DNA from: Ignavibacteriales bacterium
GTDB lineage: Bacteria > Bacteroidota > Ignavibacteria > UBA10030 > SZUA-254
Length of the DNA: 64,000 nucleotides
Assembly: GCA_016214905.1 (NCBI GenBank)
Contig: JACRMQ010000006.1
Coordinates: 1-64,000 of the forward strand
Direction: 5' to 3'
The position numbers and the translations under genes were made by a program. Position 1 is the stretch's first letter. Each line of letters opens with the position of its first letter. Shown here piece after piece: positions 1 through 64,000 of the stretch. The notes beneath the pieces are model-generated. The model searched no databases. It saw only the letters and a list, made by a program, of their open reading frames with translations, and was not told the DNA's origin.

Positions 1-1
1 G

Positions 2-1387
2 TTCATTGGAGTTGGCGGATCGGTGTTTGCCGCATCGGACGCTCAAGATGGCGGTGTGCTTGTTTCCAATGACAACGGTGATACCTGGACAAAAGCCAAT
101 AATGGGATACCATACTGTTTTGCATATTGTTTTGTAGCGAACGGTCCGATACTATTTGTAGGGACTGGACAAGGAGGGGTATTTCTTTCGACTGATGTTG
201 GTGCATCATGGATTCACTCCGGTGTTGAATGGAATTTTGTAATGCAATTTGCGAGTAAGCCAAATGGTCTGTTGTTTGCATTAACTACAGGAGCGGGGTA
301 TGGTCTCTACGCTACCCAAAATAAAGGTGACTATTGGAGTGGTAGGCCATTAGCTTCCGCATGGAACCCAATGTCGATTGCGATAAGTGGTGACGAAATC
401 TTTGCCAGCTCTGGGCTTTACGGTGGGATGTTCCGTTCCATCGATGATGGAATGACCTGGACCGAGGCTGGTTTACCAGGCAAATATGTTTTGAACATCA
501 CCGTGAAATCCTTTGGGCTCGGTGCGACTAAAATGTTTGCCGGTACAAATGGGCAGGGAGCATTTCTTTCTGTAGATAATGGAACGAGTTGGAATCCGAT
601 CAACACGGGGTTAACCAGCAATTATGTTCGCACATTCCTCATCAGTGATTCAGGGATCTTCGCGGGAACCGGTGACGGGGTATTTCGTTCAACGGACGAT
701 GGAACAAGCTGGAACCCAGCCGGACTTACAGGTAACAACATCTCGGGGTTGGCAATGGTAGGGACCGATCTCTTTGCCTGGCCTCGTATGTCGGCAGCGT
801 ACCGATCAACCGATCAAGGTAGTAGTTGGACACCGGTGATGGACAACAGCACACCGGTGCGCATCACCGGCATTGTTGCTACGCCAAATGGTGGTGGTGA
901 CAATAACATTATCGCGAGCACTTGGGGAAACGGTATTGTATTGTCCACAGACAATGGTACTACGTGGACCAGGACCGACACCGGGCTTGCCACACAATTG
1001 TCCATGGCAATTACGCTGGTCGGATCAGATCTCTATGCCGGAAGTTGGGGACAGGGTGTGTGGCGAAGACCTTTGGCTGAAGTGACAACCTCTGTGAAAG
1101 AAATCCTTGAAAGCGAAATTCCAAAAGCGGTTGCCCTAGAACAAAATTATCCCAATCCATTTAATCCGGTAACAACCATCCGTTATCAGTTACCTGTTAA
1201 TAGTCGTGTAACACTAAAAGTGTTTGATGTGCTTGGCAGAGAAGTAGCAACGCTTGCAGACGAAGTTGAAGAAGCAGGTTACAAGTCGGTGACGTTCAAT
1301 GCAAGCATATTATCGAGTGGAGTTTATTATTATCGTTTATCGGCTGGAAGTTATATTGAAACGAAGAAATTATTACTGCTTAGATAA
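2..1387 (+). CDS. T9SS-exported beta-propeller protein, 5' truncated
   Basis: The reading frame is open from base 2, so the true start lies before the window. The body repeats a BNR/sialidase-like or Ycf48-like blade pattern, with STDNGTTW or SDDGTSW Asp-box motifs every 45-60 residues. This predicts a secreted beta-propeller. The last 75 or so residues form a type IX secretion C-terminal sorting domain: YPNPFNPVTTIRYQL, then VFDVLGREVATL, then SGVYYYRL and a KKLLLLR end. Export through the outer membrane by T9SS therefore follows from family knowledge. The ligand or substrate is unknown. The gene lies 29 bp before another exported protein on the same strand, so the two may be cotranscribed. 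Confidence 0.85.
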   Translation, partial: FIGVGGSVFAASDAQDGGVLVSNDNGDTWTKANNGIPYCFAYCFVANGPILFVGTGQGGVFLSTDVGASWIHSGVEWNFVMQFASKPNGLLFALTTGAGYGLYATQNKGDYWSGRPLASAWNPMSIAISGDEIFASSGLYGGMFRSIDDGMTWTEAGLPGKYVLNITVKSFGLGATKMFAGTNGQGAFLSVDNGTSWNPINTGLTSNYVRTFLISDSGIFAGTGDGVFRSTDDGTSWNPAGLTGNNISGLAMVGTDLFAWPRMSAAYRSTDQGSSWTPVMDNSTPVRITGIVATPNGGGDNNIIASTWGNGIVLSTDNGTTWTRTDTGLATQLSMAITLVGSDLYAGSWGQGVWRRPLAEVTTSVKEILESEIPKAVALEQNYPNPFNPVTTIRYQLPVNSRVTLKVFDVLGREVATLADEVEEAGYKSVTFNASILSSGVYYYRLSAGSYIETKKLLLLR

Positions 1388-1416
1388 TAAAGCAACTACA
1401 ATTAGCAGAGGTTACC

Positions 1417-4400
1417 ATGAAATATTTTTGCATATTTTTTCTTCTGGTGCTTATCACCCGTGTAACGAACGCCCAATGGACGTTCAACCCAAACGTAAAC
1501 ACTGCCATCTGCCAAGCTACAGGCAATCAATTAGCCCCTCATATCGTTACCGATGGCGCAGGCGGAGCGATCATCGCTTGGTGGGATAATCGCGGAACAA
1601 GCACTGATATCTACGCTCAGCGCATCGATGCTTCCGGGCATGTGCGGTGGACAACAAACGGTGTTACTATTGTAACTGCGGGAGGCAATCAAAATGCTCT
1701 CGTAATTGTTAGTGACGGTTTAGGCGGCGCTATTATTGCATGGCAGGATAACCGCAATGGCACAGATTGGGATATTTATTCTCAACGCATTAATGCCTTA
1801 GGTCAGACACTATGGACAACGAATGGTCTTGCCATTTCGACTGCTGGAAGCAATCAAGCGAATCCCGCGATTGTTTCGGATGGCGCGGGCAGCGCTATCA
1901 TTACATGGGAAGATAATCGCAGCGGCACGAATTGGGATATCTACGCCCAACGGATCAAATCTTATGGTGTAGTGCATTGGACGACAAATGGAGTTCCCAT
2001 TTGCACTGTGGCAAACGATCAAACAGATCCGACAATCATAAGCGATAGTTCTGACGGTGCAATCATTTCGTGGAGTGACTTTCGCAATGGAACCGAAAAT
2101 GATATCTACGCTCAGCGCATCGATGCCTCTGCTGTTGTGCGATGGACAGCCGACGGTGTACCAATTTCTACTGCGTTGAGAAGTCAAAATTGGCCCGAGT
2201 TGATAAGTGATGGTTCTGGTGGGGCAATCATCACCTGGTTTGAACAGAGTACCGTCGAGGATGGTGATATCTATGCCCAGCGGATAAACAACTCCGGTAT
2301 AGCGCAATGGGCAACCAATGGTGTGGCGATCTCCACCGCAACAAATAATCAACAATCTCCTGTGATCGTCAATGACGGTGCAAGTGGAGCGATCATCACG
2401 TGGGCTGACTATCGCAGCGGCACGCACTGGGATGTTTATACCCAAAGAATCAATGCTTCGGGATTGGTACAATGGACTACCGATGGTGTTGCAATTTCAA
2501 CCGGAGATTTCAATAAAGGAATTCCCGGTATTGCAAGTGATGATTCTGGAGGAGCGATCATTGCGTGGGATGACTACCGCGATAGCATCAACGGGAACAT
2601 CTACGCGCAGCGTATCGATGCTTCTGGCATCGTGCGATGGGCTTCCGGTGGTACAGTGGTTACAACGGCGCCAAACACGCAAGCTTACAATAGTATTGTA
2701 TCCGACGGCTCACATGGAGCAATTATCACATGGGCGGATCTTCGTAACGGTACAGATTGGAATATTTATGCTAATAAGATTGGGAAACCGAGTCTTAGTG
2801 TCACCCGACCGACGACTACCGATGTATGGAGACCGGGTGATCAGGATACGATACGATGGTTTGCTGCCGATACTATTCATTGGGTTCGCATCGATTACAG
2901 TTTAGACAACGGACATACAGTTTATCCTATCGAAGCCGTCTATCCAGCCGACTCAATGAAGTATGTTTGGACGGTACCCGATTCATTGTCACGAAAGTGC
3001 AGGATTATTCTCACCGACTTCACCGATGCCTCGCTGAATGATACCAGCGGTGTTTTTAAGATTAAAGGATACATTCTTACACGCTTAAGTCCCAGTGGAG
3101 ATTATGTCCCTTATAACAGATTCACAGACGTGTGGGGTTTTTCTAACAACGAGGCGGACATGTGGCCTGCGACGTGGTATAACCGCTTTAATTACAGAAG
3201 TATGGATCCTTACACAGGTATTCAATATTCACAGTGGCAAGGCGGGGGTATTTTCAGTAGAGCCGCTTCATCACGCTTTCCTAATTGGGAAACTTGGGTT
3301 AAAGCATTTACTCCGGGCGTATGTTATTTGAGTACGTCGCTCGGAATATACTCACCACCTTTGCTTGCCAAATGGACAAGTCGCGCAAAGGTAGTGTGGA
3401 ATGGTTCGTGCTTTGGAATCGCCGGTACAAACGCCCTCGCATTTCGGCACAAAGACCAGTTTGTTCAGAAGTTTGAGAATTTTCCTGCATTCACTGATCC
3501 CATCGATGTTTTATCGGATACAAATGTAATCAAAGCAGTAACTGAAATATTTACTCATCAATTTGGCAGACTTTCACAGCAGAATGACATCGCTTGTTAC
3601 AATATCAAAACGCCAACACAAACGTTGAATGATCTCAAGCAAATGCTCGGTGCGGACGATGCACCAATTAGGACAATCAGTCTTATAAATAACGGCATAG
3701 GTGGTGGAGGACATACAATATTGCCATATAAGGTTGAAAGAACTGCAAGCGATTCACCCATGTGGAACATCTACGTCTACGATAACAGTTATCCAGATGT
3801 ACTGAGTGCGATCATTCAAATTGACACCTCCATGAATTCCCACAATGGAGTGTGGGGAGCGATGTATGGATGGAGCGGCTGGGGTGGAACAAAAAATTTC
3901 TATCTGGAAATACCATCGGAGAATTACCTTGGCATCGCCACTCCCAGTACATCTCCGAGTTCTAGCTCGCCATTCAAATTAAATAGTACAAATCTTGAAG
4001 TCATGAATACACCGGATGCCTCGATTATGATTTATGATCGAAATGGAAAGATGACAGGTTTTGATAACAATCAGGTAGTCACTGACGTTCTCGGATCTAC
4101 GCCTTTCATATTGAAGAATGGGACGAAAACCCCGCCATACGGTTACGCACTTCCAGCGGATCGATATGTGGTTTACCTTGACAGCTTCAAAACATCTCAG
4201 TCACGAATCTTTTTTTCCTCAGGGAATCGAACGTACGGTTTCGAACGATCGGATGCTGACTCATCGCAAACAGATTTCGTTTATTTTGATACGCTCATGA
4301 ACACTTCTTCCGGATTACAAATTTCAAATCCAGATTTGTACAACAAATCAATAACACTCACAAATATAATCGATGAGACTTCGGTGGTGAAGGCATATAC

Positions 4401-4989
4401 AGTCGATTCTCTCGAATTAACAGGCGGCGCGATGTTTCAGATGGAGAATCAAGATGTGGACAAACTTCGTTTAACGAATAGCTCATCAGAGGGGCACTAC
4501 AATTTACGGTTAGAATATGCGACGGCAACGCAACTCCAGCAATTTGAACGAGACAATATACAGATGCCCGCCAACGCAGTACATATTATTGAACCAAACT
4601 GGAGCGCATTGAAGGACAGTTTGCTTATTATACTGGTTGATGTTGATAACGATGGAACAATCGATGACACACTGCATCTCCAGAATATACTGACTGACGC
4701 ACGCGACCACGGTTCATTGATACCGACTGATTACAAATTGTATCAATGCTATCCCAATCCATTTAATCCGGTAACTACCATCAGTTATCAATTACCTGTT
4801 AATAGTCATGTTACACTAAAAGTGTTTGATGCGCTCGGCAGGGAAGTGGTAACGCTGGTCGATGCGGTTGAGACTTCAGGATGCAAGTCGGTGACATTCG
4901 ATGCAAGCAAGTTAGCGAGCGGAGTTTATTATTATAGTTTAAGTGCTGGCGTATATGTTGAAACAAAAAAACTTTTATTAGTGAAATAA
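1417..4989 (+). CDS. Large T9SS-exported repeat protein with papain-like domain
   Basis: This 1190-residue protein starts with a signal peptide (MKYFCIFFLLVLITRVTNAQ). Residues about 40-450 hold eight repeats of roughly 50 residues with the pattern SDG.GGAII.W.DNR...DIYAQRI...G...W. A middle region (about 600-850) contains SCFGIAG (Cys665), GGGGHTILPYKV (His766) and YVYDNSYP (Asn790). That Cys/His/Asn order resembles a papain-like peptidase fold, which is my inference. The C-terminus is a T9SS sorting domain (YPNPFNPVTTISYQL, VFDALGREVVTL, KKLLLVK) nearly identical to that of the gene upstream. The start is supported by the signal peptide. The substrate is unknown. Confidence 0.88.
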   Translation: MKYFCIFFLLVLITRVTNAQWTFNPNVNTAICQATGNQLAPHIVTDGAGGAIIAWWDNRGTSTDIYAQRIDASGHVRWTTNGVTIVTAGGNQNALVIVSDGLGGAIIAWQDNRNGTDWDIYSQRINALGQTLWTTNGLAISTAGSNQANPAIVSDGAGSAIITWEDNRSGTNWDIYAQRIKSYGVVHWTTNGVPICTVANDQTDPTIISDSSDGAIISWSDFRNGTENDIYAQRIDASAVVRWTADGVPISTALRSQNWPELISDGSGGAIITWFEQSTVEDGDIYAQRINNSGIAQWATNGVAISTATNNQQSPVIVNDGASGAIITWADYRSGTHWDVYTQRINASGLVQWTTDGVAISTGDFNKGIPGIASDDSGGAIIAWDDYRDSINGNIYAQRIDASGIVRWASGGTVVTTAPNTQAYNSIVSDGSHGAIITWADLRNGTDWNIYANKIGKPSLSVTRPTTTDVWRPGDQDTIRWFAADTIHWVRIDYSLDNGHTVYPIEAVYPADSMKYVWTVPDSLSRKCRIILTDFTDASLNDTSGVFKIKGYILTRLSPSGDYVPYNRFTDVWGFSNNEADMWPATWYNRFNYRSMDPYTGIQYSQWQGGGIFSRAASSRFPNWETWVKAFTPGVCYLSTSLGIYSPPLLAKWTSRAKVVWNGSCFGIAGTNALAFRHKDQFVQKFENFPAFTDPIDVLSDTNVIKAVTEIFTHQFGRLSQQNDIACYNIKTPTQTLNDLKQMLGADDAPIRTISLINNGIGGGGHTILPYKVERTASDSPMWNIYVYDNSYPDVLSAIIQIDTSMNSHNGVWGAMYGWSGWGGTKNFYLEIPSENYLGIATPSTSPSSSSPFKLNSTNLEVMNTPDASIMIYDRNGKMTGFDNNQVVTDVLGSTPFILKNGTKTPPYGYALPADRYVVYLDSFKTSQSRIFFSSGNRTYGFERSDADSSQTDFVYFDTLMNTSSGLQISNPDLYNKSITLTNIIDETSVVKAYTVDSLELTGGAMFQMENQDVDKLRLTNSSSEGHYNLRLEYATATQLQQFERDNIQMPANAVHIIEPNWSALKDSLLIILVDVDNDGTIDDTLHLQNILTDARDHGSLIPTDYKLYQCYPNPFNPVTTISYQLPVNSHVTLKVFDALGREVVTLVDAVETSGCKSVTFDASKLASGVYYYSLSAGVYVETKKLLLVK

Positions 4990-5031
4990 CGCGCCATGAA
5001 CATGAATAAACTAACAATCACAAAGGTAGTT

Positions 5032-7749
5032 ATGAAATTATTTAGGCTTTCAATCCTCATGTTGCTCTTTGCATTTGTAACCTTGACGTATGCACAAATT
5101 CCGCGTACGCTTTCTTACCAGGGTGTACTGACTGACAGTTTGGGTAATCCTAAACCAGATAATTCCTACAACATCACGTTCCGGTTGTATGATGTGATGA
5201 ACGGTGGGATCGTGCTCTGGTCGGAGACCAAGTCGCTTCAGGTAAAACGTGGACTCTTTTCTACAATACTTGGAGATCAACAACCGATGGATGACTCGCT
5301 CACGTTCGATCATCCGTACTGGCTCAGTCTGCAAGTGGGAACTGAAGTAGAACTCTCACCGCGTATTCCGCTAACTGCGGTCGGGTATAGTCTGTATTCG
5401 ATCAAATCCGATACAGCAAAGTTTGCAATAACTGCACCCCAACAAGTGTTTGTTGACAGTGCTCGTGTGGTTGAAACAATTCCAAACAACATCGTTACGA
5501 CGGCAAAGATTGTCAATGGAACGATTAAGAGGGAAGATCTAGAGATAGGGTTTGTTGCACCTAAAGCAGACACTGCATCGTATGCACTTTCAACGCCACA
5601 AACATCTTTTGTTGATAGTGCGAGGATATCGTCAACGGTTCCCAATAGTTCGATTACGAGTCAGAAAATTCTCGATGGAACAATACAGCAAGGTGATGTA
5701 GTACCAACATTCACAGCTCCTTACGCTGACACTGCCGCGTATGCACGTGTTGCACCACAGAGCGGTTTTGTCGATAGTGCGAGAATCGCTGGCACGATTC
5801 CAGATAACAGTGTTACAGGTGCAAAGATAGCAAATGGTACAATTCAGTTTGGCAAGATTGCACAAAACGGTGCGACCACCGGACAAGTAATGAAATGGAA
5901 TGGTGTATTGTGGTCTGCGGCGAATGATTCGGTTGGGACAGTAGGAACAAGTAGCCAGTGGATAACAAACGGTTCGAATATATACTACAACAACGGAAAT
6001 GTCGGCATTGGAACCTCGGCACCATTAGCAAGATTGCATGTAAAGGGTGCGAATTTCCCAAATTCGTTTGGTTATTTTGATACCGACAGTAATGGTCAGG
6101 ATGCCGGACTTCGGTTCTACGAAGCAGGGGTTTTGAAGTCGCATCTGTTTCATGGTGCGGGTGCAAATACCCTCAATCTTTTTGGGAGCAGCTTTGCGGG
6201 GATATCCGTTGACTCAATCGGCAATGTCGGCATTGGGACTACGACACCCAATGCACCACTGAGTTTTCCAGCATGGACAGGGAAAAAAATCACACTCTTT
6301 CCCGGTATATATGGCGATGCAGGTTTTGGTGTATTCGGAAGCGAACTTCGAATCAATTCGGATTATTCCGGTGCCGACATAACCTTTGGATACGACGATA
6401 GAACGTCCGGCTTTACAGAACGTATGCGTATCAAAGGAAATGGAAATGTAGGGATAGGCACCACTATGCCCGATGCACCGCTTGGTTTTCCACCGGTGTT
6501 AGGCAAAAAAATCACGCTCTATCCTGGCGCAACTGGTGATGTCGGTTTTGGAGTCGCAGGAAACCGTTTACAGATTTATTCTGATAATTCCAATGCAGAT
6601 GTTGCTTTAGGTTATGATTCTGCTGGTATGTTTACCGAACGATTCGCAGTAAAAGCAAACGGGGCTTTCGCGGTGAATGGAAATACTGGAACGGCTGGAC
6701 AGGTACTCCAATCGAATGGAAACAGTTCGGCAGCACAATGGCAAACACTCGGCAGCAATCCGTGGCAGCTTAATGGATCGGATGTTTATTACAATGGAGG
6801 AAGAGTCGGTATTGGCGCCATCCCTTCAATAGCAGATGGTGTATTGGATGTTGGCGGACGGATGCGCATTCGAAGTGGTGGCAACCTCGCAACCTCAGCG
6901 GGATTATGGCTGAACAATGTGGATAATACCTCGTTGAGTGCATTCGTTGGAATGGAGAATGATTCCAGCGTTGGATTCTACGGGTATAATGGAGCAGGAT
7001 GGTCGTTCGGGGTGAACACCAGAACGGGTGATATCAAAATGTTCGGAAAACTTGGTATCGGCACAACGACACCGAATGCACCACTGGGTTTTCCACCGAC
7101 ACTAGGAAAGAAGATAACATTGTATCCAGGTCCAAGCGGTGATCATGGCATTGGCGTAGCCGGAAACCGAATGCAAATCTATGCCGACAATCCTAATGCC
7201 GATGTTGCTATCGGGTATGATGCCGCTGGTACGTTCAATGAACGATTCGCAGTTAAACCCAACAGTGCATTAGCAGTAAACGGAAATACAGGTACTTCTG
7301 GGCAGGTGCTTACATCCGAGGGATCAAGCTCACCAGCCCATTGGGAAACACTAGGTAACATTATTCAAACGTTTTGCAACAACACTTCGCAACGCTCTCC
7401 CACTATGACAAATAACACAGCGTTCGTTTTCAATAATCATTTATATTCATTCACTGTCGCAAGAAATTCACGACTGGTAATAACATTCAACTGTTCTGTC
7501 TGGAGCTTATGGTGTGCTGCCTGCGGGTTCTCAAATGATCGGTTCATCCTGCGCATCAATGGAGCGGATGTATACATCTTCGGTTATTTCAACACGGCGA
7601 ATGGACTCATTTCCACTACAGCCATTGCCAATTTCATGTATGACATTGGGCCCGGGACATACACACTAGATCTCAAACTGGACCACGGAACAGGAACGGA
7701 TGTCTGGGGCTATGTTAATACAAGTTCTATAATGATCCTTCCCATGTAA
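5032..7749 (+). CDS. Exported tail-fibre-like repeat protein
   Basis: ATG 5032 is preferred over the in-frame ATG at 4996. An AAAGG ribosome site lies just upstream of it, and it opens a clean signal peptide (MKLFRLSILMLLFAFVTLTYA). The 905-residue product has an N-terminal beta-rich domain. Next come three alanine/serine-rich repeats built around ADTA.YA and SARI..T.PN. After these, repeated NGNVGIGT..P blocks like those in bacterial and phage fibre proteins alternate with near-identical modules (LGKKITLYPG, RLQIYSDN, NGNTGT.GQVL). No T9SS sorting domain is visible. The C-terminal 120 residues look like a small beta-sandwich. The protein is probably a secreted or surface fibre. Its partner is unknown. 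Confidence 0.82.
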   Translation: MKLFRLSILMLLFAFVTLTYAQIPRTLSYQGVLTDSLGNPKPDNSYNITFRLYDVMNGGIVLWSETKSLQVKRGLFSTILGDQQPMDDSLTFDHPYWLSLQVGTEVELSPRIPLTAVGYSLYSIKSDTAKFAITAPQQVFVDSARVVETIPNNIVTTAKIVNGTIKREDLEIGFVAPKADTASYALSTPQTSFVDSARISSTVPNSSITSQKILDGTIQQGDVVPTFTAPYADTAAYARVAPQSGFVDSARIAGTIPDNSVTGAKIANGTIQFGKIAQNGATTGQVMKWNGVLWSAANDSVGTVGTSSQWITNGSNIYYNNGNVGIGTSAPLARLHVKGANFPNSFGYFDTDSNGQDAGLRFYEAGVLKSHLFHGAGANTLNLFGSSFAGISVDSIGNVGIGTTTPNAPLSFPAWTGKKITLFPGIYGDAGFGVFGSELRINSDYSGADITFGYDDRTSGFTERMRIKGNGNVGIGTTMPDAPLGFPPVLGKKITLYPGATGDVGFGVAGNRLQIYSDNSNADVALGYDSAGMFTERFAVKANGAFAVNGNTGTAGQVLQSNGNSSAAQWQTLGSNPWQLNGSDVYYNGGRVGIGAIPSIADGVLDVGGRMRIRSGGNLATSAGLWLNNVDNTSLSAFVGMENDSSVGFYGYNGAGWSFGVNTRTGDIKMFGKLGIGTTTPNAPLGFPPTLGKKITLYPGPSGDHGIGVAGNRMQIYADNPNADVAIGYDAAGTFNERFAVKPNSALAVNGNTGTSGQVLTSEGSSSPAHWETLGNIIQTFCNNTSQRSPTMTNNTAFVFNNHLYSFTVARNSRLVITFNCSVWSLWCAACGFSNDRFILRINGADVYIFGYFNTANGLISTTAIANFMYDIGPGTYTLDLKLDHGTGTDVWGYVNTSSIMILPM

Positions 7750-7809
7750 GAGCAATGATGTTTTGGTGAAGAGGAACTTTGATAAACAAATTAAAAATCA
7801 GGCGACATC

Positions 7810-8363
7810 ATGAATAAAAAATTTTCTTTTAAAAATACACGGCAAGCAGATAAATTCCAATTTCTTTGCTTATTGGCGGTAATAAATTATTCTCATTCTC
7901 AAAACAGCCAAGTTACTTGGTCGTCATTCAATATGAGCTTTGCCGAATCAAAAACATCTAACATTTTCGTGAAATCAGTTATAGGGCAGAGTTTTGTGGG
8001 GGAATCCCAACAACCAAACACGAAAATTGTTTGTGGATTATTGGCTATTACTTTGTTCATAGGTATAATAATTTGGTGAAAGATGTTGATCAACTTCCAA
8101 TACCGTATTCACTTACACAAAATTATCCTAATCCCTTCAATCCAAGCACAACGATACATTTCGAGATCCCAAAATAATCACATATCATTCTCAAAGCGTA
8201 TAATATGCTTGGACAAGAAGTAATAACAGTGTTGGATGAAAACAGGATTGCAGGTAGACACAATGTGAGAGTAGATGGCTCATCTCTGTCCAGTGGCATA
8301 TATTTCTACCGGCTTCAAACAAAAGATTTTATTGATACGAAAAAACTTTTATTGATGAAGTAA
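7810..8363 (+). pseudogene. Degraded T9SS-sorted protein
   Basis: The open frame 7810-8079 encodes about 89 residues that resemble the N-terminus of a small exported protein (QVTWSSFNMSFAESK..). The T9SS sorting domain follows in another frame from about 8076: [17 protein letters not shown], then YNMLGQEVITVL, SSGIYFYRL and KKLLLMK, ending with TAA at 8361-8363. That second frame is itself broken by a TAA at 8175-8177. The gene therefore carries at least one frameshift and one nonsense change and is unlikely to make a sorted protein. It lies downstream of three intact exported proteins. Confidence 0.8.
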
Positions 8364-8394
8364 TATAAACCATAATGTCTCAGAGCGGAAGCGG

Positions 8395-8430
8395 AAAACC
8401 CTGATCAGCGATGATAGGGGTTTTGTTTTT
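8395..8430 (+). terminator. Rho-independent terminator
   Basis: A stem AAAACCC (8395-8401) pairs with GGGTTTT (8418-8424) and is followed by GTTTTT. It lies 31 bp after the stop of the degraded T9SS gene and would end the exported-protein transcript. Confidence 0.6.
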
Positions 8431-8602
8431 CTGGTCCTAAATGGCTTATTACCAAGAGATTCAAAAATTTCCAAACTAAGGACGAATATGAATTACTAAC
8501 TTTCCGGCTAATAAATAGAGTAGGATCTATACAACTCAAGTGAGATAATGTTACAGAAGTTTTTTTGAACAACTAAGGGCAGTGGAAACTGCCCTTTGTA
8601 AG

Positions 8603-8675
8603 CTGCCCGGCTAGGAGTCGAACCTAGACTTCCTTGATCCAGAGTCAAGTGTGTTGCCAATTACACCACCGGGCA
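8603..8675 (-). tRNA. tRNA-Gln(CTG)
   Basis: On the minus strand a full 73-nt cloverleaf can be read. The acceptor is TGCCCGG paired with CCGGGCA. The D arm is GTGT/ACAC. The anticodon stem CTTGA/TCAAG encloses the loop CTCTGGA, giving anticodon CTG for CAG codons. The T arm contains GGTTCGACTCC. CCA is not encoded. The gene overlaps the left attachment repeat, and its 5' 56 bases are also present at 31610-31665. The promoter now driving it must lie to the right of 8675, inside the integrated island. Confidence 0.95.
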
Positions 8676-8677
8676 AT
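8620..8677. repeat. Left attachment-site repeat (58 bp)
   Basis: Bases 8620-8677 are identical to 31610-31667. The repeat covers the 5' three quarters of tRNA-Gln (acceptor 5' strand, D arm, anticodon arm and the start of the T arm) plus 2 bp upstream of the gene. The sequences diverge at 8619 and at 8678. It marks the left edge of the island. Confidence 0.9.
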
Positions 8678-9164
8678 AATGAAAACCTCAAATACTTGCA
8701 AAATTCGGTATCTACACTGGATTGAAAACGAACCAAAATTGCAAATAATCTTTAAATCTTAGATTCCATTCAACACTTTTTTCAACACTTAATTTGCTGC
8801 TAAACGGAACGTCCTTACTCGCCATTCACCCACATCCGAAGGTCGCAACACGAGGGAGGACATTTGTAATTCGTATCATTTATGATGTTTTGAATAATTC
8901 TGTTGCGTCCTAAATATACATAACCTAAAACTTTTTTACAAACAGATGAAACGCCTCAGCGGGATGTACGCTGAGGCTAATCTCCAACCTGAATCCTTTC
9001 AGGCTATTGTAAGCAAGATATCGATGCCTTAATTCGGAATCTTTCTGCGCACAACTTCGTTATAATATATGGACGTCCCGTTCGGTGTGTGCCTGGTTCT
9101 CTCCCCAGAAATCACGGCCCTCCCACGTGATTTCACTGCCAGGCACACACACTTTTATTTATGC
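8678..9164. other. Island left-end non-coding region with hairpins
   Basis: No convincing gene is present in these 487 bp. The stretch holds a 9-bp hairpin (GCCTCAGCG 8953-8961 with CGCTGAGGC 8969-8977), a small one at about 8988-9003 (CCTGAA/TTCAGG), and a large nested hairpin at 9085-9150 that is listed separately. The promoter that now serves tRNA-Gln should lie at the left edge of this stretch. I saw no clear consensus for it. Confidence 0.5.
9085..9150. other. Nested double hairpin, possible structured RNA
   Basis: The outer arms GTGTGTGCCTGG (9085-9096) and CCAGGCACACAC (9139-9150) pair perfectly over 12 bp. Inside them GAAATCACG (9108-9116) pairs with CGTGATTTC (9126-9134) over 9 bp. 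The structure begins 15 bp past the stop of the minus-strand gene at 9165. No T tract follows on either strand, so it is not a classical terminator. It could be a structured 3' end, a small RNA or a DNA site used by the island. Confidence 0.5.
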
Positions 9165-9359
9165 TTACATATCTTTGGGTGGTTCTATCTTGTCAGACCA
9201 TTCGCCATTATCAAGAATATTTTGAGTTAAGTTGAAACCACCACCCGCCATTAGATATTGTCCCTTGAAATTTATCAATACAATCATTGGTTCATCACCG
9301 GGAAATCCTTTGAACCAATAGTAACCTGGTGCTGTAGGTTTTTGTTTTGTCCATGCCAT
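9165..9359 (-). CDS. Small phage-type hypothetical protein
   Basis: This 64-residue protein has a good ribosome site (AAAGGAGATGAG) before its ATG. The sequence has the layout of short phage or island proteins that begin with PGYYWFKG, continue with a short beta strand pair (MIVLINF, QYLMAGG), and end in NGEWSDKIEPP. I recognise the pattern but not a function. It lies alone on the minus strand near the left end of the island. Confidence 0.6.
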   Translation of the reverse strand: MAWTKQKPTAPGYYWFKGFPGDEPMIVLINFKGQYLMAGGGFNLTQNILDNGEWSDKIEPPKDM

Positions 9360-10074
9360 AAACTCATCTCCTTTTGATTATGTTAATATATTAAATTTAT
9401 TTACCATAACTCACGATTTTTAAATTACCTCCTTTGAGGAGTAGGTAAGCTATCCATAGGCAGAGATCGTCTGGAAATCGGCTGCTGAGAGGAGGTTTTT
9501 TAACAAGGAATTGATTTTAGCGGGGTGGCTGGCAATGCCAACATTGAACTTGCTGGCTTTGCCGTTGTTGATATGTAGATTGTGTGACATATTATGTCCT
9601 TTAAATTGTGATTGATAACGTTATAACGTTCTTATATCGTTTTGCTCAATCTCTTTTTCTGGAATAAGAAGTAAAGGAAATGATAGATGAACCAACAAAC
9701 AATTCAAACGCGGTATTACGGCTACTTTTTTTTATGGATTTTAGATCGGATTCTATGGATTTCATGATGGTATGTGTTTTGGCGACACATACGCTGTTTT
9801 TGTTCAAACAACTTTCCCTTATATACAAATTGTAATAAAATTTGTTTTTCTTAGGCAGTTTTGTACAGATGTGAAAAAGCCCAACCGATGAATTGGCTGG
9901 GCTCTACAACGGGAAACGATTCACGCCGAAATTTAACCAAAAGCTTTTTGAAAATCAAGTTTTTGATACCATATCTTTAAATGTCTTTGCATTGTTGAAA
10001 TTGGCGACTTGCAAAGTGAAATATTCCTAAATAATTCGTACATTCATAAAATTATTAATTTTAGCACATATAAG
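9360..10074. other. Intergenic region with a minus-strand terminator-like hairpin
   Basis: No supported gene is present; a 60-codon minus-strand frame at 9646-9828 lacks a ribosome site and homology. At 9878-9903 AGCCCAACC pairs with GGCTGGGCT with one mismatch. Read on the minus strand, the hairpin is followed by TTTTT (9873-9877), as in a terminator or attenuator, although no minus-strand gene precedes it. The CTCC TTT GAGGAG repeat near 9429-9441 is a second small dyad. Confidence 0.4.
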
Positions 10075-12015
10075 ATGACAATAATAGTATCACTTAAAGA
10101 CATAGTAATTGACCCAAATAAGGATATTGACCTTACTGGCATGTCTGAGGAAAAAGCAATTGAATTGATTCAAAAATCTTATGGCTTCTTATCGAGCGCA
10201 ATCAATGTAAAAATAATTGATGGTAAAGCGGTTATCAATTTTCCTGATGAACAAAAACACAAAGTCGATAAAGCTTTAGAGATAAATAGAGAAGCTGTTA
10301 GCAATGCAGAGAAGGGTAAATACAAAAGAGCGATTCAGTTATTTCAGCAAGTCTTGGAAGTATTGCCTAACCATATAGAAGCCCGCAGAAATCTTGGTAT
10401 GGCACATATGGAAATTGGACAATACGACGAAGCCAAAAATTATCTGATTGACGTTTTAAGAATAGAGCCAAAAGATACATGGTCTTATTTGCTTTTGGGG
10501 AATATATATTCAAAACATGAACATGATTTAAAAACTGCTGAAAAATTTTATCTTAAGACCTATGAGCTTAATCCCAAAGATTCATACATGCTAAACAACT
10601 ATGCGGCTCTATTGTTGGAATTAGAAAAATTTAATGAAGCTGAAAATCTTTTCACGGAAGCATTATCTATTAATCCCAAATACCCAAATTCATATTACGG
10701 ATTAGCCCTCTCATACTCAAGTCAAGGGCGAATAGAATTAGCCCTTGCTACTCTGAATGACCTATTTAAGAATGCATCGGGTGAAGATTTAAGGAGTGTG
10801 CCAGTATATCAAAACGCACGAGAGCTTTATTTTGAATTAAATGTAAAGATTGCAAATAAAAATCTGAGTATGATAACAAGTTTTATTGAGGACAGAAAGA
10901 TTAATCTTGAAACATTAGGTAATCACCCAATAAAGATGATTGAAGATAATAATCTTGAAAATGTTACGGCTCGTACTCAAATGGCGTGGAAACATAACCG
11001 TGATTATCATGAAATCAAGTTCAAAAAAATAGAACGTCTGATTATTCCACACATTTTGGCACACGAAATGGAACATATATCTCTGGAGCATGAAGCGAGA
11101 AAAATTGGAAGAAATCGAATTTTTATGTCAACCTCAGAGAATAGAAAAATAGCAATTAATTCTATTGGTGACCATGTTTATAAATTAAAGTCTATGGGGT
11201 TTTCAGAAAACAGTATAACCGACACGACTTTGAAATTGGTTCATGGATTGACTAACCAATTATTCAATATACCGCTTGATATGGTCATTGAAAAAAGATT
11301 ATTCCAAGAATTTGATGTTTTACGACCAAGTCAATTCATTTCACTCTTTAATTTTGCTGAACAAAATCTGAATGTTTTCACGAATGCTGATATAAAACGA
11401 TTAACACCTGAATTAATTTACAGAGCTAATATTACTATGAATGTTGCTTATGCGCTTTGCATTGATTCTTTATATCAGGGTCGTACCAATTATTCTTTAC
11501 CATATAAGAATTCAAATTATTATAGTAACGGGGAAAAATTATTTCAGCTCTGGTTGGATACAGAAAATAATTACCGACACGGTGATGAATATCTATTGGT
11601 TGATAAATTTGCTAGAGTATTAAAACTACAAGATTGGTATAGCATTGATATTGATGAGGCGGAAGAAATTGTAGGAGAAGGTGCAACAAATCCAGAGTTA
11701 TTAAAACAAAAAGAACCCGCAACTGTAATGTATTTATTATCTGCAATGAAACGGTTTGAGAAAATGCATAAAGATGATATTTACAAAGTTGCTGGAGAAA
11801 TTGCATTATTAGGACGAACGGGAATTGATTATACAAAATCAAATAAACGATATTCACTTCAGTCTATACCAGAAGAGCAATTTACTGGTTTGCAATTATT
11901 AGCAATGATGTATGTTGGTTTTCAAAACATTGACCCATCTCTAAATGTCGGACTTGACTTTAAGGATGCGTATCAAACAGCGTTGAAACTTTATTCTAAA
12001 TCAGAAGAAGAATAA
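10075..12015 (+). CDS. TPR protein with zincin (HExxH) motif
   Basis: From ATG 10075 the product has 646 residues; an upstream TTG at 10009 would add 22. Residues about 70-240 hold at least four tetratricopeptide repeats (A...Y..AI.LF...L...P motifs, e.g. GKYKRAIQLFQQVLEVLP and YDEAKNYLIDVLRIEP). Downstream, HILAHEMEHISLEHEA contains HExxH (His330, Glu331, His334), the zinc-binding motif of gluzincin-like peptidases. The C-terminal half is otherwise helical and unrecognised. The gene starts a four-gene run with gaps of 4, 0 and -4 bp, leading into MazG-like, EVE-nuclease and nuclease-helicase genes. A regulatory or effector protease role is inferred from this context only. Confidence 0.82.
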   Translation: MTIIVSLKDIVIDPNKDIDLTGMSEEKAIELIQKSYGFLSSAINVKIIDGKAVINFPDEQKHKVDKALEINREAVSNAEKGKYKRAIQLFQQVLEVLPNHIEARRNLGMAHMEIGQYDEAKNYLIDVLRIEPKDTWSYLLLGNIYSKHEHDLKTAEKFYLKTYELNPKDSYMLNNYAALLLELEKFNEAENLFTEALSINPKYPNSYYGLALSYSSQGRIELALATLNDLFKNASGEDLRSVPVYQNARELYFELNVKIANKNLSMITSFIEDRKINLETLGNHPIKMIEDNNLENVTARTQMAWKHNRDYHEIKFKKIERLIIPHILAHEMEHISLEHEARKIGRNRIFMSTSENRKIAINSIGDHVYKLKSMGFSENSITDTTLKLVHGLTNQLFNIPLDMVIEKRLFQEFDVLRPSQFISLFNFAEQNLNVFTNADIKRLTPELIYRANITMNVAYALCIDSLYQGRTNYSLPYKNSNYYSNGEKLFQLWLDTENNYRHGDEYLLVDKFARVLKLQDWYSIDIDEAEEIVGEGATNPELLKQKEPATVMYLLSAMKRFEKMHKDDIYKVAGEIALLGRTGIDYTKSNKRYSLQSIPEEQFTGLQLLAMMYVGFQNIDPSLNVGLDFKDAYQTALKLYSKSEEE

Positions 12016-12019
12016 TCAA

Positions 12020-12370
12020 ATGGAAAAGAGTATTGCCAAAAAATCAGACGTTGATATTATTACTGAATGGTTGATAACATTTAGAGATGAACGTAACTGG
12101 AAGCAATTTCACAATTCAAAAGACCTTGCATTAGCCATTTCAATAGAAGCTGCCGAACTCAATGAATTATTCCTTTGGAAAAATTCCGATGAAGTCAACG
12201 AGAAAAAATTGAAAATGGAATTAGCGGATGTGTTAATTTATTCTTTGCTACTTGCATCAAAACACAATCTTGATATAAAGGAAATAATCAAAGAAAAATT
12301 GGAAGATAATTCAAAAAAATATCCAGTTGATAAGTCAAAAGGAACAGCAAAAAAATACAATGAGTTATAA
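12020..12370 (+). CDS. MazG-like nucleotide pyrophosphohydrolase
   Basis: This 116-residue all-helical protein carries the MazG/dCTPase signature: EAAELNELFLW followed by ELADVLIYSLLL and a KYPVDKSKGTAKKY tail. These acidic helices bind Mg2+ and hydrolyse NTPs or dNTPs to the monophosphate and pyrophosphate in this family. The length fits the short single-domain MazG-like or dCTP pyrophosphatase-like group. The gene starts 4 bp after the TPR-zincin stop, and its own stop abuts the next ATG. In a defence setting it could deplete or clean a nucleotide pool, which is an inference. Confidence 0.88.
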   Translation: MEKSIAKKSDVDIITEWLITFRDERNWKQFHNSKDLALAISIEAAELNELFLWKNSDEVNEKKLKMELADVLIYSLLLASKHNLDIKEIIKEKLEDNSKKYPVDKSKGTAKKYNEL

Positions 12371-13462
12371 ATGGAATTGAGTTCTCAAAGCGATATCAAA
12401 AGAATATTTCGAGTGACAGGCACTCCGGAAAATTTCCTGACTGCTTTGAGATATAAGGTTTGGGGTTTCAATAACAAGCTTGATTGGGAAAAACAAGAAC
12501 CAGGGGATATAATATTTTTCCACAGCCAGGGTAAATCGGTTTTTAAGTCTCACCCAATGTCTTGTATAGTTGGTTTTGGGGTAGTTGGAAATAATTTTTT
12601 CACTGATAATACACCTCTATGGATTGATGAAAAGATAGATGATAAGTCATATCCTTTCAAATTTTCTTTTTCCGAAATTTATCTTTTTTCCGATATTCCA
12701 ATTAATGACGATTGGGACTCAACGACCCTAAAGAAAAAGGATATTACTCTAAAGATTATCGAAAAGTTGATTGAGAATGGAATTCCTTTAGCAGACCTGC
12801 AGCGTTTTCCTCATATGGGTAGTTATTCAAGCATTAAAAATGCAGATACAATTAGCCAACTTCTAAAAGCAAACCGTGAATATTCTTTTTATTTTGGAGA
12901 AAACGAAGAAAACATTATCACAAAATCAACATCTCTTACTGAGTTCGCTGATGAAAATGAATCATTGAGATACGCTACTTCGCTTTCTGTTTTTGATGAC
13001 ATAAAAAGAAAAGTAATCAGAGGCGGTTCTTCTTCAAAGAAGATGAATTTCGATTTGCTTTCGAGGGCAGAACAAGCGCATTTCGATATTGTATCATATT
13101 TAAGATTGTTCTTTAGGAACAAGGGTTATAAAGTATTTAACAATAATCATGTTGATATCTTCGCCCATGATTCAAAAACTTCCGTTTTGATAGAAGCCAA
13201 AAGCGTTGAAAATAAAAATTTTAAATCACAATCAAGAAAAGGCATTATTCAGCTTTACGAATACAGTTATTTTGAAATTGCAAAATATAAAACAAAGAAC
13301 AACTTAAAATTTAATAATGATTTTAAAGTGTTAGCCACTTCAAAGAAACCAGATGATTCGGAATACATCAAATTCATAAACTCTTTGGGCATTCAAACGA
13401 CCGCGGTAATTAACAGTCAAATAATTTCATATGGCCATTCAATTGACTTGCATAATTTATGA
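12371..13462 (+). CDS. EVE/PUA-like domain fused to PD-(D/E)xK nuclease
   Basis: Residues 1-165 look like an EVE/PUA-like domain: EPGDIIFFHSQGKS, then IVGFGVVGNNFF, then SYPFKFSFSEIYLF. Such domains bind modified bases in DNA or RNA. Residues about 230-345 form a PD-(D/E)xK nuclease: NNNHVDIFAH (Asp262), SVLIEAKSV (Glu275, Lys277) and GIIQLYEY with the Gln of the related motif. The 363-residue protein thus pairs a modified-base reader with a nuclease, like several type IV restriction enzymes. The ATG touches the preceding stop and the 3' end overlaps the helicase gene by 4 bp (ATGA), so translation is probably coupled. The target is unknown. Confidence 0.8.
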   Translation: MELSSQSDIKRIFRVTGTPENFLTALRYKVWGFNNKLDWEKQEPGDIIFFHSQGKSVFKSHPMSCIVGFGVVGNNFFTDNTPLWIDEKIDDKSYPFKFSFSEIYLFSDIPINDDWDSTTLKKKDITLKIIEKLIENGIPLADLQRFPHMGSYSSIKNADTISQLLKANREYSFYFGENEENIITKSTSLTEFADENESLRYATSLSVFDDIKRKVIRGGSSSKKMNFDLLSRAEQAHFDIVSYLRLFFRNKGYKVFNNNHVDIFAHDSKTSVLIEAKSVENKNFKSQSRKGIIQLYEYSYFEIAKYKTKNNLKFNNDFKVLATSKKPDDSEYIKFINSLGIQTTAVINSQIISYGHSIDLHNL

Positions 13463-15351
13463 GACTTTACTCCGGATCCTCTGAGCAATATATTCAAGAT
13501 ACGATGCAAAATCAGATTGCAGAAAAATTGAAAACCTCTTTTTTCAATCATTACAGATTTTATCCTTCTGATAGTGAAATCAATTCTTGGAAATCTTCAC
13601 TTCGTGCAGTAAAAGATATTTTCCAAATGGGAAATCTATATGAGCAAGGTATAATACTTGAATACCAATTGCCCATGACTTCTAAAAGACTTGATTGCCT
13701 AATTTGTGGCAGGGACAAAACAAATGACGACAACGCTGTGATAATTGAATTGAAGCAATGGAATAAATGCGACGAAGCAAGTGGTGATAACGAAGTCTCA
13801 ACATACGTTGGAGGCGCTGTGAGAGAAGTGCTACATCCATCAGCACAAGTCGGTCAATATAAAATGTATTTAGAAGATAGCCATACTGCGTTTTATGAAT
13901 TGCCTAACCCAATAAAATTGAATGCATGTAGTTATCTACATAATTACAATTATTATAAAGAGGATGTTATTTTTGATAATAAATATTCAAAAATACTAAA
14001 GTTATATCCGCTTTTCACTGGAGATGATACTAAATTGTTCAAGGATTATTTAGTTGAAAAACTTGAACAAGGTGGTGGTTTAGAAGTACTTGACCGAATT
14101 GAAAAGAGCAGGTATCGGGCAAGTAAAAAATTGATGGAGCATGTGTCAGAAGTAATTAAGGGTAAGTCAGAATATATTTTGCTGGATTCTCAGAAAGTCG
14201 TGTATGACAAAGTACTCTCAATTGCAAAAGATGGTTTCCATGATAAACAAAAAGTTGTTCTAGTCGTAAAAGGCGGCGCGGGAACAGGAAAATCTGTAAT
14301 TGCATTAAATCTAATGGCAGACCTTCTACAAAAAGGGTACAACACACACTATGCAACTGGCTCAAAAGCTTTTACCAATACTTTGTGGGATATAATCGGC
14401 AAGAGAGGTGCTGCTCAATTCAAATATTTCAACAGTTATATAGATGCTAAGTCAAATGAAATTGATGTGCTAATTTGTGATGAATCCCATCGTGTAAGGG
14501 AGACAAGTAATTCCCAATTTACTAAGGCTAACAAGAGGTCGGATTTATACCAGATTGAAGAAATAATTCGTTCATCAAAAGTAATCGTGTTTTTTATTGA
14601 TGATAATCAAGTTGTGCGTCCAAAGGAAGTTGGCTCTGTGGAATACATCAAAGATTTTGCAGAGAAATATAAATGCAAAATATTTGAATATGAACTTGAA
14701 CACCAATTTAGATGTAACGGTTCGGATGCATTCATTAACTGGATAAATAATACTTTAGAAATAAAACGCACAGCGAATGTTCTATGGGACAGCAAGGATG
14801 AATTTGATTTTAAAATTTTTGATGATGTAAGTGAATTAGAAAAAGTAATTGTTGAAAAAGCTAATAATAATGTTACTGCTAGAATGACTGCGGGCTTTTG
14901 CTGGAAATGGTCAGACCCAAATGAGATTGGAGGCTTGACTAACGATGTCCGCGTTGGGTCATTTGAAAGACCTTGGAATGCAAAACCACGTGACCAAAGA
15001 AAAGAAAATAAGTATGTAAAATTATTAGATGGAGTTCCTGAAGCTCCACTATGGAATATTAATCCCAAAGGAGTAGACCAAATTGGTTGTATCTACACTG
15101 CTCAAGGATTTGAATTTGATTATGTTGGGGTGATTATTGGCAAAGACTTAATTTATAACTTTGATAAACAAAGTTGGGAAGGTCACGCTGAAGAATCACA
15201 TGATACTATCGTTAGACGTTCAGGTAATAAATTTTTAGATTTAATTAAAAGTTCTTACTACGTTCTACTTACACGTGGAATGAAGGGTTGCTATGTGTAT
15301 TTTATGGATAAAGATACTGAGAAATTTTTTAAGAGTAGAATGGAAAAATAA
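13459..15351 (+). CDS. PD-(D/E)xK nuclease-DUF2075 helicase fusion
   Basis: This 630-residue protein joins an N-terminal nuclease-like segment (TSKRLDCLICG with Asp79, AVIIELKQW with Glu97 and Lys99) to a DUF2075 superfamily 1-type NTPase. The NTPase shows Walker A GGAGTGKS at 272-279, Walker B VLICDESHRV with Asp341, a FIDDNQVVRP motif, and the late helicase motifs CIYTAQGFEFDYVGV and YYVLLTRGMKGCYVY. DUF2075 helicases are related to the helicase part of Schlafen proteins. Its ATG overlaps the stop of the EVE-nuclease gene. The gene ends the four-gene operon. Cleavage coupled to strand translocation is a reasonable prediction. Confidence 0.85.
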   Translation: MRLYSGSSEQYIQDTMQNQIAEKLKTSFFNHYRFYPSDSEINSWKSSLRAVKDIFQMGNLYEQGIILEYQLPMTSKRLDCLICGRDKTNDDNAVIIELKQWNKCDEASGDNEVSTYVGGAVREVLHPSAQVGQYKMYLEDSHTAFYELPNPIKLNACSYLHNYNYYKEDVIFDNKYSKILKLYPLFTGDDTKLFKDYLVEKLEQGGGLEVLDRIEKSRYRASKKLMEHVSEVIKGKSEYILLDSQKVVYDKVLSIAKDGFHDKQKVVLVVKGGAGTGKSVIALNLMADLLQKGYNTHYATGSKAFTNTLWDIIGKRGAAQFKYFNSYIDAKSNEIDVLICDESHRVRETSNSQFTKANKRSDLYQIEEIIRSSKVIVFFIDDNQVVRPKEVGSVEYIKDFAEKYKCKIFEYELEHQFRCNGSDAFINWINNTLEIKRTANVLWDSKDEFDFKIFDDVSELEKVIVEKANNNVTARMTAGFCWKWSDPNEIGGLTNDVRVGSFERPWNAKPRDQRKENKYVKLLDGVPEAPLWNINPKGVDQIGCIYTAQGFEFDYVGVIIGKDLIYNFDKQSWEGHAEESHDTIVRRSGNKFLDLIKSSYYVLLTRGMKGCYVYFMDKDTEKFFKSRMEK

Positions 15352-15607
15352 CTATTACTAAAAATTGGACATAGTTAAAATATTCCTAATTAATTGAAAG
15401 CGAAACAATAAAAAGTCAGATATAATAAAAATTGGGTCCCATCGCGGCGGCGCTACTTGGTATATATAGACCCACCTAATAGGCAGAGAAACCTTGAATA
15501 CAAACACCGGTAAAGAGTCAAATTGCAAATTTCTGATGATTATGGCAATATAGATTGTTGCTTACATCCTATTTCAGTAATTTAATCAAAATATCTTAAG
15601 GGATTCT

Positions 15608-15964
15608 ATGAAAATATTATCTTATCTAACTGCGTTTTGTTTTAATACAAAAAAAGTAAAGGCAATTGTTTTAGGTGCAGATCCAAGTAATTTCTCTGAC
15701 GATGGGAAACGAAGAAATCTGACTAAGGTTTTTGGAATTGGCGATGGTTACACAAGATATTTTCAGGGAATACTGAAGAATCTAAAAGCAGTTGGCTTAG
15801 GACTTGAAGATATTTATGTCGATAATATGATACAGGATTATCTTGATGCCGAGACCTCTAAAAACAAAGATTGGATTCCTCATGCAATCAAGAACATCCC
15901 AGATTGTATAAAAAGTTTAGATAATATTGATAAGAATAGAAAACTTCCTGTATTGAAATATTGA
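15608..15964 (+). pseudogene. Truncated uracil-DNA glycosylase-like protein
   Basis: The 118-residue frame starts like a UDG-superfamily protein. KAIVLGADPSNFSDDG resembles the LGxDP motif I, and TKVFGIGDGYTRYFQGILKNL and LEDIYVDNMIQDYL follow the fold. It then stops at KLPVLKY, where related proteins continue with the C-terminal catalytic loop. I therefore read it as a C-terminally truncated remnant, although a short functional protein cannot be excluded. It lies 27 bp before the DUF262 gene. Confidence 0.5.
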
Positions 15965-15991
15965 TAATCATTAAATATTGGAACCGTATTT

Positions 15992-17746
15992 ATGAAAGCA
16001 ACATTATTTAAAGAAGTCGGTTATTCACTCTCAAAGCTAATTCATGATATTGATATGGGAGAAATTGGTTTACCCGATATTCAACGTCCATTTGTATGGA
16101 ACGCGTCAAAGGTCAGAGATTTATTTGACTCTATGTTTAAAGGTTTTCCTGTTGGTTATTTATTATTTTGGTCAAATGGGACAGGTAATGGTGCTCGACA
16201 AATAGGAACATCAAAAAAACAAAAAATACCTAGGCTTTTAATTGTCGATGGCCAACAGCGTTTAACATCATTATATGCCGTGATTAAAGGGAAACCAGTT
16301 CTAACTGATGATTACTCGGAAGATCATATACATATTGCATTTCGACCGAGTGACTTAAAATTCGAAGTTGCTGATGCAGCAATTAAAAGAGATCCAGAGT
16401 ACATTCCTGATATTTCAGCATTATGGGCAAATGGATCGTCTTCGTATATATATATTAAAAAATTTCTTTCGGACCTACGTGAGCATAGAGAGGTATCGCA
16501 GACTGAAGAGAATCAGTTATCTTCAGCGATAGATAGATTATATGATATCCAGAACTATCCCTTTACCGCACTTGAATTATCATCGAATATAGATGAAGAA
16601 CACGTTGCCGAAGTGTTTGTCCGTATTAACAGCAAGGGTGTTACGCTAAATCAAGCAGATTTTATCCTGACGTTAATGTCAGTATTTTGGGATGAAGGCC
16701 GTGCACAGTTGGAACATTTTTGTAAAGATGCCCGTAATCCAACTGATGGTAAACCTTCATCATTTAATCATTACATCAAGCCTGAACCGGATCAAATATT
16801 AAGAGCAGCGGTTGGTCTAGGATTTAGACGAGCCCGATTAAAATTTGTGTATTCCATACTTCGTGGTAAAGATATGGAAACTGATGAATTTTCAGATGAA
16901 AGACGCATCGAGCAATTTGAGGTGTTAAAAAAAGCGCAATCATATGCTCTTGATCTTCAAAATTGGCATGACTTTTTAAAAACCTTATTACGTGCTGGTT
17001 ATCGGGGTGGTGAAATGATAACGTCTGAGGTTGCTTTTATTTATTCTTATACCTTATTTCTAATTGGAAAAAAAGAATTCAAAATTCAACCCTTTATATT
17101 AAGAGATCTTATTGCCAGATGGTTTTTCATGTCATCACTTACCGGAAGATATACAGGATCGCCGGAATCTAGAATGGAGGGCGATTTTGTAAAGTTGCGA
17201 TCCTCAAAAAATACTGAATCATTTATTGGCCTTTTAAATAGTATCATAGATGATACGTTAACGGAGGACTATTGGAATATTACACTGCCTAATGAATTAG
17301 CCACTTCGTCTCCCAATAGTCCTGCTATGTACGCGTATTTTGCATCGCTATGTTTGCTAGATGCAAATGTACTATTTTCGAAGTTAAAAGTTGCAGAACT
17401 TCTTGACCCTAGTCTAAGAACAAAGAAATCATCGACTGAGAGACACCATTTATTCCCCAAGAATTATTTAAAAAAGAAAAATATTACTGAGAAAAATGAT
17501 ACAAATCAGATCGCCAATTATGCGCTGGTCGAATGGTCTGATAATATTAATATCTCTGATCTTTCCCCAACGGAGTATTATCCTCTATATGTTCAAAGAT
17601 TTAACAGGGAGGAACTTGAGCGTATGACTTATTGGCATTGTCTTCCGGATAATTGGATTAATATGAATTATGAATTATTTTTGAATGAACGTAGGAAGTT
17701 AATGGCAAATATAATTCGGAAAGGTTTTGAAAGTTTGAATAGGTGA
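15992..17746 (+). CDS. DUF262 / HNH-type (GmrSD-like) restriction protein
   Basis: This 584-residue protein begins with a DUF262 (GmrS-like, ParB-fold) domain: PDIQRPFVWNASKVRDLFDS, GYLLFW, LLIVDGQQRLTSLYAV and VFVRINSKGVTLNQADF. The last third contains STERHHLFPKNYL and NQIANYALVEWSDNINIS, the HNH-like arrangement seen in DUF1524-type partners. DUF262-DUF1524 proteins are type IV restriction enzymes that cleave glucosylated cytosine DNA in the characterised GmrSD case. Here both parts lie in one chain. No other restriction subunit is adjacent. It follows the glycosylase remnant and precedes a possible DNA-binding protein. Confidence 0.85.
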   Translation: MKATLFKEVGYSLSKLIHDIDMGEIGLPDIQRPFVWNASKVRDLFDSMFKGFPVGYLLFWSNGTGNGARQIGTSKKQKIPRLLIVDGQQRLTSLYAVIKGKPVLTDDYSEDHIHIAFRPSDLKFEVADAAIKRDPEYIPDISALWANGSSSYIYIKKFLSDLREHREVSQTEENQLSSAIDRLYDIQNYPFTALELSSNIDEEHVAEVFVRINSKGVTLNQADFILTLMSVFWDEGRAQLEHFCKDARNPTDGKPSSFNHYIKPEPDQILRAAVGLGFRRARLKFVYSILRGKDMETDEFSDERRIEQFEVLKKAQSYALDLQNWHDFLKTLLRAGYRGGEMITSEVAFIYSYTLFLIGKKEFKIQPFILRDLIARWFFMSSLTGRYTGSPESRMEGDFVKLRSSKNTESFIGLLNSIIDDTLTEDYWNITLPNELATSSPNSPAMYAYFASLCLLDANVLFSKLKVAELLDPSLRTKKSSTERHHLFPKNYLKKKNITEKNDTNQIANYALVEWSDNINISDLSPTEYYPLYVQRFNREELERMTYWHCLPDNWINMNYELFLNERRKLMANIIRKGFESLNR

Positions 17747-17805
17747 ATTCGGATATAAGGAATAATTAGAGTATAATTTATCTCGAATATAACGAAATAA
17801 TGGTT

Positions 17806-18528
17806 ATGGAATATTCAAATCTATTTTATCTTTACGTCAATTTTAATTTAATGTCCATCTATGATGAGGAAATGGGCATATTCATGATAGATTATATTCT
17901 TGAGGATTTAAACAAGGATAAAATCGAGAATGATGTTTATATATTCGCCGGCAAATCTTTTGATTACGAAAATGGTAAAGTAGTTTTCAACGAAAAACCA
18001 AATTGGAGGCGTGATCCATGGAGAACAATCCCAAAAGGAAGCCCCATCCTGTCACCAAATCTGACTAGCAATCAATTGAAAATATTAAAGCCTGAAAATG
18101 ATAATGGATACATCCGCGCTAAACATGAATACTACCATTGGTCAGGGAGATTGAATAGAAGACCGGATAACGAAGAATATAAAAATATAGTTGACTTTCT
18201 TGCTAGAGTGTTAAAGGAGTTTGAAAAATGGTATGATGAAAATGATTTAGATTTACCTTCTGTTGATCACACCTTAAATGAGACTCCGGTCTTTAAATCT
18301 GATTCTGAAAGAGAAAAGGACAATATAATTAGAATTCAGAATGAGAAAATAAAGTTACTAACCAGAAAGCTTCGGAACACAATCCGGGCCCCAAAAGAAG
18401 ATCTTGTTGATCTAGCAACCAAGCATCGATTTAAAAATGGGAAAATCAATTATTCCCAAATTGCTAAACAATTGGGAGTTAATAATAAAACCGCAAAAAG
18501 TTGGTGTGATTTCTACAAAATCGAGTAA
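17806..18528 (+). CDS. Hypothetical protein with C-terminal helix-turn-helix
   Basis: The frame is open from ATG 17800, and a second ATG at 17806 is equally plausible. Of about 240 residues, I do not recognise the first 150, which contain several aromatic and acidic stretches (KHEYYHWSGRLNRRP). A charged coiled stretch (SEREKDNIIRIQNEKIKLLT) then leads to INYSQIAKQLGVNNKTAKSW, which has the spacing of a helix-turn-helix. A DNA-binding regulator role is inferred. It is the last gene before the phage-like module. Confidence 0.55.
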   Translation: MEYSNLFYLYVNFNLMSIYDEEMGIFMIDYILEDLNKDKIENDVYIFAGKSFDYENGKVVFNEKPNWRRDPWRTIPKGSPILSPNLTSNQLKILKPENDNGYIRAKHEYYHWSGRLNRRPDNEEYKNIVDFLARVLKEFEKWYDENDLDLPSVDHTLNETPVFKSDSEREKDNIIRIQNEKIKLLTRKLRNTIRAPKEDLVDLATKHRFKNGKINYSQIAKQLGVNNKTAKSWCDFYKIE

Positions 18529-18545
18529 TTGGGAATTCCCCCTAA

Positions 18546-18578
18546 TTCCTAAATCCTAAAATCTTGCATTTTTAGGAA
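18546..18578. repeat. 8-bp inverted repeat before phage-like module
   Basis: TTCCTAAA (18546-18553) and TTTAGGAA (18571-18578) form a perfect dyad with a 17-bp spacer that repeats CCTAAAA. It lies 17 bp after one gene and 86 bp before the next. It may be an operator or a weak terminator. Confidence 0.4.
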
Positions 18579-18663
18579 ATGGGACTGGCACCCAACCTTC
18601 TCCTTTATCTGTCGGCGATATTAAATCGCGGACACTTAAATAATCAAGAAAGGAGAAGAGACC

Positions 18664-19005
18664 ATGTCTCAAATCCAACAAACAACCCCCATAAAAGCAA
18701 TCAGAGACAAATGCCTTGATTGCTCAGTATTCCAGCCAAAAGAGGTAAGGCTATGCCCGGTGACGAACTGTAGCCTTTATATCTACCGCCTCGGTAAAAA
18801 TCCTAAATACAAGATCCGCAAAACTCAAGATTTTTCGATTAAAATTCCAGGGGGTATATCAAACAACCCCCAGGGAAAGATAGCCCAAAAATCCTTAGAT
18901 AGCTGGCCTATTTCTACCAACAAATCGATTTTAAAAGCTCGCCGACACCATAAATCCCATAGATCAAACAGGGGATTCCGGCCGGAAGGAGGGTTGATGT
19001 CATGA
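18664..19005 (+). CDS. Cys-cluster phage/island protein
   Basis: This 113-residue protein has a strong ribosome site (AAAGGAGAAGAG) and the pattern IRDKCLDCS, VRLCPVTNCSLY, YRLGKNP near its N-terminus. The pattern is common in short phage and plasmid proteins and probably binds zinc through four cysteines. The C-terminal half is basic. The function of the family is unknown to me. Its stop overlaps the next gene by 4 bp, which starts the plus-strand replication module. Confidence 0.7.
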   Translation: MSQIQQTTPIKAIRDKCLDCSVFQPKEVRLCPVTNCSLYIYRLGKNPKYKIRKTQDFSIKIPGGISNNPQGKIAQKSLDSWPISTNKSILKARRHHKSHRSNRGFRPEGGLMS

Positions 19006-19472
19006 ATACGAAATTAAGCCCTTTTCTAACCCATGATCATGTCCTCACTGACGTGGCCAGATATTATTCAAATCTCGATAAGCAACCTTACGTTGTTATG
19101 GTCGGTGATTATCCAGGATATGACATCGCTTCTTTATCTGAAGATAAAAGACTGGAAGTGAAGGTCGAGACAACACCGATCCGAACTGGTAATGTGGCAA
19201 TCGAGTTCTGGAACTCATCGACAAATCGACCATCTGGTATCCTAGCAACAGAAGCCAATATCTGGCTCCATATAGTTATGGAAAAGGATGGTTTTATTGC
19301 TTATGAGTTTGATCTTCCAAGTTTGATAAAGCTGGTCATTGAAAGCGGAGAAATAAAAAAGGGTGGAACAAACGCCCTTTGTAAGATAATCCCGTTATCA
19401 ATATTTCGAAAATCAGCACTTCGGTATTTTGCTATCATCATCTCTCATCTTTCCGTATTTCAAAAGAATTGA
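19002..19472 (+). CDS. Putative small PD-(D/E)xK-like protein of phage module
   Basis: The 156-residue product contains GYDIASLSEDKRLEVKVET, with an Asp and an E-x-K spaced as in PD-(D/E)xK nucleases, and then ATEANIWLHIV. This suggests a small nuclease or nuclease-fold protein, but the match rests on the motif only. The start overlaps the preceding Cys-cluster gene (ATGA-type). The product could act in recombination or replication with its neighbours. Confidence 0.55.
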   Translation: MNTKLSPFLTHDHVLTDVARYYSNLDKQPYVVMVGDYPGYDIASLSEDKRLEVKVETTPIRTGNVAIEFWNSSTNRPSGILATEANIWLHIVMEKDGFIAYEFDLPSLIKLVIESGEIKKGGTNALCKIIPLSIFRKSALRYFAIIISHLSVFQKN

Positions 19473-19482
19473 TGGAGGATGT

Positions 19483-19722
19483 ATGATAATTACCGATCTA
19501 GTAGTAATCAGAACTTGGTGCCCTTTTTGCGGCACCAAGTTGGAATTCCGACAGCATAAAAATATGAAGCGAAAACGAAGATATTACTGCGATAATATGT
19601 GCAAGGAGGATCATCGCATTACGTTAGATCCAAGTCACCCCCAATATCGTGAAGTGGTTAATAGACAACTGAAATTAAAAGGTTACAAAAAAATAAGGAG
19701 TAGAAAAAATGAGTACAAGTAA
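19483..19722 (+). CDS. Zinc-ribbon-like small protein
   Basis: ATG 19483 is chosen because GGAGG lies 8 bp upstream; the longer frame from 19429 runs through the previous gene. The 79-residue basic protein carries two cysteine pairs, TWCPFCG and YYCDNMC, typical of a zinc ribbon, then a lysine-rich tail. Its 3' end overlaps the ATPase gene by 14 bp. It is probably a nucleic-acid-binding accessory of the replication module. Confidence 0.6.
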   Translation: MIITDLVVIRTWCPFCGTKLEFRQHKNMKRKRRYYCDNMCKEDHRITLDPSHPQYREVVNRQLKLKGYKKIRSRKNEYK

Positions 19723-20629
19723 TACACAAACGCCAAAAAGCATCGATATAAAATCGCTTGATACCATAATGAAGGATAATGATAAAGCTCCCAGCCCTAT
19801 TATCGATGACGGAATCCTCTTGGATAAAACATTATTGTTAGTATTTGGTCAACCAAAAGCTAAAAAAACATTTCTCTGTTTAAATATGGGATTGGCAATA
19901 GCTCAGGGTAAATCATTCGCTGGTTTTAAAATACCAGGAGCACAGAAGGTGTTATTTCTATCAGCTGAGGGTGGTTATTACCCTATCCGTGATAGGATAA
20001 AAACAATGGTTACTGATATAAAGGAAGAACATAGGAATAACTTCAAGATGTGCTTTAATGCAAGATTAAATCTGATGGTCGAAGAGGATCTGGATCTTAT
20101 TGTAGAACATATTGATGCATATAAGCCAAAAGTTCTTATCATTGACCCATTTGTTCGTTTCCATGATAATGATGAAAATTCAGCAAGTGAAATGTCGAAA
20201 GTCCTCGGCAACATCCGGCACCTAATCGAGCAGTATAATCTTTCGATTATACTGGTTCATCATGCCGGAAAAGATAATACAAGAGGATTAAGAGGTTCAT
20301 CTGCTATTGTCGGTGAATACGATTCGAGTATTCATATCGCTAATAGCGGTGAAACGAGCAGTCTGTCATTCGATATGCGACACGTGAAGACACCTGAAGA
20401 CCGGAAGATCATTTTCGATGATAAAACATTATGGTTCGATGTTTTTTTAAATGAAACTCCAGTCGTCAATGTTATCAAGGCAATCGGTTCGAGTGCCACC
20501 AAGAAGGAGATAGTGGATATATTAATGAATGAGCATTCATATTCAGACAGCGGCGCATATAAGGCAATTGACCGTGCAGTTGCGAAGAATCTGATTACTA
20601 CAAAGGACGGAACATATTCACTTCAGTAA
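19709..20629 (+). CDS. RepA/DnaB-like AAA ATPase
   Basis: This 306-residue RecA-fold ATPase has a variant Walker A GQPKAKKT (residues 47-54), VLFLSAEGG, Walker B VLIIDPFVRFHDND, and the sensor stretch IILVHHAGKDNTRGLRGSSAI. It matches the AAA_25 or RepA hexameric helicase group used by plasmids and phages, where it unwinds the origin. The last 60 residues look like a winged-helix domain (KKEIVDILMNEHSYSDSGAY). Five copies of a 10-bp motif start inside its stop codon region, which supports a replication role for the locus. Confidence 0.78.
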   Translation: MSTSNTQTPKSIDIKSLDTIMKDNDKAPSPIIDDGILLDKTLLLVFGQPKAKKTFLCLNMGLAIAQGKSFAGFKIPGAQKVLFLSAEGGYYPIRDRIKTMVTDIKEEHRNNFKMCFNARLNLMVEEDLDLIVEHIDAYKPKVLIIDPFVRFHDNDENSASEMSKVLGNIRHLIEQYNLSIILVHHAGKDNTRGLRGSSAIVGEYDSSIHIANSGETSSLSFDMRHVKTPEDRKIIFDDKTLWFDVFLNETPVVNVIKAIGSSATKKEIVDILMNEHSYSDSGAYKAIDRAVAKNLITTKDGTYSLQ

Positions 20630-20826
20630 ATTCTACTTTTATATTTTACAGTAGAATTTATGTTTTGAAATATGCTATAACCCCATGAGATATATTAAGT
20701 TATAGAAATTCTACTGAAAATGAGAGGGATATATGATAAAAGTGATAAAAATCCTTGAAAATATGCTGGAATAAATGAAATTCTACTTTCTACTGGTCCT
20801 TATATAGGGAGTATAAAGTAGAATTC
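20628..20826. repeat. Iteron-like AAATTCTACT repeats, candidate origin or operator
   Basis: Forward copies of AAATTCTACT lie at 20628-20637, 20706-20715 and 20778-20787. Inverse copies lie at 20650-20659 (AGTAGAATTT, perfect) and 20817-20826 (one mismatch). A shortened copy (TTTCTACT) lies at 20787-20794. The copies pair as dyads and sit in an AT-rich stretch directly behind the RepA-like ATPase gene. This layout fits replication iterons or an autoregulatory operator. No protein is encoded here. Confidence 0.65.
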
Positions 20827-20842
20827 TATACCACGGCAGATT

Positions 20843-20880
20843 AGGCTGCCCCCCTTTGTGGGGGGCAGCCTTTCTGCCTT
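20843..20880 (+). terminator. Strong hairpin terminator
   Basis: AGGCTGCCCCCC (20843-20854) pairs perfectly with GGGGGGCAGCCT (20860-20871) around a TTTGT loop and is followed by TTCTGCCTT. The 12-bp stem ends the plus-strand replication module. Confidence 0.75.
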
Positions 20881-21242
20881 CTAGTGGTGTAGCTATAGGA
20901 TCTACCGTTTCTTTTTCTTTCCCGTCACGCCCAACGCTTTGTGGTAGGAGCGCCAGCTCTGTAAGCGACGAAGAAATGGCAAAGTCGATGGGGTAGCTCT
21001 TAAAAATTATATGTCTTTTTTCCGTACTCTCTTGATATGAGCAGTGCCTTAGGGTTCCAGGGATATGCTGATTGCTGTCATGCTAACAGCCACACTTATA
21101 GATTATCGGGTTTCAGTCTGAGCTTATATATTCATTTATCTGTACACTGCTGTCATGGCGACTGTAATGCTTTATATATTCCAGGGTGACAATCAATAAT
21201 GGGATAATTACCTTGAGCGTTCAAGAGAAAGAGAAAAAAATA
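20881..21242. other. Non-coding spacer between convergent modules
   Basis: No gene is visible between the two terminators. The spacer holds two copies of TGCTGTCATG (21073-21082 and 21148-21157) and two copies of TTCCAGGG near 21055 and 21179. This may be a leftover duplicated segment or a second repeat array. I can assign no function. Confidence 0.4.
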
Positions 21243-21266
21243 ACCCAGCGCCGGTAGGCGCTGGGT
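21243..21266 (-). terminator. Terminator of minus-strand recombination operon
   Basis: ACCCAGCGCC (21243-21252) pairs with GGCGCTGGGT (21257-21266) around GGTA. On the minus strand the stem is followed by TTATTTTTTT, a proper T tract. It lies 28 bp past the stop of the last gene in the operon. Confidence 0.8.
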
Positions 21267-21293
21267 GTGGGGTGAAGTTTAGCTATTCTCGAG

Positions 21294-21854
21294 CTAGAAA
21301 GCCATTGATTCCATTTGCTCGGTCACGGGAGCTGGCATATCCAAAAGATCCGGGTGGTAATTTCTCGGATATCCTTTTGCCAGTGAACGCTTGAATCTGC
21401 TCAAGAGAAAGTCAGCACCTTCTTCAACGGAAGCAATCTGATTCCAATCCGTATACCGATACTTGCCGCCTTCTCTTACGCCTGAGATATAAGACAGCCG
21501 TAAGAATTTCTTGCCAGCGAGTGAATCGATGATATCTGTTGGTATATGGTTAGCTTCATCGAGAGTACCATTGTAACCGAATCTCGCTAAGGCTTCTTGA
21601 ACGAGGAATCCAGATCCCCATCCGACAACTTCTCCAGAATCAAAATCTCTTTTGAAGTTGCCAGCGATAATCATCTGCGGCTGGAACTCCTTACCGATAT
21701 CGAGTGTGAGTTTTATGCCAATATCGATTGGCTGTTCTGACAATGGAAGTTGCTCACCTGAAATGTCGCTGGCATTTACGATTGTTACTTCATTGATGTA
21801 AATTCCAGGACCATATGTTGTTTTGCTGAATGGCTTATTGCATGATAATGTCAT
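21294..21854 (-). CDS. Phage-type hypothetical, possible ssDNA-binding partner
   Basis: The 186-residue product has a beta-rich first half (GPGIYINEVTIVNASD, PIDIGIKLTLDIG, PQMIIAGNF) and a helical second half. I do not recognise the family with certainty. Phage Sak4-like recombinases often have a small single-strand-binding protein as the next gene, and this gene follows one, so that role is a guess from position and fold. It is the last gene of the minus-strand operon. Confidence 0.55.
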   Translation of the reverse strand: MTLSCNKPFSKTTYGPGIYINEVTIVNASDISGEQLPLSEQPIDIGIKLTLDIGKEFQPQMIIAGNFKRDFDSGEVVGWGSGFLVQEALARFGYNGTLDEANHIPTDIIDSLAGKKFLRLSYISGVREGGKYRYTDWNQIASVEEGADFLLSRFKRSLAKGYPRNYHPDLLDMPAPVTEQMESMAF

Positions 21855-21892
21855 GATGTTAATCCTTTATGATATTTTGATTGATTGGTTAA

Positions 21893-22624
21893 TTAAGACG
21901 CTCTCTTTAATGCTTGTTGAGTCAAAGACAGCTTAGTTATTATTTGAGATAATGTTTCTTCCCGTTGAATGGCAGGGGATAGATCGCCGGTGAAACCGTT
22001 CTTCGTTAGGTTAAGCTTACGGTCTTTATCCTGAGAATATTGAAGAACGATATCAGCTTTGTAAGGAAGAGTGCTATAAACACGTGGTACGATAGAGCCT
22101 GTTGGTTTATCACCCACGTACTCTTCTTTCACTCTGGTAGTTATAACAAGATTAAACTTCTTAGAAAATTTAATCTCATCAATTATTGCATTGCACATTC
22201 CCCAGACATCTGCCCAATTAAACGTTGGATATACCTTTTCCATTTTGGTTCTATCCAGATATTCAATCTCAGCAAATGTTTGAAGATCAGAACCGGAATC
22301 TATTACGATTGTTCCTTCCGGTTGATATTTTATAATGTGTTTAATTGCTACTACCATCTCAGAGAAATTCCTCACAAGAGCAACCTTGACGTTCCTGAAC
22401 TTACGAGTAACTATCTGTGCACGGTACTCAGTGTCGAGTAAATACACAGGAGCAAGCTCATTCATCGTGCAAGCAAGATGAGTTTTCCCTGAACCTTCTT
22501 TACCGGCAATTAGAACTACCAGTTTTGATGCATCTTCGGGATCAGAGAACTTGAAGGCGTCACGTTGAGTGATTAACTCTTGACGTTCCTTGTCATTTTT
22601 ATAGAATGGATTTGGTTTAGACAT
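21893..22624 (-). CDS. Sak4-like (AAA_24) phage recombination ATPase
   Basis: The 243-residue RecA-fold ATPase has Walker A GKEGSGKT at residues 41-48, VYLLDTEYRAQ, Walker B TIVIDSGSD and a Q-rich C-terminus. It matches the AAA_24/Sak4 group of phage single-strand annealing or RecA-like recombinases. The start has a fair ribosome site (AGAGGTATAAC). It lies between the DUF932 gene and a possible SSB-like gene on the same strand, a common phage arrangement. Confidence 0.8.
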   Translation of the reverse strand: MSKPNPFYKNDKERQELITQRDAFKFSDPEDASKLVVLIAGKEGSGKTHLACTMNELAPVYLLDTEYRAQIVTRKFRNVKVALVRNFSEMVVAIKHIIKYQPEGTIVIDSGSDLQTFAEIEYLDRTKMEKVYPTFNWADVWGMCNAIIDEIKFSKKFNLVITTRVKEEYVGDKPTGSIVPRVYSTLPYKADIVLQYSQDKDRKLNLTKNGFTGDLSPAIQREETLSQIITKLSLTQQALKRAS

Positions 22625-22635
22625 GTTATACCTCT

Positions 22636-23427
22636 TTAGTTTAATCGTTGAGCGAATGAGATTAACGCATCAGTTGCATAGCTATTGTTGCGATAATCAG
22701 TTATGGTTGGCTTCTCGTTGTGCCAGAATATCCTTGTAGCGGCATCGAGTAAACCAAATGCGGTATGCTTTTCATGCATAAGGTATTGATCCATAACTTT
22801 TCCCCAAGAACTCAGATTGAATTCTTTGAGGAATTCTTTCCGTAATATCTTAAGGTCAGGTATGGTCAATTGTTTGCGGTTTAGCTTGCCGAGTGTAAAT
22901 GCAAGATTGGCAAGCTTTGATTTAGAGGTTGGCATGAGTGTCAGAAATGCCTTCTCCGTTTGCTCATCCCAGTTGACATTGCCTTTCTGATGCTTGAATG
23001 TAAAACGAGAGAAGAATGTTTCACTCGTCATACCGTTACTGCATACAAGATGTTCGGCATATGCACCGACAGATACTGCAAGTGAGCCGTCGTAACTGTT
23101 ATGAGCGATTAAACCGAACCGTATACAGTCACCGGGAGAGATTTCTGCGGTGATATTATCGGTTGAAAGTGAGTAAACGAATCTTCGACCATCGAAAAAA
23201 CATTTCCGCATCTTCCAGTCATCAATCTTTGATCGTTCAGCTATCTGATCGACAACATTCTTTACTCTTGTATTATGGACGAGTAAATAATTAGGTGAGA
23301 CTACACCTATCTCATTCCAGCCAGTCTTTTCATCTTCATCTCTGATGCGTACAGACCTGCCTTGTGAATGCATTCCATCTCTGGAAAACAAGGGTGTAAC
23401 TTCTATTTCAGCATATGGATTGTTCAT
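22636..23427 (-). CDS. DUF932 phage/plasmid protein
   Basis: This 263-residue protein shows the DUF932 pattern: NYLLVHNTRVKNVVD, FGLIAHNSYDGSLAV, LVCSNGM and a helical C-terminus ending in TDYRNNSYATDALISFAQ. DUF932 proteins are widespread on phages, plasmids and islands and are linked to DNA metabolism, but their biochemical role is not settled. An AAAGGAGATAT ribosome site precedes the ATG. The gene lies 11 bp before the Sak4-like gene. Confidence 0.82.
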   Translation of the reverse strand: MNNPYAEIEVTPLFSRDGMHSQGRSVRIRDEDEKTGWNEIGVVSPNYLLVHNTRVKNVVDQIAERSKIDDWKMRKCFFDGRRFVYSLSTDNITAEISPGDCIRFGLIAHNSYDGSLAVSVGAYAEHLVCSNGMTSETFFSRFTFKHQKGNVNWDEQTEKAFLTLMPTSKSKLANLAFTLGKLNRKQLTIPDLKILRKEFLKEFNLSSWGKVMDQYLMHEKHTAFGLLDAATRIFWHNEKPTITDYRNNSYATDALISFAQRLN

Positions 23428-23465
23428 AAAAAAATATCTCCTTTGATTGTTAATTGAATTGTTAT

Positions 23466-23918
23466 TTAAATTAATCCTCGTTCAGCGAACGAGGTGTAAT
23501 TATCATCTGCAATGATGATGTGGTCGTGAATGGGAATCCCGATAATCTTTCCTGCTTCTACAATCTGTTTTGTGATTGATAAATCGTCAGAAGATGGTTC
23601 TGGATTACCCGATGGATGGTTATGAATAATGATTGCACTTGCCGATGTTGCTACTATTGCTCCTCTGAATACTTCACGAGGATGAATAAGCGAAGAGTTT
23701 AAAATGCCTTCGGTTACAATCTCAAATCCGATCACTCTGTTGGCACTGTTTAACCAGAGAACTACAAACCGTTCTTTGACCTGATCTTTGAAAAGGAATT
23801 GAAAATGCTGTGATACATCGGAAGGTGAATTGATATATATCTTGCTGTCCTTCAGACTAGGATAGGTCGTACTGCAATCTGAAAATCTCCACGTTATTGT
23901 TTTTATGTAATGTTTCAT
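23466..23918 (-). CDS. RadC-like JAB/MPN domain protein
   Basis: The ATG at 23918 is chosen because AAGGAG lies 9 bp upstream; a longer frame to 24029 runs into the previous gene. The 150-residue product contains IIIHNHPSGNPEPSSDD, the JAMM zinc motif (HxHPSGxxxPSxxD) of RadC proteins. It is the domain core without the long N-terminal helix-hairpin-helix of chromosomal RadC, as is usual in mobile elements. Its role in recombination is still debated. Confidence 0.88.
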   Translation of the reverse strand: MKHYIKTITWRFSDCSTTYPSLKDSKIYINSPSDVSQHFQFLFKDQVKERFVVLWLNSANRVIGFEIVTEGILNSSLIHPREVFRGAIVATSASAIIIHNHPSGNPEPSSDDLSITKQIVEAGKIIGIPIHDHIIIADDNYTSFAERGLI

Positions 23919-23992
23919 TGTTATTACTCCTTGATGGTTGTTATTTAAGAAGAGGAGAGCATGAATTTTACTCCATGCTCTCTGGCGGTGGG

Positions 23993-24262
23993 TTATAAGG
24001 CAAGTCCGGTGAAGCGGAATTCTAGCCAAGCTTTACCAGGGTATTTTGTGGATGGGAATGGTGGTTTAGGATTAATAGTTAAATGGTTTGACGATGCCCA
24101 ATCAGTTGCTCTTTGTGTAGCAAGCTTGATCTGATCGGCCTTCATATCGACTAATCCTCTCATACCGTCGGCAGTTGATATGTCTCTGGTAATCTCGGTT
24201 GTCCGGTTATCTTGTGTGCCGGTGAATCTGTAGAAATTGAACTTGAACTTGTTTGTTTCCAT
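23993..24262 (-). CDS. Hypothetical protein heading the minus-strand island operon
   Basis: ATG 24262 is preferred because GGAG lies 9 bp upstream; an in-frame ATG at 24274 would add four residues. The 89-residue product is basic with a beta-rich start (KFKFNFYRFTGTQDN) and ends in AWLEFRFTGLAL. I do not recognise it. It is the first gene of the run leading to RadC, DUF932 and Sak4-like genes. Confidence 0.55.
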   Translation of the reverse strand: METNKFKFNFYRFTGTQDNRTTEITRDISTADGMRGLVDMKADQIKLATQRATDWASSNHLTINPKPPFPSTKYPGKAWLEFRFTGLAL

Positions 24263-24274
24263 GATGAACTCCAT

Positions 24275-24855
24275 GATGATTAAATGTTTTCATCCACAAG
24301 CGGACACCACCCCCATGTGCTAATTCGGGTTGTTCTAATTCAATAGAATTTTCAACTAAAAAGAGGGGGTATGAGGGACTTTGAATGGGGGGTGGGGTGA
24401 TTGATGAAAACCGCGGTCGCACTATAATATAATTTTTGAAAGGATATACTGTTAGGGCTGAACAATAGTTCGACTTTATTGTTTAAATTGGAAGGATTTT
24501 GGTGCTATGTCAGAGGTTAGATTTATGTAATGACCATCATCTGAAGGTGAAAAAATATTTTGCGAAAATAGAGAAATATTGCGCGAAAATAGTTGACTTT
24601 GCTATGAGATTTTGATAAATTAGCGGAATAAAATTCAGGCATATGAAGCGGCTTGGATAGATTTAGGGTTGCGATTGAGGATGAAGATGATGATGGCCTA
24701 CGGATGATGAAAGAAAATTTCATAGAAATGAAAGATGAATGTTTGAATCAATGACGAATAATAGTATCAGATATCCGATTAAAAATAAAAAGACGCAAAG
24801 ATAACTTATGATCAAGTAGTATATTACTTAGATAATTAGATAGATTATATAATAC
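24275..24855. promoter_or_regulatory. Divergent control region with 19-nt tandem repeat
   Basis: The stretch separates the minus-strand operon from the plus-strand HAD gene. AAATATTTTGCGAAAATAG (24553-24571) is repeated as AAATATTGCGCGAAAATAG (24574-24592) with two differences and a 21-bp period, which suits a regulator binding two adjacent turns. A plus-strand promoter-like TTGACT (24593-24598) and TAAATT (24616-24621), 17 bp apart, follows directly. A tiny frame (TTG at about 24652) follows but is not supported as a gene. The region also holds GGGGTATGAGG / GGGGGGTGGGGTG purine runs near 24365-24400. Confidence 0.45.
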
Positions 24856-25437
24856 ATGTCAAGCTCGCTTTTCAATATAGATTTTTTTAGAAATATTAAT
24901 TTGATCTTTAAACCTTCGTTATGGGTACCGGACTTTGAGGTGAACTCGATCTTTGAACTCAGGGAGGTTATTGACAGTACTATTAAGGGAATTGTCTTTG
25001 ATATTGATCAAACGTTAATTCCATACGGTCAAACAATAATTGACAAACATATTCTAGAAGAAATAGATAAGCTCAAACAAAATTATTCATGTTGTCTTCT
25101 ATCAAACTATCCAAAGATGATATCAAGAACCAATCGATTAAATAATATAGAAAATCAATTGGGTATTCCAGTAGTCCTAGCAGAGAAAAAGAAACCAGAT
25201 CCAGTGGCTTTTCGAGCGTCAATCGAGAAACTTAAGCTGATGCCTGGGCAAATAGCAATGGTAGGTGATCGAATTCTGACAGACATTATCGGAGCCAAAA
25301 ATTGTGGATTTAAAACAGTTCTAGTGAAACCGTTGGATGCAAAAACAGACCCGTATGTAATGGTCACTCTTCCGAGGAAAATTGAGATCACTATTTTAAC
25401 AATTATTAAATATCTTACTAAGGCAAATATATTATGA
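24856..25437 (+). CDS. YqeG-type HAD phosphatase
   Basis: The 193-residue protein has the HAD motifs GIVFDIDQTLIPYG (Asp49, Asp51), LLSNYP, KKKPDPVAF with the motif III Lys, and MVGDRILTDIIGA. This matches the YqeG or GEP4 family, whose members dephosphorylate phosphatidylglycerophosphate. It could equally act on another phosphate monoester. The stop overlaps the next gene by 4 bp, so the two are almost certainly expressed together. The island has no other lipid genes, and a duplicated house-keeping role would be unusual here. Confidence 0.78.
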   Translation: MSSSLFNIDFFRNINLIFKPSLWVPDFEVNSIFELREVIDSTIKGIVFDIDQTLIPYGQTIIDKHILEEIDKLKQNYSCCLLSNYPKMISRTNRLNNIENQLGIPVVLAEKKKPDPVAFRASIEKLKLMPGQIAMVGDRILTDIIGAKNCGFKTVLVKPLDAKTDPYVMVTLPRKIEITILTIIKYLTKANIL

Positions 25438-26822
25438 AACTAATCACAAATAGATGGGTGTTGTTAACGGTGATATCTGCTATTATCACATTCTTCGGGG
25501 TTAAGGTTTTGGACTTTGCGACTTTAGATGCTGGTACCCAAGCATTGATATATATTGGAGTGACTTTATTGATCGTCATTATTAATCTATTCAGGTTACA
25601 GCTACTTTATGATCGCCCGTTTAGCCCAAATCCATTTCATTACATACCGACAACCGCAGCTTTGGCTCGTTTTGTTATAACCATCTCCCTTTCGGTGAGT
25701 TTTTTTTCTGGTTTATATTCATATTGGCCTGCGTTAATTTATCTCACATACTTTTATTTCATGACAAGTACATATGACTTGCCAGCTTATCATAAGCATT
25801 TCTTCAGAGGATTTAGAGTAGTTGCTGACTTAATATTAGCTGCTTTAATTTTCTGTTATAATGGAGGTTTGCGCAATCCGACTTGGATTATGTTCCTCGT
25901 GCCAATAACTACCATGGCACGTCACTATGTTTCATGGAAACCATATTGTACAACTCTTTCTGCGATATTATTTGTTACTCTTGTATCAATATTTTCGAAT
26001 TCACCTTACATAACTACGATAGATATTTCACCAATTTTGGGAAATATGGGTTCAAATTTTTCGTCTTATGTTTCTACACCTTCAGCAATGACTAATTGGG
26101 AAAACTTTAAATTGCTGTTAATTGCTAACATCATGATGATTCTTACAACACTAATTTTTCTTGCCGAAACAAAAAACAGGTTGAGAAATGTCTTCACTTT
26201 TGCAGGTAATTTCTTTGAATTTGTTTTAAAAAATAGTAAGAAAATTACCGCTAATATGCTTAATTATCTCTGTGTTTCACTCAATGTGGAAGCAATTATC
26301 GTTATAGTTGATAAACCGGACAAACCTAATGAAATACAGTTTACTTTTCAAAACCGTAATGAAGCTGGTGATCACAATTCAAGGTGTTCATATAAAAGTA
26401 TAAATGAAATGGATCCCAATCAGGAAAAGGCGTTTATTGAATGGTGGGCAAAAGCCATGGAATTTATTAAGCAACAGCAAGCATATTATAAAAAACAAGG
26501 CCCTGTTAGACGTTGGTTCCTTAAAGACAATACTTCAACTTTAGATTCTGGTGATATTCCACAATTATATTCACATACAGCACCAGCATTATTTTCAGAG
26601 TTTTCCAGTATATTTTTAAAACCTGATAGTGAAATGATGAAAATTCGTACCATTGCAAATCTTTACAAGAAAATGGACCTTGTATCGATTGTTCCATTTA
26701 AAGTTGGAAATTCTAACTTTATCATTTTAAACGATCTTCCAACAAAATTCAGAATTGTCCCTCGTCCATTCTGGGATGATGGTATTCAGAAAATTCACAT
26801 GACAAAGTTTATTCTTGATTAA
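25434..26822 (+). CDS. Multi-pass membrane protein with cytosolic sensor-like domain
   Basis: The 462-residue protein has about seven hydrophobic segments in residues 8-250 (WVLLTVISAIITFFGVKVL, GTQALIYIGVTLLIVIINLF and so on). A soluble region of about 200 residues follows (ANMLNYLCVSLNVEAIIVIV ... NSNFIILNDLP) that could be a GAF-like fold. No histidine kinase, cyclase or transporter motif is visible. The translation-coupled HAD phosphatase upstream suggests a two-protein membrane module. Function is unknown. Confidence 0.7.
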   Translation: MKLITNRWVLLTVISAIITFFGVKVLDFATLDAGTQALIYIGVTLLIVIINLFRLQLLYDRPFSPNPFHYIPTTAALARFVITISLSVSFFSGLYSYWPALIYLTYFYFMTSTYDLPAYHKHFFRGFRVVADLILAALIFCYNGGLRNPTWIMFLVPITTMARHYVSWKPYCTTLSAILFVTLVSIFSNSPYITTIDISPILGNMGSNFSSYVSTPSAMTNWENFKLLLIANIMMILTTLIFLAETKNRLRNVFTFAGNFFEFVLKNSKKITANMLNYLCVSLNVEAIIVIVDKPDKPNEIQFTFQNRNEAGDHNSRCSYKSINEMDPNQEKAFIEWWAKAMEFIKQQQAYYKKQGPVRRWFLKDNTSTLDSGDIPQLYSHTAPALFSEFSSIFLKPDSEMMKIRTIANLYKKMDLVSIVPFKVGNSNFIILNDLPTKFRIVPRPFWDDGIQKIHMTKFILD

Positions 26823-26982
26823 TTGTGTTTAAAGCTTACAATAAAGCAACAAACATGTGAAATAATCTATTGACTCGCTCACAAAGAATTTATTAATCAG
26901 AGTTCACTCCGCACAGAATTATTTTGCAAACCAAATAGATAATGCTTACAAACATTCTAGAAAATGATGAAATTTATTTAAT

Positions 26983-28326
26983 ATGACTTTGGATCTTGGA
27001 ACGAATAATCTCTTTGTGGAAGGCAAAGACCAATTACCATCTTGGGGGGAGGAGGGTAAGGGCATCCAGAAAATTAAAGCACTTTTGAAAAGTTACCTTG
27101 AACTTGACAATGTGAGTTTTCTTTTCGGTGCAGGTTCATCAATGAACATCGGTTCCGTTTCAATAGCTAACATTCCTAAAAAAATTGAAGACAGAATAAA
27201 AACAACTTCCGTTGATATAAGCGGAGCTCCATTACCTGATACTCTTTATGCCGAATTTATTTCTACAATCAGGGAACTTCAAAAAGCAGAAACAGAAAAG
27301 AGAACGGGTACCGGAGAAATTGAATATTCCCTTGAAACATTTTTAAACTATTTGGTTGCACAGGAATATGTTCTTGAACTTAATCCTGCTGCTATAAAAC
27401 TTAAATACCTTCCAGATTTAATCCGTACAATTAAACAAGGATTGTTTGAACTTTGCGACATCGAAAAACTGTCAAATGCTTCTTGGCTGACGGGTGATGT
27501 AAAATCAAACCTTGATAAGAATAAATCATTTTATCATGAGAAGTTTACAAAGAAGATTCTTCAAAGACCCTTGAACTTAAAGAGAGCAAATATTTTCACA
27601 ACAAACTATGATTTGGCTTTTGAATATGCCTTTGATAAGTTGGGAGTAAATTTCATAAGCGGATTTTCAGGGTTTCAAAAAAGAACTTTCAAGCCCGAAG
27701 CGTTTGAGTATGATTTGTTTTTCCCAGGTTCAACGACACAAGGCAGAGTTCAGAGAATTGAAAAGGTTTTACGTTATTACAAAATTCATGGCTCACTTAC
27801 TTGGTTAAAAGAAACCCCGTCAGAGAATAATGTTTACGGAATATCAGAAGTGCCAATAGAACTTATCAGGGGCATGAAGGATTTTGAGAACATTATGATC
27901 TACCCTACTACAGCAAAGAAATCGTTCACTTTAGATTTTCCTTATTCGGAGTTATTCAGACAATTCTCTGCGACTATTTCACAATCTCAATCGGTTCTCA
28001 TCACCTACGGTTATTCTTTCAGTGATGAGCATATTAACGATATCATATATCAGGCTTTAACAATTCCATCTTTCACATTAATTATCATTGATTACAATGG
28101 GACAAAAACAAGTGAAGAAATTAAGAAGCTGAAAGAACTGAAAGACCCAAGAGTAATCATATTGCAGGGCGAACAACTTGGGAGTTTTTCATTTTTCGTT
28201 GAAGAACTATTGCCTGATTTAATTGAGATGAATACTTATGAGAAAATTGCTGAAACATTGCGAAAATTATTTGATAATAGTTCTACTACACCTTCAGTAA
28301 CAACTCCAACCCCACCAGTAGTATGA
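26983..28326 (+). CDS. SIR2-like defence effector
   Basis: This 447-residue protein has the SIR2-like NADase fold. FLFGAGSSMNIG (Gly49-Ser53) is the nucleotide-binding loop, IFTTNYDLAFEYAFDKLGV and YKIHGSLTW (His269) are the conserved core, and VLITYGYSFSDEHIND closes the site. The stop overlaps the ATG of the HerA-type gene, so both are translated together. SIR2-HerA pairs are an established anti-phage system in which the complex depletes NAD+ or degrades nucleic acid. Assignment to that family is strong. Activity in this host is inferred. Confidence 0.9.
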   Translation: MTLDLGTNNLFVEGKDQLPSWGEEGKGIQKIKALLKSYLELDNVSFLFGAGSSMNIGSVSIANIPKKIEDRIKTTSVDISGAPLPDTLYAEFISTIRELQKAETEKRTGTGEIEYSLETFLNYLVAQEYVLELNPAAIKLKYLPDLIRTIKQGLFELCDIEKLSNASWLTGDVKSNLDKNKSFYHEKFTKKILQRPLNLKRANIFTTNYDLAFEYAFDKLGVNFISGFSGFQKRTFKPEAFEYDLFFPGSTTQGRVQRIEKVLRYYKIHGSLTWLKETPSENNVYGISEVPIELIRGMKDFENIMIYPTTAKKSFTLDFPYSELFRQFSATISQSQSVLITYGYSFSDEHINDIIYQALTIPSFTLIIIDYNGTKTSEEIKKLKELKDPRVIILQGEQLGSFSFFVEELLPDLIEMNTYEKIAETLRKLFDNSSTTPSVTTPTPPVV

Positions 28327-30455
28327 GTGAAAGAAAAATTGGTAAAGTAATTTCCGTAGATAGTTTTCGTGTTGTTGTTCAACTTGACGAGGACTTGAAA
28401 AGTCTATATAAAAGTGGTTTCAATGACATTTATGAAATCGCAAGAATCAATTCCTACTTAATTATTCCAGTCGGTGCAGATAGAATTGTTGCTATAGTAA
28501 CAAGGGTAAAGATTCAGGATGAAACAGAAATTGAAAAGACAAGCGGTTTTATCACTTTGCCTAAAGCACATCGATATTTAGTTGCTACAATGATTGGAAC
28601 CATTGAGAACGGCAAAGATTATTTGCAAGGCGTTTACAACTATCCAATTCTGGATAATCCAGTTTGGTATGTAGTAAAAGGGGACTTGGACAAAATTTTT
28701 GATACAGCAGTGAAAGAAGGGATTGATTATACAAAGGATTTTTATTTACCAATTGGAACATCACCAGCATTTTCTGATTATCACATTAGAATCAACCCTG
28801 ACAGATTTTTCGGTAAACATGCAGCAATACTAGGCAACACAGGTTCAGGAAAATCATGCACTGTTGCTTCAATACTTCAAAGTTTATTTTCCTTTTCCGA
28901 CAAAGATGGCAAGCATTTACAAAATGCTCACTTCATAGTTTTTGATACTAACGGAGAATATAAAAGAGCGTTTATCGGAGACGGGAAAGGAAATGATTAC
29001 AAAGACAAAATACTTGTAAATGCTATTTGTATCGACAAGGAAGGAATAAAAGTTCCTTTTTGGTTTATGAACTATGATGACTTTGAGTTCTTGTTTGAGC
29101 CGAGTGCAAATACTCAATCCCCAATTTTAAAACGAGCAATTAGTTTCGCTAAAAATGAGACAAATGCTCTGAGTAGTGATAGCATTCCGCAATACTATTA
29201 CAATAGACTTGTCGAAATTGTCCATTTAGCTAAGACGGCGGATCAAATGAAATTGAAACCTATTGTATTTCATGATATTCAAGGAATAGCAACTTACTTA
29301 AAAGCATTAAATATAGGTTTTGATTTTAATCCTATTCTTCAAAGTTTGGCAAAACTTGTGAAGAACGGAGGTAATGCATTGACTCCGGGTGAAAAAGGTT
29401 GGATTAATGGTCATCTGCAGCAAAATATACTTTTTGACGTCAGCAATGAACTTGCAAATGAATTGAGAAAGCTCTCAGTTTATATCTCCTCAAAGAAAAT
29501 ACTCCAGGATAAGAATATTGACCTGCCTCTTTATTTCAATTATGACAAAATGATCTCGACATTTATTGACGAAGCCATAAATGAAAACGAATCTTCAAAT
29601 AATAGAATAAGAGAATTTGTATCAACACTTCGTTTAAGGTTACAAGCTTATCTTAATGATGAGAGAATTTCTGAACCATTATTGCTGAACCAAACGACAA
29701 ACATCAATGAATCACTTTCAAAATTTTTAGCTTTTATTTTAGGAGACTTTTTTAAAATTCTCAATAAAACAGAGCCAGATATCTACACGAAGTATTTCAA
29801 AGAGCAAGTTGAAAAAACGGAACCCGAAAAAGTTGACTCAGAAAAGCCCAACCAAATTACAATTATTGATATGTCTCTGATTCCTTATGAGGTTTTAGAA
29901 ACAATTACAGGGTTAATTGGAAGATTGATTCTTGAATTTCTTTCCAGATTCAATAATGAACAACGAGGCGATTTTCCAATTGTAATTGTTTTAGAAGAAG
30001 CACAGAATTACATTCCTGAAAAGGACAGAGGAGAAAAAGTCTCAATTTCAAAAAAGGTATTTGAAAGAGTTGCAAGGGAAGGAAGAAAATTTGGGTTATC
30101 ATTGGTAGTTTCAAGTCAACGACCCTCTGAATTATCAAAAACAGTTTTATCTCAATGCAATTCTTTTATAGTTCATCGCTTACAAAACCCTGATGATCAA
30201 AAGTATGTCAAGCAATTGGTGTCAGCAGCAAACGAAGACATATTACAACAACTTCCTATATTACCACAACAAGTTGCGGTTATCATGGGTGATGGAGTGA
30301 GAACTCCAGTTCAAATGAGAGTAAACACTGCAGCACCGAAACCGAATAGCGACAATCCAAAATTTGTTGGGAAGTGGTTAAAGGGCATTGACAAAACATT
30401 TCCTGACTATAAGGGCATTACGAAAAATTGGGAAGACGGAAAAAGAGGCAATTAA
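28323..30455 (+). CDS. herA: HerA-type ATPase of SIR2-HerA defence pair
   Basis: The 710-residue protein has a HerA N-terminal barrel, then Walker A GNTGSGKS at 171-178, the catalytic IVLEEAQNYIP (Glu558-Glu559) Walker B stretch, the SSQRPSELSKTVLSQCNSF arginine-finger region and PDDQKYVKQLV. It belongs to the FtsK/HerA hexameric translocases. Next to a SIR2-like gene with a 4-bp overlap, it fits the SIR2-HerA antiviral complex. No NurA gene is present, which also points to defence rather than end resection. Confidence 0.9.
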   Translation: MSERKIGKVISVDSFRVVVQLDEDLKSLYKSGFNDIYEIARINSYLIIPVGADRIVAIVTRVKIQDETEIEKTSGFITLPKAHRYLVATMIGTIENGKDYLQGVYNYPILDNPVWYVVKGDLDKIFDTAVKEGIDYTKDFYLPIGTSPAFSDYHIRINPDRFFGKHAAILGNTGSGKSCTVASILQSLFSFSDKDGKHLQNAHFIVFDTNGEYKRAFIGDGKGNDYKDKILVNAICIDKEGIKVPFWFMNYDDFEFLFEPSANTQSPILKRAISFAKNETNALSSDSIPQYYYNRLVEIVHLAKTADQMKLKPIVFHDIQGIATYLKALNIGFDFNPILQSLAKLVKNGGNALTPGEKGWINGHLQQNILFDVSNELANELRKLSVYISSKKILQDKNIDLPLYFNYDKMISTFIDEAINENESSNNRIREFVSTLRLRLQAYLNDERISEPLLLNQTTNINESLSKFLAFILGDFFKILNKTEPDIYTKYFKEQVEKTEPEKVDSEKPNQITIIDMSLIPYEVLETITGLIGRLILEFLSRFNNEQRGDFPIVIVLEEAQNYIPEKDRGEKVSISKKVFERVAREGRKFGLSLVVSSQRPSELSKTVLSQCNSFIVHRLQNPDDQKYVKQLVSAANEDILQQLPILPQQVAVIMGDGVRTPVQMRVNTAAPKPNSDNPKFVGKWLKGIDKTFPDYKGITKNWEDGKRGN

Positions 30456-30516
30456 ATATGAATGAAAATTTTGTCATCCAAGATATTTTATATCCCTCTA
30501 GTGATGGGTAGCGATT

Positions 30517-31542
30517 CTAATTTAATCTCACCGATATCTTATTAACAGCACTGTGTAGTTCACTAGCAACAAGATGTGAATACACTTCTGTTACCTTCAC
30601 GCTGGAATGACCAAGTAGTTTCTGCACTTCATAAATATTCACTCCATCCTGCACAAGCCAGGTAGCAAAGGTATGGCGTAAGCTGTGGAAGTGGAGCTTA
30701 TCATTTAACTCTGCCTGAATTACTGAGTCTTTAAATTTATGAGAGACATGCCAATCAGAAATCTTTTTCTCTTTTATACAAAAAACATATTCTGATATGG
30801 AAGTAACCTGTTTCGAGCTCAGTAAATGAAATGCTGTCGCATTTAATGGGATGATTCTTCGTTTACCTTGTTTAGTATTATAAGCACAATTACTCTGGAT
30901 ATTTAGAATTCTACGTGAGAGATCAATGTCTTGCCATCGTAGGTTGATAATCTCGCCTCGCCTCATTCCGGTTAAAACCGCAAAGATGACAATCTCTTTC
31001 AACCATGTCTCCTTTATGATTGAAATGAGTTTTTCGAAATCATCTTTTGCAAGGAAGACTGGTGACTTCTCCGGAATACTCAACAATTTAACTTTGCAAA
31101 ACGGGTTGCTATCTATAAGTTGCCATCGCAAAGCGGTGTTAAATGCAGACCGGAGTTGTCTCAACTCAACATTTACTGTGGTTAATGATACTTGACCCTG
31201 TCTTGCAGTTTTATAGGTATCAGCATGCTTTGGGGTGATGTGGGGTAAGAATAAATCGCCGATGATGGTCAATAAATAATTTAATGCAAGCTTAAAAATT
31301 ACAACTGTACTTTTTTGGTAATTTTTCTCGGCGAATGATATGAATTCACTGATGAATTCTGATAATAACTTTGGTTTGTTTTTTTGTTTTAGTAATTCTT
31401 TAAACTCGGAAAGTACTTTCAATGCTTTTGACTTCTGAGTTTCTTCCGTAGATCTCCAAAATAATTTACCCTCGATAAAATATCCGATGTAGTAAATCTG
31501 ATTTTTTCTTTTGTAGAGATAAAACTTTTCGTGAGATGGCAT
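30517..31542 (-). CDS. Tyrosine-family site-specific integrase
   Basis: ATG 31542 (341 residues) has the ribosome site AAAGGGAT. The upstream ATG at 31575 has none. The product has a SAM-like N-terminal domain and the catalytic tyrosine recombinase residues: Arg in TGMRRGEI, the HxxR in FHSLRHTFATWL, His in LLGHSSVKV and the nucleophile Tyr in EVYSHLV. It lies 68 bp from the right attachment repeat and is transcribed away from it, into the island. It is the likely enzyme for integration of the island at tRNA-Gln. Confidence 0.93.
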   Translation of the reverse strand: MPSHEKFYLYKRKNQIYYIGYFIEGKLFWRSTEETQKSKALKVLSEFKELLKQKNKPKLLSEFISEFISFAEKNYQKSTVVIFKLALNYLLTIIGDLFLPHITPKHADTYKTARQGQVSLTTVNVELRQLRSAFNTALRWQLIDSNPFCKVKLLSIPEKSPVFLAKDDFEKLISIIKETWLKEIVIFAVLTGMRRGEIINLRWQDIDLSRRILNIQSNCAYNTKQGKRRIIPLNATAFHLLSSKQVTSISEYVFCIKEKKISDWHVSHKFKDSVIQAELNDKLHFHSLRHTFATWLVQDGVNIYEVQKLLGHSSVKVTEVYSHLVASELHSAVNKISVRLN

Positions 31543-31609
31543 TGTATAATCCCTTTCATTATACAAACCATTCAACAGCAGGTTAATTGTTGGCTAAAAT
31601 AGATGGAAA

Positions 31610-31667
31610 GAACCTAGACTTCCTTGATCCAGAGTCAAGTGTGTTGCCAATTACACCACCGGGCAAT
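31610..31667. repeat. Right attachment-site repeat (58 bp), partial tRNA-Gln
   Basis: It is identical to 8620-8677. Here the copy ends inside the T arm: the 3' part of the tRNA and its acceptor are missing, so it is not a functional tRNA. The former tRNA promoter should lie to its right, outside the island. Confidence 0.9.
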
Positions 31668-31864
31668 GTTTGATTTATTTCGAAATTCTTTCAGAAATCG
31701 AATATTAACTACATTACTGAGAATTTCTACATCTAATGATACAAAATAGTTTCTATTTCTGCAACCGTAACAAATCGTGGTAAATTTATTAATTACTTTT
31801 TTACCTTTTAAAATTTGTTAGAATAGTTATCATGCCCCTTCACGGTTATCTTGGTATAAATATT

Positions 31865-31894
31865 TTGATTCTTAAGTCAAGTTTTTTATATTTG
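31865..31894 (+). promoter_or_regulatory. Probable promoter of nrfHA
   Basis: TTG (31865-31867) and TATATTTG (31887-31894) are 19 bp apart and match the Bacteroidota consensus TTG...TAnnTTTG exactly. The same bases read as TTGATT-N16-TATATT. A second TATAAT at 31902-31907 lies only 11 bp before the start codon and is less likely. A TTGA-N8-TCAA dyad overlaps the -33 box (31865-31880), but its spacing is not the FNR one. Confidence 0.55.
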
Positions 31895-31917
31895 CCTATC
31901 TTATAATTACTACCCCG

Positions 31918-32376
31918 ATGAAGCATATTCAACTATCACTATCCATCTTCCTTGCCACCATAGTTGGCATCATTATCGGCATCGGGTCTTATACTTTCAT
32001 TTATGCCAAGGGATATTCTTATATGACCGACAACCCGGCTGCATGCGATAATTGCCATGTGATGGAGGGTCATTTCAGCGGTTGGATGAAAGGAAGTCAT
32101 CGGTCAGTTGCAACCTGCAACGACTGCCACACACCACCCGGCTTGATAAACAAATACCTCACTAAAGCCTCGAACGGTTTTTGGCACTCGTTCGCTTTCA
32201 CAACTGATCTTTTTCCAGACCAGATTCAGATTAAACAGGGAAATCTTGAAATTACAGACGGGGCTTGCATCAAATGTCACGAGGAAATTACTGAGACCAT
32301 CGGTGGAGGACATAGCACAAGTGATAAATCAAAATCTTGCATCCCCTGTCACCGCTCAGTCGGTCATATGGAATAA
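31918..32376 (+). CDS. nrfH: NrfH, tetraheme quinol dehydrogenase subunit
   Basis: The 152-residue protein has one N-terminal membrane anchor (LSLSIFLATIVGIIIGIGSY) and four c-type heme motifs CDNCH, CNDCH, CIKCH and CIPCH, the NapC/NirT type tetraheme cytochrome. NrfH takes electrons from menaquinol and feeds the NrfA nitrite reductase on the periplasmic side. The gene begins just outside the island, with the NrfA start 20 bp after its stop. Confidence 0.93.
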   Translation: MKHIQLSLSIFLATIVGIIIGIGSYTFIYAKGYSYMTDNPAACDNCHVMEGHFSGWMKGSHRSVATCNDCHTPPGLINKYLTKASNGFWHSFAFTTDLFPDQIQIKQGNLEITDGACIKCHEEITETIGGGHSTSDKSKSCIPCHRSVGHME

Positions 32377-32396
32377 TTAACTTTAAAGGTAAATCT

Positions 32397-33797
32397 ATGA
32401 ATTTAAATCAGAGCACTCAAAAGTCGAACCGCCATTCGTTCCGTTTTATCGCCTTGGTTGTCATTGTCTCATCAATTGTCACTATCGGATTGACGGCACT
32501 TTTAGTTAATATCTTTGAAAGGAAACAAGAGTCGAGGAACCCGTTCTATCGGATCGTCGAACTCACAGATACCACGGAAGCTCCTGAAACCTGGGGTAAG
32601 AATTTTCCGATGCAGTATGAGGGATATCTAAGAACGGTCGATCAGGTACGCACACGTTTCGGCGGAAGCGAAGCAGTACCTCGCACACCGACAGAATCAG
32701 ATCCACGGTCCGTGGTTGCTCAGTCCAAGTTGGAGGAAGATCCACGTTTGAAAACAATATGGGCCGGTTATGCTTTTTCGAAAGATTTCCGGGAGGAAAG
32801 GGGGCACGCTTATATGCTCGACGACCAAACATTCACAGAAAGGCAGATCGTTGTTAAACAACCCGGTACATGTATGCACTGCCATGCATCTGTCTATGTG
32901 CCTTATAAAAAGCTCGGGAATGGTGATCTTATTAAGGGATTCGAGATGATGAACAAGATGCCGTATGTCGAGGCAAGAAAGTTAGTCAATCATTCGGTCG
33001 CATGCATAGACTGCCACGATCCTATAAACATGCAGTTAAGAGTAACCCGTCCGGGATTCATTGAGGGGATTCGTTCACTCAAAGCTTCACAGGGAATACC
33101 AAATTATGAGGTCAATAAGGTTGCCACCAGACAAGAAATGCGATCTTATGTCTGCGGACAGTGCCATGTGGAATATTATTTCAAGGGACCTGAAAAAAGG
33201 CTCGTCTATCCGTGGGCGAAAGGTTTATCGGTTGACAGCATAATGGCATATTACGATGAAGTAAAGCATAAAGACTGGGTACACGCAGATAGTAAAGCAG
33301 AGGTTCTCAAAGCCCAGCATCCCGAATTCGAGATGTGGACTCAGGGAGTCCATGCCCGTTCCGGGGTTGCCTGCGCCGATTGCCACATGCCATACATGCG
33401 TATGGGTGCAATGAAGATAAGTGACCATCAGGTGAGAAGTCCACTTCTCAGTATAAACCGTGCTTGCCAGACATGCCACAAATGGTCTGAGCAGGAGATG
33501 AAATCAAGAGCCGAATCGATACAAGAACGAACCTTCCGGATGCGTAACCTGGCAATGGATGCATTAGTAATGCTGATCGCTGACATCGAAAAAGAAATTA
33601 AAGCTGGTAGATCGGAATCCGGACTTAAAGCAGCACGCTCGTACCAGAGGAAGGCACAATTCTTTCTCGATTTTGTGGAAGCTGAAAATTCAACAGGGTT
33701 TCATGCGCCCGGTGAGGCACTTCGAATACTTGGTGAATCGATAAACTATTCCAGGATGGGGCAGGTGGTGCTTCGGGACAATGCTGAAGGACAATGA
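32397..33797 (+). CDS. nrfA: NrfA, pentaheme nitrite reductase
   Basis: ATG 32397 gives 466 residues with an N-terminal signal anchor (FIALVVIVSSIVTIGLTALL). The upstream in-frame start at 32337 lies inside nrfH. Five heme motifs are CMHCH, CIDCH, CGQCH, CADCH and CQTCH. The first is CxxCH at 159-163 where the E. coli enzyme has CxxCK, a variant known in some NrfA clades. Active-site neighbourhoods QCHVEYYF, FREERG and HPEFEMW are conserved. It reduces nitrite to ammonium with six electrons from NrfH. Confidence 0.94.
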   Translation: MNLNQSTQKSNRHSFRFIALVVIVSSIVTIGLTALLVNIFERKQESRNPFYRIVELTDTTEAPETWGKNFPMQYEGYLRTVDQVRTRFGGSEAVPRTPTESDPRSVVAQSKLEEDPRLKTIWAGYAFSKDFREERGHAYMLDDQTFTERQIVVKQPGTCMHCHASVYVPYKKLGNGDLIKGFEMMNKMPYVEARKLVNHSVACIDCHDPINMQLRVTRPGFIEGIRSLKASQGIPNYEVNKVATRQEMRSYVCGQCHVEYYFKGPEKRLVYPWAKGLSVDSIMAYYDEVKHKDWVHADSKAEVLKAQHPEFEMWTQGVHARSGVACADCHMPYMRMGAMKISDHQVRSPLLSINRACQTCHKWSEQEMKSRAESIQERTFRMRNLAMDALVMLIADIEKEIKAGRSESGLKAARSYQRKAQFFLDFVEAENSTGFHAPGEALRILGESINYSRMGQVVLRDNAEGQ

Positions 33798-33908
33798 ATT
33801 GTAACTCAGCGTTTGCATTCGATTTACGATTTGAAATAATCAAGAGTAAACGGCATGCGTACTAATGATTTAATCATGTTGCAAATTGTATTTATTAATA
33901 TCAATTAA

Positions 33909-35846
33909 ATGATAAACCGAATCAGAATTTATTTCCAGTCGGCAGTTTTAATACTAATTCTATATGTCGCCATCAGACCTGCGTTTGATAAATCTTACAT
34001 TGCCGACTTCGAACAATATTGCCCGTTCGGAGGCATAGCGGCATTTTTCAGTAAGCTGAACCAAGATACCATGTCGTGCAGTATGAGTGAAGTGCAGGTT
34101 CTGCTCGGATTGGGTCTTATCATTGGCGCGGGATTCGTCGGGAAATTATTCTGCAGTTACATCTGCCCGATCGGAAGCACAAGCGAATGGCTTAGCAAGT
34201 TTACTGACAGAGTCAAATTCAATGTTCCTGATATTGCAGATAGAATCCTGCGAGGACTGAAATATTTACTTTTATTTATCACCGTCTATTTTACAATGAC
34301 ATCGGGAGAATTGCTTTGTAAAATTTTCGATCCGTATTTCTCGACGGTAAATCTATTCTCAAACAACGACATCATTCTTTATTATGCAATTCCCGCATTG
34401 ATTCTCACCATCGCGGGCGCAATATTTCTTAGAGTTGCATGGTGCAAATATTTATGTCCCCTCGGAGCTGTCAGCAATATATTTATGAATGTCGGATTAT
34501 CAATTGGTGTAATTGCTCTCTATCTTGGGGCAAATATTCTCGGAGCTCAATTAAGCATCTTGTGGCTGCTAAGCGGACTTGTAATTGCCGGTTGGCTTAA
34601 TGAATCGTTGTTTATGAAATCCGTTCTCCTACCAATTCCCAAAATCAGACGGGATGTTAATGCTTGTACAGATTGCGGTAACTGTGACGAAAATTGTCCG
34701 CAGGGAATCAAGGTTTCATCGATGCCCGTTGTGAATCATATCGATTGTCATCTTTGCACCGATTGTGTCTATGCTTGTCCGAAGAAGCAGGTTTTGTCTA
34801 TCAACAAAAAGAAAAGCTTCAAATACCTCGCACCCATTTCGGCTATTGTTCTAATCGTAATCTCACTCGGTATGGCAAATTATTTTGAATTTACTACAGT
34901 ATCACTCAGATGGGGAAAACTGACCGGTGGGACTCAGATGTATGAACAATCAGGAATTAAAACAATAAAATGTTACGGAAGTTCCATGTCGCTGGCGGGT
35001 ACACTTGAACAGGTTGAAGGAATTGTCGGATTGGATACTTATGCTAAAAGCAACAAAGTGAAAATTTATTATGATCCGACTGTAATTACCGAAAAGAATG
35101 TTAAGTCAGCATTGTTTACTTCCGGTAAATATGAGATGAGAACGATTGTGAATAGTTACGACTCAATAGGAGTGTTGGACATCGGTATATATCGGCTATT
35201 TGATGCGGTTGATTTCAATAATTTGAATATTTTGTTGAAACAGAAAGAAGGGATAGTCGGGTATGAATCATATTTCGGTGAACCGGTTCGTGTTACTGTT
35301 TATTACTATCCGCATCTTATCAAGCCGCCAGAAATCAAAATGCAAATCGAAAAAAAATCTATATCATATAAAACCGAAGCTGGAGAAAATAAACTCGAAT
35401 TAGATTTTGACGCTGAGGAGAAGTATGAAGTCAAAAATAAAATCGCTCCTGATGAATACTTAAAAAGGATATTTATAGAGTTTGATGATGATTATTCAGA
35501 TGGCTCGTTGAATGAGGATGAATTGAAGATATTTAAATTCCCATTAATTGGTTTTGAAAACCTTCAGTTCAAGAATTCTCTCGAATATCTTTCCGGATAC
35601 CTTTCGAGCAAAGACGGAATAATTCGTTTCGCCGTTAGATATAACAAGGGTGTTTTCGGTTATATTTATTATGATGAAAATAACATCAAAGTGGAGAAGA
35701 TCATTTCGTTGCTTCAAAAAAATAAAATATCATTCTATATAACTGAGACAGAGAAAGAAGAGGTAGACAATCCGTTAGAATATCACGGTGGGGGGAGAAG
35801 TTATGATGTCTCCGAATTGACTCGTGTAGAAGGGGGAGGGCAATAA
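33909..35846 (+). CDS. Polyferredoxin membrane protein with HMA-like repeats
   Basis: The 645-residue protein has about six membrane segments in residues 1-300 (VLILILYVAIRPAF and following), NapH/NosR-type CPFGG and CPIG/CPLGA motifs, and then two 4Fe-4S clusters in ACTDCGNCDENCPQG and CHLCTDCVYACPKKQ. After another membrane segment come repeats like heavy-metal-associated domains (IKTIKCYGSSMSLAG, VEGIVGLDTY, SALFTSGKYE) that lack the CxxC metal site. It probably carries electrons at the membrane. Its place 111 bp after nrfA suggests a link to nitrite reduction. Confidence 0.75.
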   Translation: MINRIRIYFQSAVLILILYVAIRPAFDKSYIADFEQYCPFGGIAAFFSKLNQDTMSCSMSEVQVLLGLGLIIGAGFVGKLFCSYICPIGSTSEWLSKFTDRVKFNVPDIADRILRGLKYLLLFITVYFTMTSGELLCKIFDPYFSTVNLFSNNDIILYYAIPALILTIAGAIFLRVAWCKYLCPLGAVSNIFMNVGLSIGVIALYLGANILGAQLSILWLLSGLVIAGWLNESLFMKSVLLPIPKIRRDVNACTDCGNCDENCPQGIKVSSMPVVNHIDCHLCTDCVYACPKKQVLSINKKKSFKYLAPISAIVLIVISLGMANYFEFTTVSLRWGKLTGGTQMYEQSGIKTIKCYGSSMSLAGTLEQVEGIVGLDTYAKSNKVKIYYDPTVITEKNVKSALFTSGKYEMRTIVNSYDSIGVLDIGIYRLFDAVDFNNLNILLKQKEGIVGYESYFGEPVRVTVYYYPHLIKPPEIKMQIEKKSISYKTEAGENKLELDFDAEEKYEVKNKIAPDEYLKRIFIEFDDDYSDGSLNEDELKIFKFPLIGFENLQFKNSLEYLSGYLSSKDGIIRFAVRYNKGVFGYIYYDENNIKVEKIISLLQKNKISFYITETEKEEVDNPLEYHGGGRSYDVSELTRVEGGGQ

Positions 35847-35848
35847 AA

Positions 35849-35876
35849 AAGGCAGAAGGTTTGCACCAACTGCCTT
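35849..35876 (-). terminator. Terminator of small exported gene
   Basis: AAGGCAG (35849-35855) pairs with CTGCCTT (35870-35876), with an inner GGT/ACC pair. On the minus strand TTTTTTATTG follows, so it terminates the 35898 gene. It also lies only 3 bp after the polyferredoxin stop. Confidence 0.7.
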
Positions 35877-35897
35877 GAAGAAACAGAAAATAATAAA

Positions 35898-36125
35898 TTA
35901 TTCTTTCTCTTTTTCTTTTTTCTCAGAGGCGCATTTCGACCTATCAGAGCAAGTTGCGGAACAGTCTTTTTTTACTTTTTTGATTTTCTTTGTTTTAGTT
36001 ACTTTCTTTGTAACCTGCTCTGTGGTTTTGACTTCCTTCACTTTTTCTTTTACTTCCTGTGCGTTCGTGAGTCCGCTGAAACTCAGAAATAGCAGAATTG
36101 CGAAGAGCGTTGTTAATTTCCTCAT
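35898..36125 (-). CDS. Small exported Lys-rich protein with cysteines
   Basis: A signal peptide (MRKLTTLFAILLFLSFSGLTNAQ) precedes about 52 residues that are mostly Lys, Glu, Val and Thr (EVKEKVKEVK, KKVTKTKKIKKVKKD). A short cysteine-containing stretch CSATCSDRSKC comes near the end. The family is not known to me. It may be a periplasmic metal- or ligand-binding peptide. It faces the polyferredoxin gene tail to tail and has its own terminator. Confidence 0.6.
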   Translation of the reverse strand: MRKLTTLFAILLFLSFSGLTNAQEVKEKVKEVKTTEQVTKKVTKTKKIKKVKKDCSATCSDRSKCASEKKEKEKE

Positions 36126-36516
36126 GGTTTTTCCTTGTATATTGATATTTGGTCAGTTGAATTAGATGTAAGATATGAAATGCTATTCACTCTATCAAAT
36201 CAGCGTTAAGTCATTTGTGAATTATAGATTCGGTGTATCTGATCCTTAAGTTGTCTATCATTTGAATTATGATGAAGCATGTTTTTGGAATGCGCGATTA
36301 ATTTTAGTTCGCATACTGATTATAATTACGGTCTCACCTATCATTCTCCAAAATTAATATGAATTTTGCTGACTATTCAATTTATTAGCGTGCTTAACTT
36401 AATTTGGTTATCCGAAGAATATCTCTTAATTTATTAATAATGTTGGTTGTGGTGTAAATTTATATTAATTAAAACATGTAAAGATAATTATTTTCGTACG
36501 ATATTAAGAGGAAAAT
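36126..36516. other. AT-rich intergenic region
   Basis: I see no gene, RNA or clear repeat in these 391 bp. A Shine-Dalgarno AAGAGGAAAAT precedes the next gene. Promoters for the genes on both sides are presumably here. Confidence 0.5.
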
Positions 36517-36855
36517 ATGGATTACAAGAAGTTAGAGAATCAATTTATGATGAAGCTTCTCGCATATGCCGGAAAAGATGTATCTGAATTGTACTCCAGA
36601 CGTAATGATTTTTTAAGCGGTAAGAGTATGAGTTACTGTAAAATTAAAGCGGTTAAATTCCCCAGATCAAAAAACATGATGGAGTTCGAATCTACCGAAA
36701 AAGCATTTAACCTCGGATATGAATTCGGAATCAACATCGGCATAGATACATTTAATAGCATTATTGAAGGGATGAATAATTCGAAGTCATTGAAACACAA
36801 AAAACTTCTCTCAAAAACAATTTTGAAAAAATTGCGTAAATCCAAAACCCAATAA
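36517..36855 (+). CDS. Hypothetical basic protein
   Basis: The 112-residue protein has a good ribosome site (AAGAGGAAAAT). It is helical with a lysine-rich C-terminus (KHKKLLSKTILKKLRKSK). I recognise no family. It stands alone between an AT-rich spacer and purC. A nucleic-acid-binding role would fit its charge but is not shown. Confidence 0.5.
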   Translation: MDYKKLENQFMMKLLAYAGKDVSELYSRRNDFLSGKSMSYCKIKAVKFPRSKNMMEFESTEKAFNLGYEFGINIGIDTFNSIIEGMNNSKSLKHKKLLSKTILKKLRKSKTQ

Positions 36856-36951
36856 TTGAAATTAACGAAGTTAGTATCGACAATATTTTCTTTGGCAGGG
36901 TTGTTTATTTAATGTTACAGTTTAGATAAGAGCATCAAACCACATGCTTTT

Positions 36952-36980
36952 TTGACTTTCACACGTATTTTTGTTATATA
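36952..36980 (+). promoter_or_regulatory. Probable promoter of purC
   Basis: TTGACT (36952-36957) and TATATA (36975-36980) are 17 bp apart, and the start codon follows at 37010. TATTTTTG at 36966-36973 also fits the Bacteroidota -10 pattern, but its -33 TTG is too close. Confidence 0.5.
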
Positions 36981-37009
36981 TTAATCGCAATCGTAAGTAT
37001 TATGGCATT

Positions 37010-37771
37010 ATGAAACTACAAAATCAACCTCTTCCCGATGGAACACTAACCGAGGGAATAAAATCTGAAAACCAAAATATTTTATTCGAACATCAAGGCA
37101 AATTAATCCAAAAGGGCGATAGACCCGATATCGCTGTTCAAAAATTTTTTTCAAACGGTGTCGATAAAAATTCGCAATCGACAAATACAGGCGAGCTGGA
37201 TGAACTGCGTAATCGTATCTCCTGTTATCTGTTTGAATATTTAGATGGATTTCATATCCCCACGCACTTCATCGCGAAGATTTCTGCAGTCGAAATGATG
37301 ATTCGAAGAACCGAGCCGGTTCCGATCACACTCAAAGTTCATAATATAATCAACGGTTCACTTATCAAACGATTGGGGATAAAAGAAACCGCAAATATTG
37401 ATTTTCCAATCATCGAGCATTATCTCAGGAACGGCCAGGGCAATAGCGCATGGCTCAACGAGCATCATATTTATGCGTTGGGAATAGCCACACCCGACGA
37501 GTTCAAACATATCAATCGGATCGCCGCCAAGGCAAATGCTATCTTGAAAAGTTTATGCGAGCGAAGACAATTGATATTGGCAGATGTTCAGTTTGAATTC
37601 GGGAGAGCGAAGACTCAGATATATCTTGCCGATGAATTATCGCCAATTACCTGCCATTTCTTAGACGGGTCGGTTGATGGTAAGACTAAGAGAGATAGGT
37701 TCCAGTTGGACCAGGAGGATACCACCACCGTGATTTTACAGTTGGCAGATAGAATCATGCTTAAGGCGTAA
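37010..37771 (+). CDS. purC: SAICAR synthetase
   Basis: ATG 37010 gives 253 residues; a longer frame from 36971 lacks a ribosome site. The chain contains VHNIINGSLIKRLGIKE, LILADVQFEFGR and LADELSPITCHFLDG, the signature stretches of PurC. It couples aspartate to CAIR with ATP in purine synthesis. The N-terminal half is less typical than in E. coli. The purine genes purS and purQ lie about 1.5 kb downstream, past psd and pssA. Confidence 0.82.
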   Translation: MKLQNQPLPDGTLTEGIKSENQNILFEHQGKLIQKGDRPDIAVQKFFSNGVDKNSQSTNTGELDELRNRISCYLFEYLDGFHIPTHFIAKISAVEMMIRRTEPVPITLKVHNIINGSLIKRLGIKETANIDFPIIEHYLRNGQGNSAWLNEHHIYALGIATPDEFKHINRIAAKANAILKSLCERRQLILADVQFEFGRAKTQIYLADELSPITCHFLDGSVDGKTKRDRFQLDQEDTTTVILQLADRIMLKA

Positions 37772-37777
37772 CCCGAC

Positions 37778-38452
37778 GTGATTACGAAATACGGTATTGA
37801 TATCGTCGTGATAGCTCTGGTATCAGCTGCGATTATTTTAATTATCAGTTATTTATATATCGAACGAGATTGGCTTCGGTGGCTGATATCGGTTGCAACC
37901 ATCGTTGTTGTCGCTTTAATTTTGAATTTCTTCAGAGATCCCGATCGTGAAACTCCCACAGAAGAAAATATTATCGTTTCACCTGCCGATGGTACGGTTG
38001 TTTTGATAAAAGAAATATATGAGCCCGATTATCTCAAATCAGAAGCACTGCAAGTGAGTGTATTCATGTCTCCGCTGAATGTTCACGTCAACAGATTTCC
38101 CATGAGCGGTGAAGTGGGTTATTTCAAACATATCGAGGGGGAATATATTGTAGCGTTTGACAATAAATCTTCTGAAAGAAATGAACGCACGTTGATTGGT
38201 TTAGAAAAAAACGGATTGAAGATATTATTCAAGCAAATTGCAGGTACCGTTGCGCGACGTATAATCGCAGAGACAAAAGTTGGCGATAAAGCAGAAATAG
38301 GCAAGCGATTCGGTATGATCAGGTTTGGTTCGAGAGTCGATGTTATTATGCCGAAGAACAGTTCGATAACCGTGCAGTTGAACGATAAAGTTCGCGCAGG
38401 TGAAACAATTCTAGGTCGGATTCCAAAATCATCTCAAGGTACAAGACAATGA
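37778..38452 (+). CDS. psd: Phosphatidylserine decarboxylase
   Basis: GTG 37778 follows the purC stop by 6 bp. The 224-residue protein has two N-terminal membrane segments, then VSPADGTVV, SPLNVHVNRFPMSG, and RFGSRVDV, where the Gly-Ser pair is the self-cleavage site that makes the pyruvoyl cofactor. It is of the short (archaeal-like) Psd type. It converts phosphatidylserine to phosphatidylethanolamine and overlaps pssA by 4 bp, so both steps are coupled. Confidence 0.92.
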   Translation: MITKYGIDIVVIALVSAAIILIISYLYIERDWLRWLISVATIVVVALILNFFRDPDRETPTEENIIVSPADGTVVLIKEIYEPDYLKSEALQVSVFMSPLNVHVNRFPMSGEVGYFKHIEGEYIVAFDNKSSERNERTLIGLEKNGLKILFKQIAGTVARRIIAETKVGDKAEIGKRFGMIRFGSRVDVIMPKNSSITVQLNDKVRAGETILGRIPKSSQGTRQ

Positions 38453-39216
38453 GGATTACACGCGCTGTAGTACCAAGTTTGTTTACCGTTCTGAATATTT
38501 TTTGCGGCTTTCGGTCGATCATTCACTCATCTCAAAATGATTATGTGCTTGCGGGATGGTTTATAATACTTGCCGCAGTTTTTGATATGCTGGATGGAGT
38601 GATGGCGAGAATTACAAAATCAACAAGCGACTTTGGTGTAGAGTTAGATTCTTTATCCGATGTGGTATCGTTTGGTGCGGCTCCATCTTTTATGCTTTAC
38701 AACTTGCATCTGCACACACTGCAAGGGTGGGGGATGTTGTTGAGCGCCATGCCGATGATATTCGGCTCTCTTCGTTTGGCAAGATTTAATGTACAATTAG
38801 TGGGTCATGATAAAGACTACTTCAAAGGATTACCGATACCGGCAATGGCAATCACTTTTGTTTCGTTCGTTTTGCAATATATCAATGAATCAAATCAACT
38901 TCCAATATTAGCTGCTTCAATACTGCCGTATATGGTCGTTATTCTATCATTGTTGATGGTCAGTAATATTAAGTACGACACAGTACCTAAGTTTTCTAAA
39001 CGCGGAATAAAGCAACATCCGCTTCGTTTTACCGTCGGTATCATAGGTTTGACGGTGATTATTATGACGAAAGGAGCGGCACTTTTTCCTTTTTTCGTAT
39101 TCTTTCTGGCTACCGGGCCGATAAGATATGTAATAAATTTTTTTTCACATCATCTCCGCGAATCGGAAAAGATAGCGGAGAGTAAAGATTCTGAAATATC
39201 AAGTATTGATATTTGA
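38449..39216 (+). CDS. pssA: Phosphatidylserine synthase
   Basis: The 255-residue membrane protein has the CDP-alcohol phosphatidyltransferase motif DMLDGVMAR...GVELDSLSDVVSFG, in which the Asp residues bind the metal and CDP-diacylglycerol. At least six hydrophobic segments follow. It makes phosphatidylserine for the psd gene it overlaps (ATGA). Confidence 0.92.
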   Translation: MRITRAVVPSLFTVLNIFCGFRSIIHSSQNDYVLAGWFIILAAVFDMLDGVMARITKSTSDFGVELDSLSDVVSFGAAPSFMLYNLHLHTLQGWGMLLSAMPMIFGSLRLARFNVQLVGHDKDYFKGLPIPAMAITFVSFVLQYINESNQLPILAASILPYMVVILSLLMVSNIKYDTVPKFSKRGIKQHPLRFTVGIIGLTVIIMTKGAALFPFFVFFLATGPIRYVINFFSHHLRESEKIAESKDSEISSIDI

Positions 39217-39228
39217 CGAGGTGACGGA

Positions 39229-39483
39229 ATGTATCAATCTAAAATCAACGTAACATTACGCAAATCGATTCTGGATCCGCAAGGTAAAGCGGTTCATCAC
39301 GGACTTGAGAGTCAGGGATTGAAATCTATTACGGAAGTTCGAATCGGAAAATATATTGAGTTGATGATTGACGTGGATAGCGAAACCGACGCGAAGCGAA
39401 TTACTGAAGAAGCATGCAAAAAATTATTGGCAAACCCTGTAATGGAAGATTATACATATACAGTTGAAAAAATCTCAAGTTGA
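39229..39483 (+). CDS. purS: FGAM synthase subunit PurS
   Basis: This small 84-residue protein shows the PurS pattern ([37 protein letters not shown]..). It assembles the PurS-PurQ-PurL complex of phosphoribosylformylglycinamidine synthase. GAGGTGACGG provides the ribosome site. It overlaps purQ by 4 bp. Confidence 0.92.
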
Positions 39484-40217
39484 TACCAACCGTGTCTTAT
39501 CCAAAGCATAAATTCGGTGTAGTTGTTTTCCCGGGGTCGAACTGTGATCATGATGCGTTTTATGTCTTAGAAAATATCTTCGATCAGGATACAAAATTTC
39601 TCTGGCATAAAGATAACTCACTTGAAAATGTCGATGTCGTGATTTTGCCGGGTGGCTTTTCTTATGGCGATTATCTAAGATGTGGCGCTATTGCCCGATT
39701 CTCACCCATAATGAAACAGGTGATATCGTTTGCCCGCGACGGCGGTATCGTCATCGGCATTTGTAACGGCTTTCAGATCTTGTGCGAGTCTGGTTTATTG
39801 CCGGGTGCGTTGCTGAGGAATGAGGGACTGACGTTTGTTTGCAAAGATGTTAATATACGGATTGAGAATTCCAATACTTGCTTCACATCCGATTGCACGG
39901 CTGGTGAAGTATTGCGAATACCGATTGCGCACGGAGAAGGAAATTATGTTGCAGACGATGAGACATTAAATATGCTCGAGCACAACGGACAGATTTTATT
40001 TAGATATTCCAGTTCGGATGGATCTATTTCGCAGGAATCAAACCCAAACGGTTCTATAAAAAATATCGCCGGAATTATGAATGAGCATGGAAACGTTATG
40101 GGACTGATGCCGCATCCTGAACGAGCTTCAGATCCTGTGCTTGGGCGGGAAGACGGGAAAAAAATATTCAGTTCGGTTATTAAAAGTTTAGTTGGTAGAA
40201 ATACTTTAAAGAATTAA
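39480..40217 (+). CDS. purQ: FGAM synthase glutaminase subunit PurQ
   Basis: The frame starts with TTG 39480, overlapping the purS stop (TTGA); a GTG at 39492 is the alternative. The 245-residue class I amidotransferase has [10 protein letters not shown], the nucleophile Cys in GICNGFQIL and the His/Glu pair in [10 protein letters not shown]. It supplies ammonia to PurL. purL is not in this window. Confidence 0.93.
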
Positions 40218-40241
40218 ATTACTGTTGAAAGGAGTTACTAT

Positions 40242-40436
40242 ATGTTCGGAAATTTAGGCACTGGCGAAATAATACTTATACTTCTAATAGTTCTGATTTT
40301 CTTCGGGGCGAAGAAAATCCCTGAGCTTGCGCAAGGATTAGGCAAAGGATTACGAGAATTTCGGAAAGCGGCGAAGGATATTCAGGAAGATATAAACAAA
40401 CCACCGGAAGAAAACAAAAAGATCGAAAACAAATAG
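40242..40436 (+). CDS. tatA: Twin-arginine translocase subunit TatA
   Basis: The 64-residue protein has the TatA layout: a single membrane helix ([20 protein letters not shown]), a [20 protein letters not shown] amphipathic helix, and a short acidic tail. AAAGGAG lies before the ATG. It forms the pore of the Tat export pathway. No tatC is adjacent. Confidence 0.93.
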
Positions 40437-40551
40437 CATCCGGATTCCACGATTCTTTATAATCTTATTTTCGTTGAATTGTTAATGGATGCGTGACACT
40501 CCGATTAACATTTTCTTTATTTTTCAATTTTTAATTTTGCATTGAGGAACT

Positions 40552-41541
40552 ATGAGCATATTAGTCGATAAATCAACCCGTTTGGTAGTTCAGGGAATTA
40601 CAGGCGGTGAAGGAACATTTCATACTCAACAAATGATCGCTTACGGCACTAAAGTGGTTGCGGGAGTAACACCCGGCAAAGGCGGCTTGGTATATAACGG
40701 AAGCGATCAATATCCGTTTAAAAAATCAGTGCCGGTTTTTAATACAGTCGCGGATGCCGTCAAAAATGAGAGGGCTAATACTTCCGTGATTTTTGTCCCT
40801 TCCAATTTTGCTGCGGAAGCTATTATGGAGGCAGCGGAAGCCGGGATTAAACTTATCGTTGCGATTACGGAAGGAATCCCCGCGCGCGATATGGTAAAAG
40901 TTTATGAATATCTTCAACGCACAGGTGCGCGGATGATAGGTCCTAATTGCCCGGGTATAATTTCTCCGGGTAAATCGAAAGTTGGAATCATGCCGGGGTT
41001 CATCCATAAACCCGGGAAGGTCGGAATTATTTCGCGCAGTGGAACTCTGACGTATGAAGCCGTATGGCAAGTTACTCAACTCGGAATGGGGCAATCTACA
41101 TGCATCGGCATAGGCGGCGATCCGGTTATTGGTACTCGTTTTATTGATGCGCTAAAATTATTTAAAGATGATGATGGTACTGACGCTGTAATTATGATTG
41201 GTGAAATTGGCGGAACAGCGGAAGAAGAAGCGGCTGATTACATCAAGAAGAATTTCAAGAAACCTGTAATCGGTTTTATTGCGGGGCGAACAGCTCCCCC
41301 CGGCAGACGAATGGGGCACGCGGGTGCAATTATCTCAGGTGGTAAAGGAACAGCCGCAGAGAAAATGGCGGCAATGAAGAAAGCCGGAATTCATGTGGTT
41401 GAAAGTCCTGCCTTGATAGGCGAGATGGTGAAAAAAGTGTTAGGTAAAAAGGGATCAAAGAAGAAATTTGTTGTTGTATCAAGAAAGAATAAAAAATCAA
41501 ATGTAAAAAGTATAAGATCAAAAGGAAAAAGTAAAAAATGA
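40552..41541 (+). CDS. sucD: Succinyl-CoA ligase alpha subunit
   Basis: The 329-residue protein starts with [21 protein letters not shown] and has [24 protein letters not shown] and the phospho-His in [15 protein letters not shown], all typical of SucD. It forms succinate and NTP from succinyl-CoA with SucC. Residues from about 295 onward are an unusual Lys-rich tail ([18 protein letters not shown]..) beyond the family length. The ndk gene starts within its stop. Confidence 0.9.
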
Positions 41542-41963
41542 TTGAACGAACATTGGCAATTTTAAAACCTGATTGTGTCAGGAAGAATTTAACTGGTGAA
41601 GTGATAGCTCGGATAGAGAAAGCCGGATTCAAAATTCTTGGAATGAAGAAGCTTAAACTGACTAAAGAAACTGCAGGCGGATTTTATGCGGTGCATAAAG
41701 GTAAACCTTTTTATGACGGACTTGTAGAATTTATGAGTTCAGGACCATGCGTCCCGATCGCTCTGGAAAAGGAGAACGCTATTGCCGATTATCGCACTTT
41801 GATTGGAGCAACAGATCCGAAAGATGCTGCACCGGGAACTATTAGAAAACTTTATGCCGATAATAAAGGTGAAAATATTGTCCACGGTTCTGATTCAGTT
41901 GAAAATGGTAAGATCGAAATTGGTTATTTCTTTTCTGAAAAAGAAATTATTGAACTTAATTAA
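41538..41963 (+). CDS. ndk: Nucleoside diphosphate kinase
   Basis: The 141-residue protein shows the family signature [30 protein letters not shown] and the phospho-His in NIVHGSDS. It balances NTP pools and can use the NTP from the overlapping sucD product. Its ATG overlaps sucD by 4 bp. Confidence 0.95.
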
Positions 41964-41984
41964 AATATCAAGATGTTTTTATCA

Positions 41985-42016
41985 AAGCCGATTCATGTAC
42001 AGGATCGGCTTTTTTA
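41985..42016. terminator. Shared convergent terminator ndk/rnhA
   Basis: AAAGCCGAT (41985-41993) pairs with ATCGGCTTT (42005-42013) and a T tract to 42016 follows for the plus strand. The stem runs into the rnhA stop region, so it may serve both strands. Confidence 0.75.
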
Positions 42017-42469
42017 TTCTCCCGCATTTTCTATACAATGGTGAGCAAGCTTATCTGCCCGTTCATTGAGCTTGTTCCCCGAGTGCCCGGTTACCTTGTG
42101 AAAATCCACCTCATGTTTTTTCAATAGTTCTAATAATCTCATCCATAGATCCTGATTTTCAACCGGTTTTTTCTTAGCATTTTTCCATCCGTTTTTCAGC
42201 CATGATTCGTACCAGCGTTCATTCATGCAATTCACTAAGTAGGCACTGTCTGAGTAGATGCTTATTTTAACCTCTTCCTTTTTTATCGCTTCCAGCGCTT
42301 TAATGCAAGCTGTAATCTCCATTCTCTGATTCGAAGTATTTTTTTCGCCTCCGTAAATTTCTTTAGTGAGGTCACCAAAATTTAAGACAGCCCCCCAGCC
42401 GCCGGCGTTTTTAGAAAATTGATTCCCTGAACAGGCACCATCGCAATAGATAATTATCTTTTTATTCAT
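42014..42469 (-). CDS. rnhA: Ribonuclease HI
   Basis: The 151-residue protein has the four acidic catalytic residues in IIYCDGACSGN, RMEITACIKAL, SIYSDSAYLVN and NERADKLAH, plus the KVTGHSGNKLNE loop. It cuts RNA in RNA-DNA hybrids. Its start overlaps the preceding gene stop by 4 bp. Confidence 0.94.
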   Translation of the reverse strand: MNKKIIIYCDGACSGNQFSKNAGGWGAVLNFGDLTKEIYGGEKNTSNQRMEITACIKALEAIKKEEVKISIYSDSAYLVNCMNERWYESWLKNGWKNAKKKPVENQDLWMRLLELLKKHEVDFHKVTGHSGNKLNERADKLAHHCIENAGE

Positions 42470-43281
42470 TTTAATTGAGTTCTTTGTCTTTGGACTTCAT
42501 ATAGAAAAATTGCACTTGCACTTGAAACATTCAGTGAGTCGGTATTATTCTCCATGGGAATTGATATCAGTTCATCCGATATATTTATTATATTGTCGGA
42601 AATACCGTACCCCTCATTTCCTAAAATGATGCAAATGTCTTTGCCGAAATCAGCCGAATTAATGTTTGAGCTATTTGTCAAGTGTGCTGAAATAATTTTA
42701 ACGGAATAATCTTTCTTTAAACTAAGTAAATCATCTCGAAGATTTGTTGAATGATAAATCGGTAATGCAAAGACACTCCCCATAGAATTTCTAACAGCTC
42801 TGCGTAAATATGGACTGCTTGAGTTCTTACCGATCAAAATTGCACCGACGCCTAAACCCGCACAATTTCTAACAACGACTCCGACATTTTCAGCGTGGAC
42901 GAGTCCATCCAACGCAACAAAAAAATAAGGTCGATTCAACTTCTGAACGATACTGTCTAAACTATTTTGCTTCGGTGTTTCTGCAACTGCCATAATCCCT
43001 TGATGCAGGTTAAATCCAACAATCGTTTCAAGCACCGATTTATCAGCGATGAAAATATCAAATTGTTTTTTTTCAAACAGACCTTCAGTTTCTAATTTTG
43101 AATACCAGTCGTGTGTTAAAAGCATCGAACGGATAAGCAGGGAGGAAGCCAGAAGACGGTGGACAACTTTCTCACCCTCAGCCACAAAGATCCCTTGTTG
43201 GAGGTGCTCAACAGGTCTCCTCAGCGTTAAGTATGGTTCTAGACCCGTTTGACCTAGTGATTCTATGTTGATGATATTCAA
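42466..43281 (-). CDS. TrmH/SpoU-type RNA 2'-O-methyltransferase
   Basis: The 271-residue SPOUT protein has an N-terminal substrate-binding domain, then VHAENVGVVVRNCAGLG (motif 1), ILGNEGYGIS (motif 2) and NTDSLNVSSASAIFLYE (motif 3), which form the trefoil-knot SAM site. It methylates 2'-OH of a ribose in rRNA or tRNA. Which site is not evident. It is translated with rnhA and diverges from the carH gene. Confidence 0.88.
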   Translation of the reverse strand: MNIINIESLGQTGLEPYLTLRRPVEHLQQGIFVAEGEKVVHRLLASSLLIRSMLLTHDWYSKLETEGLFEKKQFDIFIADKSVLETIVGFNLHQGIMAVAETPKQNSLDSIVQKLNRPYFFVALDGLVHAENVGVVVRNCAGLGVGAILIGKNSSSPYLRRAVRNSMGSVFALPIYHSTNLRDDLLSLKKDYSVKIISAHLTNSSNINSADFGKDICIILGNEGYGISDNIINISDELISIPMENNTDSLNVSSASAIFLYEVQRQRTQLK

Positions 43282-43350
43282 TTTATTATTCCTAAAATTG
43301 CTTCAATTTAACAAAAAATGCGGTGGTTTAAAAATATTTTAAAAAATATC

Positions 43351-43404
43351 TTGACATTTGAATTCAGAAGTGTTATATTAAAACGTACAAAACGAATATA
43401 ACAC
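43351..43404 (+). promoter_or_regulatory. carH promoter with overlapping inverted-repeat operator
   Basis: TTGACA (43351-43356) and TATATT (43374-43379) are separated by exactly 17 bp. A perfect 10-bp dyad GTGTTATATT (43370-43379) and AATATAACAC (43395-43404) covers the -10 box and the start region, with 15 bp between. The spacer repeats AAAACG (43380-43385 and 43389-43394). The dyad ends 5 bp before the carH ATG, so autorepression by the encoded regulator is likely. Confidence 0.75.
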
Positions 43405-43409
43405 ATATA

Positions 43410-44345
43410 ATGAATATTACACCAAATACAGTTTTATCAACGCAGGAATTGGCAATCTTACTTAACGTCACTGAAACAACCGTAAAAAGGTGGGCGGATG
43501 TCGGACAGATCAAGTGTACCAAAACACTTGGTGGACACCGGAAATTTAATATTTCCGATGTAATAAGTTTTGCTGAAAAAAATGGATATACTCTTCTCGG
43601 GTTGCTTCCACCGCCGATGGATAATGAACAGATGGAGCAATTGCAGTTTGCAGTAATGACAAAAAATTATTCTAAAATATCTGAAGTATTTTTACAGGAA
43701 GCATTACAGGGTGATCGCGAAGGTTTAGTAACATTATTGTTGTATCTAATCAGACACCAGATAGGATTTCCAACAATAACCGATGAAATTATTCGCTCGG
43801 CACTTGTTAAGATCGGAGATATGTGGGAAAAGGGAGATATCGATATCAATCAGGAACATAGAGCATCACATGCAGTTTCTGAAGCGATGATCAGAATTTT
43901 ACCAAGTTTGTATAGAAAACCTTCGAACGGGTTATCAATTCTTTGCGCATGTCCGGAAGGTGAATATCATGAAATCGGTTTAAAAGGTCTTGCGTATTCT
44001 TTTGAAACCGAAGGATGGAAGGTGCATTACATCGGTGCGAATACTCCGTCGAGCAGTTTAATATCGTTTATAAAGAGATATAAACCTGAACTGGTTGCGT
44101 TATCGTTTACGATTGTTAAGGATAAAAAGAAATTGTTCGGCGAATTTGGAATTATCTCAAAACATATTCACTCGTACGGGGGAAAATTTATTGCAGGAGG
44201 ATTTTATTCGGGAAATTATACCGAAAAAGAAATCCATTGTGATCAAATAATTTTATCTTCAACAGAAGCAATTGCTTATGCAAGGGATGTATTTAATTTA
44301 CAACCTGGACCAAAGAAGGGCGCGAAAAGTAGTAAAAATAATTAA
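43410..44345 (+). CDS. CarH/LitR-type B12-dependent light-responsive regulator
   Basis: The 311-residue protein joins an N-terminal MerR-type winged helix (LSTQELAILLNVTETTVKRW, GGHRKFNISDV) to a B12-binding region. Trp139 followed by Glu149-His150 is the W-x9-EH motif of photosensing B12 domains, and GEYHEIGL provides His187, the usual lower cobalt ligand. In characterised homologues adenosylcobalamin holds a DNA-bound tetramer in the dark and light breaks it, releasing repression. A photolyase gene 0.9 kb downstream supports this role. Confidence 0.9.
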   Translation: MNITPNTVLSTQELAILLNVTETTVKRWADVGQIKCTKTLGGHRKFNISDVISFAEKNGYTLLGLLPPPMDNEQMEQLQFAVMTKNYSKISEVFLQEALQGDREGLVTLLLYLIRHQIGFPTITDEIIRSALVKIGDMWEKGDIDINQEHRASHAVSEAMIRILPSLYRKPSNGLSILCACPEGEYHEIGLKGLAYSFETEGWKVHYIGANTPSSSLISFIKRYKPELVALSFTIVKDKKKLFGEFGIISKHIHSYGGKFIAGGFYSGNYTEKEIHCDQIILSSTEAIAYARDVFNLQPGPKKGAKSSKNN

Positions 44346-44386
44346 CTCAAATAAAAACAGAAAACTAAAATAAGGAAAATAATAAA

Positions 44387-44605
44387 ATGAAAACAACAGA
44401 TATTATAGCCTCGGTATTATTAATAGTGGGCGGACTTAACTGGGGAATGGTGGGCCTGTTAAATTTTAATATTGTCACCGCAATTTTCGGTTCGGTGAGC
44501 ATAATGAGCACAATAGTATATTTACTTGTTGCAATTTCCGCCATCTATCTGGCGATGGTGCTTGGTTCGCTGCAACGCCGACCACAAACAGCAAATATTA
44601 AATAA
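44387..44605 (+). CDS. DUF378 two-helix membrane protein
   Basis: The 72-residue protein shows the DUF378 pattern (IASVLLIVGGLNWGMVGL, two membrane segments, then a basic end QRRPQ). An AAGGAAAAT ribosome site precedes it. Function is unknown. It lies 41 bp after carH and is probably in its transcript. Confidence 0.8.
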   Translation: MKTTDIIASVLLIVGGLNWGMVGLLNFNIVTAIFGSVSIMSTIVYLLVAISAIYLAMVLGSLQRRPQTANIK

Positions 44606-44644
44606 AACAAAACCAATAACAATAAAATATAAGGAAAAATAAAA

Positions 44645-45154
44645 ATGAAAAAATCATTAATAATCTTTGCATTAGCATTAACAACAATATCATCATCACT
44701 GTATGCGGCAGATCCAAAGCCAGGTCAATTCGGGCTCGGTTGGTACTCAGCCTCTGCTCCAATAGGCGGCAGAGTATGGGTTAACGAAATGGTTGGCGTA
44801 GATATCGGTCTCGGTTTTGCAGACAAAAATGCACTTCAAAGTGATAAGTCGAGATTTCATATCAACGTCGGCGTCCCGGTGAATGTTGTAAGAACCGAGA
44901 AAGTGAATTTCTTCATCCGTCCCGGTATTGAATTTCAAACCAATTCACGTATGGTTGGTAACGAAGTAAAGGGAACAACTATCATAAGTGCCGACTTAGG
45001 TGCCGAGTGGTTTGTTACCGATCAATTTTCTCTGAGCGTTGGTCATGGCTTACAATTGGAGCAAGTGACCGTAGCTAGGGAAGATAAATGGGGTATAACC
45101 GGTCTCAGGGCACTTGGATTCAATAATCTCGGTTTCCACTTTTACTTTAATTAA
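44645..45154 (+). CDS. Small outer-membrane beta-barrel protein
   Basis: A signal peptide (SLIIFALALTTISSSLYA) leads a 169-residue protein whose alternating hydrophobic strands and terminal aromatic FHFYFN suggest an outer-membrane barrel of OmpW/OmpA-like size. A GNDA-like or specific family is not identified. A terminator lies 21 bp after the stop, ending the carH-DUF378-barrel transcript. Confidence 0.65.
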   Translation: MKKSLIIFALALTTISSSLYAADPKPGQFGLGWYSASAPIGGRVWVNEMVGVDIGLGFADKNALQSDKSRFHINVGVPVNVVRTEKVNFFIRPGIEFQTNSRMVGNEVKGTTIISADLGAEWFVTDQFSLSVGHGLQLEQVTVAREDKWGITGLRALGFNNLGFHFYFN

Positions 45155-45174
45155 TTAATCATTCATTCATGTTT

Positions 45175-45221
45175 TATCAGCCCCCGATATTCATAATTGA
45201 GAGCGGGGGCTGATACTTTTA
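45175..45221 (+). terminator. Strong terminator of the carH transcript
   Basis: TATCAGCCCCCG (45175-45186) pairs perfectly over 12 bp with CGGGGGCTGATA (45204-45215), followed by CTTTTAAT. It separates the carH unit from the photolyase gene. Confidence 0.8.
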
Positions 45222-45243
45222 ATAGAATGATAAGTCGAATAAA

Positions 45244-46596
45244 ATGACAGATCCTAGGCGGATAAAAATACTCAATGACCGTCAATATCTATCCGGTTCA
45301 GTGGTCTATTGGATCAGCCGTGATCAGAGGGTTGGTGATAACTGGGCAATTACTTTTGCTCAAGAATTGGCGTTGCAACATCTTGTACCTCTAATTGTCG
45401 TTTTCAACCTCCTCCCGGAATTTCTCGGTGCAACGATACGGCAATATGATTTTATGCTTCGTGGGTTTCAAGAATTGGAAAACAAATTACGGAAATATGA
45501 GATACCTTTTAATCTTCTTATCGGGTCTCCCGATAAAACTATTCCGAAATTTATTTCCCGACATAAAGTTGGTATATTAGTAACCGATTTTTCTCCATTA
45601 CGCATTTCTCGTGTTTGGAAAGAACAAGTTGCCAATTCTGTCTCCATCCCTTTTTATGAAGTTGACACACATAATATTGTGCCATGCTGGAATGCGTCGC
45701 CTAAGATGGAATATGGTGCGTATACTTTTCGTCCCAAAATCCAGAGATTGCTTCCCGAATTCTTAGATCAATTTCCATCGTTAAAAAAACATCCTTTTTC
45801 ATTAAAGGATGTCTTCCACCTGACAGATTGGAATAAAGCATACCAATCATTGCACGTGGATAAATCTGTATCGATTATCGATTGGTTGATCCCCGGTGAG
45901 AAAGCAGCCCTAAAAATTCTGGAACGATTTATTGAAAAAAGATTCAAGCATTATGAGGCAGGAAGGAACGATCCAAATGCTGATGTTCAATCTGATCTTT
46001 CCCCATACCTTCATTTCGGACAAATAGCTGCTCAGCGTGTTGCATATGAGATAAACCGGTTTGGTCACCCGCTGAAATCTGTTGAGGCGTTTCTTGAAGA
46101 ACTAATCGTGCGCAAAGAACTCTCAGATAATTTTTGCTTTTACAATCCTAATTATGATTCAATGAAGGGATTCCCGGAATGGAGTAGAAAATCTTTGCAG
46201 CAGCATGAAAAAGATACAAGGAACATAATTTATACTAAACAGCAATTTGAACGGGGTGGCACTCATGATGCATTATGGAATGCAGCACAAATGGAACTAG
46301 TTCAGATCGGTAAGATGCACGGATATATGCGGATGTATTGGGCAAAGAAAATTCTTGAGTGGAGCAAGACACCGGCCGATGCATTTGCCACAGCGGTTTA
46401 CCTGAACGATAAATATGAACTTGATGGAAGAGATCCTAACGGCTATGCTGGTATCGCATGGAGTATAGGCGGAACGCATGACAGAGCATGGGGTGAGCGG
46501 AAAATATTTGGGAAAGTACGTTATATGAATCAATCAGGATGTAAGCGAAAATTTGATACAGATCTTTATATAAAGAAGAATAAAAATAGTAAATGA
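45244..46596 (+). CDS. Class II CPD photolyase
   Basis: The 450-residue protein has the photolyase N-terminal domain (SGSVVYWISRDQRVGDNWA) and the FAD-binding C-terminal domain with VRKELSDNFCFYNPNYD, GKMHGYMRMYWAKKI and the class II block DGRDPNGYAGIAWSIGG ... VRYMNQSGCKRKFD. It repairs cyclobutane pyrimidine dimers using light. The next gene overlaps its stop by 4 bp. It follows carH as in known light-response loci. Confidence 0.93.
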   Translation: MTDPRRIKILNDRQYLSGSVVYWISRDQRVGDNWAITFAQELALQHLVPLIVVFNLLPEFLGATIRQYDFMLRGFQELENKLRKYEIPFNLLIGSPDKTIPKFISRHKVGILVTDFSPLRISRVWKEQVANSVSIPFYEVDTHNIVPCWNASPKMEYGAYTFRPKIQRLLPEFLDQFPSLKKHPFSLKDVFHLTDWNKAYQSLHVDKSVSIIDWLIPGEKAALKILERFIEKRFKHYEAGRNDPNADVQSDLSPYLHFGQIAAQRVAYEINRFGHPLKSVEAFLEELIVRKELSDNFCFYNPNYDSMKGFPEWSRKSLQQHEKDTRNIIYTKQQFERGGTHDALWNAAQMELVQIGKMHGYMRMYWAKKILEWSKTPADAFATAVYLNDKYELDGRDPNGYAGIAWSIGGTHDRAWGERKIFGKVRYMNQSGCKRKFDTDLYIKKNKNSK

Positions 46597-47054
46597 AAAT
46601 ATTTACTTTGAAATACGAACAGTATATCTCTCGGCCGCGAAACGAAATTTTCACATTTTTCTCGAGGCCAGAAAATCTCGCGCATATCACTCCTACAGCG
46701 CTAGGATTTATAATCCTTACGCCTTCACCAATCGAAATGCGGCCCGGTGTACTTATAAGCTATATGATCCGTATCTTTGGTATTCGTGTACGTTGGATTT
46801 CCATTATCACCAGTTACGACCCGCCAATGCGGTTTGTCGATGAACAATTACGCGGTCCATATTCATTCTGGCATCATACCCATACGTTTAAAGAACATCA
46901 GGGAGGTACGCTCATAACCGATGAAGTCAAATATGCTGTTCCTTTTGGAATTCTTGGAAGAGTTGTGCGCAGGATAATTATTCGTAGACAACTCGATAAA
47001 ATATTTTCATACCGCGCAGAAGTTATCCGTGAAATATTTTCCGATAATAAATAA
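46593..47054 (+). CDS. SRPBCC/START-like ligand-binding protein
   Basis: The 153-residue protein has the SRPBCC start pattern (EQYISRPRNEIFTFFSRPENLAHITP) and FVDEQLRGPYSFWHHTH, typical of the CoxG/SRPBCC or cyclase group. These proteins bind hydrophobic ligands. It is sandwiched between a photolyase and a TIGR01777 epimerase, a combination seen in photolyase clusters. Substrate unknown. Confidence 0.8.
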   Translation: MKIFTLKYEQYISRPRNEIFTFFSRPENLAHITPTALGFIILTPSPIEMRPGVLISYMIRIFGIRVRWISIITSYDPPMRFVDEQLRGPYSFWHHTHTFKEHQGGTLITDEVKYAVPFGILGRVVRRIIIRRQLDKIFSYRAEVIREIFSDNK

Positions 47055-47064
47055 GGATGAAAAA

Positions 47065-47979
47065 ATGAAAGTTATTATTGCAGGTGGTAGCGGTTTTATA
47101 GGTTCCGAATTAATCCGAAAGTTGCTCGCTTCGAATCATCAGGTGGTATTACTTTCCCGAAAACCTGTTGGGTTTAAGTCGGGATATAATGAATCGTTAC
47201 AAATTGTAAATTGGAATGGTAAACATGCCGGATCATGGATAAAATATATAGATGGCTCTGATGCAGTGATAAACTTATCAGGAGAAAATGTTGCTTCTAA
47301 ACGTTGGAGTAACACACAAAAAGAAAATTTGATAAATAGCAGGATTGAACCGACGATGGCAATAGCAGATGCAATATCCAAAGCGGTCAATAAACCAAAA
47401 GTTTTTATTAATGCTTCTGCTGCGGGATTTTATGGTAATTTTGGTGACGGAGATGTTTTTGAATCGGAGACAAAAGGTGAGGGGTTCCTTGCTGATTTGT
47501 GCGAAGAATGGGAGCGAAATGCAATGGTTACTGAAAAATATGGCGTACGAGTGGTTCTATTAAGAATTGGGGTTGTGCTATCACCTTCCGGTGGTGCATT
47601 AAAAAAAATGTTGACGCCGTTCAAGTATTTTATCGGTGGACCTCTTGGTTCCGGAAAACAATGGTTCCCGTGGATTCATTTAGAAGATGTAATTAGAATT
47701 ATTCAATTTGCAATAGAAAATAATGGAATAAAAGGTGCCTTAAACATTACTTCTCCCAATCCTGTAACTATGAGTGAATTTGCCTATTCACTTGGAAAGG
47801 TTTTGAAAAGACCGTCATTATTTCCTGTGCCTTCAATTATTCTAAAATTACTCTTGGGTGAAATGTCGGAAATTGTATTGGGAGGAAGAAAAATCATTCC
47901 AAAAAAATTAATCGATGCCGGATTCAAATTCAAATTTATTGATATCAATGATACACTTATAGCTCTTATGAAAAGGTAA
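47065..47979 (+). CDS. TIGR01777-type NAD-dependent epimerase/SDR
   Basis: ATG 47065 is preferred: AAGGATG lies upstream, and the frame from 47029 runs through the previous gene. The 304-residue Rossmann protein begins IIAGGSGFIGSELIRKLL, has AGFYGNFGD in place of the YxxxK core and GPLGSGKQWFPWIHLEDV, typical of TIGR01777. The reaction is not known. It follows SRPBCC as in other photolyase-linked clusters. Confidence 0.85.
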   Translation: MKVIIAGGSGFIGSELIRKLLASNHQVVLLSRKPVGFKSGYNESLQIVNWNGKHAGSWIKYIDGSDAVINLSGENVASKRWSNTQKENLINSRIEPTMAIADAISKAVNKPKVFINASAAGFYGNFGDGDVFESETKGEGFLADLCEEWERNAMVTEKYGVRVVLLRIGVVLSPSGGALKKMLTPFKYFIGGPLGSGKQWFPWIHLEDVIRIIQFAIENNGIKGALNITSPNPVTMSEFAYSLGKVLKRPSLFPVPSIILKLLLGEMSEIVLGGRKIIPKKLIDAGFKFKFIDINDTLIALMKR

Positions 47980-47986
47980 TTATTCA

Positions 47987-50275
47987 ATGAAATTAATATT
48001 AATATACTTTTATTTAATTTTTATTCTAATTAGTCAGAAAGCATATTCTCAACAGAATGATAGATCGGTTGGCAGTATTGCAGGTCATGTCATCGATAAT
48101 CACACAAAAGCTAATTTGCAAGGAGCGAACATTTTTTTACTCGGTACAAAACTTGGAACTTCTACAGATTCCTTGGGTAAATTTATTATCACAAATGTTC
48201 CTGCAGGTACATATTCAATACGTGCGTCTTTACTCGGATTTAATGATGTAATTAAAACCGACATTTTTGTTTCCCCTGCAAAACCGGTCGAACTTAATAT
48301 CGAACTTGTAGAATCTACTTTTAATTTTGGCGAAGTGGAGGTGACTGCTGAATACTTCCAGAAATCTCCCGATGTACCAGTTAGCAATCAAACACAATCA
48401 TATGAAGAAATTCGCCGTCTTCCGGGTGGATTCGAGGATGTTGTCCGTGCCGTATCAATTCTACCGGGTGTTGCTCAAGTTCAGGCGGGAAGAAATGATC
48501 TGATTGTTCGCGGGGGTGCACCATCTGAAAATCTGTATGTCATAGATAATATTGAAGTGCCCAATATAAATCATTTTGGGACCCAGGGTGCCAGTGGCGG
48601 TCCGTTAAGTTATGTGAATCTTGATTTCGTGAACACCACATCATTTTCCAGCGGCGGTTTCGGTGCTCGTTATGGCGATAAAATTTCATCGGTTCTTTCA
48701 ATCGACCTGAGAGATGGAAGGAAGGATGCTTTTGGTGGAAAGGCGACAATTGCAGCCACTCAGTTTGGTTTGAATCTAGAAGGACCTATATCAGAGAAGG
48801 GAGCATATCTTTTCTCCGCACGTCGTAGTTACCTCGATTTTATCTTTAAAGGTGCGGGTTTCGGGTTTGTGCCTGAGTATTGGGATTTTATGACGAAGGC
48901 AAACTATGATTTTGACGGGTCAAACCGTATCTCCATAGTTGGAATCGCTGCATTGGACAACGTGCGACTCTTCAATGATACGGATAAGAAAAGATTAGAT
49001 AATGCACGTATCCTTTACAGTAAACAAAACCAGGGAGTAGCGGGAATTACATGGCGGCATTTATTCTCAAGCGGTTACTCTACCGTTACCTTAAGTCAGC
49101 TGTATACAGATTATAGGTACAGACAAAATGATACTTTAATGAATCCGATATTTATCAATAATTCATTTGAGCGCGAGTGGTCGCTGAGAGGGGACATAAC
49201 TTATGAAATAGTAAAAACGACTGAACTTTCATTTGGAATTCAAAGTAAGATTATCGGTTTCAACAGCAACATAATATTGCCAACTTTTGAGTCGAGCTAT
49301 GGCAATTTGATTTCGGTAAATTCAAACTTCGATACAACTGCACTGAAAGCATCCGGTTATATCCAATTATCGCACGGTTTTGAACGTTTCCGAGTAACAT
49401 TCGGAGCCCGGGCAGATCATTTCAATCTGATTGCGAAGAGTTTCGTCATTGCTCCGAGGTTGTCGGCAACGTTTATGCTATCGCCTATCACAAATATTAA
49501 TGCAAGTGTGGGGAGATATTATCAGTCCCCGTCATACATCTGGCTTGTCTCCAATCCTCTAAATCGTCAATTAAGATATATTGGTGTTAATCAGTTTGTT
49601 CTTGGTGTTGATCATCTTTTACGTTCGGATACTAAGATCAGTTTAGAAGGATATATAAAGAAATATTCCGATTATCCTGCAAGTACTACACAACCGTATC
49701 TTGTTCTAGCTAATACCGGTGCCGGTTTTGGCGGTTCAACCGAATCGTTCGCGTCTTTCGGGCTTGATCCGCTGATAAGTGCCGGCAGCGGTAATACATT
49801 CGGTGTTGAATTATTTCTTCAGAAAAAATTATCGGAAATCCCTTGCTACGGAATTCTAAGTCTCAGCTACAATCAATCGAAATTCAAAGCGCTCGATGGT
49901 GTTTCAAGGCCATCAAGCTTTGATCAGCGCTGGATTATGAATATTGGCGGCGGTTATCTGTTCAATGAAAAGTGGGAGATAAGCACGAAATTCCGATTTG
50001 CTACGGGCAGACCTTATACTCCGTATAATTCCGACGGCTCTCAAACAAGCGCATATTACAACGGTTCTCGTTTAGGAGTAAATCACAGTCTCGATATCAG
50101 GGCAGATCGCCGGTGGATGTTCAGCAGTTGGACACTCATAACTTATGTCGATATCCAGAATATTTATAACCGTAAGCCGGTTGATATTCCTCGATATAAT
50201 GAAAGGACGAAACAGGTTGAACAATCTAACGCAATTGGTATTTTACCATCGATTGGTATAAGTGCTGAGTTTTAA
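47987..50275 (+). CDS. TonB-dependent outer-membrane receptor
   Basis: The 762-residue protein has a signal peptide (LIYFYLIFILISQKAYSQ), then a carboxypeptidase-regulatory-like domain (SIAGHVIDNHTKANLQGANI) and a plug (GVAQVQAGRNDLIVRGGAPSENL, VIDNIEVPNINHFG). A large beta-barrel ends in IGISAEF. Such receptors import bulky substrates, for example siderophores, cobalamin or glycans, with TonB-ExbBD energy. In this cluster a link to B12 is tempting but unproven. Confidence 0.85.
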   Translation: MKLILIYFYLIFILISQKAYSQQNDRSVGSIAGHVIDNHTKANLQGANIFLLGTKLGTSTDSLGKFIITNVPAGTYSIRASLLGFNDVIKTDIFVSPAKPVELNIELVESTFNFGEVEVTAEYFQKSPDVPVSNQTQSYEEIRRLPGGFEDVVRAVSILPGVAQVQAGRNDLIVRGGAPSENLYVIDNIEVPNINHFGTQGASGGPLSYVNLDFVNTTSFSSGGFGARYGDKISSVLSIDLRDGRKDAFGGKATIAATQFGLNLEGPISEKGAYLFSARRSYLDFIFKGAGFGFVPEYWDFMTKANYDFDGSNRISIVGIAALDNVRLFNDTDKKRLDNARILYSKQNQGVAGITWRHLFSSGYSTVTLSQLYTDYRYRQNDTLMNPIFINNSFEREWSLRGDITYEIVKTTELSFGIQSKIIGFNSNIILPTFESSYGNLISVNSNFDTTALKASGYIQLSHGFERFRVTFGARADHFNLIAKSFVIAPRLSATFMLSPITNINASVGRYYQSPSYIWLVSNPLNRQLRYIGVNQFVLGVDHLLRSDTKISLEGYIKKYSDYPASTTQPYLVLANTGAGFGGSTESFASFGLDPLISAGSGNTFGVELFLQKKLSEIPCYGILSLSYNQSKFKALDGVSRPSSFDQRWIMNIGGGYLFNEKWEISTKFRFATGRPYTPYNSDGSQTSAYYNGSRLGVNHSLDIRADRRWMFSSWTLITYVDIQNIYNRKPVDIPRYNERTKQVEQSNAIGILPSIGISAEF

Positions 50276-50288
50276 CTAAATTGTTTGC

Positions 50289-51251
50289 ATGAAAGTCGTG
50301 AAAGAATTACCAATTCGCATCGGCATCAGCACCTGTCTCCTGGGCGAGAATGTCCGTTTTGATGCGGGACATAAAAAAGATCGCTATCTCACCGATGTTC
50401 TCGGAAAGTATTTTGAATGGATTCCCGTTTGTCCAGAACTGGAAGTAGGTATGGGTGTGCCGCGTGAATCCGTACGGCTCGTTGGTTCAACAGATTCCCC
50501 TCGAATGGTTGGGCATAAATCAGGAACTGATTGGACTGAGAAAATGATAAAATACTCAGCAGAGCGCGTTCACCGACTTCGAGAGCTGAACCTTAGTGGT
50601 TACATATTAAAGAGTGATTCTCCGAGTTGCGGTATGGAGCGTGTTCGTGTGTATGCTGAAAACGGTATGCCTTCGAAAACCGGAGTGGGTTTGTATGCCA
50701 ATGCTTACTTAAAAGAGTTTCCGTACATTCCTGTTGAAGAAGAAGGGAGATTGAACGACGCAAGGATCCGAGATAATTTTATCGTCCGCGTATTCAGCTA
50801 CCACAGGTTACAAATGCTTTTTGGAAATGGATTCACTCGCGGCTCGCTTGTGAAATTTCATACGATCCACAAATATCTGCTCCTATCGCACAGTCCGAAA
50901 CATTATGATCTTCTTGGCAGGATTGTTGCCGATGCTAAAAAATATTCTCCTTCTGATCTCAAGGAAAAATATTGCGCTATGTTTATGGAGGGACTCTTAA
51001 TTAAATCGACAACAAAGAAAAATGTTAACGTACTACATCATATTCTCGGATTCCTCCGTGAAGAAATTACCGTCATGGAAAGAGACGATATTCTTCGCGT
51101 CATCGATGACTATCATCATGAGCTTATACCGTTAATTGTGCCGATAACTCTCATCAAACATTACGTTATGAAGCGGAATGTTCCTTACATCCGCGATCAG
51201 GTCTATCTGAATCCCCACCCGAAAGAGTTGATGTTGCGAAACCACGTCTAA
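50289..51251 (+). CDS. DUF523-DUF1722 fusion (TudS-like iron-sulfur domain)
   Basis: The 320-residue protein begins with DUF523: GISTCLLGENVRFDAGHK, VCPELEVGMGVPRES and KSDSPSCGMERV. Their Cys residues are the three ligands of the 4Fe-4S cluster in TudS-type thiouracil desulfurases. The second half, from RDNFIVRVFSYHRL to AMFMEGL, is DUF1722 (YbgA-like). YbgA-type genes often accompany photolyase genes. The joint function is not settled. It follows the TonB gene by 13 bp. Confidence 0.88.
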   Translation: MKVVKELPIRIGISTCLLGENVRFDAGHKKDRYLTDVLGKYFEWIPVCPELEVGMGVPRESVRLVGSTDSPRMVGHKSGTDWTEKMIKYSAERVHRLRELNLSGYILKSDSPSCGMERVRVYAENGMPSKTGVGLYANAYLKEFPYIPVEEEGRLNDARIRDNFIVRVFSYHRLQMLFGNGFTRGSLVKFHTIHKYLLLSHSPKHYDLLGRIVADAKKYSPSDLKEKYCAMFMEGLLIKSTTKKNVNVLHHILGFLREEITVMERDDILRVIDDYHHELIPLIVPITLIKHYVMKRNVPYIRDQVYLNPHPKELMLRNHV

Positions 51252-51299
51252 TTATCATTGTTATTTATCCAACAGAATTATTTACCAAGGAGTATCATT

Positions 51300-52154
51300 A
51301 TGAAAATCGGTTTTATCGGTTTCGGATCTCTCGGAAAAGCTATTGTAAAGAATCTTTTATCGAAGAATTATGAAATCGTAGGATGGAACCGAACTAAAGA
51401 AAAATTATTTGCTCTTCCGATTGCGCAAGTTGCAACACCTCGAGAAGTAATTCAGAGCACCGATGTTGTAATTCTGAATTTATTCGATAGCATAGCGGTA
51501 GATGAAGTATTGAATGGTTCAAATGGTTTATTGTCGTCGGAAATTAAAGGAAAAATCATTATCGATACCACAACAAACCATTTTGCAAAAGTTCTGAAAT
51601 TCCATTCGCTTGTGAAATCAAAGGGTGGATCATATCTTGAAGCTCCTGTACTCGGCAGTGTTGTGCCTGCGAGTCAGGGTATGCTTACAATTTTAGTCAG
51701 TGGTGAAAAGGAAGCATATGATCGGATTAATTCGATTCTGAATTCAATCGGTAAAACAATATATTTTCTGGAAGAACCTGGTCTTGCAACCAAGATGAAA
51801 CTTGTGAATAATCTTGTGCTAGGCTCGTTTATGGCAACTCTTGCTGAGGCGGTAGTGTTTGGCGAAGCTGTTGGGATTAATAAGGAGAAAGTGTTAGAAA
51901 TACTTTCAAACGGCGCAGGAAATTCGGGCGTATTGAATGCGAAGAAAGAAAAATTGTTGAAAGAAGATTTCGCGCCGCATTTTTCAATAGCGGCAATCAA
52001 AAAGGATATTGGGTATCTGATGGAATTGAAAGATGATGTGAGACTGCAATCGTCGTTAGGAGATGCTGTTAATCAAGTGTTAGAGCGTGCTATCAGCAAC
52101 GGCTTTAAAGATTCAGATATATCATCTCTGTACGCATCAGTCAAGAGAAAATAA
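51300..52154 (+). CDS. 3-hydroxyisobutyrate dehydrogenase-like reductase
   Basis: ATG 51300 has AAGGAG 9 bp upstream; a frame from 51258 lacks it. The 284-residue protein has the Rossmann start IGFIGFGSLGKAIVKNLL, the LEAPVLGSVVPASQGML block and the catalytic Lys in KMKLVNNLVLG. It oxidises or reduces a beta-hydroxyacid with NAD(P). The substrate is unknown. It is the last gene of the light-linked run. Confidence 0.85.
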   Translation: MKIGFIGFGSLGKAIVKNLLSKNYEIVGWNRTKEKLFALPIAQVATPREVIQSTDVVILNLFDSIAVDEVLNGSNGLLSSEIKGKIIIDTTTNHFAKVLKFHSLVKSKGGSYLEAPVLGSVVPASQGMLTILVSGEKEAYDRINSILNSIGKTIYFLEEPGLATKMKLVNNLVLGSFMATLAEAVVFGEAVGINKEKVLEILSNGAGNSGVLNAKKEKLLKEDFAPHFSIAAIKKDIGYLMELKDDVRLQSSLGDAVNQVLERAISNGFKDSDISSLYASVKRK

Positions 52155-52715
52155 TTAACTGAATATTTCTGAATTATAGAATGGCGCGAATGCGGCAGTA
52201 AGCGCGGTTTCGAACGATTGCTGTCGCGTTAATAAATCTTTCGTTAAAATTCCCCATGTGCCTTGTTTACTTCGGATATCCGATTGCTTTGCAAATTCAT
52301 CTATCACCTCGCTTAAGTCCCGTTTGTTATTCATGACTTCCGCAGCAATTTTTTCCGGTACTAAAATATTCCCTGATGAGCCGAAGAATCCCGTAACACC
52401 GTTGCTGACGTAAGCCCAGCTTTGTAAAAAGACAAGCTCTTTTTCATCGTGATGCATTGAATGAAAACCACCTTCCATGCCGATAAAGAAATCAGCATGT
52501 CGATTTTCAGTTTTAACTGTTTGCTGGAGAAGTATCGTACGCTTTTTAGCGCCTTCCATCAATTCAGTAATTGACCGTGGCATAACAATGCCGGCATCAA
52601 TTTCGCAAGTAAGAAATTCTGTAGGCGTATCGGTAAAATATTGTTTGATTGATTCGAAACATTTCTTTACCGCCTCAACTTTTGGTCCGCGTTTAGTGGC
52701 AATTGCTATAATCAT
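52155..52715 (-). CDS. DUF84-type inosine/xanthosine triphosphatase
   Basis: ATG 52715 gives 186 residues; the longer frame to 52787 adds an unlikely hydrophobic stretch. The protein starts IIAIATKRGPKVEAVKKCF and has FIGMEGGFHSM, matching the YjjX/DUF84 family that hydrolyses ITP and XTP to the monophosphate. Its stop abuts the previous gene on the other strand, so the two are convergent. Confidence 0.82.
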   Translation of the reverse strand: MIIAIATKRGPKVEAVKKCFESIKQYFTDTPTEFLTCEIDAGIVMPRSITELMEGAKKRTILLQQTVKTENRHADFFIGMEGGFHSMHHDEKELVFLQSWAYVSNGVTGFFGSSGNILVPEKIAAEVMNNKRDLSEVIDEFAKQSDIRSKQGTWGILTKDLLTRQQSFETALTAAFAPFYNSEIFS

Positions 52716-52811
52716 AAAATATCGTTGAATGATGTGTAAGAATAATTTGAGTAAAATAATTTTCAGTTCCAAATAAAAATGCCCCACTTTTCAGTGAGGA
52801 ATTTGATTTTT

Positions 52812-52996
52812 GTGGGCGCTGAGGATTAACGAATAAGTAAATTTAGTGTTGTCATTCCCGAATGCTTCTATCAGGAATCCATGAATCTGAATAAATCTGG
52901 GGACTGGACTCCCGCTTAAAAAGTGCGGGAGTGACAGTAAAAGATTATTTTTGTTAACTCCCGCACGCTCTGAACCACCTGAGCTAATTCCCGATT
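52812..52996 (-). pseudogene. tRNA-like remnant split by a short repeat
   Basis: GTGGGCGCTGAGGAT (52812-52826) resembles the 3' end of the tRNA-Val at 53062 onward. CGCTCTGAACCACCTGAGCTAA (roughly 52966-52987) resembles its D arm and 5' end. Between them lies about 130 bp with a repeat listed separately. The 5-bp TTAAC occurs on both sides (52826-52830, 52954-52958) and could be a target duplication. The two halves do not form a full acceptor stem, so this is a relic. Confidence 0.4.
52850..52936. repeat. Short inverted-end repeat (MITE or REP-like)
   Basis: TGTCATTCCCG (52850-52860) and CGGGAGTGACA (52926-52936) are inverted ends with one mismatch. An internal hairpin ACTCCCGC/GCGGGAGT lies at 52908-52932. 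The TGTCATTCCCG...GGAATCC style is common in dispersed non-coding repeats of other bacteria. No gene is inside. Confidence 0.55.
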
Positions 52997-53030
52997 TACT
53001 TTGTCGTTTAAACATTGAGTTACTAAATTC

Positions 53031-53056
53031 AAAATCCCGCTTGAGTGCGGGATTTT
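53031..53056 (-). terminator. Terminator after tRNA-Val
   Basis: AAAATCCCGC (53031-53040) pairs perfectly with GCGGGATTTT (53047-53056). On the minus strand the stem ends in ATTTTGAATTT. It lies 6 bp past the tRNA-Val 3' end. Confidence 0.75.
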
Positions 53057-53062
53057 CGTTCG

Positions 53063-53137
53063 TGGGTGCTGCGGGGATCGAACCTGCGACCTCCGCCTTG
53101 TAAGGGCGGCGCTCTGAACCAGCTGAGCTAAGCACCC
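53063..53137 (-). tRNA. tRNA-Val(TAC)
   Basis: On the minus strand GGGTGCT pairs with AGCACCC. The D arm is GCTC...GAGC, the anticodon stem CCGCC/GGCGG encloses CTTACAA with anticodon TAC, and the T arm holds GGTTCGATCCC. CCA is not encoded. Confidence 0.95.
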
Positions 53138-53188
53138 GAAAATTTTTCTTTCCCGTTTCGTTCCCTGTTAGGAACTCAACGGGATTCT

Positions 53189-53248
53189 GAAAATGACATA
53201 CACCTTAGCTTCACCCGCTTCGCGGTCTCGCTAAGTTGTGTCATTTTC
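53189..53248. repeat. 60-bp inverted repeat between tRNA genes
   Basis: GAAAATGACA (53189-53198) pairs with TGTCATTTTC (53239-53248), and inside it CTTAGC (53204-53209) pairs with GCTAAG (53230-53235). A smaller CCG-TTCG-CGG loop lies within. It lies between tRNA-Gly and tRNA-Val and could be a dispersed repeat or a processing hairpin of the transcript. Confidence 0.55.
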
Positions 53249-53252
53249 GAAG

Positions 53253-53324
53253 AGCGGGAGACCGGGATCGAACCGGCGACGTTCAGCTTGGGAAGCTGAC
53301 ATTCTACCGCTGAATTACTCCCGC
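53253..53324 (-). tRNA. tRNA-Gly(CCC)
   Basis: On the minus strand GCGGGAG pairs with CTCCCGC. The anticodon stem TCAGC/GCTGA encloses TTCCCAA with anticodon CCC, and the T arm has GGTTCGATCCC. It is 72 nt without encoded CCA. It is upstream of tRNA-Val and probably in the same transcript. Confidence 0.94.
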
Positions 53325-53501
53325 AATCTGTTAAATTAGCAGATTTTAAGTAGATACCTGCTGATTTTAAGAATCACATTAGAGTTAATAAGAAAATAAC
53401 AGAATCAATATAAGAAAAACGGTTCAGAAAAAGAAATTATTATTTCCTTTACATTTGACAGTTGAGATTGTTATTGGTAGATTGCATAAGGTAAATTGTA
53501 T

Positions 53502-54194
53502 ATGTCGGGAATTAATTTCATGCTAACCTCATTCAATAAATATTATCGTCAATTTTTAATTGTGATGTTTATTATTATCACAGCATTCGGTTGCGCATCA
53601 ATCTTTGATATACATAAACCCGAAAAAAATGTGAAAGAAGAAATCTCGGATAAGTTATATTATCTGACAAGCGAATTACAACAAGATGAATTAAGTAAAC
53701 TTACCTCTGATGAAGAAATATACGCTTTTGAGAACAATGTTTGGCTTATCTACGATCCAACTCCGCAAACTTCTAAAAATGAATTTAAAGAAATTTATGA
53801 AGAAAGATTCGGTCATGCTAATCGTTATTTCAAAGAATGTGGTAAAGAAGGATGGAAAACTGATCGGGGCAGAATATATATTTTAAATGGATCTCCTTAT
53901 GATGTGATTCGTGAACCATTTCATCAAAATACAATTGGAGATTATAATTCTGATTTGAATTCAATAAATGTTAAATTTAGTCATATCATGATTAAAGAAG
54001 TTGAAATTTGGACATATAATAAATCTGCACAATCAAGTAAATTCCAAAATGTTTTTTCGCACAACAATCTCGGTATGACACAATACGTTTTTATAGATAT
54101 GATTGGAAGTGGCAGTTACCGACTTATGCAATCTACTGAAGATATGGAATTAGATGATCCAAGAGTGCATTTTAATTATTTCAATCTTAGGTAG
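53502..54194 (+). CDS. GWxTD-domain lipoprotein
   Basis: ATG 53502 is used; TTG 53496 is also open. A hydrophobic start ends in the lipobox ITAFGC. The core EGWKTDRGRIYILNGSP carries the GWxTD motif typical of Bacteroidota/FCB outer-membrane lipoproteins of unknown function. TACATTTG (53450-53457) fits the Bacteroidota -10 element. The next gene follows 8 bp later. Confidence 0.82.
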   Translation: MSGINFMLTSFNKYYRQFLIVMFIIITAFGCASIFDIHKPEKNVKEEISDKLYYLTSELQQDELSKLTSDEEIYAFENNVWLIYDPTPQTSKNEFKEIYEERFGHANRYFKECGKEGWKTDRGRIYILNGSPYDVIREPFHQNTIGDYNSDLNSINVKFSHIMIKEVEIWTYNKSAQSSKFQNVFSHNNLGMTQYVFIDMIGSGSYRLMQSTEDMELDDPRVHFNYFNLR

Positions 54195-54202
54195 ATAATC
54201 AG

Positions 54203-54433
54203 ATGGCAAAATTCGATAACATACTTTTCTGGTTATTTTTGTCGGTAATAATCATCAGTCTAAGCTGGTCTGCTTTTGCATTCTACCGTGCGTTCAAGAA
54301 TGCCGATTATAGAAAAGACCCGGATGGTTTTAAGATGTTTATCTGGTCGGTTGCCGGTTTAGCTGGACTTATTATTGCCGGAATGAGCGCTGCCTATATT
54401 TTATTGCCTATAATCTTCCATTATACAGAATAA
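54203..54433 (+). CDS. Small two-helix membrane protein
   Basis: The 76-residue protein has two membrane segments (FWLFLSVIIISLSWSAFAF and SVAGLAGLIIAGMSAAYILL) with a DYRKDPDG linker. I recognise no family. It is 8 bp after the GWxTD lipoprotein and may be cotranscribed. Confidence 0.6.
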   Translation: MAKFDNILFWLFLSVIIISLSWSAFAFYRAFKNADYRKDPDGFKMFIWSVAGLAGLIIAGMSAAYILLPIIFHYTE

Positions 54434-54514
54434 TTTGAGGGTTTTGATGCCCGTCATTTGCTCTCTCCCTAAATTCCTCGTAAATTATAGCCATTCAAAA
54501 ATAAATACATAGAT

Positions 54515-55498
54515 ATGAAATTCTCAAAAGATGTTTTGAAAATAAATACAAAAGCAGAAATTGAAAAAATTGCTTCCGCAATCCGTGAACACGTTATCGA
54601 TACACTTCATAAAAGAGGTGCGGTGGTTGGAATCTCCGGAGGAATTGACAGCTCAGTTTGCGCCGCGCTTTGCGTTAGCGCTCTGGGTAAAGAAAATGTT
54701 TTCGGTTTATTTATGCCCGAACGAGATTCATCATCGGAATCACTCTTGCTCGGTACTTTATTGGCAAAAACTTTTGGCATAAATTCGATAGTGGAAGATA
54801 TCAAGCCATTATTGGAAGGGGCAGGATGCTACCGCCGGCAATCTGAAGCGATACGTGAAGTATTTCCTGAGTATGGATATAATTGGAAATCTAAAGTAAC
54901 CATTCCATCAATTTTGGATAAAGAAAGATTAAATGTTTTACGCATAACCGTTGAATTACCAACGGGAGAACAAAAAACCACTCGCATGCCTATAGGCGCT
55001 TATCTTAAACTCATCGCCGCAACAAACTGGAAGCAGCGTTCACGAAAGATAATGGAATATTATCACGCCGACCGTTTGAATTACGCAGTTTGCGGTACAC
55101 CGAACAGATTGGAATATGATCAGGGTTTCTTTGTTAAGAATGGCGATGGCAGCGCCGACTTCAAACCAATCGCCCATTTATATAAATCTCAGGTGTATAT
55201 GATCGCTGAAGCTCTTGGAGTTCCGAAGGAAATCAGATCGAGACCTCCCACAACCGATACTTATTCTCTTCCACAAACGCAGGAAGAATTTTATTTCGCT
55301 TTGCCGTACGACAAAATGGATTTATGTTTGTATGGCATCAACCATAATATTTCTCCCGCAGATGTTGCACCGGCAGTTGAATTAACGGCAGAGCAAGTTG
55401 AACGTGTTTACAAAGATATAGAATCAAAAAGGCGAGGAACAAAATTCCTTCATTTAAGTCCGCTTCTTGTTGAACCGGTTATCGAGATAAAACATTAA
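54515..55498 (+). CDS. NadE-like NAD synthase family protein
   Basis: The 327-residue protein has the PP-loop GISGGIDSSVCAALC of NH3-dependent NAD synthases and AVCGTPNRLEYDQGFF, DFKPIAHLYKSQVYMIAEALG. It lacks the glutaminase domain of long NadE proteins, and the region after RSRPPTTDTYSLPQTQEEF departs from the standard pattern. It may be the NAD synthase or a relative that amidates another carboxylate. The asparagine synthase-like gene follows by 6 bp. Confidence 0.75.
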   Translation: MKFSKDVLKINTKAEIEKIASAIREHVIDTLHKRGAVVGISGGIDSSVCAALCVSALGKENVFGLFMPERDSSSESLLLGTLLAKTFGINSIVEDIKPLLEGAGCYRRQSEAIREVFPEYGYNWKSKVTIPSILDKERLNVLRITVELPTGEQKTTRMPIGAYLKLIAATNWKQRSRKIMEYYHADRLNYAVCGTPNRLEYDQGFFVKNGDGSADFKPIAHLYKSQVYMIAEALGVPKEIRSRPPTTDTYSLPQTQEEFYFALPYDKMDLCLYGINHNISPADVAPAVELTAEQVERVYKDIESKRRGTKFLHLSPLLVEPVIEIKH

Positions 55499-55504
55499 AA
55501 TATT

Positions 55505-57517
55505 ATGTGTGGAATTGCCGGACATGTAAATTTACGCGATAATTTATCTCCACCATCAGTTGAATTATTAGGACAAATGATTGGTGCACTCCACCATCGC
55601 GGACCGGATGAGTTCGGTTATTACCGCGATGCATACGCCGGACTCGCTCACGCGCGCCTTTCCATAATTGATCTTTCAACCGGTCAGCAACCGCTATGCA
55701 ATGAGGATGAAACGTTATGGCTTATTTTAAATGGTGAAATTTTTAATTACGTAGAATTGCGGAATGAACTTAAACGTTATCATCATCAGTTCCGGACTCA
55801 ATCCGATACCGAAGTGATAGTTCATGCATATGAACAATGGGGAGAAGATTGCTTCAGTAAATTTAACGGTCAGTGGGCAATAGCGTTATGGGATAGTAAA
55901 CGAAAAAGATTTATCCTTTGCCGCGATCGGGTGGGAGTTCGTCCTATCTTTGTTTATGAAAAAAATAATCAGGTGTGGTTCGCAAGCGAGGTAAAAGCAA
56001 TATTCGCCGATCCTTCCATTACTCGTGAAATTAATCCAATTGGAATGGATCAAATCTTCACATACTGGGGTACTGTTGCGCCTGTATCAATATTTTCGGG
56101 CATAGAAGAAATTCGACCCGGTACGATGAGGATATATGATGTCGGTGGAAATCAACGCGATAAAATTTATTGGCAACCCTCGTTCCCGATCATTGATAAA
56201 GAAGAACGACAGCAGATCAATAAAATGAAGTTGCATGAAGCTACTGAAATTTTAGATGAAAAGTTAATGAATGCCACCAAACTTAGAATGCTTCGTTCAG
56301 ATGTCCCTGTTGGAAGTTATTTGTCGGGTGGGCTCGATAGTTCACTTGTTTCATGGATGGGGCGGCAGGTTAAAGAGGGAGAGTTTAAAACATTTTCCAT
56401 CAGGTTTGCAGATGCTGAGTTCGATGAAACGGAATATCAACGCATCATGGCATCCACACTCGATAGCGAACATCAGGAAATTACGGTAACCGGAAAAGAT
56501 ATCGCGGAAATATTTCCCGATGTTATTTATCATACTGAACGACCGGTATTACGAACCGCTCCGGCACCGCTTTATTTACTCTCTAAACTTGTAAATAATT
56601 TCGGTTTCAAAGCTGTGCTCACGGGTGAAGGTGCTGATGAAATGTTCGCCGGCTACGATTTATTCAGAGAAGATAAAATTCGCCGGTTCATGGCGAATAA
56701 TCCCGATTCGAAAATTCGTTCAAAACTTTTCGATAAATTATATCCGTATCTCGCCAGATCGCCACAACAGGCAAAGGGGATGGCAATCGAATTCTGGAAA
56801 CGCGGACTTGACAAAGTTAACTCATCTTCTTTTTCACACGATCCACGTTGGAATACAACATCTAACCTGAAGAAATTTTTTTCTGATGAGATTCAAAAGA
56901 AGCTTCAAGCAAAAAAATATCCCGACATCTTGGCTGATCTTCCAATAGAATTTTCATCATGGGATCAGCTTTCTCGTGCGCAATATCTGGAAATCTTAAC
57001 TTTATTCTCACCTTACATCATCTCATCCCAGGGTGACCGGATGCTGATGGCTCACTCTGTAGAGGGTAGATTTCCATTCTTGGATAAAGATGTAATGGAA
57101 TTCGCGAATAACCTTCCGCCTGAATATAAATTGATCGGACTAAATGAAAAGAACATCCTGAAACGTTTGGCGAAAGGAAAAATTCCCGATGCGATCATCA
57201 ACCGGAAAAAGCAGCCATATCGTGCACCGGATGCGGTTAGTTTTCTTTTGGAAGACGCGCCGGATTATGTTGATGAAATGTTCTCTGAACAATCACTTGT
57301 CAGAACTGGATTATTCAATCCAAAGACTGCACGTTCACTATTCGAGAAATGCAAATCAGTTATTAAAACAGGTAAATCAATTCTGAGTAATAACGATAAC
57401 ATGGGAATTGTGGGGATTTTATCTTCACAGCTTTTATATTTTAAGTATATTCCGTATAATGATTACTCAAATCGCAGAAAGATAGAATTTAAAACAAGAA
57501 TTGATAAGATTGGTTGA
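55505..57517 (+). CDS. Glutamine-dependent asparagine synthase-like amidotransferase
   Basis: The 670-residue protein starts with MCGIAGHVNLRD, the N-terminal Cys2 glutaminase, with LHHRGPDEFGYY. The synthase half has the PP-loop VGSYLSGGLDSSLVSW and LTGEGADEMFAGYD. It is of AsnB type; relatives in polysaccharide or lipid clusters modify other substrates. It lies between a NadE-like gene and an acyl carrier protein, which suggests a dedicated pathway rather than plain asparagine synthesis. Confidence 0.85.
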   Translation: MCGIAGHVNLRDNLSPPSVELLGQMIGALHHRGPDEFGYYRDAYAGLAHARLSIIDLSTGQQPLCNEDETLWLILNGEIFNYVELRNELKRYHHQFRTQSDTEVIVHAYEQWGEDCFSKFNGQWAIALWDSKRKRFILCRDRVGVRPIFVYEKNNQVWFASEVKAIFADPSITREINPIGMDQIFTYWGTVAPVSIFSGIEEIRPGTMRIYDVGGNQRDKIYWQPSFPIIDKEERQQINKMKLHEATEILDEKLMNATKLRMLRSDVPVGSYLSGGLDSSLVSWMGRQVKEGEFKTFSIRFADAEFDETEYQRIMASTLDSEHQEITVTGKDIAEIFPDVIYHTERPVLRTAPAPLYLLSKLVNNFGFKAVLTGEGADEMFAGYDLFREDKIRRFMANNPDSKIRSKLFDKLYPYLARSPQQAKGMAIEFWKRGLDKVNSSSFSHDPRWNTTSNLKKFFSDEIQKKLQAKKYPDILADLPIEFSSWDQLSRAQYLEILTLFSPYIISSQGDRMLMAHSVEGRFPFLDKDVMEFANNLPPEYKLIGLNEKNILKRLAKGKIPDAIINRKKQPYRAPDAVSFLLEDAPDYVDEMFSEQSLVRTGLFNPKTARSLFEKCKSVIKTGKSILSNNDNMGIVGILSSQLLYFKYIPYNDYSNRRKIEFKTRIDKIG

Positions 57518-57545
57518 GAAAATAAAAAATGGTAAAGGATAAAAT

Positions 57546-57809
57546 ATGACGAGCGAGGAAATCGGAATTTCGGTTAGTAAATATATCAGTAAAACTTTCC
57601 TGTTCGACGAGAAGAAAAAGGTCGATGAAAATGTTTCATTGTTAGAGACAGGTGTCATAGATTCTACCGGGGTTCTGGAGTTGATATCATTTCTTGAATT
57701 GACATACAATTTAAAATTTGAAGATGATGAACTGATCGGTGAAAATTTCGATTCGGTAGGAAAGATCAAGAATTTCATGGCAAAGAAACTCTCACTTCCA
57801 ACCAATTGA
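57546..57809 (+). CDS. Acyl carrier protein
   Basis: The 87-residue helical protein has ETGVIDSTGVLELISFLE, where the Ser of DST is the expected phosphopantetheine site, although house-keeping ACPs usually have DSL. It holds acyl or aminoacyl groups as thioesters. It lies 4 bp before an acyl-AMP ligase, which could load it. Confidence 0.85.
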   Translation: MTSEEIGISVSKYISKTFLFDEKKKVDENVSLLETGVIDSTGVLELISFLELTYNLKFEDDELIGENFDSVGKIKNFMAKKLSLPTN

Positions 57810-57813
57810 TTCC

Positions 57814-59322
57814 ATGGCGGTTAGTGAATACTTATTAAATTCCCTCAAACTATTTCCAGAGAAGGAAGCGCTAGTCTGCGGGAGTGACCGATATAGTTAC
57901 AAGACAATCGGTAATGCTGCCTTTTCACTTTCGAATTTTCTAATAACTAACGGTTTGGAAACAGGCGACCGTGTCGCGATTATATTAGATAATTCTCTTG
58001 AAGCTGTCGTTTCAACTTTCGGAATCGCAGAAGCGGGTGGAACATTCGTTTTCATACCTTCTGCTACGCCGGTTGAGCGGATGGGATACATCCTTAAAAA
58101 CTGCCAACCGAAATTTCTGATCGGATCAGCTTTAAAAATCGGACAGATTTTGGAATCGGAGAAAGAATGTTCGGTTTTACCTGTTAACATCCTGGTTGGA
58201 AATCAAGAAATTCCACATAATGCAATCCGGTTCGAAACTACATGCATTTCAACAAATAGTGGGAAGAAAAATAAAATTTCGAATGAAGATGTTGCGGCAA
58301 TAGTATATACCTCCGGATCGACCGGGAAACCAAAAGGTGTGATGCTCACACACCGCAATTTTGATGTCGTCACTGAATCTGTAATAGAATACCTTGAACA
58401 CACTCCTGATGATAAAATTTTAGATGTGCTGCCGCTTTCAATCACTTACGGATTGATGCAATTACTAGTGACCTTCAGGTCAGGCGGTACTTTGGTTCTC
58501 GAAAAAGGATTCGGGTATCCTTATGAAATAATAAAACGATTGAAGGAAGAAAAAATTTCAGGATTTGCAGGAGTACCGACGATTTATTCAATCATAACGC
58601 ATCTTCAACTGGAAGGGGAAACATTCCCACACCTCAGGTATATCACTAATGCCGCCGCCGCGATGCCGTATAGCTTCATACCGAAACTAAGAAAAATATT
58701 CCCGACGACGAAAATTTATTTGATGCACGGACTAACCGAGTGTTTGCGTACTACATATTTACCGCCTGATCAGATAGATAAAAAACCCACTTCTGTAGGT
58801 TTCGGAATGAAGCATGTCGAATTATTTATCGAGGATGAGGAAGGAAATCGGTTATCGAGCGGTCAGGTGGGTGAGTTATGCGTGCGCGGGCCGAATATCA
58901 TGAAGGGATACTGGAATGATCCTGAAGCTACCGCAAGAGTAATAAAAAAAGATAAGAAGACAGGTGAAAAAGTTCTTCACTCGGGAGATATGTTCACGAT
59001 CGATGATGAAGGATATTTTTATTTCGTGAGCAGATCTGATGATGTTATCAAAAGTCGCGGAAAGAAAGTGAGCCCGCTTGAAATTGAAAATGTAATATAC
59101 TTATGCGAAGACGTTTTAGAAGTGCGCGTCATCGGAGTCCCTGATGACCTTCTTGGGAAAGCGATTAAAGCCGAAATTGTTTTGAAGAAAGATTCCGGCA
59201 CAACAGAAGATTTCATTAAATCACATTGCAAAAGTAAACTTGAAGATTTCCAAATTCCGCAGATCGTCCACTTTGTAAAATCACTCCCCAAAACTGCCGG
59301 TGGCAAAATAAAACGGATATAA
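57814..59322 (+). CDS. Acyl-AMP ligase (AMP-binding enzyme)
   Basis: The 502-residue adenylate-forming enzyme has the core YTSGSTGKPKGVMLTHRN, LMHGLTECLRTTYLPPD, HSGDMFTIDDEGYFYFVSRS and the Lys in KTAGGKIKRI. It activates a carboxylate as acyl-AMP, probably for transfer to the ACP encoded just upstream. The substrate is unknown. The order NadE-like, AsnB-like, ACP, ligase is a candidate small-molecule or envelope-modification pathway. Confidence 0.87.
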   Translation: MAVSEYLLNSLKLFPEKEALVCGSDRYSYKTIGNAAFSLSNFLITNGLETGDRVAIILDNSLEAVVSTFGIAEAGGTFVFIPSATPVERMGYILKNCQPKFLIGSALKIGQILESEKECSVLPVNILVGNQEIPHNAIRFETTCISTNSGKKNKISNEDVAAIVYTSGSTGKPKGVMLTHRNFDVVTESVIEYLEHTPDDKILDVLPLSITYGLMQLLVTFRSGGTLVLEKGFGYPYEIIKRLKEEKISGFAGVPTIYSIITHLQLEGETFPHLRYITNAAAAMPYSFIPKLRKIFPTTKIYLMHGLTECLRTTYLPPDQIDKKPTSVGFGMKHVELFIEDEEGNRLSSGQVGELCVRGPNIMKGYWNDPEATARVIKKDKKTGEKVLHSGDMFTIDDEGYFYFVSRSDDVIKSRGKKVSPLEIENVIYLCEDVLEVRVIGVPDDLLGKAIKAEIVLKKDSGTTEDFIKSHCKSKLEDFQIPQIVHFVKSLPKTAGGKIKRI

Positions 59323-59360
59323 TCACCCGTGATACTCGCAGGTTCAATCAATTCAATAAA

Positions 59361-60425
59361 TTAAAAGAACCACAAATCGCCTTCAAGTCGTGAGAGAAAA
59401 GCGTCTCCTGCCTGAATTGCATTCATGATTTCCTGATTTCTGGAATGAATGCACATCCAGTTTCTTCCGGGTATAAACAAATTAAGTCGGTCAGAAAATT
59501 CTTTCATGAAGTGTGGATCTAATCTCCCGCATAATTCAACTGTCTTCCCCTCCCACGCTTCATTATAAAGGTGTGCGATAACCTGTTTTATTGTTCGCGG
59601 TTCTGCGGCAATTTGAATTACCTCGCTGCGCCCACCTGTTTTTAAATTGTATAAATACCATCCAAGCAACCTATCACTATCGTCATAAACTGCTTTTTTC
59701 CGGAACGATCCGAAGCGCTTTTCTTTCTCCAGCATGTAAAATAACCATTCAATCGATTTATGATCATAGCTCGGATGTAATTTTCTGAACGAACTGAACC
59801 GGGAAATGGAATCAAAAAATTCTTGAATCGTTAAATCTTTTGTATATCCCGGTGGTTTTGGAGGACGCAAAGGATTGAACGGAATATTAGAAAGGATTAC
59901 GTCACCGGCAGATATAATTTGTCCCAGAATATTATCCGTACCGGATTTATTCTTCTTTAATATAGAAGTAGCAAAACCAAACGGACGATATGGACGTCGC
60001 CAGTAAACACTTCCGTGAAAAACTGTAACACCTCCGAGTCTTTCCCATATAGTTCGTGAGACATCAACGCCCCGATCGGTGAAAGATAAATCCTGAGGTC
60101 CTTTGAAGAATTGTTTTTTTAATTGTAAACTTGCCAACGTTGATTTATCAGCCATCAAATGCTGGCTTACACCAACTCTGATCAATTTACCGTTAAAAAT
60201 CATCTGTCTTGGAATGACAGCCATAAAACCGCTGATTCTTCCATCAGGTTCTATGTGCACAAGTGAACTAATTTCCGGATCGTACCATGGATTCCGAAAG
60301 CAAGCTTCTTCAAAAATATTTTTTTGAATATCGTAGCTGAGAGAAGAACTTTCGGGAAATAATCTCGTGTTCAACTCTATTATTTGGGGTATATCATCTA
60401 TTTGAAAATTTCTGACTAAACCCAT
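59361..60425 (-). CDS. GNAT-like acyltransferase
   Basis: ATG 60425 is chosen (GGAATCAAAACG before it); a longer frame goes to 60455. The 354-residue protein begins LVRNFQIDDIPQIIELN, a GNAT-like start, with GFMAVIPRQMIFNGKLIRV as the acetyl-CoA core. The C-terminal half (LLGWYLYNLKT ... VELCGRLDPHFM) resembles a second, partial GNAT fold. It is convergent to the acyl-AMP ligase and may be a partner. Confidence 0.62.
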   Translation of the reverse strand: MGLVRNFQIDDIPQIIELNTRLFPESSSLSYDIQKNIFEEACFRNPWYDPEISSLVHIEPDGRISGFMAVIPRQMIFNGKLIRVGVSQHLMADKSTLASLQLKKQFFKGPQDLSFTDRGVDVSRTIWERLGGVTVFHGSVYWRRPYRPFGFATSILKKNKSGTDNILGQIISAGDVILSNIPFNPLRPPKPPGYTKDLTIQEFFDSISRFSSFRKLHPSYDHKSIEWLFYMLEKEKRFGSFRKKAVYDDSDRLLGWYLYNLKTGGRSEVIQIAAEPRTIKQVIAHLYNEAWEGKTVELCGRLDPHFMKEFSDRLNLFIPGRNWMCIHSRNQEIMNAIQAGDAFLSRLEGDLWFF

Positions 60426-60541
60426 CGTTTTGATTCCACAATTGTTGATAATCAAAATGTAATGTTGAAATATACAAATAATTTCGAGAAAAATAACTGG
60501 TAATCAATAAATCATAATTTTCTTTTGTATATTATCCAGAT

Positions 60542-61948
60542 ATGAATAAAAATGAAGAAATAGTATTACAACTTAGTCACCTCTCAGGCGATGGTAAGGC
60601 GGTAGGTAAATTAGACGGTTTGGTGGTTTTTGCTGATAATGCCGTTCCTGGTGATCTTGCCCGCGTTAGAATTTGGAAAGTTAAAAAAAATTATGCCGAA
60701 GGCAGGGCAGTTGAAATTTTAGAGCCGTCTGAACATCGGGTATCTGCAAGATGCAGGCATTTTGGAATATGTGGCGGTTGCCGCTGGCAAAATCTTTCAT
60801 ACCAAGCGCAAAAAGAATTTAAAAGACTACATATTGAAAATGTTTTTAAACATATCGGAGAATTCGATTTACCGAATGTCCTTCCAACAATCGGAACAGA
60901 GTCGCCTTATTTTTACCGGAATAAAATGGAATACACTTTTTCTAACCGTCGATGGCTGACACAAGATGAAATGAATTTGATCCAGATACCGGAGAATGAG
61001 GTCGCGCTCGGTTTTCATGTACCCGAAAGATTCGATAAAGTATTGAATACGACGGAATGTTTTTTGCAATCTGAAATCAGTGCCCAAATCGTAAATAAGG
61101 TGAGAGAATTTTGCCGATCAAATAATCTTAGTGTCTACTCAACAAAAACACATGAAGGGTATCTGCGTCATTTGGTGATCCGTGACAGTAAGAAAACGGG
61201 CGAGATGATGATTAATCTGGTAACAACGAATTTTGAAAAAGAAGTTATCGAGCAATTTACACAGATGTTGAGAAACGAATTTCCTCCGATCACAACAATC
61301 GTCAATAATATAACCGAACGTAAATCGATGATAGCCATAGGTGAAACTGAAAAGATAATGTTCGGACCGGGATATATCACCGAAAGATTGGGAGATTATA
61401 CGTTCAAAATTTCAGCGAATTCATTCTTTCAAACGAATACCATGCAAGCAGAGAAATTGTATGATATCGTAAAAGATTTTGCCGATTTAAAATCGAGTGA
61501 TGTTGTTTACGATCTCTATGGCGGTACAGGCACGATCGCGATTTATTTATCGGACGCTGTTGAAAGGGTAATAGGTATCGAAGTTGTAGATAGTGCGATA
61601 CATGATGCCGAAAAAAACGCGGAAGTGAATCACATCGCGAATTGTTATTTCTTGCAGGGAGATTTAAAAGATCGGCTCACCACGGATCGCTCTTGGTTAG
61701 CCGAGCATCCTGAACCGAGCGTGATTATCCTTGATCCACCGCGGAGTGGAGTACATGCGAAAGTTATTGATCAGATACTGAAAATAAAATCTCAGCGTAT
61801 CGTTTACGTCAGTTGTAATCCCGCTACGCAAGCACGCGATTCCAAATTGCTTGCGGATGGAGGTTACTCGCTTCAAAAAATACAACCTGTCGATATGTTT
61901 CCTCATACAGATCATATCGAGAGTGTGGCGCTTTTCACTCTTCGGTAA
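60542..61948 (+). CDS. rlmD: 23S rRNA (uracil-5)-methyltransferase, RlmD-type
   Basis: The 468-residue protein starts with a TRAM domain (LSGDGKAVGKLDGLVVF..), has the 4Fe-4S Cys set in CRHFGICGGCRWQNLSY, and the methylase motifs SANSFFQTN, VVYDLYGGTGTIAIYL, LDPPRSGVH and YVSCNPATQARD with the catalytic Cys. It makes 5-methyluridine in 23S rRNA. It could equally be RlmC or a TrmA-type relative. It ends in a 14-bp overlap with the convergent ubiE gene. Confidence 0.87.
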   Translation: MNKNEEIVLQLSHLSGDGKAVGKLDGLVVFADNAVPGDLARVRIWKVKKNYAEGRAVEILEPSEHRVSARCRHFGICGGCRWQNLSYQAQKEFKRLHIENVFKHIGEFDLPNVLPTIGTESPYFYRNKMEYTFSNRRWLTQDEMNLIQIPENEVALGFHVPERFDKVLNTTECFLQSEISAQIVNKVREFCRSNNLSVYSTKTHEGYLRHLVIRDSKKTGEMMINLVTTNFEKEVIEQFTQMLRNEFPPITTIVNNITERKSMIAIGETEKIMFGPGYITERLGDYTFKISANSFFQTNTMQAEKLYDIVKDFADLKSSDVVYDLYGGTGTIAIYLSDAVERVIGIEVVDSAIHDAEKNAEVNHIANCYFLQGDLKDRLTTDRSWLAEHPEPSVIILDPPRSGVHAKVIDQILKIKSQRIVYVSCNPATQARDSKLLADGGYSLQKIQPVDMFPHTDHIESVALFTLR

Positions 61949-62699
61949 TTTTCTTTCCGACAAATATTGTCGCCGCCCCAAATGTCAGACGACGTGCTTT
62001 CAATTCAACGTATCCGGCTTCTCTCATTAATTCTAGAAATTCATTTTCGTCGGGGAATGCTTCAATCGATCGTGGAAGATAACTGTATGCGGAATTATGA
62101 CGGGAAATGATTCTGCCGATAACAGGCAGAAGAAATTTCGCATGAAAGGAATAAAGCGCGGAGATGATTGGTGAACGGGGATGTGTGAGTTCCAGTATCA
62201 CAGATATTCCGCCGGACTTCAGCACCCGATACATTTCTTTCAGCGATAATAACCTGTCTTCAAAATTACGAATACCGAACGCGACGATGGTTCCGTCGAA
62301 TATCCCGGTTTGGAATGGAAGCTTATGCGCGTCCACTGCTGCACATTGAATAATATTATTATTCTCGCGTTGTTCAATTTTTTTCTTGCATTCCAACAGC
62401 ATCTTCATGGAAAAATCTGTGGCTACAACGGACTGAGGATGAAGGCGTAATAATTCTAATGAAACATCACCGCTTCCGGCGGCGATGTCGAGAAAATCAC
62501 CGTTGATTTTTTCCTTAAAAATAATTACCGCCCGCTTTCGCCAATTTCTATCAAGTCCGAAACTGATCAGTCGGTTTAGGAGATCATATGTAGGCGCAAT
62601 TCCGTCAAACATTTTTCGGATGGCTGATGATTCTCTGTGCTGTATATCCTTCATGAGCGGCATCACCATTAATTTCTTCAATTTTGGGTGAATTTGCAA
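61935..62699 (-). CDS. ubiE: UbiE/MenG methyltransferase (menaquinone)
   Basis: The 254-residue SAM methyltransferase has FDGIAPTYDLLNRLISFGLD, DIAAGSGDVSLELLRLHP, AFGIRNFEDRLLSLKEMYRV and LKARRLTFGAATIFVG, the UbiE/MenG signature. It methylates demethylmenaquinone, which fits the menaquinol-fed NrfH. The start may be internal (an ATG at residue 11, 13 or 16); the first ATG is used here. Confidence 0.9.
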   Translation of the reverse strand: MQIHPKLKKLMVMPLMKDIQHRESSAIRKMFDGIAPTYDLLNRLISFGLDRNWRKRAVIIFKEKINGDFLDIAAGSGDVSLELLRLHPQSVVATDFSMKMLLECKKKIEQRENNNIIQCAAVDAHKLPFQTGIFDGTIVAFGIRNFEDRLLSLKEMYRVLKSGGISVILELTHPRSPIISALYSFHAKFLLPVIGRIISRHNSAYSYLPRSIEAFPDENEFLELMREAGYVELKARRLTFGAATIFVGKKITEE

Positions 62700-62804
62700 A
62701 TCGGTATAAAAAATCTTACGAGAAAACGAAAAATAATCTTGCTTTTAAATATACTTTCTTGTATGTTCAAAATGGCAATAATTTAGGGCACGGATATCAG
62801 CGGA

Positions 62805-64000
62805 GTCAAAAATATAAAAAAATGGATTTTACTTGCATTGATATTTCAAAATATAATCTTTGCAGGAACTTCAACAAAGAATATCGTAGCATCTCACACT
62901 ACTGAATCAATTTCGATCGATGGTTTGCTGGCAGAACAATCATGGTCTGCGGCTGTGCAGGTTTCGGGATTTGTGCAATTCGACCCTGATGAAGGAGCTA
63001 TAGCCACCGAAGAAACATCTGTTCGCGTCTTGTACGATGACGACGCGCTGTATGTAGGTGTGTTTTGTTTCGATTCAGAACCTGATTTGATAGTTCACCA
63101 ATTGACGCGCCGTGACCGGAGCGTGCAGGCAGATAGATTTTCGGTGATGCTCGATTCGTATTATGATCATAATACCGCATTCTTGTTCAGCGGATCTGTA
63201 TCGGGAGTGAAATCGGACGGTGTATTGTCTCACGATGGTTTGGTGTACGATGTTCAGTGGGATGCTGTATGGGATTTCGCGTCGAATATTTTCGATCATG
63301 GCTGGACGGCGGAATTTAAAATTCCTTACAGCGCTCTTCGATTTTCGAATCAGGATACAGAATATGTTTGGGGTGTAAATTTCCGTCGTTACATCGCCCG
63401 GAAGAAAGAAACAGATGAATGGGTGATGATTCCCCGGGCAGAAGTTCCGCAAGGTACCATATCATCTGTATCAAAAATGGGCAATCTATCAGGTATCGCA
63501 AACATTCATCCTCCGCTTCATATTGAAGTTCTTCCGTATCATGTTTCCAAAGGAAGTTTTTTGAATCAGCCATCTCCATTTTCATTGCGCAAAGATTATG
63601 ATCTAAACTTTGGCGTCGATCTGAAATATGGAATAACGAACAATTTCACTCTCGATGTCGCCATAAATCCCGATTTCGGTCAGGTGGAAGTTGATAAAAA
63701 AGTATTAAACCTGACAGTCTTCGAAACGGAATATCCGGAAAAACGCCCTTTCTTCCTTGAGGGATCTCAAATATTTTCATTTGGAAATGGTTTCGATAAC
63801 AAGCCGTTACCGTTGCTTTATTCGCGCCGCATCGGGAAATACCCGTCTCAATATATTAATAAATATATATTCGGTGCAGATACTTTATACCCCGGATACA
63901 ACAGTACTTATGCTGACAAGCCGGAGGTAACAACAATTTTAGGCGCAGCTAAGTTTTCGGGCAGGACTGATGATGGTCTGGTAATTGGCGCGCTGACTGC
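62805..64000 (+). CDS. DUF5916/CBM9-type outer-membrane-linked protein, 3' truncated
   Basis: The open frame reads from after a TAG at 62784 to the window end without a stop. A signal-like stretch (KNIKKWILLALIFQNIIFA) is followed by SISIDGLLAEQSWSAAVQVS, a CBM9-like domain, then FRRYIARKKETDEW and DVAINPDFGQVEVDKK and the Pro-rich FFLEGSQIFSFGNG of DUF5916 barrels. No ATG, GTG or TTG is found upstream of TTG 62838, which lies inside the signal peptide. The start shown (GTC 62805) marks where the homologous part begins and is not certain. Confidence 0.7.

Follow-up and report, generated by a model that had tools for sequence, protein, structure and literature searches.

The segment 43381–43407 (+ strand) of the window, i.e., of the whole analysed stretch of 64,000 nucleotides, is very probably the operator of the adjacent regulator gene, and the AAAACG elements found there are very probably its recognition units, as judged from sequence comparison among relatives. 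The gene (43410–44345, + strand) encodes a CarH-like B12 photoreceptor/repressor of 311 aa, assigned by Pfam and by structure-database homology. It is likely, in our estimate, that the segment functions as an autoregulatory, light-relieved operator made of 9-bp repeats and belonging to a B12 photoreceptor with a BldC-type DNA-binding domain.

Promoter and Direct Repeats Upstream of the Regulator Gene

The promoter elements were read directly in the window sequence. The -35 hexamer TTGACA (43351–43356, + strand) is separated by a 17-bp spacer from the -10 hexamer TATATT (43374–43379, + strand), which has TG in front, and the promoter scan gave 11 of 12 consensus matches for this TTGACA-N17-TATATT arrangement. 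The ATG of the regulator gene is at 43410. The earlier note had described this promoter together with a perfect 10-bp inverted repeat that lies over the -10 box and reaches up to 5 bp before the ATG, and each of these elements was found in its place. The dyad (43370–43404) has the arms GTGTTATATT (43370–43379) and AATATAACAC (43395–43404), and its loop, AAAACGTACAAAACG (43380–43394), holds copies of AAAACG at 43380–43385 and 43389–43394, 9 bp apart.

Adjoining the -10 box, the tandem unit AAACGnnCA runs through 43381–43407 as direct repeat 1 (AAACGTACA, 43381–43389), direct repeat 2 (AAACGAATA, 43390–43398) and a degenerate direct repeat 3 (TAACACATA, 43399–43407), all on the + strand. The first two were established by the matrix, the pair distances and the site layouts described below, and the third, which is weak in the window itself, by the matrix and the layouts. 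The consensus of the unit among relatives is WAWCGnnYA. The pair AWCGnnYAWAWCGnnYA occurs once in the window, at this site (shuffles gave a mean of 0.07, and 7 of 100 held at least one), and the window promoter contains one CGnnYA pair at 9 bp.

The operators of CarH are tandem 11-bp repeats, nnnnTnnACAn, according to the accessible text of PMC9304148 and PMC8156234. That the window site is a canonical CarH operator with 11-bp TnnACA repeats is very improbable. The -35 TTGACA does fit one TnnACA unit, but the two TnnACA sites of the window promoter are 43 bp apart, and no 11-bp TnnACA pair was found in the whole window on either strand, where 3.4 were expected. The carH promoter of T. thermophilus HB8 (L203), taken as a positive control, contains three TnnACA units spaced 11 bp apart and lacks a 9-bp CGnnYA pair.

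The Inverted Repeat over the -10 Box

The dyad itself, which the earlier note had presented as part of the operator, was not supported as the recognition element. A search of the genome for the motif had also been suggested there, and the exact dyad (spacer 10–20) was found once in the 3.3-Mb genome. When the 128-bp intergenic stretch (21% GC) was shuffled 3000 times with dinucleotides preserved, 119 of the shuffles held at least one perfect 10-bp inverted repeat, and the window has 11 distinct centres with perfect arms of at least 10 bp and a loop of up to 30, against a mean of 2.4 (0–5) in 30 shuffled windows; thus, the dyad is real but only marginally above local chance. Six of these 11 perfect inverted repeats are at 19512–21266. 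The stretch 18664–22624 carries phage- or plasmid-like genes, as assigned by eye, along with several short inverted repeats, and is perhaps an integrated element.

At the window register, the arms pair at 10/10 in the window and at 9/10 in L003, the locus of the nearest homologue (56–57% protein identity), which shows one covarying pair (GTG/CAC to GCG/CGC). Pairing in the remaining 16 of the 18 sites compared, including L026 from the window's own family, was 1–6/10; arms swapped between loci paired at a mean of 3.8/10, and sliding the arms by up to 3 bp gave 7 as the best value among those 16 sites (L005). The dyad was absent by eye in the other sites of the family, L117 and L118.

A palindromic MerR-type operator over the -10 box would account for a dyad that is perfect, unique in the genome and nearly matched, with covariation, in L003, but we consider this improbable in view of its absence from so many sites and its appearance among the local shuffles. 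In addition, MerR-activated promoters have long spacers, whereas the spacer here is of normal length, and the relative BldC binds direct repeats with this type of domain. The dyad is probably an incidental overlap of the -10 region with repeats 2–3. Because of the covarying pair in the L003 match, a role within this one family is possible. A divergent minus-strand promoter using the TATATT of the dyad was rejected, as the promoter scan lists no such minus-strand site.

Conservation of the 9-bp Repeats in Relatives

Homologues were taken from 60 relatives of the same order, and 30 loci, including the window's own, were analysed, with minus-strand loci turned to gene orientation; five of the loci (L027–L031) are without B12 residues. 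Within the order, the regions 5' of the homologues share the repeats of the spacer, not the arms of the dyad. This comparison supports two further proposals of the earlier note, namely that the site is an operator of the adjacent B12 regulator and that AAAACG in the spacer serves as its recognition unit. Under leave-one-out, the score of a 27-position matrix of three 9-mers exceeded the 99th shuffle percentile at 26 of the 30 loci, and at 23 it was higher than in any of 600 shuffles, although the test is not fully blind, since the matrix was seeded by hand and the sites were placed with all loci, themselves related, beforehand. A recognisable repeat site before the gene was not found in four of the 30 loci of the order (L008, L010, L012 and L013).

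Layouts were kept for 24 of the 30 loci; L008–L013 were dropped, although L009 and L011 pass the matrix bar. From these 24, 19 carH sites were laid out for promoter geometry, L023 and L027–L030 being left out. All 19 carH sites have the C and G of repeat 1 and also the C of repeat 2; 17 have the G of repeat 2, and 17 have C at position 4 of repeat 3.

As a matrix-free check, the distances between CGnnYA pairs were counted in 67 upstream regions (37 from the order and 30 from elsewhere in the phylum). At 9 bp, 28 pairs were found in 19 of the 67 regions (200 shuffles: mean 0.59, maximum 3), and a further 10 pairs at 18 bp; the CarH spacing of 11 bp gave 0 pairs in the 67 regions. The single other distance above its shuffle maximum was 25 bp (4 pairs versus 3). 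The coding-side 220-nt stretches of the same loci held 1 pair at 9 bp. Regions with the 9-bp pair amount to 16/37 inside the order and 3/30 outside it (L044, L046 and L063), so that outside the order this operator, at least in front of this gene, is exceptional.

A -10 box with at least 5/6 matches was found in 16 of the 19 carH sites, in a search span reaching only from 4 nt ahead of the repeat to 1 nt inside it, and all 16 boxes end 0–2 nt before repeat 1. A -35 box with at least 5/6 matches, 16–18 bp from the -10, was present in 9/19. From this geometry, the repeat block would cover the melted region and the predicted start site, which is the position of a repressor. Most of the block would also be transcribed, as expected if the repeats acted in the 5' leader RNA and not as DNA, but this reading is extremely improbable, given that repeat 1 begins before the predicted start and that no consensus RNA pairing was found in the repeat block of 18 aligned sites.

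The loci L027–L031, in spite of lacking the B12 residues, still have 9-bp repeats, with the variant AAAAGnnYA AAACGCTYA, or near it, in L027–L030. It follows that the repeats go with the DNA-binding domain and are no proof of light control. The L027–L031 paralogues have a BldC-type domain, have lost the EH and HxxG B12 residues and possibly form a B12-independent branch. A parallel for such a branch is CarA beside CarH.

Domain Organization of the Regulator

The predicted protein has a BldC-like winged-HTH DNA-binding domain at residues ~7–58 (43428–43583, + strand; domain search and fold) and a B12-binding helical bundle with a Rossmann domain at residues ~94–311 (43689–44342, + strand; GxxW, EH, GxxH and GxxxP). 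Its Pfam domains are HTH_17, B12-binding_2 and B12-binding. Over the full length, the nearest solved relative is CtMerR (8JBS, E 3.1e-41), followed by CarH (5C8D, 2.7e-12). The AdoCbl signature is complete (G136/W139, E149/H150, G184/H187, G209/P213), and all its residues but G184 are invariant among 17 homologues; the four-part signature GxxW, EH, GxxH, GxxxP is given for light-responsive domains in the accessible text of PMC11796333. The signature Trp is followed by Glu (E140) at the place of His132 in TtCarH. CtMerR shares the signature and likewise lacks the His132 ligand, having Arg at that position (PMC11796333, accessible text). Because of E140 in the window protein and Arg in CtMerR, a bis-His light state is not expected.

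The DNA-binding domain alone matched CtMerR (5.4e-9), BldC (6AMA, 2.9e-6) and a further BldC (7.4e-6), and CarH 5C8D was absent from its matches at E≤1; WD-repeat matches of this domain were taken as spurious. The single-sequence structure prediction of the domain had a pLDDT of 85.6. Foldseek with the predicted domain placed BldC first (4.9e-4) and CarH at rank 13 (2.3e-2), and VIA-align gave Z 9.1 and an rmsd of 1.3 over 51 residues for BldC versus Z 6.1 and an rmsd of 2.5 for CarH, with a phage excisionase tying with BldC in this fold comparison. In an ungapped alignment, R27, H43 and G41 of the window protein correspond to R30, H46 and G44 of BldC and are invariant in 17/17 aligned homologues; the BldC variants R30A, H46A and G44E showed no saturable binding (PMC5859096, accessible text). 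The BldC residues R30, W31, T42, L43, G44, H46 and R47 have an identical residue in the window protein, whereas K26, T29, R22, K33 and I40 differ.

The NCBIfam CarH equivalog model scored 58.9 bits, below its cut-off of 400, and the NCBIfam BldC model 45.5 bits, below its cut-off of 77; all 17 homologues match the BldC model at E≤1e-3. Pfam MerR, with 27.1 bits, was just below the cut-off of 28.2, and the wider MerR-like fold is shared. These matches and the structural model place the DNA-binding domain as BldC-like, joined to a CarH-like B12 domain. The name "carH-type", which the earlier note had used for the gene, therefore suits the sensor half, while the DNA-binding domain is nearer to BldC and the 11-bp TnnACA repeats are absent.

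Other homologues were set aside. Seven relatives among further genome contigs were distant, with other DNA-binding domains in L032–L036 and none in L037–L038. Viral-contig matches (59 loci) had mostly the DNA-binding domain alone, and homologues on Rhizobium and Azospirillum plasmids did not fit the domain pattern.

Genes Downstream of the Regulator

Two genes probably belong to the same transcript as the regulator, namely those for a DUF378 small membrane protein (44387–44605, + strand; Pfam) and for an outer-membrane-barrel-like protein (44645–45154, + strand; below the Pfam cut-off). By eye, DUF378-like ORFs were also seen near the site in L134 and L117, and outer-membrane-barrel look-alikes 3' of the regulator gene in L132 and L133. 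The outer-membrane-like gene and the photolyase gene are separated by a strong hairpin with no clear U-run (45175–45215, + strand; 89 nt folded, z -6.1), which could attenuate read-through into the photolyase gene. The latter encodes a DNA photolyase of the phr2 type (45244–46596, + strand; TIGR00591, 649 bits), and its place in the regulator transcript is uncertain because it lies beyond this hairpin. It is followed by genes for an SRPBCC (polyketide cyclase-like) protein (46593–47054, + strand; Pfam), a homologue of which (50% identity) is located 3' of the operator in L206, and for a TIGR01777 (YfcH-like) oxidoreductase (47065–47979, + strand; family match).

Fasciclin-domain genes were observed elsewhere, near the regulator homologue in G048 (L134, 139–2036, - strand), with a DUF4397 gene, and near a distant homologue on a Rhizobium plasmid (L204, 268–1266).

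Further Sites and Candidate Regulon

A plain search of the genome with an AAWCGnnCA pair, allowing 2 mismatches, yielded 117 matches versus 93 for the reversed pattern and was uninformative, so a sequence-only position model, R1 (18 sites, 37 columns), was used. In the window's own genome, R1 found one site of 27 bits (E 1.2e-5), at this gene, with the next at 12.5 bits; a second clear R1 site before the photolyase gene was not found in this genome. Of the 60 relatives, 31 have the gene, and 16 of these carry an R1 site at E≤1e-3; of the 29 that lack the gene, 0 do (Fisher 2.5e-6; hand count, having the gene meaning a match starting by residue 10 at E≤1e-15). These figures are not independent, as all 16 genomes contributed training sites. 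Sites at the gene's own promoter were found in six families (f1, f2, f4, f5, f6 and f29).

It is conceivable that the 9-bp repeats are bound by some other BldC/MerR-like regulator and not by the window protein, and the B12-blind paralogues of L027–L030, with the same domain type and similar repeats, would fit this. However, we regard it as unlikely, since the sites accompany the gene among the relatives (within training genomes), occupy its own promoter in six families and include a single clear site in the window's genome. The product of the adjacent gene is thus preferred as the protein that would bind the repeats.

At E≤1e-3, the 60 relatives have six sites that are outside the training sites of the model and away from them. 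G007 has two of these, one before a photolyase gene followed by a DUF378-like ORF and another before an ORF truncated by the contig end; in G048 the site precedes a gene for a CrtI-like amine oxidase and then a second copy of the regulator gene, and in G054, G042 and G059 it precedes an ECF sigma gene. Weaker sites (E 0.004–0.03) are located before ECF genes in G039, G053, G023, G028 and probably G032. Two of these genomes, G023 and G028 (E 0.012 and 0.028, respectively), have no recognisable site at the regulator gene. A weak site in G004 (E 0.0036) precedes another gene of the same domain type (L059), and those in G014, G050 and G041 have no recognised neighbour; G026, G030, G034 and G046 are left out of this survey of weak matches. 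Pfam confirmed the photolyase, oxidoreductase and ECF genes of L120, L122, L125 and L127, and the ECF assignment of L121, L126, L128 and L129 is by resemblance.

In families f4 and f5, a site before an ECF sigma gene was seen at L120, L121, L122, L125, L126, L127 and L129, which suggests a light cascade through a sigma factor. In family f1 (G000–G014), the regulator is present in only 3 of 15 genomes (G000, G004 and G007) and is missing from G001 of the same genus; perhaps it was transferred or lost.

A search of 98 genomes of the order at E≤0.002 revealed 11 sites in non-training genomes. Four are before the regulator gene itself (L207, L208, L210 and L213), three before an ECF sigma gene (L211, L212 and L214) and one before an SRPBCC gene (L206). 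For the sites of L209, G014 and G050, comparison with 15 reference proteins revealed no neighbour fitting as a downstream target. A phylum-wide search of 296 genomes gave six sites at E≤1e-3, all upstream of this gene and all in training genomes. Another 14 hits fell at 1e-3 to 1e-2, with ~3 expected by chance; those in G075, G129, G031 and G004 are at this gene or a second copy, the other ten being left out of the placement.

Proposed Mechanism and Comparison with Known Systems

The following scheme is proposed for the regulation of this gene. The operator would consist of 9-bp direct repeats, WAWCGnnYA, that begin immediately after the -10 box and span the predicted start site. In the dark, a B12-bound oligomer would line up its DNA-binding domains along the repeats, head to tail, and block promoter opening. 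In the light, the Co–C bond would be broken and the oligomer would fall apart, after which the regulator gene and its downstream neighbours, perhaps including the photolyase gene, would be transcribed. By analogy, we infer that the window protein binds, represses, depends on B12 and responds to light.

CtMerR from Chloracidobacterium thermophilum (8JBS/8JBT) is the nearest solved relative both over the whole length and for the DNA-binding domain. It is reported to be a tetramer in the dark and a monomer in the light, and its DNA site is referred to as an "alternative DNA-binding site", with no operator given in the accessible text of PMC11796333. The 9-bp site described here is proposed for relatives of the CtMerR type.

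On CAATTCGGACAATTCGGACA, BldC protomers occupy 9-bp direct repeats in a head-to-tail arrangement, according to the accessible text of PMC5859096. In the BldC register, the repeat unit of the window is AAAACGTAC (43380–43388), and its comparison with the BldC site AATTCGGAC shows that A-A at positions 1–2, C-G at 5–6 and C at 9 coincide. BldC of Streptomyces (6AMA, 6AMK) is a developmental regulator of 68 residues without a sensor domain, in contrast to the 311 aa with B12 domains found here.

The CarH/LitR systems described for Thermus thermophilus, Bacillus megaterium and Myxococcales resemble the window system in the B12-binding domains, in the overlap with a sigma70 promoter and in the photolyase and carotenoid genes nearby; the carH of T. 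thermophilus adjoins phytoene synthase and phr. They differ in having a MerR-type domain and 11-bp TnnACA repeats, as far as the accessible sources describe them, instead of a BldC-like domain and 9-bp WAWCGnnYA. The domains of the CarH tetramer reach 11-bp repeats, and a 9-bp spacing does not obviously fit that tetramer. By its operator and DNA-binding domain the system is not a member of the CarH system, and it is most aptly seen as a CarH variant. The class II LitR proteins PmlR2/PplR1 of Pseudomonas are also LitR-type repressors of light-inducible genes, but their site is TGTACA-N12-TGTACA and they have no complete B12 domain, according to the accessible text of PMC9758184. In open-access literature searches, no paper combining CarH with 9-bp direct repeats was found, a paper mentioning BldC and cobalamin was, judging by its abstract, on another topic, and a term search in the accessible text of a Streptomyces LitR paper found no operator.

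We lean slightly towards a broader view, in which these proteins would form a second class of B12 photoreceptors, with a CarH sensor and a BldC-type domain that assembles head to tail along 9-bp repeats of varying number. Light would then control a protein–DNA filament, the regulon would include the regulator's own gene, photolyase, carotenoid and ECF sigma genes, and the B12-blind branch would have kept the operator and lost the cofactor.

B12 photoreceptors find use as green-light switches, with the 11-bp CarH repeat as their known DNA rule. The new element here is a concrete, still predicted DNA code, WAWCGnnYA repeats that follow the -10 box and precede the start codon, for the CtMerR-like branch, whose known member with a different DNA-binding domain has no operator assigned in the accessible text of PMC11796333. 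The window protein would be an example of a sensor domain refitted with another DNA-binding mode. With the 9-bp code, light regulons may be predicted from sequence, and the different operator could help to build light switches without CarH cross-talk. The repeats and their conservation suggest that the CtMerR-like branch of B12 light sensors grips DNA differently from the known ones.
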